This document shows positions 1 through 32,434 of a stretch of 32,434 nt of DNA, piece by piece. The notes under the pieces were generated by a model. It worked only from the letters and a program-made list of their open reading frames with translations. It did not search any database and was not told the DNA's origin. Position numbers and translations under genes: made by a program. Source of the DNA: an uncultured bacterium (GTDB lineage: Bacteria > Planctomycetota > UBA1135 > GCA-002686595); contig CALHGQ010000700.1 in the NCBI GenBank assembly GCA_938030175.1, forward strand, positions 1 through 32,434, written 5' to 3'. Within the stretch, counting starts at the first letter, position 1, and each line of letters starts with the position of its first letter.

Positions 1-352
1 GGTGGCAGCAGGCGAAGATCATGCCGAGCAGGCTGTCCTCGATCTCATCCGGTTCGGGGCCCGTGTCTTCCGCGGCGGTCAGCTCGGCCTCGTGGGCGAG
101 CTCGAAGCTGCGGCCATCCCGGCGCAGCGCCGTGATCATCCGGTTCTTGGCCACGCGGTGCAGCCAGGCGGCCGGCTGATCCGGCACGCGGCCCTGGCGC
201 CAGGACTGCAGCGCCTGGACCATGGCTTCTTGGACGGCGTCCTCCGCGAGGTCGACGTTGGCGAATCCGAAGGCGCGAGTCAGGACAGCGATCACGCTGG
301 CCGACTCGCGTCGAAAGAAGTCATCGACGAGCGGATAGGTCCCCGTCGACAT
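1..352 (-). CDS. ECF sigma factor (ECF42-like), 5' part only
   Basis: Reading the complement from an ATG at 352 gives an N-terminal sigma-70 region 2: a VDDFFRRESASVIAVLTRAF start, a LAEDAVQEAMVQAL helix, then PAAWLHRVAKNRMITALRR, the usual core- and -10-binding segment. It is followed by DSLLGMIFACCHP-type sequence, typical of the long ECF subfamily with a C-terminal extension. The gene leaves the window after about 117 codons, so region 4 and any C-terminal domain cannot be seen. The start lies 3 nt after the stop of the YCII protein gene (356-712), in the same frame, so the two are almost certainly one operon. ECF42-type sigma factors are known to sit beside DGPF/YCII proteins. Family assignment as an ECF sigma is firm; the ECF42 subgroup rests on context and is less sure. 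Confidence 0.85.
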   Translation of the reverse strand, partial: MSTGTYPLVDDFFRRESASVIAVLTRAFGFANVDLAEDAVQEAMVQALQSWRQGRVPDQPAAWLHRVAKNRMITALRRDGRSFELAHEAELTAAEDTGPEPDEIEDSLLGMIFACCH

Positions 353-355
353 CCG

Positions 356-712
356 CTATCCCGGCTGGGTCGTGTCCATGATCGGACGAATCTCGACCTT
401 GCCGCCGCTCGCGAAGATGGGGCAGCCTTTGGCGTGCTGAGCGGCGGCGTCCATATCCGGAGCCTCCACCAGCGTGTAGCCGCCCACCATCTCGCGGGTT
501 TCCGCGTAGGGACCGTCGGTGATCGAGGCGTCCGCGTGCACGACCTTGCCTTCGGGCGTCAGTGCCTCGCCCATCTCCAGGACCCAGCCCGCGGCCTGCC
601 CGGCGCCGAGCCAGTCCCACCACGACTTCATGATCTGCTCCATCTCGTCGGGAGAGGGCTCCGGGCCCTTGTTGTCGTCAGCGTTGCGGTACAGGAAGAG
701 GAATTTGGCCAT
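356..712 (-). CDS. YCII/DGPF-domain protein
   Basis: A 118-residue protein starting MAKFLFLYRNADD, with the family signature TDGPYAETREMVGGY near the middle (DGPF motif as DGPY) and a C-terminal EIRPIMD strand. The family folds as a small dimeric alpha/beta barrel; its biochemical role is not settled and it is often paired with an ECF sigma factor, as here. The reading frame stays open upstream to 844, but I chose ATG at 712 because the family begins there and because a GGAG sequence (720-723 on the complement) lies 7 nt before it. The upstream extension is low-complexity and unlike any domain. The downstream sigma gene begins 3 nt after its stop. Confidence 0.85.
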   Translation of the reverse strand: MAKFLFLYRNADDNKGPEPSPDEMEQIMKSWWDWLGAGQAAGWVLEMGEALTPEGKVVHADASITDGPYAETREMVGGYTLVEAPDMDAAAQHAKGCPIFASGGKVEIRPIMDTTQPG

Positions 713-1040
713 GGGAGGTCTCCGATTGTCTTGGGGTGATGTGCCGCCCGAATGGCCGCACGCACCGCGGTGACGAATAGACCCTGGCCACGGGGACAGC
801 GCATCTGGAAAAAGGACTGGTTGATGCGCGAGGTCCCTCGTCAAACCCCTTCCAAACTGTCCCCCTCAGGTGTTCATGGCCCCGTTGGGGGGGGCCGTAA
901 GCGCTTCGGCGCCAACGGCTTAGGATCTCGTCGGTCGATCGGACGCCTTCCGTCCTCCTTGTGGCTCGCAGTCTGTTGCACCAGCTCGACTTACGTCGTC
1001 CCTTCCCCATCGAAGGGGGCCAGCCCGCTAGTATTCCGGG
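713..1040. other. Divergent intergenic region (328 bp)
   Basis: This lies between the starts of the YCII gene (minus) and the GH20 gene (plus), so it should hold both promoters, but I find no convincing -35/-10 pair. An inverted repeat, GGCCCC (878-883) with GGGGCC (891-896), could form a 6-bp stem; no T-run follows it. At 973-998 there is a 26-nt stretch that recurs with few changes at 20406-20431 (see findings). No reading frame here looks like a protein family. Confidence 0.6.
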
Positions 1041-3467
1041 GTGATCACCCCCCTTCTCCTCAGCGTCCTCAGCCTCCAGGAGGGCGGCTGGTCGCCGCCG
1101 CCTCCTCCACCCGTAGTTCCGACGCCGGTCGCGTCCCAGCCCCGGTTCGCGCCGTTCGTGCTGCCCGAGACGGTTCGTATCGTGGCGACCGAGGACGGCC
1201 TAGAGCCGCAGATGGTGCTCCTCCAGGACACGCTGGAGAAGCGTCTCGGCCGGCGGATCCCGCTCGGGGAGGCGCCTGCGAAATCTGGGGACCTGACCCT
1301 GACCCTCGGCTACCTCAGCGACGCGGTGCAGGGCAACCCAGAGGCCTACTCCATTGAGGTCTTCGATGACCACGTTGCCCTGTCGGCGACCGGCAGCGTC
1401 GGCATCGCACGGGCGATTGCACGCCTTGCACAGCTCTTCAGCCACGACAGTGAGAGCGGTGCGTGGGTGCTCCCGCCCACGCGTATCGACGATGCTCCGG
1501 CTGATCCGTGGCGCGGTCTCCTCCTGGATGTCGCGCGCTTTCCCCACTCCGTCGAGTCGCTGCGAGAGAGCATCGACATGGCGTTCTTGTTCTCGCTGAG
1601 CGTGGTGCACCTGCACCTCGGCGACGACCAAGCGTTCACCTTTCCAGCAAGTTGCCTACCTCCGCGCACGGACCCGGGCCAGCCCGGGGCCCATCGCGGC
1701 TACACGCTGGAGGACCTGAGATACCTCGTTCGTTACGCGGACGCACGCGGCATCACGCTGGTGCCGGAAATCGACATGCCCGCCCACGCCTCGGCGCTGG
1801 TCCGGGCTCGCCCCGATCTCTTCGGGACGACGGATGCTGAGACCGGCGAAGCTAAGTCCACCGGCGTAATCAACATGGCGTCGCCCGCCGCGGTGGAGGC
1901 CACCAAGGCCCTCGTGGACGAAGTGATCTCCGTGTTCGACACGAGTCCGTACTTTCACCTCGGCGGCGACGAGGTTTGGGCCCCCGGGCTCCTGAAGCTT
2001 CCAGAGTTCTTGGCGCTCGCGGAGAAGGTGGGGCTGCCGCTCAAGGCGGAAGAGGGCGCGGTCAACGCGCTCCTCAATCACTTCCTGCAGGACATGGCGG
2101 ACCATGTGACGGAGGCCGGCCTGCAGCCGATCGTGTGGGAGGGATTCAAGCCGGTCAAGGGCGGCAAGACCCTCGGTACGGGGGCTTGGGTGATGTCCTG
2201 GAGCCAGCACAGCCAGATGCCCGAGGCGCTTCAAGCGGACGGCTACACGCTGATCAACTGTGGGTGGGAGCCGCTCTACATCGTGCCAGCGCAGAGCTGG
2301 GCGTCCCAGGCCGCCGATGCGTTCGACTGGACGCCGCGGAGCGTGCGCCAGCGGTACGGCGGGCGACGGGCCGAGCTCCAAGCTGATTCACCGCTCCAGG
2401 GCGCGCAGATTTGCGTGTGGGAGCAGCGACCTGAAGCCATTGTCCCCGCGGTCCTCGGGGTGCTGCCGGAGCTCTCCGAGCGGATGTGGGGGAGCCATGG
2501 AACGCCCGAGACCTACGCTGACTTCGCGCCGCTCGCTGACGCTGCCCAAGCGGTCGTGCGCGACATGCTGCGACCCGCCGTGGTCACATGGACCAGTGAC
2601 CTCGGCGGTCAAGAGCTCCTCTTCCGGGACGAGGTTTCGGTGACTCTAGCCGCCGCCGCTCACGCCGCTCCAGGCGTCATTCGTTACGTCACCGGGCCTG
2701 AATTCGGCCAGGTGCCCACGCCCGAATCCCCAGCAGCGACGGAGAAGCCCATGGTGCTCAAAGAAAGCACGGTCGTTGCCGCGGCGCTCTTCGCAATGGA
2801 CGGGCGCCGCATCGGTGGCATCACCGAAGTGCGCTTCGAAAAGGGAGTGCCCGTGATGTCCTTCGACGCTTACCGGCTTGACCAGGGCAGCTCGTTCACG
2901 GCCGCTGACTTCGACGATCTCTCGGAGCCCGCGCTGATCGGCAGCGGTCAGCTCATGGGGGCCACTCCGGCGCGCATCGATGCGATCAACCGCGAGCAGT
3001 TCGCCCGCGTCGCCCCGGAGGCTCATATCGACCTGCGTCCCATCGCATGGGATCGATTCGGCGCGGCCGGCCACAGAATGGACGCGGCGAGACCGCGCCT
3101 CTACGGACGCCACGCCGTTCGTGCCCGGGGCCAGGTGACGGTGGACTTCGCCGGTACGTGGGCGATCGAATTCAAGAGTCGCGATGGGGTTGGACGCATC
3201 CGTATCGGCGACGCGGAGGTCACTTGCTCCGGGGACAACCAGATCGTGCGCCGCACCGCGGAGCTCGAGGTGGGAACGTACGCAGTCTTTATCGATCACG
3301 CGATGGTCGACGTGCACAACGACCTACAGGTTTGGCTGACGCCGCTTGACCCGGAGGGGGTCTTCGGTGACTCGGCGGCCAAGACTCCGCTCGGCACTCT
3401 GCTGCGCCCCACGACCGACCTCGTGGGGCCAGAGGATCTGCTTCCGCTTGCCTCGTTTCGAGAGTAG
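1041..3467 (+). CDS. GH20 beta-N-acetylhexosaminidase
   Basis: An 808-residue glycoside hydrolase family 20 protein, expected to release terminal beta-linked GlcNAc or GalNAc from oligosaccharides outside the cytoplasm by substrate-assisted catalysis. The start is GTG (1041), giving a short hydrophobic leader (ITPLLLSVLSL) and a proline-rich linker (residues 18-30). Residues about 40-150 form the GH20b N-terminal domain. The catalytic barrel starts at WRGLLLDVARFP (157-168), continues with HLHLGDDQAF (the usual HWHLTDDQ strand) and carries the catalytic pair Asp310-Glu311 in HLGGDE. A long C-terminal part (about 520-808) looks like beta-sandwich domains and ends in a segment reminiscent of a ligand-binding module (WAIEFKSRDGVGRIRIG). 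No Shine-Dalgarno is visible and the signal peptide is weak, with no positive charge, so the exact start is uncertain. Confidence 0.88.
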   Translation: MITPLLLSVLSLQEGGWSPPPPPPVVPTPVASQPRFAPFVLPETVRIVATEDGLEPQMVLLQDTLEKRLGRRIPLGEAPAKSGDLTLTLGYLSDAVQGNPEAYSIEVFDDHVALSATGSVGIARAIARLAQLFSHDSESGAWVLPPTRIDDAPADPWRGLLLDVARFPHSVESLRESIDMAFLFSLSVVHLHLGDDQAFTFPASCLPPRTDPGQPGAHRGYTLEDLRYLVRYADARGITLVPEIDMPAHASALVRARPDLFGTTDAETGEAKSTGVINMASPAAVEATKALVDEVISVFDTSPYFHLGGDEVWAPGLLKLPEFLALAEKVGLPLKAEEGAVNALLNHFLQDMADHVTEAGLQPIVWEGFKPVKGGKTLGTGAWVMSWSQHSQMPEALQADGYTLINCGWEPLYIVPAQSWASQAADAFDWTPRSVRQRYGGRRAELQADSPLQGAQICVWEQRPEAIVPAVLGVLPELSERMWGSHGTPETYADFAPLADAAQAVVRDMLRPAVVTWTSDLGGQELLFRDEVSVTLAAAAHAAPGVIRYVTGPEFGQVPTPESPAATEKPMVLKESTVVAAALFAMDGRRIGGITEVRFEKGVPVMSFDAYRLDQGSSFTAADFDDLSEPALIGSGQLMGATPARIDAINREQFARVAPEAHIDLRPIAWDRFGAAGHRMDAARPRLYGRHAVRARGQVTVDFAGTWAIEFKSRDGVGRIRIGDAEVTCSGDNQIVRRTAELEVGTYAVFIDHAMVDVHNDLQVWLTPLDPEGVFGDSAAKTPLGTLLRPTTDLVGPEDLLPLASFRE

Positions 3468-3578
3468 CCGCGCTCTCTTTCGCGCCCGCCGAAGGCAGAC
3501 GGCCCGTCACAATCCCTCGGCGCTTCGTATAGCTGTAGGGCCAAGCCTCCATCCAGGCATTCCAAGCCCGACGAACCC

Positions 3579-4592
3579 ATGAAGAATCCAATCCTTACCG
3601 CCGCCCTCTCCGCGTTCGCGCTGTCCACCGCTTCCGCTGCTCCCGTTCTCTCCGACGCGCGCTGGTTCGATGACTACGACGCCGCGGTGGCGGTCGCCAA
3701 GGAAGAGGGCAAGGACCTCTTCGTGGACTTCTCTGGTTCGGACTGGTGCCACTACTGCATCAAGCTGGAGAAAGAGGTGCTGACCCACGACGCTTGGATT
3801 GAGGCCGCGTCGAAGGAGTTCGTCCTGGTCATGCTGGACTTCCCCCGCGGGGACGAAGCCAAAGCCAAGGTGCCCAACCCGAAGCGGAACCAACAGCTGG
3901 CCCAAGAGCTCAACGTGGAGGGCTTCCCGTCGGTCTTCCTCATGACCGTGGACGGTGTGGTCTTCGCGCAGACCGGTTACCAGCCAGGCGGTCCCGAGGA
4001 GTACGTCGCACACATGGCGGAGATCGCCGAGGTTGGCCGTGAGGCGATGGCTCCCTACGTGCAAGCGGCCGCTGCCTTCACGGCGGCGGAGGGTGCGGAA
4101 GCCCAGTGGGCCGCGTGGGATCAGCTAGCTCTTGTGTTCAGCGAGATGAGCAGCGAGTCGCCCTTCGTGAGGACCCTCGAAAAGCACGTGCGCTGGGGCT
4201 TCGACACGGATGCTGACAACGCTGCGGGCAAGAAGAGCGTGGCGGCCAAGGCGCTCCTTGGGAAGGGCATCACGGACGATGCGGTGCTTGAGTTCGCGAA
4301 AGAGAACGATCCGAAGAACGAACAGGGCATGCTAGAGCTTGTCGTGAGCGCACAGTTCGGCACCGTCCGCGATGACGCGGCCGCGAAGGCAGCGATCGCA
4401 GCGCTGGAGGGCATCAACGGGCTGGGCTTTCAGAACAAGGACGTTGGGTTCATGCTGAACCTGACCGTGGCCCGCTGGTACGACGGTCCGCTCGCGAACG
4501 CCGAGGAGAAGGTGGCGTTTGCGAAGAAGGCCATGGAGATCGGGAGCAACGACGCCGAGCTCATGGCCGCGCTGAAGAAGCTCATCGGCTGA
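3579..4592 (+). CDS. Secreted thioredoxin-fold protein
   Basis: A 337-residue protein with a Sec signal peptide (MKNPILTAALSAFALSTASA, cleavage near residue 21) followed by a thioredoxin-like domain (about 25-140). The active-site pair is Cys57-Cys60 in SDWCHYCIKLEKEV, and the cis-proline loop is GFPSVFLM. The WCHYC motif resembles DsbD C-terminal/thioredoxin_7 proteins that handle disulfides or deliver electrons in the periplasm. The C-terminal 190 residues are helical and alanine/glutamate-rich, TPR-like in look, with no motif I recognise. It follows the GH20 gene by 111 bp on the same strand and ends 11 bp before the convergent gene at 4604. No clear ribosome binding site precedes the ATG. 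Confidence 0.85.
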   Translation: MKNPILTAALSAFALSTASAAPVLSDARWFDDYDAAVAVAKEEGKDLFVDFSGSDWCHYCIKLEKEVLTHDAWIEAASKEFVLVMLDFPRGDEAKAKVPNPKRNQQLAQELNVEGFPSVFLMTVDGVVFAQTGYQPGGPEEYVAHMAEIAEVGREAMAPYVQAAAAFTAAEGAEAQWAAWDQLALVFSEMSSESPFVRTLEKHVRWGFDTDADNAAGKKSVAAKALLGKGITDDAVLEFAKENDPKNEQGMLELVVSAQFGTVRDDAAAKAAIAALEGINGLGFQNKDVGFMLNLTVARWYDGPLANAEEKVAFAKKAMEIGSNDAELMAALKKLIG

Positions 4593-4603
4593 GACCAGGA
4601 TCC

Positions 4604-5308
4604 TTAGCGATCGAGCACGTAGTTCGTGACGAACGCTTCCTGTCCGGTCTCCGGAGCGAAACCAACCGACTGCCTGAGCTCGGTTTCGCTCGTCCGCTCG
4701 TACACCATGCTGACGACGCCTTCCGCGCCCGTGGTGCCGGTGAACTCGACGCGGTCCTTCTCAAGGGACACGAGTCGAAAGAGCGACACGTCTCCGCGAC
4801 CTTCGGGAACCTGAAGGCGACCGTGCAGGTGTCGGAGCCGCAGCACGATCTCCTCGCCCTCGGTGGAGATCTGGCTGAGGTCCACGAACGAGCAGTCGCC
4901 GTCGAGCCTGATTTGGCGGAAGCTACCCATGACCGAGTTGCCCCTCGGCGGCGTCCAGACCTCTTCGTTGACGGTCTTGTTGGGGTTGATCGCAATCCAG
5001 CGCCCGGTCAGGAACGACAGCCCGGCGATCGCCGGCGCGGGCGCGGCGTTCCGAGGAAGGAGCGGCTCGGTGACCCGCGTGGGGACGCCCGCTTGGACAG
5101 GGCGGCCCTCCATCGGAGTGGTGGACCCAACGGGCGCGAAACCTTGGTTCGGTGGAACGGAGGACGATGCCGCAGGAGCGGTCGCGCCGGGCTGCATCGC
5201 TGCGGAGCGAGCATCGATCTCGTCCCACACTGCCTGGTTGGACGAGGTGCAGCCGGGAAGTAGGCCGGTGAGTACTGCGATCAGGGCCGTAGCGATGTTT
5301 CGTTCCAT
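4604..5308 (-). CDS. Lipoprotein with DUF6265-like domain
   Basis: A 234-residue lipoprotein. The start at 5308 gives MERNIATALIAVLTGLLPGC, a textbook lipoprotein signal with the lipidated cysteine at residue 20; the frame is open further upstream to 5392 but only this start yields a signal peptide. After a proline/alanine-rich spacer (about 38-95), residues 97-230 hold LSFLTGRWIA, NEEVWTPPRGNSVMGSFR and a series of beta strands, matching the DUF6265 (lipocalin-like) pattern of a short barrel with a W-x-x-P-x-G-x-x-M-x-G motif. Function is unknown. It ends 11 bp from the convergent thioredoxin-fold gene. The histidine kinase gene ends 32 bp upstream on the same strand, so co-transcription is possible. 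Confidence 0.7.
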   Translation of the reverse strand: MERNIATALIAVLTGLLPGCTSSNQAVWDEIDARSAAMQPGATAPAASSSVPPNQGFAPVGSTTPMEGRPVQAGVPTRVTEPLLPRNAAPAPAIAGLSFLTGRWIAINPNKTVNEEVWTPPRGNSVMGSFRQIRLDGDCSFVDLSQISTEGEEIVLRLRHLHGRLQVPEGRGDVSLFRLVSLEKDRVEFTGTTGAEGVVSMVYERTSETELRQSVGFAPETGQEAFVTNYVLDR

Positions 5309-5340
5309 GGACCGAGCATACTTGCGCCGCGGCCTTGCCG

Positions 5341-6621
5341 TCACGGTTGAGCTTCGATCGCTTCTGCGCTGGCCGACCTCTTGAGGGGCCAAGTCAGCTC
5401 AAACGTGGCCCCCGAGACCCCGTCGGACTCGAGCGTGATCTCACCGCCCGCTTGCTCCACCGTGCGCTTGACGATCGAAAGACCCAGACCGCTCCCTTCC
5501 GTTTCGTCGCGGGACTGGAGGGTTCTGAGCGGCTCGAACACGGCCTCGTGGAACTTGGGATCGATGCCAGGGCCGTCGTCCGCCACGGTGAAGGTGACTG
5601 ACCCTCCAGACGGGTCGACGCGGGTGGTGACTTGAATCGTCGCGTCCTGGCTGCCTCGATGCTTGATGGCATTGCCAATCAGGTTGCGTAGCACAACCTC
5701 CAGGGGCGCGACCTGGGTCGAGATCGTCGACCGCTCGCCCGCCAGCTCGAGTCGGGCACTTTGGCTTCCTTCGTGCCATTGGAATGAGCGCTCCGCAAGG
5801 CTCCACGTGTCGACGCTCTCCGTCGCTGCCGCCGTCCGGCCGAGGGTCGCATACTCGCGAAGGTCGGAGAGGAGTCGATCCATTCGCCCCACCCGCTGCG
5901 TGAGGAGCTCTAGGTGATCGCACGCCGCGGCTGGGTCCCCTTCTTCGATCGATTCAACGGCCCATTCGGCGAGCCGCGACACCGTCAGCAGCGGGGACTT
6001 CAGGTCGTGGGAGGCGACGCGCACGAACGACCGCAGGTCCTCATTGGCTTGGCTCAGGCCCAGGTTGGCGCCTGCGAGCTCGGCTTCACTGACCTGGAGC
6101 TGCTTCGTTCGGCGTAGGAGCTCGATTGTGGCCTTGCGGCCCTCAAGCGCCGAAGCTGCCGCAATGGCCAAGTGGCGGAGCGAGGTCAGCTGGGACTCGC
6201 TCATGGTCCTAGGAATACGGTCGATCACGCAGAGCGAGCCAACACGCACCCCGCTCTCCAACCTGATCGGCACGCCGCAGTAGAAGCGGATCTTTGGATC
6301 GCCCACGACCAACGGGTTCTCGGCGAACCTTTCGTCTTGCAGTGTGTCCTGCACCTCCGTGACGCCGTCATCGAGAATGGTGTGCGCACAGAACGCCGCG
6401 TCGCGGTCCGTTTGCCGGACGTCGCCGAGGCCCACTCCCGCCTTGAACCACTGCCTCGACTCGTCGACGAGGCTGACGAGGGAAATGGGCGTTCCCGCGA
6501 TGGTGGACGCTGCATCCACCAAGGCATCGAACTGGGGCTCGGCCGCCGTGTCGAGGACCTCGAGGTCCCGGAGTGCCGCGAGTCTCTCGCGCTCGTTGGG
6601 TGGAGGTGGGGCTGACGGCAT
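5341..6621 (-). CDS. GAF-domain sensor histidine kinase (soluble, orphan)
   Basis: A 426-residue cytoplasmic histidine kinase without membrane segments. Residues about 10-165 form a GAF sensor domain (FDALVDAASTIAGTPISLVSLVD ... AFCAHTILDDG ... FYCGVPIR ... GSLCVID). A short coiled coil (about 165-195) leads to the HisKA dimerisation domain with the phosphorylated His205 in VASHDLKSPL. The ATPase domain shows the N-box (RNLIGNAIKHRG), G1 (DDGPGID) and G2 (GSGLGLSIVKR). No response regulator lies next to it, so its partner is elsewhere. The subtype 'ERERLAALRDLEVLDTAAEPQFD' at the N-terminus is a common GAF-kinase layout whose ligand is unknown. A perfect inverted repeat (CTAGGG at 6638-6643, CCCTAG at 6653-6658) lies just upstream of the start. 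Confidence 0.92.
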   Translation of the reverse strand: MPSAPPPPNERERLAALRDLEVLDTAAEPQFDALVDAASTIAGTPISLVSLVDESRQWFKAGVGLGDVRQTDRDAAFCAHTILDDGVTEVQDTLQDERFAENPLVVGDPKIRFYCGVPIRLESGVRVGSLCVIDRIPRTMSESQLTSLRHLAIAAASALEGRKATIELLRRTKQLQVSEAELAGANLGLSQANEDLRSFVRVASHDLKSPLLTVSRLAEWAVESIEEGDPAAACDHLELLTQRVGRMDRLLSDLREYATLGRTAAATESVDTWSLAERSFQWHEGSQSARLELAGERSTISTQVAPLEVVLRNLIGNAIKHRGSQDATIQVTTRVDPSGGSVTFTVADDGPGIDPKFHEAVFEPLRTLQSRDETEGSGLGLSIVKRTVEQAGGEITLESDGVSGATFELTWPLKRSASAEAIEAQP

Positions 6622-6637
6622 GACCTAGCCCACGAGT

Positions 6638-6658
6638 CTAGGGCACTTCCGACCCTAG
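6638..6658. repeat. Inverted repeat upstream of the histidine kinase
   Basis: CTAGGG (6638-6643) and CCCTAG (6653-6658) form a perfect 6-bp inverted repeat around a 9-nt loop. It lies in the 72-bp gap between the end of the GH18 gene and the start of the kinase gene, so it could be a weak terminator for the former or an operator for the latter. There is no T-run after it in the direction of transcription. The role is a guess. Confidence 0.3.
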
Positions 6659-6693
6659 CCTGGGGCTCAAATGCCGAAGGGGCCCAAGGCGAC

Positions 6694-9600
6694 TCAAAAG
6701 TTCTCGAACGTCAGGTCGTCGACCCATGTGCCCTCATCGAGGCCAGGGGGGCCTACGTGGTTCTCGCGAAAGCCTGTTTGGAATGCGCCGCTGCGGGGTC
6801 CGTTCTCCGGTAGCGGGCCGCCGTAGAGCTCCTGTCCGTTCACGGTCACCAAGAGTTCGTTCCCTTGGGGCTGGCCGGGTCGCAGGGCGAAAGTGAAGGT
6901 GTTCCACTGCCCCTCGACCACGCCCAGCAGGAAGTTGGGAAGGCTGGCGAGCAACTCGACGGGACGGCCGTCCATCTGGTCGTGCGTCGCGTGGACGAGC
7001 TCCCACGTACTGCCGTGATCGTCTCGGCCGTCGTTGAGTCCGACCCCTTGGCGGTTCTCGTAGATAAGCCAGTAGCCGGATTCGTAGCCGGACGCACGCG
7101 CAACGGAGTCGCTCGGGAAGAAGCGAGTTCCTTGGGAGCCGCAGATCCCCACGGCGATGGCCTGCGCCGGCGCTGAGCTCGAAGGGACGTAGAGCTCTCC
7201 GGAGACCGAGAATCCGCGCTGGCTCCCGAGGGCGGCGTCGCCTGCGAGCCCGATCACTCCGCCTCCGTTGGGGTCCACTGTTCGCCACGCCAAGCCGCCG
7301 TTCGCTGAGTTCGGGAGACCGCTCGCCGGTGGGGACATGCGGAGGACGTTTTCGAAGGTGCTCACGAGGGCGGGTGTCGTGCCCTCGAAGGTCAACGTGG
7401 AGGGAACCGCGAGTTGGCCTCCATTGGGCGCCCCCGGGGAGGCCCCTTGGGAGGAGAAGTCCTTCGCGTTCCTCTGGGTATCGCGGCCATCGGGGTAGCG
7501 CCCGCTGGAGTAGGCGATCCCCTGGGAGTCCCTGCCGTCCGTGACTTCGCCGAGCCATGGCCAACCCTCGGATGTGACGCCCAGCGTCTCGCGGCGAATG
7601 AGATCTCCGAGACCACCGAACGCCTCGTAGACCACGCTGTCGTAGACGTGCAGGCTGGCCGAGTTCAGGAGCTGCAGGCCGCTTGGGCTGATATTCGAGA
7701 GGTCGTCGAAGCCCGCGCTAAACCCAGTGCTCGTGGATACGTTGGGCACACCTGGGTCGCCCGCGACGAAGAATCCGTAGCCGCTACCGGAGTCTGGGAT
7801 GGATCCGCCCAGCGGGAACTCGCGGGCGACCGAGCCGTCGCTAGCTCGGTACGTGCGCAGGGCGAGTCCGCTGGGCAAGGGGCCCGCCGGGCCGTAGACC
7901 TCGACGAACTCTGAACCCGAATTCGCGTACCTGAACTCGTTGATGCGGTAGCTCTTGCCCTCCGGGTCCTTGGCCTCGTAGCGCACGTCGTCGATGAAGA
8001 CCTGTCCGGTTCCGGGCGCGTCGCCTTCGATGACGAATCCGTAGAAGCCGATGTCCCTGGCCCCAGCACCTGCGCTGTCGAGGATGGAATTCCCGCTGAG
8101 GAACGCCGGTTCCTGGGTGGCGAACGCCTCCACCGCGAAGGGGTCGGTGAGGTCCCAAACCAGCGTGAACCAACCCGCGCGGTCGAGTGCCTTCTTCGGT
8201 GATGACTCAAGTTGGCGAGAGCCGTCGACCGCGAGCATTCGAATACCGAAGTCTGGCAGCGGGCTAGGGACAAAGACCCGTGCGGTCAGACGGGTTGAAG
8301 GAGAAACGCGGCCGAGAACGGCGTTGGTATCGGGAAGGCTCGGGACGGCGGGCGCGGCCAGGACTTCATGGGCGATCACGGCGCGGTTGCCCGCGCCTCC
8401 TTCAAAGTCGAAGTCCACCCGCAGCGCGTTGCCAGACCCGCTCGGGGAGGGCGCTAGCGTGCGCGCCGAGTCACCGTCCGTGTCACCCTGTGTGTCGAAC
8501 GCGTCGTTTGGATCCCGCCAACGGAAGTCGAGGCCGTCGAAGTTCTCCATCGTGAAGGAGCGCGTGCCCGGTGGCGTGAAGATCTCATGGGTCATCTCGT
8601 ACACGTGGGGGTAGGTCCGCGTGCGAGCGACGCTCCCACCGGTGCGCGGGTCGATCGACGTGAACTCCGACATCCACATCAGCGACCAGAACCCGACGCC
8701 GCCAAGGCGTCGTCCGCTCCAACGGCCCGAGGGATCCTGCATGCTGAGGGCATGTCGGATCTTGTACTCCATGCCGTCGAGGCCTTCGAACGTGCGCACA
8801 CGCGGCGTCCCCGAGGTCCACGTGTACCAGGCGGCCTCTGCGCCGCGGACGTAGTTCTGGGCGGGGAGTCCAATGGACGTGTTGCGAGTGACGTCGAAGA
8901 GTCCGTCCGTGAAGCCTGAGGACGTCGCACTGGACCCCGTGGCTCCGTAGGTGGACACGCCCGTCCAGCTGCGGGAGTAGGCGGAAACCACTGGCACGAG
9001 CTTCTCCGGCGGCAAACCGTCGTTCAGGTACGCGTGCATCCTCGACGAGCCGAGGCAGTTGTCAAAGTGGCTGATGGCGCGGGCGCTGAGGCCGCTGGCC
9101 CAGTCGTACATGCTGTACAGCATGTAGTCGATGTGAGGTGTGATGCCGGTCGTGGCGTCGAAGTCCCATTGGTTCGAGCTGAAGATTGCGTTGGTGTAGA
9201 TGCTGAGCTCGTAGTCGGGCCCGAGGGTGTCGAGCCCCGACCGCAGCTGGGCCATGAACGCCGTCAGTCCATCGCGAACGGCCGGTCCCCATGAGAACTC
9301 CACGTCGATGCTGACCCCATGGCTGTACGAGTCGGCGGCCAAGAGAGCCACGAGCTGATTGACGAGGTTCGTCCGTCGGGCGGCCGATGTCATCACAGAT
9401 TCGATGCTGCCCCCCGCGCCGTCGCCAAAGCTCGCGAGCACGAGGATCACCTTGACCCCTGCGGCTTCGGCTGCGCCGCCGGCTTTGAGGTACGAGGATC
9501 TGCCGGTGAACGCGCTGGTTTGGGTGAGGTTGCCCGCGCTGTCGAACCCGACGAAGCGTGAGCCCACATGGGTGAGCGCATGCCAGCGCTGGTGGAAGAC

Positions 9601-9957
9601 CTGCGTCTCGCTCTGGAGGTACCCAAAGACGATGAAGTCGTCGTCGATGGTCGCGCCACCCTCGGGGGCGGAGGGGCTTGTGGCGGTGGGGCCACCGGCG
9701 TGCATGGCGCCGGGTACGGATGAAATGACGCTCCTTGCGAGCTCTTCCGAGAGGCGCTCTGCTTCCTCGTGGTCGTCAGAGCGGCGATGGGCCTCGTCAC
9801 CGAGCTCGCGTATCTGGGAGCCGTGCGCGGAACCCGAGCTCGCCGCTTCCTGCCCTTCTTGCGAGAGCCCAGCTCGGGAGAATCCAGCGGACGCTCCTAA
9901 GAGGCACGTCAGGCCAGCGAACCAGACCGGGCGAATTCGTCGGAGGGGAGCGTTCAT
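6694..9957 (-). CDS. Secreted GH18-like multidomain protein with lamin-tail domain
   Basis: A 1087-residue exported protein. The N-terminus (NAPLRRIRPVWFAGLTCLLGASAGF) reads as a Sec signal, followed by a charged low-complexity stretch (about 35-100). Residues about 105-445 match glycoside hydrolase family 18: FIVFGYLQSE at the barrel start, VKVILVLASFG, then GVSIDVEF with Asp218 and Glu220 in the place of the last Asp and catalytic Glu of DGxDxDxE. The first two Asp positions are His213 and Ser216. IDYMLYSMYDW and VGFWSLMWM are the later barrel strands. Residues about 470-665 look like a carbohydrate-binding jelly roll, 672-790 are a lamin-tail domain (RINEFRYANSGSEFVEVYG), and about 870-1087 a LamG/ConA-like sandwich. 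Likely substrate is chitin or another GlcNAc polymer, but the altered motif leaves activity open. Confidence 0.78.
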   Translation of the reverse strand: MNAPLRRIRPVWFAGLTCLLGASAGFSRAGLSQEGQEAASSGSAHGSQIRELGDEAHRRSDDHEEAERLSEELARSVISSVPGAMHAGGPTATSPSAPEGGATIDDDFIVFGYLQSETQVFHQRWHALTHVGSRFVGFDSAGNLTQTSAFTGRSSYLKAGGAAEAAGVKVILVLASFGDGAGGSIESVMTSAARRTNLVNQLVALLAADSYSHGVSIDVEFSWGPAVRDGLTAFMAQLRSGLDTLGPDYELSIYTNAIFSSNQWDFDATTGITPHIDYMLYSMYDWASGLSARAISHFDNCLGSSRMHAYLNDGLPPEKLVPVVSAYSRSWTGVSTYGATGSSATSSGFTDGLFDVTRNTSIGLPAQNYVRGAEAAWYTWTSGTPRVRTFEGLDGMEYKIRHALSMQDPSGRWSGRRLGGVGFWSLMWMSEFTSIDPRTGGSVARTRTYPHVYEMTHEIFTPPGTRSFTMENFDGLDFRWRDPNDAFDTQGDTDGDSARTLAPSPSGSGNALRVDFDFEGGAGNRAVIAHEVLAAPAVPSLPDTNAVLGRVSPSTRLTARVFVPSPLPDFGIRMLAVDGSRQLESSPKKALDRAGWFTLVWDLTDPFAVEAFATQEPAFLSGNSILDSAGAGARDIGFYGFVIEGDAPGTGQVFIDDVRYEAKDPEGKSYRINEFRYANSGSEFVEVYGPAGPLPSGLALRTYRASDGSVAREFPLGGSIPDSGSGYGFFVAGDPGVPNVSTSTGFSAGFDDLSNISPSGLQLLNSASLHVYDSVVYEAFGGLGDLIRRETLGVTSEGWPWLGEVTDGRDSQGIAYSSGRYPDGRDTQRNAKDFSSQGASPGAPNGGQLAVPSTLTFEGTTPALVSTFENVLRMSPPASGLPNSANGGLAWRTVDPNGGGVIGLAGDAALGSQRGFSVSGELYVPSSSAPAQAIAVGICGSQGTRFFPSDSVARASGYESGYWLIYENRQGVGLNDGRDDHGSTWELVHATHDQMDGRPVELLASLPNFLLGVVEGQWNTFTFALRPGQPQGNELLVTVNGQELYGGPLPENGPRSGAFQTGFRENHVGPPGLDEGTWVDDLTFENF

Positions 9958-10001
9958 GCACCCATTCTAGACGCCCGCCGCGAAACCGGGGAGGGGTCCG
10001 G

Positions 10002-10580
10002 CTAGCGCCGGTCGAAGTACGCCTGGATCTTGGGCTGAATCCATGCCCAGAGCCTCGGCGCTCCCCGCTGGACCTTCACGCCCACACGTTCCTCGATGCG
10101 CTCCACGCTCACGTCGTAGTCGTTCCACGATCCGCCGTCCGAGCCCAGGTTTTGGTTCGGGGGCTGGAATCGATCGAGGGACTTGGCGAAGACGGCGTCG
10201 GCGGTTTCGGCGCGCTCGAATTCTTCCCACAGTTCACGTAGATCGCTCGCTTGGTCCGCAGGCAGCAGGCCGAAGATCCTGTCGGCGGCCGCAGCCTCTT
10301 TGGCGGCGATGTCTTCGCCGTCGCTCGCGCCAAAGATGGGGACGTCGCCCGCGTCGATTTCGACGATATCGTGGAGCAAGAGCATTCGAATGACGCGCTC
10401 TAGCCGGATCTCCGACTCGGCGTACTCCGCTAGCACGAGCGCGTACAGCGCGAGGTGCCAGGAGTGTTCCCCGCTGTTCTCGAACCGCGACCCGCCCGTG
10501 ATGCTAGTGGCGCGGAGGATGGTCTTCAGCCGGTCGGCCTCCATCAAGAAGCTCATCTGCTGGTCGAGTCGTTCCGTCAT
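10002..10580 (-). CDS. HD-domain phosphohydrolase (YfbR/HDDC2-like)
   Basis: A 192-residue cytoplasmic protein of the HD superfamily. Metal-binding residues are visible as His39 (GEHSWHLALYALVL), His70-Asp71 (LLLHDIVEIDAGD) and Asp136 (AKSLDRFQP). This set and the E-H-S-W-H sequence match the HD_3 group that includes the 5'-deoxynucleotidase YfbR and human HDDC2, which dephosphorylate deoxynucleoside monophosphates. Length fits the family. It lies between two secreted-protein genes on the same strand (34 bp after one, 44 bp before the GH18 gene), which says nothing clear about its job. The exact substrate cannot be read from the sequence. Confidence 0.82.
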   Translation of the reverse strand: MTERLDQQMSFLMEADRLKTILRATSITGGSRFENSGEHSWHLALYALVLAEYAESEIRLERVIRMLLLHDIVEIDAGDVPIFGASDGEDIAAKEAAAADRIFGLLPADQASDLRELWEEFERAETADAVFAKSLDRFQPPNQNLGSDGGSWNDYDVSVERIEERVGVKVQRGAPRLWAWIQPKIQAYFDRR

Positions 10581-10614
10581 CCGCTGACCTTACCAGCTCG
10601 GTTTCACGCCGTGC

Positions 10615-11691
10615 CTACAAGAACGTGATCGCGATGCCGTCCGAGAAGTTCGACGTGGCTTGCCCGCCGCTGCTGTCACGGAACCAGCATTGGAAGCGCC
10701 ACGTGTCCCCGGACGCAGCGCCCATCGGGCCGTTCGGCTGCGGGATCGCCGTGACGTCCACGTCCCAACTGATCGTGCCGCCGAGGCCAGAGTTTTGGAT
10801 CTGTCCAGGGCCAACGAAGCGTCCGATGTCGCCGCTCAGGCAGAGATTGCCCGCGGAGCCCGCCGGGTTCGCAACGAACCCCTGCGCCCTTGAGGTGATG
10901 AAGAATCCGAAGACGAGCGCTGGCATCGATGAGCAGTCGATGGTGAGCGCGTTCGCCCCGGCGCTTGGTGACCCGAAGGCGGCCATCACAGCCGTGCCGC
11001 CCGAGCTGTTGCTGTTGGCCGTGCAGTAATTCGTGCCAATGCTCCCCGGTAGCACGGTGATGCATGATCCGAGCACGCCGACGAGATCGACGCGGATGTT
11101 CACCCCCTCCACGGCTGGAGCGCCGTCGACGAAGACTTTGCTGAGGTGTTCTGCTCGAAACTCATCTGGATCCTCAAGCAGGAACTCAAGGCGCGCACCC
11201 AGCGTGAGGTTGATCGTCGAGCCGTTCACAGGGTTTGCGGGATCGCGGAAGATCAGCTGGCTAGTGCTGTCCACGTTGACCCGTGTGTTGTTGCGAACGA
11301 AGTACGGCTCAAGGCTTCCGCCGTTGATGACTCGGATCTCAAGGCCAAGGCCGCTGCTGAACTCGGACCCGACGCCGTCATTGCCCGTGGCGGAAACACG
11401 CATGTTGTCGATGACCATGCCGAAGCCGTCGGCCAGGGTGAACGCCTCCTGCCCGGGCAGCTCCCCGATGCGCGCTTCAGGTGCAGGCCCGATGAACTCC
11501 ACGTTGTCGGCGATGGGGATCGTGTGGTCGACCATCGTGACCGTCGACGCTGTGAAGTCCCAGTTGCCTTCCTGGAAGATGCCTGGCCCCATGGCGCCTG
11601 TCCAAACGATCTGGGCAGAGGCGTGGGTGGTGCTGGCGAGGGCGGCGCAGCTGAGTGCGCAGGCGAGAGCGAGTTGGCGGGGCTGCTTCAT
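10615..11691 (-). CDS. Secreted protein with planctomycete-type C-terminal domain
   Basis: A 358-residue protein with a signal peptide (MKQPRQLALACALSCAALASTTHASA, cleavage near 26). Residues 27-215 look like a beta-rich solenoid (VRVINGG, TRVNVDSTSQLIF, STINLTLGARLEF) of unknown function. Residues 219-358 form a separate domain beginning NYCTANSNSSG and ending WRFQCWFRDS ... SNFSDGIAITFL. The last 134 residues of the beta-helix protein encoded at 18416-20341 share the same layout: CTAN-x-NS, a C-x-L-G/S-G-x-I/L-x-RF strand, then the WxFQxWFRD motif and a final SN-x-S-x-ITF. I recall this domain from many planctomycete surface proteins; its role is not known to me, possibly sorting or anchoring. 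Confidence 0.75.
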   Translation of the reverse strand: MKQPRQLALACALSCAALASTTHASAQIVWTGAMGPGIFQEGNWDFTASTVTMVDHTIPIADNVEFIGPAPEARIGELPGQEAFTLADGFGMVIDNMRVSATGNDGVGSEFSSGLGLEIRVINGGSLEPYFVRNNTRVNVDSTSQLIFRDPANPVNGSTINLTLGARLEFLLEDPDEFRAEHLSKVFVDGAPAVEGVNIRVDLVGVLGSCITVLPGSIGTNYCTANSNSSGGTAVMAAFGSPSAGANALTIDCSSMPALVFGFFITSRAQGFVANPAGSAGNLCLSGDIGRFVGPGQIQNSGLGGTISWDVDVTAIPQPNGPMGAASGDTWRFQCWFRDSSGGQATSNFSDGIAITFL

Positions 11692-11734
11692 AGGACGAAG
11701 CCTAGCATCGGACGGCGTTTTCGTCGAAGGCAGG

Positions 11735-12838
11735 CTACCGAGTGCGTCCCAGAGCCTGATGCACCACAGGAAGGATGACCTCGGCTGCTACGGCGTGCCC
11801 TTGGCGAGTCCAGTGGATGTCCGTCTCAAAATAGCAGCGGCCGTTCTCGGGGTCGCTTAGGGCTGGCTGCAGCGACGCGAAGGGGAAGCCCCGCGCGTTG
11901 GCGTGGGCGGCCACTTCCCCATGCCATGGATCGCCCCCTGACTTGACGGTCGTGAACGATGGGATCAAGACCATGGCGAACTCCGCACCGCGTTCTCGGG
12001 CCAAGTCGTGCATTCGATCCACCATGCCGAGGAACACGCGCCGGGTGGTCGCCTCGTCGAGCGCGCTCCAGTCCTCAAGCTCCAGCTGGCTCAACCGCTT
12101 CTTGTTGTGGCGACGCCAGACGCGATCGTTGAAGGCGTAGAAAAGGTAGCTATGGCGAATGAGCGCTGCGCTAAAGGGGACGGGCGCGACGAACTTGAGG
12201 TAGGCATCGTCGTCGTAGTCCTCGATGATGCGCACCTCGTCGCCTTGGAGCTCCGCCCACGGGCGCGCGCCGATGCCCGGCGAGTAGGGGATGCAGTTGT
12301 CCGTGAGGTCGTTCTCGTACGCGACGAGCAGGACGAGGTCAGGGGAGAACGCCGCGCCTTCGCCTCGCAGGTACAGGTACTGCTGCACGGTGCTGTACCC
12401 ACCGACGCCTGCGTTCAAGATGTCCAGCGAGGGGTCGGCTTCCGCGAGGAGGCTGGTGAACGAATCTTCGCTGGCGACCTGGATCGCCTCCGCGAAGGAA
12501 TCCCCCAGGACTAGCACGCGGGTTGTTCGCGACGGCGAAGCGAGGCTTTCTGGGAGTGGCCGGTGCCCGTGCTCGTCGTGGCGGCAGAGGTGCTCTTCGC
12601 CATCCTCGTTTGTGAACGGCTTCTCTCGACTGGGGAGGTGCCGCCACCCGAGCGTTGTGTCGACCCGCATCATGCGCGGAAAAGCGGCAGCGGAATACAC
12701 CCTGACCGCTACCTCCGAGAGAACGGCGGCGGCGACCAGCGACGCGAGCACCAGGACGAGGCGTCGCCGCCGGGTCCCTTTGGATTGTGGGACATCCGAA
12801 GAAGCCGCGCTTGGGGAGGGCGTTGTCCTTTGGGGCAT
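11735..12838 (-). CDS. Membrane-anchored SGNH/GDSL hydrolase
   Basis: About 367 residues. A proline/serine-rich N-terminus and a basic patch (GTRRRR) precede one membrane segment (LVLVLASLVAAAVLSEVAV), putting the enzyme outside the cytoplasm. SGNH blocks are present: GDSFAEAI with nucleophile Ser114, NAGVGGYST (glycine block), VAYENDLTDN (asparagine block) and ETDIHWTRQGH (Asp340, His342) near the end. The DIHWT ending recalls AlgX/AlgJ-type O-acetyl-handling enzymes, so an acyl- or acetyl-esterase or transferase acting on a polysaccharide is possible. The frame stays open to an ATG at 12907; neither start has a ribosome binding site, and 12838 is chosen for length. Hydrolase fold is firm, substrate unknown. 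Confidence 0.78.
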   Translation of the reverse strand: MPQRTTPSPSAASSDVPQSKGTRRRRLVLVLASLVAAAVLSEVAVRVYSAAAFPRMMRVDTTLGWRHLPSREKPFTNEDGEEHLCRHDEHGHRPLPESLASPSRTTRVLVLGDSFAEAIQVASEDSFTSLLAEADPSLDILNAGVGGYSTVQQYLYLRGEGAAFSPDLVLLVAYENDLTDNCIPYSPGIGARPWAELQGDEVRIIEDYDDDAYLKFVAPVPFSAALIRHSYLFYAFNDRVWRRHNKKRLSQLELEDWSALDEATTRRVFLGMVDRMHDLARERGAEFAMVLIPSFTTVKSGGDPWHGEVAAHANARGFPFASLQPALSDPENGRCYFETDIHWTRQGHAVAAEVILPVVHQALGRTR

Positions 12839-12972
12839 AGGATGGCTGAAGGAAGCACGTTGGCCTCGATCGGCCAGGGGACGCAAGCAGTGCGGCGAGG
12901 CACGCATCGTAGCTCAACCCCCATAGCGAAGGTGCGCGATTGGCCCTGCTCCGTGACGAAGCGCTCCACGCA

Positions 12973-14007
12973 CTAAGCGCGGCTTAAGACCTGCTCGGCC
13001 AAAGCTTGGCCCGAGAGCCAAGCCCCTTGGACCTTGGACCCATTGAGCCAGTCACCGGCAAGGCCGAGGCCCAGGCTCGCGTCGAACAGCGCGCCGTCCG
13101 AACGTGGCGGGTGGGCGCCGCTGTACATCCAGCGGTGGGCGTTCAAGTGAATGGCGTCAGGCGTTGGCTGGCCAGTGGCCCTCGCCAGAGCCTCGGTGAG
13201 TTGACGCGCAGCGTCCTCGGGCCCCAATTCTAGGTGAGCGGCTGTCCACTCGGGAGTTCCGTGCAGCACCCACGCGTCGCCCCCTGGCCGCCCCACCTTC
13301 GAGCTGTTGCGGCAGGCCCACGAAAGCGGTCCTTGATCGATGAAGGCTCCGTCGAAGGGCACGTCGTAGCGCCCCGAAAACGCGACCATCGCCGCCCAGC
13401 AGGGAGTCATCTCAACGGATTCCGCGGCCTGGCGCAGCTCATCGGACGCAGCCACGAGGGGCGCAGCCTGGGCGGCGGGGGTGGTCACGAGTACCGCATC
13501 GAACCCATTCACGATCTCCCCGTCCATGAAGCGAAGCGCCCATCGCCCAGGGGAGGACTCTGGCTCCGGCTCGAGGGAGGCAACCCGCGCCTTCGTCGTG
13601 AGCTCTAGCCCCGAGATCATGCTCTTGGCCATCGCGTTCATCCCGGGTACGCCCACGAAGCGCTCGGTGGACTCGGAATCTCGAAACTCCACTTGGCCGT
13701 CGGAGGGAATCACGGCCAGCGGACCGTCGAAGGGGGCCACGATCCCCGCGGTGATCCATCGGTCGACCCGCGCCCGAAAGCCCTCGTCCCGGGCGGTGAA
13801 GTATTGGGCGCCGTGGTCGAACGCGTACGGATTGGCGCGTCTGAGGGACGTTCGTCCGCCGACGCCGCGCGCCTTGTCGAAGACGTGAACGGACCATTGT
13901 CCCGAGCCCTCGAGGATCTCTGCAGCGCGGAGCCCGCTGATGCCGGCTCCCACGATCGCGGCTCGCCTTGGGGAGTGGGTGGGCGGGGCTGTGTCGGAAG
14001 CGGTCAT
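12973..14007 (-). CDS. Renalase-like FAD-dependent oxidoreductase
   Basis: A 344-residue flavoprotein. The dinucleotide-binding motif GAGISGLRAAE is at residues 20-30, followed by VFDKARGVGGRTSLRR, the GGR motif that contacts FAD, and FDHGAQYFTARD, the hallmark of the renalase/COG3380 group. The C-terminal FAD contact is LGLAGDWLNGSKVQGAWLSGQ. Known relatives oxidise aberrant dihydro-NAD(P)H forms, so a metabolite-repair role is plausible, but amine-oxidase-like chemistry is not excluded. It starts 17 bp after the stop of the kinase-like ATPase gene upstream, so they probably form an operon. The substrate link between the two is not obvious. Confidence 0.85.
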   Translation of the reverse strand: MTASDTAPPTHSPRRAAIVGAGISGLRAAEILEGSGQWSVHVFDKARGVGGRTSLRRANPYAFDHGAQYFTARDEGFRARVDRWITAGIVAPFDGPLAVIPSDGQVEFRDSESTERFVGVPGMNAMAKSMISGLELTTKARVASLEPEPESSPGRWALRFMDGEIVNGFDAVLVTTPAAQAAPLVAASDELRQAAESVEMTPCWAAMVAFSGRYDVPFDGAFIDQGPLSWACRNSSKVGRPGGDAWVLHGTPEWTAAHLELGPEDAARQLTEALARATGQPTPDAIHLNAHRWMYSGAHPPRSDGALFDASLGLGLAGDWLNGSKVQGAWLSGQALAEQVLSRA

Positions 14008-14023
14008 GGGGCGGAAGCGCGCG

Positions 14024-15040
14024 TCAGCGGCTAGCGGTCATCTGGGCGTGGGCGAGCATCGCGGCGCCTTCGACGTTGCTGTTTCGCGGCTCAACGCAAA
14101 CAGCGCGGTCCACGCGTTCTCTGACCGCGCGATGGATGAGACCCCGGTAGTGTGCCGAGTTCTCGGCGAGGCCGCCTGTGGCAACTACCTCGATACGATC
14201 GTCACCGTCGAAATCGAGACGTTGCGCCACAGCCTGCGCGCACTCGGCGAGTGCATCGGCTCCGCGCTCCAGGATCTGGAGGGCCGCGGCGTCGCCGTCA
14301 AGCGCAGCGGCTGTGACGAGCCTCGCGAGCTGCGCCCTGGCGGCCCGAGCAGATCCATCCGCATCTACTTTCGGAAGGAGCTCGCGCATGTGGTCGATCG
14401 CGAAGTGCTCCAGGATCGCGGCGCTGAGAGTCGTGGCCGGGCCGCGCCCGTCGAACGCGCGTATGGCGGCCACCATCGCCTGGGTGCCCAGCCAGGTGGC
14501 GCCGCCGACGTCGTCGAGGAGGCTGCCCCAGCCGCCGGATTGAAACGCCGTGCCCGATCGATCCTTGCCGTAGCAGGACGAGCCCGTCCCTGCGATCAAC
14601 GCGATGCCGTGGCCGCCCCCGAGGCCCCCCGCCAGCGCCCCTGCTAGATCGATGTCCACGGTGACCCGTGAGAGGTGGGCGATGCCCACGTCGGCGACCA
14701 CCTTTTGAACCGTCTCCCGGTTGTTGGACGTGCCGACGCTCGCCATCGCACAGAAGACCGCGGTCGCGGCCCGGGGCGCCGCGCCCGCCTGATCCCAGGC
14801 CTCGCACCAGGCTTCGCGGATGTTGGCCCCCAGACGCTCGGCTCCGACGTCGTGGAGGTTGCCGCTGCCGCTTCGACCTAGCCCGAGGGTCTCCCCTTGG
14901 GCATTCATCAGGAGCACGCGGGTGCTGGTGCCGCCGCCGTCGATTCCAACGGCGATCGGTGGGCCGGGGGGTGGGCCGCTCATTGGCGTCCCCGCGGGGA
15001 CGTCGTCAAAAGCGGAATCGTTGTTCGGGGCCTCGGGCAT
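14024..15040 (-). CDS. BadF/BadG-family ATPase, probable N-acetylglucosamine kinase
   Basis: A 338-residue member of the ASKHA sugar-kinase fold. The phosphate-1 loop is VGIDGGGTSTRVLL (31-44), the phosphate-2 region has ALIAGTGSSCYGK, and the sugar/adenosine region reads GGWGSLLDDVGG. In relatives this last block is usually GGWG-LLGDEGS, so the acidic turn is altered here. The C-terminal adenosine motif is VVATGGLAENS. The family includes eukaryotic and bacterial GlcNAc kinases and activators of benzoyl-CoA-type reductases; the lack of the reductase-activase cysteines favours kinase. With GH20 and GH18 genes nearby, GlcNAc phosphorylation is a reasonable guess. An internal ATG at 14983, with GGGG ahead of it, is an alternative start and would remove 19 low-complexity residues. 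Confidence 0.78.
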   Translation of the reverse strand: MPEAPNNDSAFDDVPAGTPMSGPPPGPPIAVGIDGGGTSTRVLLMNAQGETLGLGRSGSGNLHDVGAERLGANIREAWCEAWDQAGAAPRAATAVFCAMASVGTSNNRETVQKVVADVGIAHLSRVTVDIDLAGALAGGLGGGHGIALIAGTGSSCYGKDRSGTAFQSGGWGSLLDDVGGATWLGTQAMVAAIRAFDGRGPATTLSAAILEHFAIDHMRELLPKVDADGSARAARAQLARLVTAAALDGDAAALQILERGADALAECAQAVAQRLDFDGDDRIEVVATGGLAENSAHYRGLIHRAVRERVDRAVCVEPRNSNVEGAAMLAHAQMTASR

Positions 15041-15277
15041 GGGGATTCTGGGGCGGCTTCTTAGCGGTGCAGTTTGCGGTTGGCTCCGCGGTCGTGTTGG
15101 CCGATGCGTCGGCCGAGCCGGTCCATGCGTTCTTCGAACATACGTCTACGGTAAATCCCTTAGGTGCTGTCCGGGGCGCTGCCGAAGGGATGGGTCTCCT
15201 CGCGATCTGGCTAGGGCACGTCGCCCTTGGACTCGGTCGATCACTGATACCCCACTGCCAACCTACCCATCAACACG
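15041..15277. other. Divergent intergenic region
   Basis: This 237-bp gap separates the kinase-like gene (minus) from the Ig-like lipoprotein (plus). ATCCCTT (15155-15161) and AAGGGAT (15185-15191) form a 7-bp inverted repeat with a long loop. Nothing resembling a clear promoter or a small gene was found. Confidence 0.5.
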
Positions 15278-18200
15278 ATGCTTGACTCGTCTAGCCTACC
15301 CTCTCACGGCTCTCTTGCCCTTCCCGCTGCGCTCTTGGCTCTCGGCCTTGCAGCGTGCAGCTCGTCTGACGACGGACCAGCAGGCCCCGACGTGACCGCG
15401 CCAGTGGCTTCGTCCTTCGTGCAGGATCGCACGACGGACCCCACGGGCAGCACCGTCAACGTGAACTTCAACGAGGCCGTGACCGCTGCTACGGCAGAAA
15501 TCATCGCGAACTACACCGTGAGCGGCGGCATCAACGTCACGGCCGCCAACCTCGGCCCGACCGGACGGGGCGTCGCCCTGACCCTCGATGCGCCCGCCAT
15601 CCCTGGGGACAACACGATCGAGGTCGCTGCTGGTATCGAGGACGCCGCCGGCAACGCATCCGAGGCCGTCACTGCGACCGCCATCACCAGCACGGACACC
15701 TCGGCTCCTGGGGCCGCATCGGTGGAAGGTGAGACCGTCAGCGGTCCTGAGAACGACATGATCATCGTCACGTTCAATGACGACATGGTCGCTTCCGAGG
15801 TCGAGGTCGTCGCCAACTGGACGATCGAGTCGCCGCTCGGTACGAACTGGGATGCGACGGGCGCGACCGTCAGCTACGACGCGATGACCCGCGAAGCGAC
15901 GATGACCCTTGGCGCCGCAAGCGCCGACCAGAACCTCCAGACCTTCGACGACATCCACGTCAGCTTCATCGGCATGCGCGATATCGGTGGCAACACGATC
16001 GCCGCCACGGCTATCGGAACGTCCGCTGTTTCGGGCATGGTCATGGGAGACACCGAGCCGCCCGTTCTGATGTCGGTCGTACCTGGCAGCGGCACGGACG
16101 CCACGCTGACGTTCTCCGAGAACGTGATCAACATGGAGACGAGTGACCTCAGCGCCACCGGGACGTCGATCGTTCTCACGGACGCCAACGATCCGGGCAT
16201 GGCCGCAGCCGGCACGCTCGCCCTTTCGGGCGTCGTCGCCGACGGCGACACCATCTCGATCTCGGACGGTACCACCGCGGTGGTCTTCGAGTTCGACTTC
16301 GGCGCGACCGGTTCGATCAGCCTCTCGGGTCAGCCCGCGGACACTGACGAAGTCACGATCGGCGACGGCATCACCAGCGTCTCTTTCGAGTTTGACAATG
16401 ACGCATCCGCCACGGGCACCCCGGTGACCATCGGCGCTGACGCGAACGCAACGGGTGCGAACTTGCTCGCAGCCATCAACGCCAGTGCGCTCACCGTGAC
16501 CGCCACGATGGGGGCCACTGACGCCGACGTGAACCTTCGCAACGACGCAACCGGCGCCGCAGGCAACGTCTCGATCACGAACACGGACACCGCCACGGTT
16601 CAGACCATCGTCGGCATGGCCGGCGGCGGCGTCACCGGCGCCAACGAAGTGGTGGCCGTGGACACGACGTCCGAAGCCGTGACGATGACGAACCTCCGCG
16701 CCGCCATCGACGCCAACGCCTTCAACATCACGACGGCAGCTGGCGCGAACCCGGAGAGCGCGGCCCTCGCGAACGACGCGGTCGGCACGGCTGGCAACGT
16801 TGACATCACGGTGGTCCAAGCTGGTTCAGCCATCGCCGCCACCGGCATGGCTGGCGGCACGGAAATGGGAACGCTTACGCTCGAGGCCACTGCGTCGACG
16901 TCGCTGACCGACGACCTTCAAGCTACGGTGACGTTCGCGTCAGCACCCGAGGCCGCCGACACGCTGCGCCTTGTCGGCGCAACGGACCTCGCGGGCAACC
17001 AGATGTTCTCCGTGCTCGCCGCACCGGTGGTCGCGGCTGATGCCACGATCCCGAGCTTGGACGCCGCTAGCCTGAGCGTTGAGACGCTCTCCGGCGAGAA
17101 CAACGACTCGATCACCGTCGTCTACGACGTGCCCATGCACCCCGAGTCCGTCGTGGACCCCGCGAACTACACGATCACGGGTGCTGCGGCGATCGACTTG
17201 ACCGGCGCGACGTTCACCTTCGATGACGTCGACGAAGTGACGATCACCTTTGGTCCCGAGTCCGGTGTCAACCTCCTCACGGCTGACGCTCACACGATCG
17301 AGGTCAACAACGTAAGCAGCCTCCAGGGTGTCGCGCGCACCGCGGCGAACACCGAGGCTGGGATCACCCCGACGGGCGATACGACCGCACCCTCGATCGG
17401 TGTTTCCGACGCACGACTCGATCCGAACGTGGCCAACTCGGTCATCGTGACCTTCGACGAGGCTGTCTCGGAAACGGGCGGCATCGACATCGCCAACTAC
17501 ACGATCGCCGGTAACACGACGACCGCAGCGGAGTTCGACACCCCGCGCACCGTTCGCGTTACGTTCCAGGACGAGCCGGCCCTGGCGGACAACATGGACA
17601 TCGCCGTGGCCGCCGCTACGGACCTTGCAGGCAACGCCGTGGTGGGGGTGGCGACCGTTTCGATCGCTGCTGCCGATGCGACGGTACCGACGCTCGACAC
17701 CGTGACGGCCATGGCCAACGGTGCTTCTGGCCCTGACATGGTCCAGCTGGCCTTCAGCGAGCCCCTCACGACGAGCGTGGCCGAGACCATTGGCAACTAC
17801 TCCATCACGAGCAACAGCGCTCCCGTGGACCTGACGGACGCGAGGATCGAAGCGAGCAGCGCGGACGACTCTGTCCGGATCTACCTTGCGGAAGGGATTC
17901 GTCTCCAGACGGGCGACGCGGTTTCGGTCACGACGGCCAACCTCACCGACGCCGCTGGCAACCTGGTGGCAGCCGCTCCCGTGAACGGCACCGTCGCCGG
18001 TGACGCAGTGGCCCCGGCCGCTGCCGTGTCCTTTGTCAACCTGAGCCAGAGCGTGACGGGCACGACGGTGGACGTTCAGTTCGACGAGCCGATGGACATG
18101 ACGACCACCATGACGGCGGGCAACTGGTCGGGCTCTAACAGCCAGACGGCCACCGAGGTCACCATGTTGAACGAGCGCACGTACCGCGTCACCTTCAGCG

Positions 18201-18295
18201 CACCCATCGCTGCGGCTGACACGATCGACGTCCTCACCCCCACCGATGCAGCGGGCAACGAGGGTGCCACCATCACGCTGGATCCGGTGGAGTAG
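15278..18295 (+). CDS. Large lipoprotein with repeated Ig-like domains
   Basis: A 1005-residue lipoprotein. The signal ends in LGLAAC with lipidated Cys27, followed by an acidic spacer. The body is a string of SbsA/Big_5-type Ig-like domains, each carrying an ANYT- or NYxI-like strand and a closing DxAGN turn: about 40-135, 145-250, 255-310, 590-700, 705-800, 805-905 and 910-1005. Between roughly 310 and 530 the pattern is interrupted by a different module: DGTTAVVFEFD and DGITSVSFEFD are near copies, and NLLAAINAS...NDATGAAGNVSI is echoed by NLRAAIDAN...NDAVGTAGNVDI. Such modules occur in adhesins and phage-tail-like proteins. It probably sits on the cell surface in adhesion or matrix binding. 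The gene is low in lysine, has no visible ribosome binding site and ends in a strong terminator. Confidence 0.85.
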   Translation: MLDSSSLPSHGSLALPAALLALGLAACSSSDDGPAGPDVTAPVASSFVQDRTTDPTGSTVNVNFNEAVTAATAEIIANYTVSGGINVTAANLGPTGRGVALTLDAPAIPGDNTIEVAAGIEDAAGNASEAVTATAITSTDTSAPGAASVEGETVSGPENDMIIVTFNDDMVASEVEVVANWTIESPLGTNWDATGATVSYDAMTREATMTLGAASADQNLQTFDDIHVSFIGMRDIGGNTIAATAIGTSAVSGMVMGDTEPPVLMSVVPGSGTDATLTFSENVINMETSDLSATGTSIVLTDANDPGMAAAGTLALSGVVADGDTISISDGTTAVVFEFDFGATGSISLSGQPADTDEVTIGDGITSVSFEFDNDASATGTPVTIGADANATGANLLAAINASALTVTATMGATDADVNLRNDATGAAGNVSITNTDTATVQTIVGMAGGGVTGANEVVAVDTTSEAVTMTNLRAAIDANAFNITTAAGANPESAALANDAVGTAGNVDITVVQAGSAIAATGMAGGTEMGTLTLEATASTSLTDDLQATVTFASAPEAADTLRLVGATDLAGNQMFSVLAAPVVAADATIPSLDAASLSVETLSGENNDSITVVYDVPMHPESVVDPANYTITGAAAIDLTGATFTFDDVDEVTITFGPESGVNLLTADAHTIEVNNVSSLQGVARTAANTEAGITPTGDTTAPSIGVSDARLDPNVANSVIVTFDEAVSETGGIDIANYTIAGNTTTAAEFDTPRTVRVTFQDEPALADNMDIAVAAATDLAGNAVVGVATVSIAAADATVPTLDTVTAMANGASGPDMVQLAFSEPLTTSVAETIGNYSITSNSAPVDLTDARIEASSADDSVRIYLAEGIRLQTGDAVSVTTANLTDAAGNLVAAAPVNGTVAGDAVAPAAAVSFVNLSQSVTGTTVDVQFDEPMDMTTTMTAGNWSGSNSQTATEVTMLNERTYRVTFSAPIAAADTIDVLTPTDAAGNEGATITLDPVE

Positions 18296-18340
18296 CGAAT
18301 AGCCGCGCCGCCCGGCGTCCCCTCCGGGCGATCGTAGCCA

Positions 18341-18384
18341 AGCCGGCCAGCACTCTTCAGAGAGTGCTGGCCGGCTCCTTTTTG
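18341..18384 (+). terminator. Strong intrinsic terminator
   Basis: A perfect 16-bp stem, 18341-18356 paired with 18361-18376, closes a TCAG loop and is followed by CCTTTTTG. It starts 46 bp after the stop of the Ig-like lipoprotein gene and ends 32 bp before the 3' end of the convergent beta-helix gene. The T-run is only on the plus-strand side, so it serves the lipoprotein gene. Confidence 0.93.
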
Positions 18385-18415
18385 ATGGGGCCTGCGCGCG
18401 CGGCAGGCCTTGTCC

Positions 18416-20341
18416 CTACTGGAACGTGATCGACAGAGCCGAGGACGTGTTGGACGTAGCCTGCGGGTTCGCGTCACGGAACCAGTACTGGAACAGCCAC
18501 GTCTCGCCGGCCAAGACGACGCCACCTTGGGGGAAGGCGTCGAGCCGCGGGCGGAACGAGACCACGCCGGTGCCTCGGTCGTTCAACACGGTGTTGCTGA
18601 AGCGGAGAATACTGCCTCCGAGGCAGAGAAGCCCTTGGCTGCCGCCGCCGAGCATCTGGTTGCCAGCAGTTTCAGACGCAAGGAAGTAGCCGAGGGACCC
18701 AGCGGGGCTTTCGGTGACGTTCAGCACCAGTCGATTCTCCGAGGCGGCCGGGTCGCCGAGGGCGCTGAGTGCCGCGCCTTGACCCGTCGAGTTTGGGTTC
18801 GCGGTGCAGGTGGTTGCGCCGAGGGCGCCAGCGCATCCAGCTTCGCAGCGGAACGGATCGAAGGGAATCGCGCCGCGATCGGCCCGCGTGCCGTCCGCGT
18901 CCAGTGGCGACGCGGGATCACCGGTGTCGATCGAGGGCGAATCCGGCAGGAGTGCGAAGTCGGGCCAGAGGCTCTCCGGAACGCTGATGTTTCCGTTGCC
19001 TGGGAAGCCGCCTTCCACGTTGGAGAAGGTCGCGGTTCCCGTCGCCGGACTGATGCGTGGAGCCGCTCCGCCCAAGACGATCGAGTTCCGGAGCGTCACG
19101 TTCCCCTGGGCGGTGGAGGCCACGATGGTTCCGTTGGAGTTCACGGCGGTGTTGTTCACGAAGGTGCAGAAGTCCACGTCCCAGGCGCCGTTGAGGGCGC
19201 CGCCGCCACCGGTGTAGGTGTCCGTGGCGGTGTTGCCGCTGAAGATCGATCCCGTGACCGTGCCCGATCCGGCCACGGCGCCGCCGCACCCGTACTGACC
19301 GCCGCCGAAAGCGACGTTGTTCTCAAAGCGGCAGCCCGCGATGTCGGCCGCGCCGTAGATCGCTGCGCCGAACTGTCCTTCGTTGCCCCGGAACGTGGAG
19401 CCCGTGACGGTCGCCGTAGCGCCCGACTCCATGAAGATCCCCGAGCCGTTGTACGGATCAAAGACAGCGCGGTTCCCCGCGAAGAGCGAGTCCCGTACGT
19501 CCAGCACGGAGGCGGACGCCGCGAAGATCCCCGCACCCTCAAAGCCAGGCGCATGGTTCACGACCTGACAATCGGACATGTCGAGGGACGAGCCGTAGAG
19601 CGCAAGGGCTCCGCCGGAGCCACCCTGGGGCCCGGGGGTCGAATCCCGGAACGTTGTGTTCTGGACCGTGACGGAGCTATTCGTTGCGTAGACGCCGCCG
19701 CCAAAGGTCCCGAAGCAGCGCTGGAAGAGGCAGCCGTCGAGCCGAAGGTCCGACTGCGTTGCGTAGATTCCACCGCCGCTGCTAAACGACGATGCCTGGG
19801 CGAGGTCCTCGAACACGGTGTCCGTGATCTCCAGAACGCCGTCCGCCACGTAGATGCCGGCGCCTTGGGCCGCCGGGCCGTAGTGCTCGACGTAGCTTTG
19901 ACGAACGATGAGGTCGCGCAGGGTCGCGTCAGAGGCTTCGCAGTAGATCGCCCCGCCCTGTCCATCGAAACCGTTGGTCCAATCTCCGGCCTGGGCCGCG
20001 AGGGTGAACCCTTCGAAGGAAGAGTCCAGGCTCTGGCCCCCTGCCAGCCGCAGGATGGGCGCAGAGGACGTAGGTGCGATCAAGCCCTCCAGAATCGTTG
20101 CCTGGGGACCTGCGACCGACCGCACGATGAGGTCCTTGCCGCCGAAGTCGATGGCTTCGTTCAAGTAGGTCCCGGGCTGCACGAGGACCGTGTCCCCCGT
20201 GAGGGTGGCGGCCTGGGCGACGGCAAAGTCGACCCGCGTATACGGATCGGTGATCGTACCGGTGCCGGGGGCTGCGCCGCTGCTATCGACGTACCACGTG
20301 GTCTGGAGCGGGGCCACGAGACAGAGTGCGAGTGTGATCAT
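18416..20341 (-). CDS. Secreted right-handed beta-helix protein with WFRD C-terminal domain
   Basis: A 641-residue protein. Starting at ATG 20341 gives a short signal peptide (MITLALCLVAPLQ) directly followed by WYVDSSGAAPGTGTITDPY, the usual opening of pectate-lyase-like beta helices; the open frame upstream to 20422 gives no signal. Residues about 15-490 are repeats of GGAIY, GAGIY, GGGVYATNSS, SGGGIYATQSD and similar, as in polymorphic outer-membrane-type proteins, ending with SIDTGDPASPLDADGTRADRGAI, a 'choice-of-anchor Q' style closing. Residues 508-641 (DNA 18416-18820) are the same C-terminal domain as in the protein at 10615-11691: CTANPNSTG ... LCLGGSILRF ... WLFQYWFRD ... SNTSSALSITFQ. 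Polysaccharide binding or cleavage is possible but no catalytic residues can be assigned. Confidence 0.8.
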   Translation of the reverse strand: MITLALCLVAPLQTTWYVDSSGAAPGTGTITDPYTRVDFAVAQAATLTGDTVLVQPGTYLNEAIDFGGKDLIVRSVAGPQATILEGLIAPTSSAPILRLAGGQSLDSSFEGFTLAAQAGDWTNGFDGQGGAIYCEASDATLRDLIVRQSYVEHYGPAAQGAGIYVADGVLEITDTVFEDLAQASSFSSGGGIYATQSDLRLDGCLFQRCFGTFGGGVYATNSSVTVQNTTFRDSTPGPQGGSGGALALYGSSLDMSDCQVVNHAPGFEGAGIFAASASVLDVRDSLFAGNRAVFDPYNGSGIFMESGATATVTGSTFRGNEGQFGAAIYGAADIAGCRFENNVAFGGGQYGCGGAVAGSGTVTGSIFSGNTATDTYTGGGGALNGAWDVDFCTFVNNTAVNSNGTIVASTAQGNVTLRNSIVLGGAAPRISPATGTATFSNVEGGFPGNGNISVPESLWPDFALLPDSPSIDTGDPASPLDADGTRADRGAIPFDPFRCEAGCAGALGATTCTANPNSTGQGAALSALGDPAASENRLVLNVTESPAGSLGYFLASETAGNQMLGGGSQGLLCLGGSILRFSNTVLNDRGTGVVSFRPRLDAFPQGGVVLAGETWLFQYWFRDANPQATSNTSSALSITFQ

Positions 20342-20430
20342 GGTTTCGTTGGGAGGGGTGGGAGGAAACGGCGACTGAATACGCTGGGAAGGCCCACCCG
20401 AAGGGCTGTTGCACCGCTCCAACCTACGTT

Positions 20431-20466
20431 GAATCCCGCGGATTCTTCCCGCAGGCGTGCCTGCGG
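20431..20466. repeat. Two adjacent hairpins between secreted-protein genes
   Basis: GAATCC (20431-20436) and GGATTC (20440-20445) form a perfect 6-bp stem with a 3-nt loop. Immediately beside it, 20449-20455 pairs with 20460-20466 (7 bp, loop CGTG). They lie 5 bp past the stop of the esterase-like gene, between it and the beta-helix gene. No T-run follows on the minus strand, so this may be a non-canonical terminator or a processing site. Confidence 0.35.
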
Positions 20467-20470
20467 CGGG

Positions 20471-22348
20471 CTAGCGGCCCACGGGGAGGCTCGCTTCTAG
20501 CGCGGAGCCTATGACGTAGACCACGGCGTCGAAGCGGTTCCACGCGCCGTCTCCCGCATCGAGGTTTGCGTCCCGCAGATGGGACTCGGAGAAGGACTCA
20601 AGAAGGAGCGCGCGCCCGGCACCCTGGTAGGCCGATCGCAGCGCGACGCGGCCGACACCGTTGAGGGGCGTGTTCCCAAGCCGATAGATGCCTCCCTCCC
20701 GAAGCACGCCCGCGCGGAGCGCCCAGGAGTACTCGTCGACAAAGCGGTGGTACTGGGTGGCCCAACGCTTGTGGGTCAGGGTGCTGACGCCCGAGGCTTG
20801 GTCCATGTCGTAACCGAGGGGCTTCGCCATGAGCGTGGCGACGTTGCCCCGGGTGGGCGGGTAGCGCTGTTCGAGGTACGCAGCCTCCCACCACGCGCCG
20901 TCATCGCGCGTCACCCCTTTGTACGCGTGCGCCCAGCCCTCTTTGAACACGACGAGGCCGCTTTCGAGCGCCTCGGGCGTGAACCGGCTCCCATGGAACT
21001 CAGTGATGTTGCGCACCATGGAGCCTTGGCGATCGGCCATCCGGGTGGGGCGTCGCCGTGCGACGACGGACTCTTCCAGATTGATCAAGGCGTTCTCCAC
21101 GAAGCGGCGACTCATCCACGGGTGCTCCGCGGAGTCCGCGGCCCTTCGATTCAGAACGCCACGGAGGCGCGTCACTTCGGCGAGGACGTCTTCGTCCTGG
21201 GCCCCCGCCGGAAGCTCGCTCTGGAACTTGGCGTCCGCTGCGCGAAAGTACTCGCCGAGCGCGTCCTCGAGCGTTCGCCCATAGTCGAACTCGGCGTCGA
21301 GACAGCAGACGGCGATCGGCTTCGCACCTTGCTCGCGGTTCCAGACGCGAACCGAGTCGAGCAGGTCACGCGTGGACTGGGCCATCACCAGTGCGCGCAG
21401 CGATGAGTTCCAGAAGCGCTCGGCGTCGGCGTCCGAGCCGAGCGAAACGTAGCGCCTGAAGTGCGCCGTGTGGGAGTAGCTGTGCTCCAGAAAGAGCGTC
21501 GATACCCCGCGCTCCCGCATCAGCCACTCAAGCATGTCCTGGAAGAGCTGATTGACGCCTACGTTCCAATGCTCCTCCCCAAAGAAGAACACGCTCTCTT
21601 CACGGAGGAGTTCCGTGAGACGCTCTTGGAAACGCGCGCTCAAGGCGGGCTGCGGACCCGGGGCATAGACCGGCGACAGCTTCGCCGCTGCGGATAGGTC
21701 AGCGAGCCCGGCGAGCTCGACCTCCAGCTCATCCGGCGTGGGGAGGGCCGGAAGCGTTCGGGCCGGGGTGAGGCGAAGCTTGCCCCCGTGGTAGGCACCC
21801 TCGAACGCCACTCGGCCCTCAAACGTGACCGTCGCCGCGTGGCGTCCGGTGGGGACGCTCTTGATGTCCTTCAGGCCCTCCGGTGACAGGCCCCCAAGCC
21901 GAACCATGGATCCGTCCGCGCTGCGCACGTAGTAGCCCGTGCGACTGCGATCGAACGGGACGCCGCCGATCGAGACCCCGCCGTCCGCGTCACCAACGAT
22001 CGAACGGAACCACTCCGGATGTTGGAACGTACCGTGGACCCCGAGGAACACTGCGGGTCCAGAGGGGGCGGCTTCCAGCTCCGACTCGCGCGCCAGTCTT
22101 CCAACGTAGATCCCGTTCTCTTGGTAGTCGTCGAACGTGCTCTGGCTGTCCCCGTGGGTCGTCTCGCTTCCGGGCCCGTCGGCGAGTACCCAGGTCCATG
22201 GCGCTTCCTTCGCGCGCTGTTCGGTGAGTCGTGGTGGCGCGGGCTGGGTGCCCGAAAGCGTTTGGCCTTGGGCGAGTGCAACGAGACCGACTACGGGCAG
22301 CGCCCACACCCAGTGGAGCCGCTTGGTGGGCGAGAAGAGGTGGCTCAT
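20471..22348 (-). CDS. Secreted erythromycin-esterase/ChaN-like protein
   Basis: A 625-residue protein with a signal peptide or anchor (RLHWVWALPVVGLVALAQG, residues 10-28). The N-terminal half (about 45-230) contains beta-rich sequence, including AVFLGVHGTFQHPEWF, of no family I recognise. From about 240 to 620 it resembles the EreA/ChaN (Tiki-fold) superfamily: VFFFGEEHWNVGVNQLF with Glu258, Glu259 and His260, then a helix and VSTLFLEHSYS with Glu288-His289, and ALVMAQSTRDLLDSVRVWN further on. In that superfamily such Glu/His residues form the active site of esterases, haem-binding proteins or proteases. GGAG lies 4 nt before the ATG, which supports the start. The gene diverges from the histidine operon. 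Superfamily placement is moderate; substrate unknown. Confidence 0.55.
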   Translation of the reverse strand: MSHLFSPTKRLHWVWALPVVGLVALAQGQTLSGTQPAPPRLTEQRAKEAPWTWVLADGPGSETTHGDSQSTFDDYQENGIYVGRLARESELEAAPSGPAVFLGVHGTFQHPEWFRSIVGDADGGVSIGGVPFDRSRTGYYVRSADGSMVRLGGLSPEGLKDIKSVPTGRHAATVTFEGRVAFEGAYHGGKLRLTPARTLPALPTPDELEVELAGLADLSAAAKLSPVYAPGPQPALSARFQERLTELLREESVFFFGEEHWNVGVNQLFQDMLEWLMRERGVSTLFLEHSYSHTAHFRRYVSLGSDADAERFWNSSLRALVMAQSTRDLLDSVRVWNREQGAKPIAVCCLDAEFDYGRTLEDALGEYFRAADAKFQSELPAGAQDEDVLAEVTRLRGVLNRRAADSAEHPWMSRRFVENALINLEESVVARRRPTRMADRQGSMVRNITEFHGSRFTPEALESGLVVFKEGWAHAYKGVTRDDGAWWEAAYLEQRYPPTRGNVATLMAKPLGYDMDQASGVSTLTHKRWATQYHRFVDEYSWALRAGVLREGGIYRLGNTPLNGVGRVALRSAYQGAGRALLLESFSESHLRDANLDAGDGAWNRFDAVVYVIGSALEASLPVGR

Positions 22349-22500
22349 GGAGCTCCAAGGTAGCGCGACGCCGCGGATTCAGGGCTTCCCTGGAAAGGTG
22401 CGCAAGCCGACCCCGCGCCACCTTGCCACACAGCTTCCTGCCGAGATTCCAGATCCATGGGGTTGCGCTCTCTGCCCGATCGCCTACCCTCCCGTTCGCC
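22349..22500. other. Divergent upstream region of the histidine operon
   Basis: This 152-bp stretch separates the start of the esterase-like gene (minus) from the His-rich leader frame (plus). Apart from the weak promoter candidate listed separately and a small hairpin (CAGGG 22380-22384 with CCCTG 22388-22392), I see no feature. No alternative gene fits. Confidence 0.5.
22463..22490 (+). promoter_or_regulatory. Candidate promoter of the histidine operon
   Basis: TTGCGC (22463-22468) and TACCCT (22485-22490) are 16 bp apart and weakly resemble -35 and -10 boxes. Transcription would then start near 22497, leaving the leader peptide ATG at 22501 almost at the 5' end. The match is poor in the centre of both boxes; the position is plausible but unproven. 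Confidence 0.3.
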
Positions 22501-22566
22501 ATGTTCCGCGCCCTCGAGATCGCTTGTCTGCATCATCACCATGCTCCCCCAGGAGCCTGGTGCTGA
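22501..22566 (+). CDS. hisL: Histidine operon leader peptide
   Basis: A 21-codon frame, MFRALEIACLHHHHAPPGAWC followed by TGA (I write it as MFRALEIACL, then HHHH, then APPGAWC). Four consecutive histidine codons, CAT CAT CAC CAT, occupy 22531-22542, about 150 bp before hisG and followed by strong alternative hairpins. This is the layout of the enterobacterial his leader, where ribosomes stall on uncharged tRNA-His. Its job would be to couple histidyl-tRNA supply to transcription of the operon; the peptide itself would have no function. No Shine-Dalgarno sequence precedes the ATG. The name hisL is by analogy. It could be chance, but the coincidence of His run, position and hairpins argues otherwise. 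Confidence 0.75.
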   Translation: MFRALEIACLHHHHAPPGAWC

Positions 22567-22668
22567 ATCTGCGTACGTAAACAAGACGTTCCGAATCACA
22601 CGCCGGCTCCCCAGGGAGTCGGCGTGTTGTCATAGGTGACAGCTTCGCCGTTCGCTCCGGGAGCCGGC
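22543..22668 (+). promoter_or_regulatory. Attenuator-like set of competing hairpins before hisG
   Basis: One segment (strand 2, 22598-22611) can pair with three partners. With strand 1, inside the leader frame just past the His codons (22552-22560, one bulged T), it forms 8 bp at 22603-22610. With strand 3 (22615-22627) it forms a 13-bp stem from 22598 with one G-T pair and a CCAG loop. With strand 4 (22659-22668) it forms a perfect 10-bp helix at 22602-22611. The helices are mutually exclusive, as attenuation requires. A ribosome stalled on the His codons would cover strand 1 and favour 2:3 or 2:4. Neither hairpin has a proper T-run (TTGTCAT after 2:3, TTTCCCC after 2:4), so which is the terminator, or whether access to the hisG ribosome site (22676) is controlled instead, is unresolved. 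Confidence 0.6.
22598..22627 (+). terminator. Hairpin 2:3 of the his leader
   Basis: A 13-bp stem (22598-22610 with 22615-22627) closed by a 4-nt loop, 31 bp after the leader peptide stop and 62 bp before hisG. It is by far the strongest hairpin in the leader. The tail is TTGTCAT, weak for an intrinsic terminator, so it may be a terminator of low efficiency or the antiterminator form. Confidence 0.5.
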
Positions 22669-22689
22669 TTTCCCCAAGGAGAGCCCACC

Positions 22690-23619
22690 GTGAAAGCTAT
22701 GACCATCCCCACCGTCGAGAGATCCGACGGTGCCAACGCCCCCTCGACGCCCCTCAAGCTCGCGCTACCCAAAGGCCGGCTGCAGGACGGCGTTTTGCAA
22801 CTACTCGGCGACGCCGGCGTGAGCGTGACCCTGGGCGGCCGCGCCTATCGACCCACCGTCACCCTAGAGAACACAGAAGCCAAGCTTCTGAAGCCCCAAA
22901 ACGTCGTCGAGATGCTCAGCGTCGGCGCACGGGACGTCGGGTTTGCGGGCGCAGACTGGGCCCTGGAGAAGCGCGCTTCGCTCGTCGAGCTGCTAGACAC
23001 TCGCCTCAATCCGGTCCGGATCGTGGCCGCAGCCCCGCGGGAGCGATTGAACGCCGACGGGGGCCTGCCGACCCGCGGGCTCGGCGGGCGACGACTCGTG
23101 GTTGCGTCCGAGTACGCGCAGGTCGCCAAGGCGTGGATTGAGCGCTCCGGCCTCGACGCCACGGTGCTGCGCACCTACGGCGCCACCGAGGTCTTCCCGC
23201 CGGAGGACGCCGACCTCATCGTCGACAACACCTCGACTGGGTCGACGCTCCAGGCCAACGGTCTCGTGATCGTCGACGAGGTACTGCGCTCGTCCACGCG
23301 CCTCTTCGCGAGCGAGGCGGCGGCGTCCGACCCTGCGAAGCGAGCGCGACTGGACCAGCTCGTGATGCTCCTCGTCTCTGTTCTCGACGCACGCTCCCGG
23401 GTCATGCTCGAGCTCAACGTCTCGCCGAAGGACCTCGACCGACTCCTCGACGTGCTGCCGTGCATGCGTCAGCCAACGATCTCTCCCCTTCGCGGGGAAG
23501 GGGGCTTTGCGGTGCGCGCTGCGGTGCCCAAGGCGGATGTGGCCACCCTCGTGCCTCGGCTGAAGGAGCTCGGCGGAGCCGACATCTGCATCTCCACCGT
23601 GAGCCAGCTGGTGTCCTGA
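22690..23619 (+). CDS. hisG: ATP phosphoribosyltransferase, long form
   Basis: First enzyme of histidine synthesis: condenses ATP with PRPP to phosphoribosyl-ATP. About 309 residues. KLALPKGRLQDGVLQLL opens the domain that binds ATP, and DADLIVDNTSTGSTLQANGL is the PRPP-binding signature. The C-terminus (about 235-309: MLELNVSPKDLDRLLDVLP ... ADICISTVSQLV) is the ACT-like regulatory domain of the long, hexameric HisG, so no HisZ partner is needed and feedback inhibition by histidine is expected. The frame is open from an ATG at 22636, but I chose GTG 22690 because AAGGAG (22676-22681) lies 8 nt before it; an ATG at 22699 is the next option. The stop overlaps the hisC start by 1 nt (TGATG). 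Confidence 0.95.
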   Translation: MKAMTIPTVERSDGANAPSTPLKLALPKGRLQDGVLQLLGDAGVSVTLGGRAYRPTVTLENTEAKLLKPQNVVEMLSVGARDVGFAGADWALEKRASLVELLDTRLNPVRIVAAAPRERLNADGGLPTRGLGGRRLVVASEYAQVAKAWIERSGLDATVLRTYGATEVFPPEDADLIVDNTSTGSTLQANGLVIVDEVLRSSTRLFASEAAASDPAKRARLDQLVMLLVSVLDARSRVMLELNVSPKDLDRLLDVLPCMRQPTISPLRGEGGFAVRAAVPKADVATLVPRLKELGGADICISTVSQLVS

Positions 23620-25343
23620 TGCAGAGCACAAAGACCATCCGACCCGCGCTCGCGCCGCGTCCAGGACCTGCGCCGAACGCAGGTGTCCGCCGGGCCTACT
23701 CCACGGCCGCGCCGACCGCGCCCATCGACCTCTGGCTCGCGGGCAATGAGGGCCGCTTGCCGGAAGGCCTCACCGTTCCCGGTAGCGGTGAAGGACTCGA
23801 TCGCTATCCGAGCTCCGCGGAGCTTTCGCGCACGATTGCGGCCAGGCACGGCGTCGATCCGAGCCAAGTCCTCGTCACGGCCGGGGCTGACGATGCGCTG
23901 CTTCGGCTCGCCCTCGCCTACCTCGATCAAGGCCGCGAGATCGTGCTGCCATCGCCCACGTTCGTGATGATCGAGCGCTACGCGGAGCTCGCGGGGGGCA
24001 CGGTGGTGCGCGTCGACTGGCCCGCGGGAACGGGCTATCCCACGGAGGCTGTGGTGCGAGCCATCACCCCGCGCACCTCCCTCGTCGCGATGGTCAGTCC
24101 GAACAATCCCACCGGGGATGTCGCGTCCAAGAACGATCTTGATCAGGTGACTGCCGCGGCGCCCGGGGCCCTTATCGTCGTGGATGGCGCCTACGCCGAG
24201 TTCGCGGACGAGGACCTTACGGGGCCCGCGCTGGAGCACTCCAACGCCGTGGTTCTACGCACGCTCTCGAAGGCGTACGGCTGCGCGGGGCTCAGGGTGG
24301 GCTACGCCCTCGCTTCGGCGGGCGTCATTGCGGTGCTACGTGCCGCTGGGAATCCCTATCCCTGCGCGGGCCCGTCGCTAGCGGCGGCGTCGCTCAGGTT
24401 GGAAGGCGACATCGCTCCCTTCGTGGACGCGGTCCGCGCCGAGCGCGATGAGCTCGCCCTCGCCCTCGCGAGCGGTGGGCTCACGGCCTACCCCAGCCAA
24501 GGCAACTTTGTGTACGCCCAAGGAGAGCGGGCCGGCCTCGTCGCCACCCTGCTCACGGGGTTTGGTATCGCAGTACGGTTCTTTCCCAGCGAGGGGGACA
24601 CCGCCGCGCTTCGCGTGACGTGCCCCGGAGGGGCTCCGGAGCAAGCGCGTCTGCTGCACGCCCTCGCGGTTGTGCAGGCCCCCGAAGCGATTCTCTTCGA
24701 CATGGACGGCGTCCTAGCGGACGTCTCGCGGTCCTACCGCGCAGCGATCGTTCAAACCGCGGCGTCCTTCGGCGCGGCGGTGGACGGCGACGATATCGAA
24801 GCGCTTAAGGCCAAAGGAAACGCCAACGACGACTGGGCTTTGACCCAGCGACTGCTTCGCAGCGCTGGCGTTAACGTCTCCCTTCCAGAGGTGACGGAGC
24901 GCTTCGAGGCGCTCTACCAAGGCGTGGGCGACGAGCCCGGACTCAAGGAGACCGAGACGCTCCTTTTGCCGCGGGAGACCTTGGTGAAGCTCGCCGCGCG
25001 GTTTCGCCTCGGGGTCGTCACGGGGCGGCCGCGCAGCGACGCTCGCTTCTTCTTGGAGCGCCAGGGAATCGCCGATCTCTTCGACGTCGTGGTCACCCGG
25101 GAGGACGCGGCCCTCAAGCCGAGTCCCGAGCCGACGCGGTCCGCGCTGAAGGAGCTAGGGGTGCGTCGTGCTTGGCTCCTCGGGGACACCCTCGACGACA
25201 TCCAAAGCGCGAAGGCCGCCGGCGTCCTCGGCGTGGGCGTCCTCGCGCCCGGGGCAGCCAGCGGCGCTGCCCTGGGACTCCGCCGTGGTGGCGCCGCCAC
25301 CGTTCTCACCAACGTCTCAGACATCGTCGAGCTTCTCCCATGA
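23619..25343 (+). CDS. hisC: Histidinol-phosphate aminotransferase fused to a HAD phosphatase
   Basis: A 574-residue two-domain protein. Residues about 25-352 are a fold-type I PLP aminotransferase: [17 protein letters not shown] and TLSKAYG with the PLP lysine Lys218, then GLRVGYAL. This is HisC, which transaminates imidazole-acetol phosphate to histidinol phosphate. Residues about 355-574 are a HAD hydrolase with all four motifs: DMDGVLAD (Asp361, Asp363), VVTGRP (Thr468), Lys500 in LKPSPEP, and GDTLDDIQ (Asp523, Asp526, Asp527). No other histidinol-phosphatase is encoded in the operon and HisB lacks its phosphatase domain, so the HAD half probably removes phosphate from the product of the first half. 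The start at 23619 overlaps hisG by 1 nt; the longer frame from 23460 runs inside hisG. Overlaps hisB by 4 nt. Confidence 0.93.
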
Positions 25344-25942
25344 CCGCTTCCATCACAACCGGACGCCGCGCGGAGAAGTCGCGCGCAACGAAGGAGACGA
25401 CCGTCCGCGTCTCGCTGAACCTCGATGGCTCCGGCAAGTCCGCGGTGGCCACTGGCATCGGGTTCCTGGACCACATGCTGGATGCGCTGGCAAAGCACGC
25501 GCGTTTGGACCTGGAGCTAGAGTGCGAGGGCGATCTGCACGTGGACGATCACCACGTCGCTGAGGATTGCGCCCTTGTGCTCGGGGCCGCGGTCGATGAG
25601 GCACTCGGGGACCGCCGCGGCGTGACGCGATTCGGCAGCGCCTATGCGCCGTTGGACGAAGCCCTCGCCCGCGCCGTGGTGGATCTATCCGGACGGCCGT
25701 GGACCGAGTTCCACGTCCCCTTCCGGCGCGACTCCATCGGTGGGCTCGCGACCGAGAACATCGGTCACGTCTTCCGCTCTTTCGGGCTTGCCGCGCGCAT
25801 GTCGCTGCACGTGGACCTCATCCGCGGAGAGAACGATCACCACAAGGCCGAGGCAGCGTTCAAGGCGCTTGCCCTCGCACTCCGTCAAGCCGTCGCCCTG
25901 GATGGCACCCAGGACGTCCCCAGCACCAAGGGGAGCCTTTGA
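25340..25942 (+). CDS. hisB: Imidazoleglycerol-phosphate dehydratase (monofunctional)
   Basis: Two hundred residues. It removes water from imidazole-glycerol phosphate to give imidazole-acetol phosphate. The manganese-binding histidine/glutamate motifs are clear: [24 protein letters not shown] and [14 protein letters not shown]. There is no N-terminal phosphatase domain, unlike the enterobacterial fusion. The start ATG at 25340 overlaps the stop of the hisC-HAD gene (ATGA), and its own stop overlaps the hisH start by 1 nt (TGATG), implying coupled translation. The longer open frame from 25172 runs inside the HAD domain and is not coding. Confidence 0.95.
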
Positions 25943-26601
25943 TGAAGGTCTACCTCTTGAAGACGGGCGTCGCCAACGTGGCGTCGGTGACGGCCGCGTT
26001 CGAACGAGTCGGTGCGACGGTTCAGTTGACCGACGACCCGAGCGTTGTGCAGGGCGCCGGCGCGGTCGTTCTGCCCGGCGTCGGCTCCTTTGGTGCTGGC
26101 ATGGACGCACTGGACCGTAGCGGGCTCGGGGCGGCTCTCATTGGACGCATCGAGCGTGGCGCTCCCACCCTCGCGATCTGTCTCGGGCTCCAGCTCCTCG
26201 GCCGCGCCAGCGAGGAAGCTCCCGGCGTTCAGGGGCTGGGGGTTCTTCCTGCGGACTCTATTCGTCTCCCGAGGGCGCCGCGGCTGCCGCACTTCGGTTG
26301 GAACACGGTGACGTGGCAGTCCGGAGGCACGCAAGACGCAGCACCGCCTTCCGGCGAGGCGTACTTCGCGCACACCTACTGCCTGCGCGACGCGGGGACC
26401 CTGGAAGACGCGGGCTGGACGGTGGCCAAGACCACGGAAGGCTCAACCTTTGTGGCCGCCGTAGAGCGTGGCTCGGTGCTCGCGTGCCAGTTCCACCCCG
26501 AGCTCTCGGGTGCGCTGGGCGCGCGGACGCTCGCTCGCTGGCTTCAGCGAGCGGTGGCCCAAGGGGCTTCTGCCTCGTCGACGGGGGTCTCGCCATGGTG
26601 A
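25942..26601 (+). CDS. hisH: Imidazole glycerol phosphate synthase, glutaminase subunit
   Basis: A 219-residue class I glutamine amidotransferase that feeds ammonia to HisF. The catalytic triad is Cys80 (LAICLGLQLL), His185 and Glu187 (CQFHPE). PGVGSFGAGM (45-54) is the oxyanion-strand region. The N-terminal strand reads KTGVANVASV where relatives usually have DYGMGNLRSV, a mild departure. It starts on the hisB stop (TGATG) and its last codons overlap hisF by 7 nt if hisF uses ATG, or 4 nt if GTG. Confidence 0.93.
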   Translation: MKVYLLKTGVANVASVTAAFERVGATVQLTDDPSVVQGAGAVVLPGVGSFGAGMDALDRSGLGAALIGRIERGAPTLAICLGLQLLGRASEEAPGVQGLGVLPADSIRLPRAPRLPHFGWNTVTWQSGGTQDAAPPSGEAYFAHTYCLRDAGTLEDAGWTVAKTTEGSTFVAAVERGSVLACQFHPELSGALGARTLARWLQRAVAQGASASSTGVSPW

Positions 26602-27362
26602 AGCGACGCATCATTCCCTGCCTTGACGTCCGGGACGGGCGCGTCGTGAAAGGCGTGCGCTTCCAGGGGCTCGTGGACTCCGGTGATCCGGTGGAGCGTG
26701 CGGCGGCCTACGAGGCGCAGGGCGCCGACGAGCTGTGCATTCTCGACGTGTCCGCGACACCGGAAGGGCGGTCGAACGCGGCGGCTACCGTGGTGGCCGT
26801 GCGCGCGATCCTCGGGATCCCGCTCACGGTAGGCGGCGGAGTGCGCACGGTGCAGGACGCCGCGCGCCTGCTGGAGGCCGGAGCGGACAAGGTGGCGGTG
26901 AACACGGCGGCCCTTGCGCGACCTGAGCTCCTGGCGGAGATCCGCGCCTCCCTTGGGGCTCAGTGCACGGTCCTTGCGTTGGACGCGGGGCGTCGTCTCG
27001 ATGGGCCGAGCCGCTTTGAGGTCATCACCCACAGCGGCAAGGTGCGCACGGGCCTCGATGCCATCGAATGGGCGCGTCGTGCGGCGGAGCTCGGTGCCGG
27101 TGAGATCCTCGCGACGAGCTGGGATCGCGACGGCACGGGCGATGGGTATGACCTCGAGCTCCTGGCAGCGCTGCGCGCCGCCGTGGGGGTGCCGATCGTG
27201 GCGAGCGGCGGCGCCTCCCACGCTGAACACATGTCGGCCGCGCTCCACGCGGGCGCGGATGCCGTCCTCGCCGCGTCCATCTTCCACCGGGGCGACTTCA
27301 CCGTCGCCGACCTCAAACGAACTCTTCTCGCCGACGGCCACAGCCTACGAAACAACCCATGA
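26595..27362 (+). CDS. hisF: Imidazole glycerol phosphate synthase, cyclase subunit
   Basis: A 255-residue (beta/alpha)8 barrel that makes imidazole-glycerol phosphate and AICAR from PRFAR and ammonia. Signature parts: MVKRRIIPCLDVRDGRVVKG with the catalytic Asp11, LTVGGGVRTVQDA (phosphate-binding), ALDA at the second catalytic Asp, ATSWDRDGTGDGYD and VASGGA. Two starts are possible: ATG 26595 or GTG 26598, the latter giving a GTGA overlap with hisH like the other junctions. The stop overlaps the hisA-hisI-hisE start (ATGA, 27359-27362). Confidence 0.95.
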   Translation: MVKRRIIPCLDVRDGRVVKGVRFQGLVDSGDPVERAAAYEAQGADELCILDVSATPEGRSNAAATVVAVRAILGIPLTVGGGVRTVQDAARLLEAGADKVAVNTAALARPELLAEIRASLGAQCTVLALDAGRRLDGPSRFEVITHSGKVRTGLDAIEWARRAAELGAGEILATSWDRDGTGDGYDLELLAALRAAVGVPIVASGGASHAEHMSAALHAGADAVLAASIFHRGDFTVADLKRTLLADGHSLRNNP

Positions 27363-28651
27363 TAGTCCCCAGCATCGATCTCCAAGGCGGCACGACCGTG
27401 CAGCTGGTTGGAGGTGAAGAACAGGCCCTCGACGCGGGCGATCCGCGCCCGCTTCTTGAGAGGTTCCGTCGGGTCGGCGAGACCGCCGTCATCGACTTGG
27501 ATGCCGCCAAGGGCAATCCACAGACGGCGCAGCGCCAGCACAACCAAGCGCTCATCGAGGAGCTTTGCGGACGCGCGCCCGTTCGCGTCGGCGGGGGCAT
27601 TCGCACGGAGGAGAGTGCGCGCCGCTGGTTGGACGCCGGCGCTGAGAAGATCATCCTAGGAACGGCTGCCACGCCGGAGCTGTGCTCGAAGCTCCCGAAA
27701 GCGCGACTCATCGCGGCCCTCGACGCCCGCAACGGCGAAGTGGTTGTGGAGGGGTGGCGGCGCGCCACCGGGCGCCGCATCGAAGAGTCGATGGCGGAAC
27801 TCCGCGATCACGTCGGCGGATTCCTCGTCACGTTCGTCGAGCGGGAGGGTCGTCTAGGGGGGACCCAGCTCGACCGAGTGCGTGCCCTCGTCGAGCTGGC
27901 GGGGGACGCACGCGTCACCGTGGCAGGCGGCGTGACGACTTCCGAAGAGGTCGCGGCGCTCGATGGGATGGGGGCCGATGCCCAGGTGGGCATGGCGCTC
28001 TACACGGGGGCGCTTACCCTCGGGGACGGCTTTGCCGCGCCGCTGCGTTCTGATCGAGCGGACGGGTTGATCGCGACCGTCGTCGTCAACGAGTCGGGAA
28101 GAACGCTTGGGCTGTGCTGGTCGAGTCGACGCAGCCTTGGCTACGCCATCGAGCACGGCGTTGGCGCCTACGAGTCCCGCAAGCGAGGGCTCTGGATCAA
28201 AGGGCAGACGTCGGGGGCGACCCAGGAGCTCCTCTCCATCGGCGTCGACTGCGATCGCGATGCTCTGCGGTTCACGGTCCGGCAGAAGCGTGGAACAGGG
28301 TTCTGTCACCTCGGGACCGACAGCTGCTGGGGCCGCGCGTCGGGTCTCTCCAAGCTCGAGGCTACCCTTTGGGATCGCCGCGCATCGGCGCCGGCGGACT
28401 CCTACGCTGGCCGCCTCTTCCGAGACGCGGGCCTCCTGCGCGCGAAGCTCACGGAGGAGGCGGGGGAGCTCGGGGAAGCGTTGGGACGTCAGGAGGTGGT
28501 TCACGAAGCAGCCGACGTGATCTTCTTTGCGATGACGGCGATGGCACGCGCGGGCGTGTCCCTGGCGGACGTGGAAGCGGAGCTCGACTTGCGCGCCCGG
28601 AGAGTCACGCGTCGTCCTGGCAACGCGAAGCCAAAGGCGGTGTTGCGATGA
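27359..28651 (+). CDS. hisAIE: HisA-HisI-HisE trifunctional fusion
   Basis: A 430-residue fusion of three steps. Residues 1-228 are HisA, the ProFAR isomerase barrel, with Asp7 (PSIDLQGG) and Asp122 (AALDARNGEVVVEGW) as catalytic pair and GGGIRTEES as phosphate loop. Residues about 231-325 are HisI, the phosphoribosyl-AMP cyclohydrolase: SRKRGLWIKGQTSG, Asp297-Asp299-Asp301, and Cys298, Cys316, Cys323 for zinc. Residues about 345-430 are HisE, the phosphoribosyl-ATP pyrophosphatase: Glu366, Glu367, Glu370, then Glu383 and Asp386. The HisI-HisE half has LGLCWSS, GFCHL and VTRRPGNAKPK, which I recall from fungal His4 and not from the usual bacterial HisIE. All active-site residues are present. 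The ATGA overlap with hisD (28648-28651) keeps the order I-E-D, as in His4. No linker looks degraded. The symbol is descriptive. Confidence 0.9.
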   Translation: MIVPSIDLQGGTTVQLVGGEEQALDAGDPRPLLERFRRVGETAVIDLDAAKGNPQTAQRQHNQALIEELCGRAPVRVGGGIRTEESARRWLDAGAEKIILGTAATPELCSKLPKARLIAALDARNGEVVVEGWRRATGRRIEESMAELRDHVGGFLVTFVEREGRLGGTQLDRVRALVELAGDARVTVAGGVTTSEEVAALDGMGADAQVGMALYTGALTLGDGFAAPLRSDRADGLIATVVVNESGRTLGLCWSSRRSLGYAIEHGVGAYESRKRGLWIKGQTSGATQELLSIGVDCDRDALRFTVRQKRGTGFCHLGTDSCWGRASGLSKLEATLWDRRASAPADSYAGRLFRDAGLLRAKLTEEAGELGEALGRQEVVHEAADVIFFAMTAMARAGVSLADVEAELDLRARRVTRRPGNAKPKAVLR

Positions 28652-29928
28652 GTTCTTCCGTTACGGGTCGCACGCCGCTTCTTCCGCGCATCTCGCTCGA
28701 CAGGGTGTCGGCCTCTGCGCCGACGCCCATCGATGCGGAGACGATGACGAAGGCCCGCGGCATCGTCGAATCCGTTCGCACCGGCGGGGAAGCTGCGCTG
28801 GTGTCGCTCGCCCAGGAGCTGGATGGACGCACGCAGGGTGAGGCGCTCTTCCTGGGTAAGGAGGACCTTGCGCAGGCGGCGGCCGACGTGCCAGCGGAGA
28901 CCCTCGCGCTCTTTCGACGCACAGCCGATCGTATTCGGCGCTTTGCCGCCGCCCAGCGGAGCACCCTCACGGCCCTCGACGCCGAGGTCCCCGGAGGGCG
29001 TGCGGGGCACGACATCGCCCCGGTCACCTCGGCCGGGTGCTACGCTCCCGGGGGACGCTACCCGCTTCCCTCGTCGGTTCTCATGACGGCCGTGACGGCC
29101 CGCGCCGCGGGCGTCGAGCGGGTGGTGGTCGCTTCGCCGAATCCAGCGCCGATCATGCTCGCGGCGGCGCACGTCGCCGGAGCCGATGGGTTCCTCGCCT
29201 GCGGCGGCGCCCAGGCTATCGCGGCGATGGCGTACGGCGTGCCGGGCCGACTGGACCCGGTGGCGATGGTGGTGGGGCCCGGGAACCGCTGGGTGACCGC
29301 GGCCAAGCAGCTCGTGTTCGGCGCGGTGGGCATCGACCTGCCCGCGGGCCCTTCGGAACTCGTGGTGCTCGCGGACGAGACAGCCAATCCCGACCTCGTG
29401 GCCGCCGATCTTCTGGCCCAGGCCGAGCACGACCCCGACGCCCGACCTCTCTTGATCGCCACCGACGAGGGGCTCATCGCCCGGGTTCAAGAGCGGCTCG
29501 CGATTCGCTTGGCTGATCTCTCCACCCGCGGCGTAGCCGAGGCTGCGCTCGCCCATGGGTTCGCGGCGTGGGCGCCTTCGCTCGACGAGGCGCTCTCTGC
29601 CGTGGACGAACTGGCCCCAGAGCACCTTCAGCTCTGCGTTGCGGACCCGGAAGGGGCGAAGGCCAAGCTCCAACACTTCGGTGCTGCCTTCCTCGGGGAG
29701 CGCTCGGCGGAGGTGTTCGGGGACTACGGTATCGGGCCGAACCACGTGCTCCCCACGGGTGGCGCAGCGCGCTATTCCGGGGGGCTGTCGGTCTTCACCT
29801 TCCTGCGTATTCGAACTTGGCTGGACCTGGAGGATCCGGGCGAAGCGTGTCGCGATGCGCGCGACCTGGCGCAGCTCGAGCAACTGTCTGGGCACGCGTT
29901 GGCGGCGACGGCCCGCTTACCCCAGTAG
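28648..29928 (+). CDS. hisD: Histidinol dehydrogenase
   Basis: A 426-residue NAD-dependent zinc enzyme that oxidises histidinol twice to histidine, the last step. Signatures: [70 protein letters not shown] (zinc Gln and His), ELAPEHLQL (catalytic Glu-His), [20 protein letters not shown] and [12 protein letters not shown] (zinc His). Complete. The start at 28648 overlaps the previous gene by 4 nt. The longer open frame from 28114 runs inside the hisA-hisI-hisE gene. The last 12 bp overlap the 3' end of the convergent GNAT gene, with no room for a terminator between them. Confidence 0.95.
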
Positions 29929-30675
29929 CGCCCGCTGCACGTGACCCACGTCCTCGAAGCCCAGTTTGGATGACAACGCGAGGGAGGCCGGGTTCTTCTC
30001 GTTGGCGATCCAGACCGGGCGCTTGCCCCGGTGGAGCTGCTGGCGGATCAGCGCAGCGGCGCAGGATACGCCGTAGCCTTCGCGTCGGAACGGGTGCACC
30101 GTGTCGATCGAGATGTCGAAGTAGCCTTCGGTCTCGACGAAGGCGTACGCGATGGAGGCGATTCGGTCCTGTGCGGCAATGGCGACCACCACGGGCCAGG
30201 GGCAGAGGGCCGCGAACTCAAGCTCGAGGGCTGTGGGCAATGTCTTGAGGCGAGAGTCGGAAGGATCCGTGATGACGTCGGCCTCCTTCGCCACGAGGTC
30301 GTGGATGCGCTCGACGCTCTCTTGCGTAGGCAAGGTCTGGACGTGGTTTTGGCCTAGGCTGCGAACACGGTCGTGGCCGAGCCAGGACTCGGCTGCGGCG
30401 TCGGGCAGGTGGAGCTCGATGTCCTGGCCCGTCATGCCGGAGCGGTCGGCAAGGCTACGCAGTTCCGGCAGGAGTCCAACCGGCGGAGCGCCGTAGCCGA
30501 TCGCAAGGCCGTGGGCGGGTGCAAAGAGGAACCCGTCTGCGGTGGGGGCCGCCGGATCGTGCAGGAGCTGAACATCGGCGCGGCACATGAGAAGGCCGCG
30601 GACCTCGACGTGCATCGGGTCGTCAGGGAGTGCCTTCAGTAGCGCGCTCGTCTGGGTGGCAGCGGATGGGTCCAT
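29917..30675 (-). CDS. GNAT-family acetyltransferase
   Basis: About 252 residues. The C-terminal half is a GNAT fold: VVVAIAAQDRIASIAYAF, ISIDTVHPFRREGYGVSCAAALI (acetyl-CoA-binding motif A, as R-x-E-G-Y-G) and PVWIANEKNPASLALSSKLGF. The N-terminal part (about 1-110) has no clear motif and resembles the regulatory half of GNAT_acetyltransf/FR47-like proteins. Substrate unknown. Start: ATG 30675, or GTG 30684 just after the stop of the oxidoreductase gene (30687), so the two are likely co-transcribed. Its 3' end overlaps hisD by 12 bp tail to tail, so neither gene can have a terminator before the other. Confidence 0.8.
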   Translation of the reverse strand: MDPSAATQTSALLKALPDDPMHVEVRGLLMCRADVQLLHDPAAPTADGFLFAPAHGLAIGYGAPPVGLLPELRSLADRSGMTGQDIELHLPDAAAESWLGHDRVRSLGQNHVQTLPTQESVERIHDLVAKEADVITDPSDSRLKTLPTALELEFAALCPWPVVVAIAAQDRIASIAYAFVETEGYFDISIDTVHPFRREGYGVSCAAALIRQQLHRGKRPVWIANEKNPASLALSSKLGFEDVGHVQRALLG

Positions 30676-30686
30676 GGAGCCCACCG

Positions 30687-31916
30687 CTAGCGCCGGATGC
30701 CGCGTCGGCCGACGTTGATGTTGCGTGGGGTGCGCGGCGCCGAAGGCAGCGCGGATCTCTTGGTGGTGCTGCGCTTGCCGCTGCGCTGGGCCACCTGTCG
30801 ACGCGCGTCATCGAGGATCCGGGCCACGATGACGTTGGTGCGCAGGCTGGAGAGCGGGTCGACTCTGCACTCGCCGCGGATGACTGCCCGCAGGTAGCTC
30901 CACTCGTCGCGTAAGTGAGCCGGCGGCTTCTCGCACGGTAGCTCCCTTGCCGCTGCATCTGGGCTGCGCGCGCTGAGGGCGTCCAGCTTCCCAGCGTGCA
31001 GGGAGCCCGTCTCGGTGAAGAGGTCCATGGCCTTGACGTCGTGGGTCCAGTTCCACGACGCCTGGACGATGGCTGATGCGCCCGGGTACTCGAGGACGAT
31101 CGTCGCGTCGTCGTCTACGTTAGGATAGACGCCCGGCTTCAGCGACTGCGCCGTGGCGGTGACGCGGGTCGGAGACGCGCCGTTCATCAACCACGTGGCA
31201 AGGACCGCTCCATAGCAGCCGAAGTCCACCAGGGCTCCGCCCCCGTTGGCGTCAGGGGACCCAAGCCAACGGGTGAACTCGGGGTAGCAGCCGATCTCGA
31301 TGGGTCCTTTGTGACCGTGCCGAAAGACCATTTTGCGAACGGGCGCGAACTCGCCGCTGTCCACCAAGCGCTGGGCTTCCCTGACGGATGGGTACCAGCT
31401 CGTCTCGAAGTTCGTCAGGACGAGAATCCCGTGCTGGCTGGATAGCTCCGCCATGCGCTCGGCGTGTTCACTACTGAAGGCGAGCGGCTTTTCGACGAGG
31501 ACGTGAACCCCCCGCGGCGCGCACTGCTCGACGACGTCGACGTGGTCCGCGATCGAGGTCATCGCGCTGACGGCCTCCGGTCGCGTCTGGTCCAGGAGGT
31601 CCTCGAGTCGATCGAATCGCAGGGTTGGGTCGAGGCCGTGCTTCGCGGCAAGGCGTTCGAAGAGTTCGACGTTGGGCTCGGCTACGCCGACGATCTGGAT
31701 GTCGTCACGTCGGTCAGCGCTCCAGAGGAGTCTCTCGGCGTGCTGGTGGACGAGGCCCGCGAGTGCAATGCGCAGGGGTCCCGACTCGGTGGAGTAGCGC
31801 GTGGCGCGTGGACTCTCCTCTATATTCGGCTCCGTCAGGCCTGCCGAGCTGGCGCAGGATCCAAGCGCGATCAGAGAGAGGGCGCCAAGCCTTGGGAGCA
31901 AAGAGTGGAGCAGCAT
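30687..31916 (-). CDS. Gfo/Idh/MocA-family oxidoreductase with lipoprotein signal
   Basis: A 409-residue protein. Residues 1-21 (MLLHSLLPRLGALSLIALGSC) are a lipoprotein signal with lipobox ALGS-Cys21. From about 48 the NAD(P)-binding domain follows (LRIALAGLVHQHAERLL), but the usual glycine-rich G-x-G-x-x-G is degenerate. The conserved EKP is at 142-144 (VLVEKPLAFS). The C-terminal alpha/beta domain has GGGALVDFGCYGAVLATWL, with the aspartate and tyrosine of this family. The final 40 residues are a basic, disordered tail (RRQVAQRSGKRSTTKRSAL onwards). These enzymes normally use NAD(P) on sugars in the cytoplasm, so a Sec-type lipoprotein is odd, though planctomycetes have many exported members. 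No twin-arginine is seen. Confidence 0.8.
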   Translation of the reverse strand: MLLHSLLPRLGALSLIALGSCASSAGLTEPNIEESPRATRYSTESGPLRIALAGLVHQHAERLLWSADRRDDIQIVGVAEPNVELFERLAAKHGLDPTLRFDRLEDLLDQTRPEAVSAMTSIADHVDVVEQCAPRGVHVLVEKPLAFSSEHAERMAELSSQHGILVLTNFETSWYPSVREAQRLVDSGEFAPVRKMVFRHGHKGPIEIGCYPEFTRWLGSPDANGGGALVDFGCYGAVLATWLMNGASPTRVTATAQSLKPGVYPNVDDDATIVLEYPGASAIVQASWNWTHDVKAMDLFTETGSLHAGKLDALSARSPDAAARELPCEKPPAHLRDEWSYLRAVIRGECRVDPLSSLRTNVIVARILDDARRQVAQRSGKRSTTKRSALPSAPRTPRNINVGRRGIRR

Positions 31917-31968
31917 GACCGCATGCTATCTCGGCGGCGAGGACGGGTGCCGAACGCTCGGCGGAGTC

Positions 31969-32424
31969 TTACCAGTTGTGCTCGCCGGCGCCGCTGTAGC
32001 TGTTGGCCCACAGCTTGCCTGTCTCTGGGTCGTAGGCCCATCCGCCGGCGCCGATGTTGGCGGTGAGGGTGCCGCTGGACATACGGAGGAGACGGGTCTC
32101 GTTCGCGCTGTCAGGGCTATACGGGTTCGCTGGCCGTTTCCCCGATGTGTACGTGCGCAGGTTGCGGATCGTGGGGTAGCCGGGACTACCCCCCGAAGTG
32201 GCGGACTTCAGGTGCAGGAACTGGATCTGCTCCCGCAGGTAGATCAACCCCTCTTGGGTCGCCGCCTTCTTGCTGGCATCGCCGAAGTTCACGAAGCGGG
32301 GGACCGCGAAGGTCCCCACGACGCCGATCACGACGATCACGACCACGAGCTCCACCAGGGTGAAGCCGGCGTTTCTCCTCGCCGAGACGGGGCGCGGCGA
32401 TCGGTGCGAAGCGTGGGGGGGCAT
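31969..32424 (-). CDS. Type II secretion-type pseudopilin
   Basis: A 151-residue prepilin-like protein. A basic leader (about 18 residues ending RRNAG) is followed by FTLVELVVVIVVIGVVGTFAVPRF, the prepilin peptidase site (cut after Gly19), Glu5 of the mature protein and the hydrophobic helix. The rest is a small soluble domain (FLHLKSATSGGSPGYPTIRNLRTY; AYDPETGKLWANSYSGAG) like GspG/GspH-style proteins with DPETG-type turns. No secretion ATPase or secretin genes lie beside it in this window; it may be a stand-alone pseudopilin common in planctomycetes. The start is near the right edge, and upstream sequence cannot be seen. Confidence 0.85.
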   Translation of the reverse strand: MPPHASHRSPRPVSARRNAGFTLVELVVVIVVIGVVGTFAVPRFVNFGDASKKAATQEGLIYLREQIQFLHLKSATSGGSPGYPTIRNLRTYTSGKRPANPYSPDSANETRLLRMSSGTLTANIGAGGWAYDPETGKLWANSYSGAGEHNW

Positions 32425-32434
32425 GGGGGGCGGG

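Follow-up and report, generated by a model that had tools for sequence, protein, structure and literature searches.

What a short stretch of DNA between position 22501 and the start of hisG at 22690 does for the histidine operon behind it is the question raised by this locus. The window (the whole stretch of DNA that was analysed, 32,434 nucleotides) is a single contig of a 7.2 Mb draft genome. By HisG, its closest named relative is Planctomycetes bacterium Poly30 (84% identity), which we take to be Saltatorellus ferox; the genus Saltatorellus belongs to the Planctomycetota, and the planctomycete host assumed in an earlier note on this DNA is supported. Judged from sequence comparison, the stretch is in all likelihood a ribosome-mediated transcription attenuator that senses histidyl-tRNA and controls the his operon.

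The operon and its probable leader peptide

Pfam domains bear out the his operon that the earlier note had placed behind a leader, and the genes make up a complete operon for histidine synthesis, all on the plus strand:

22690..23619, plus strand: hisG (long type); Pfam HisG and HisG_C, GTG start at 22690
23460..25343, plus strand: hisC-HAD hydrolase fusion; Aminotran_1_2 and HAD_2, longest ORF, true start probably downstream of hisG
25172..25942, plus strand: hisB, IGP dehydratase; IGPD, longest ORF, true start probably later
25699..26601, plus strand: hisH; GATase, longest ORF, true start probably near 25939
26298..27362, plus strand: hisF; His_biosynth, longest ORF, true start probably near 26595
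27359..28651, plus strand: hisA-hisI-hisE fusion; His_biosynth, PRA-CH and PRA-PH
28114..29928, plus strand: hisD; Histidinol_dh, longest ORF, true start probably near 28645

The HAD-type hydrolase fused to hisC is possibly the histidinol-phosphatase. Ahead of hisG the sequence does contain the 21-codon frame that had been described, running from an ATG at 22501 to a TGA at 22564-22566 and carrying four consecutive histidine codons:

22501..22566, plus strand: leader ORF hisL, encoding MFRALEIACLHHHHAPPGAWC and a stop; His-run ORF conserved in relatives
22531..22542, plus strand: regulatory codons CAT CAT CAC CAT (four histidines), read from the window sequence

The reading of this frame as a histidine leader peptide is strengthened by its recurrence. 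All eight genomes of the same genus have a His-rich ORF at the same position, and the cultured relative Poly30 (CP036434.1) shares the leader (loci L002 and L020). Among 56 Planctomycetota hisG loci of the window's type an upstream ORF with at least four histidines in six codons is present at 47 (at least three in six codons, 51/56), so that the search for a conserved His run ahead of related hisG genes, which the note had proposed, gave a positive answer. At the stricter threshold the controls yielded 0/56 on the antisense strand, 0.29% of shuffles and 2/30 hisG loci of the other type in the same phylum; on the antisense and shuffled counts, a chance origin was rejected. Histidine is well ahead of every other residue, the next being proline (10/56), and its codons vary across loci, with a CAT:CAC ratio of 190:138. 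The two exceptions with the other hisG type, L149 and L177, each have a His-run frame upstream and a terminator with a clean T-run, L149 with seven consecutive histidines; the element therefore occurs with more than one HisG type.

A run of histidines can bind metals, and one could imagine that the product is itself functional, for example as a His-rich metal-binding small protein beside an incidental hairpin. Such a role is scarcely credible, given that the ORF is tied to hisG, that the RNA strand near its end covaries with a strand outside it (strands 2 and 3, below), and that conservation of the peptide does not extend beyond the His run. The residues outside it instead appear to track the RNA, as in a recurrent RVG that corresponds to GGGTCGG of strand 2.

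Distribution

Among named genomes with this HisG, a strong His run is present in 16/18 Planctomycetota, in 1/18 Myxococcota and in 1/18 Pseudomonadota. On the HisG tree the label for the run is clustered (16 changes against 31.5 expected, with 0/500 shuffles as low); many forks of this tree are weak and its root is not known, and for these reasons a single origin of the element is not claimed. The run is missing upstream of same-type hisG in two loci of the window's family or order, L011 (G064) and L126 (G141), which are possible losses. The window's hisG type occurs in just 19/81 genomes of the family and a LeuA dimer domain in 1/58, which suggests either widespread amino acid auxotrophy or other enzymes missed by the profiles.

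His leaders also stand before same-type hisG in eight metagenome-assembled genomes (L049, L055, L064, L072, L077, L089, L091 and L092) titled Sumerlaeota, Acidobacteria, Deltaproteobacteria, Acidimicrobiia, Gemmatimonadetes and Proteobacteria. These may reflect a wider spread, gene transfer or mislabelled assemblies.

Competing strands in the leader RNA

Downstream of the His codons the RNA can be divided into strands that compete for partners:

22537..22547, plus strand: strand 1, overlapping the His codons; partner 22552-22562 (fold and pair counts)
22552..22562, plus strand: strand 2, partner of strand 1 or strand 3 (pair counts and swap test)
22598..22611, plus strand: strand 3, the switch strand common to the alternative pairings; 5' arm of the terminator (inverted repeat, swap test)
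22614..22627, plus strand: strand 4, 3' arm of the terminator (inverted repeat)
22659..22668, plus strand: strand 5, with complementarity to strand 3 and to the apex of the terminator (inverted repeat, swap tests)

Strands 3 and 4 form an inverted repeat of 14 nt (22598-22611 with 22614-22627) that is 93% complementary. The earlier note had claimed a hairpin and two mutually exclusive alternatives sharing the strand at 22598-22611, and these are present: strand 3 can pair upstream, as the antiterminator 2:3 (22552-22557 with 22605-22610, extended by 22559-22562 with 22601-22604), or downstream with strand 5, through a 10 nt inverted repeat (22602-22611 with 22659-22668) that is 100% complementary. 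The fold of the leader has a z of -4.6 against dinucleotide shuffles, with 0/200 equally stable.

Two other identities of these hairpins were rejected. A T-box riboswitch was discarded since an Rfam scan of the window gave no match at gathering threshold to a T-box model, nor to His_leader RF00514; and the hairpin cannot be the terminator of an upstream gene because the neighbour at 20471-22348 (minus strand) is divergent and points away.

Comparison among relatives indicates that the pairings are maintained. When 8 sequences of the family are aligned with MAFFT alone, 97.8% of the cells of helix 2:3 are paired, with two-sided compensatory changes at 3/6 pairs, against 23-60% when the partner is slid by one to three columns. 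Helix 3:4 is 77% paired (the row of L010 being misaligned there), helix 3:5 is 85% paired and helix 1:2, whose covariation is weaker than that of 2:3, is paired in 76.6% of cells. Base 22606, which is G or A, has a matching C/U in both strand 2 and strand 5, and strand 4 also offers a base that pairs with it. A swap test over 64 loci, in which each locus's own strands were set against those of other species after removal of row and column effects, gave z values that are not exact probabilities, the species being related: -5.9 for 2:3 (reversed-sequence control 0.2), -15 for 3:4 (reversed-sequence control -1.4) and -5.5 for 3:5, with the reversed controls of the three spanning 0.2 to -1.4. Strand 2 with strand 4 gave a null result in the same loci. 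Automatic hairpin picks were wrong or doubtful in L008, L012, L017, L018, L113, L132 and L169, of which the picks for L008 and L012 were mended while the remaining five loci were kept out of the swap tests. Compensatory change, the second check that had been proposed, is thus found in 2:3 by both approaches and in 3:4 by the swap test; with 2:3 and 3:4 covarying and the His run conserved, the architecture of ribosome-mediated attenuation that the earlier note recognised is supported.

The predicted terminator

What follows the hairpin bears on how transcription might end. The tail in the window is weak:

22627..22633, plus strand: weak terminator tail TTGTCAT, four T in seven bases

In relatives, a GC-rich hairpin after the His-run ORF is followed by a T-rich tail, with a mean of 6.1 T in the 12 nt around the hairpin end against 2.4 expected, a longest T run of at least four in 40/72 loci, and runs of up to 8 T. 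An intrinsic terminator hairpin with a U-rich tail before the first gene is thus found in relatives, whereas the TTGTCAT of the window is weak. Because the same hairpin has a T-rich tail across the phylum, the element is read from these sequences as an intrinsic-type terminator, of which the window carries a weak-tailed member. The earlier note was right that the window has no clean T-run; the Rho-linked or translational variant that it drew from this does not follow, since relatives do have clean T-runs. Attenuation by Rho, with termination set by how far the ribosome covers the leader RNA, would accommodate the weak T-run of the window, yet it would require neither a compensated hairpin with T-rich tails phylum-wide nor a conserved competing antiterminator. 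It is very improbable, and as the only mechanism it was rejected on these same observations.

Predicted promoter and start of the leader mRNA

The best sigma70-like promoter upstream of the leader is a consensus match with a spacer of 16 nt:

22463..22468, plus strand: -35-like hexamer TTGCGC; consensus match only
22485..22490, plus strand: -10-like hexamer TACCCT, whose end lies 10 nt upstream of the leader ATG; consensus match only

Of 77 loci, 70 have their best sigma70-like -10 placed so that it ends 4-13 nt ahead of the start codon of the leader, against 14/77 shuffled segments; L002 and L004 were scored as misses here owing to the choice of an inner ATG, and both have an upstream ATG about 10 nt past the -10. 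Were transcription to begin 6-8 nt past the -10, the 5' end of the leader mRNA would lie at or adjoining the AUG. Given this spacing, the leader mRNA appears, as a prediction from consensus matches, to be nearly leaderless across loci.

A model of transcription attenuation

Several features by which such an attenuator is recognised occur together: a His-run leader ORF before the operon, an antiterminator that excludes the terminator, and a protector hairpin, 1:2, in which the regulatory codons take part. The working of the preferred reading, transcription attenuation, would be as follows. Transcription would start at the AUG of the four-His leader peptide or a few bases before it. With ample charged His-tRNA, the ribosome would reach the stop codon and cover strand 2, hairpin 3:4 would form and the polymerase would halt before hisG. 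With charged His-tRNA scarce, the ribosome would stall on the His codons and cover strand 1, strands 2 and 3 would pair before strand 4 is made, and the polymerase would read through. If the leader carried no ribosome at all, 1:2 would form and so would the terminator. Strand 5, which matches the terminator apex and overlaps a hairpin at the Shine-Dalgarno sequence, may tie the state of strand 3 to the translation of hisG. The comparative basis comprises the His-run ORF, helices 3:4 and 2:3, the complementarity of strand 5 to the apex, the promoter spacing, the T-rich tails of relatives and the content of the operon; from it we infer stalling, termination, kinetic capture by 2:3 and any translational layer.

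Modelling of the window RNA is consistent with this scheme in part of its course. For RNA made as far as strand 3, a ribosome sitting on the His run gives 2:3 a predicted probability of 0.99, and the absence of a ribosome gives 1:2 one of 1.0. Once strand 4 is made, 3:4 wins at equilibrium with or without a stalled ribosome, and the switch in the window must therefore be kinetic. About two thirds of relatives likewise favour 3:4 over 2:3 at equilibrium despite a stalled ribosome. Averaged over 65 loci, 3:4 has a probability of 0.97 when the ribosome sits at the stop, and one of 0.66 when it is stalled. In the model, then, the effect of ribosome position on 3:4 has the right direction, and the window depends on kinetics.

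A possible second switch at the hisG ribosome binding site

Past the termination site, the leader contains two further features:

22666..22685, plus strand: hairpin 5:6 (GGCTTTCC CCAA GGAGAGCC), 22666-22673 with 22678-22685, burying the hisG Shine-Dalgarno
22676..22681, plus strand: hisG Shine-Dalgarno AAGGAG, by sequence and by spacing to the GTG at 22690

Strand 5 cannot affect termination itself because it lies past the termination site, and it is nonetheless conserved well beyond the window's family. In the swap test the post-terminator segment gave z = -8.1 with arm 3 plus loop and -10.9 with loop plus arm 4, against 1.1 and 0.7 when the hisG start was used in its stead. Strand 5 with strand 6 gave -5.1 (reversed control -1.8) with the segment cut at -10 to -14 and 0.6 with a cut at -22; hairpin 5:6 is supported by these comparisons, yet dependent on where the segment is cut.

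These results invite a mainly translational reading, in which the ribosome on the leader sets the hisG Shine-Dalgarno free (3:5) or leaves it buried (5:6) with little termination. The want of a clean T-run in the window tail would suit it, as would the pairing of 5:6, which covers AAGGAG at a probability of 0.97-0.99 unless 3:5 is enforced, and the swap tests, which favoured the match of strand 5 to the terminator apex (z -8 to -11) as well as hairpin 5:6 (z -5.1). Against it, a purely translational switch has no need of the T-rich tails that directly follow the hairpin in relatives, 5:6 persists in the 2:3 state, the one expected under starvation, so that the effect would have the wrong sign, and the support for 5:6 fades with other segment cuts. 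As the main mechanism it is improbable.

An extension of transcription attenuation, rather than an alternative to it, adds a second, translational switch worked by strand 5. The same observations speak for it, together with the conservation of strand 5 far beyond the family at a place past the termination site. The Shine-Dalgarno sequence, however, opens weakly in the 3:5 state (unpaired 0.22-0.24 versus 0.17), and strand 5 could merely stabilise the read-through RNA; two layers are thus conceivable, though the odds are against them. Somewhat more speculative still is the full proposal of a leaderless His attenuator throughout the Planctomycetota with this switch built in, strand 5 relaying the state of strand 3 to the hisG ribosome binding site and one stalled ribosome governing both termination and translation. 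Ribosome-mediated transcription attenuation works only with the ribosome closely behind RNA polymerase. If the proposal is true, the conservation of the device would imply coupling of transcription and translation at this locus, in a phylum for which a spatial separation of the two has been proposed.

Relation to known attenuators

The his attenuator of E. coli has a His-run leader ORF and alternative hairpins with a terminator, in front of an operon that starts with hisG. The window resembles this gammaproteobacterial system (hisL; RF00514) in its His-run leader ORF, its alternative hairpins ending in a terminator and its hisG-first operon; it differs in lacking an Rfam match, in its probably leaderless leader, in its weak tail, in the extra post-terminator strand complementary to the apex, and in its phylum and HisG type. 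Leader-peptide attenuation is known in Proteobacteria, Actinobacteria and Firmicutes (PMC2965389, PMC1262725, PMC9413887): described cases include attenuators for His in both Proteobacteria and Firmicutes and, in Actinobacteria, leader-peptide attenuators of other amino acids (PMC9413887, PMC2965389, PMC1262725). The His-leader RNAs of Firmicutes are those of the Bacillus cereus group, Peptostreptococcaceae and Erysipelotrichales (PMC9413887), and hisZ/hisS* leaders have also been described (PMC2965389); both share with the window leader peptides with runs of His codons, a terminator and an antiterminator, and both differ in phylum and operon order. Leaderless leader-peptide attenuators are known in trpL of Sinorhizobium meliloti (PMC7298713) and ilvBNC of Corynebacterium glutamicum (PMC11857589). 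In each, the mRNA starts at or adjoining the leader AUG and the ribosome controls a terminator; each differs from the window in amino acid and phylum, and leaderlessness in the window is a prediction.

Planctomycetota are absent from the main text of PMC9413887 and PMC2965389. Short leader genes of Planctomycetes were tallied in a survey of 2016, which proposed reinitiation in the passages concerned; these mention no his attenuator (PMC4833913). The earlier note knew of no description in this phylum, and a search of the open-access literature for an attenuator leader peptide in Planctomycetota found none. The locus very probably represents a real attenuator that includes a conserved extra strand and belongs to a phylum from which such a device is apparently undescribed; the novelty is one of host range, not of principle. 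The probable his attenuator recurs, across many families, in most of the examined Planctomycetota loci of this HisG type, and trp leaders accompany it in the window's own family. It would probably let the cell switch on its his pathway only at histidine shortage.

The trp leaders were read by eye: many trpE genes of the window's family have a WW, WWW or WWWW leader upstream, with a strong hairpin after it. Trp-run leaders (for example NWSWRWWPSGPGCSRGRRLTA and NWWWWCASEARRG) stand before trpE in L190, L191, L193, L194, L198, L201, L202, L206 and L209, several of them with T-rich tails. By their sequence these are probable trp attenuators in the same family, and leader-peptide attenuation therefore seems to be a general device in the window's group. 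Such a trpE leader is also present in the window's own genome (L202, G000:C387), where GCGGACCCGGAAG...CTTCCGGGTCCGC makes up the hairpin and TTCTTTATTTC comes after it.
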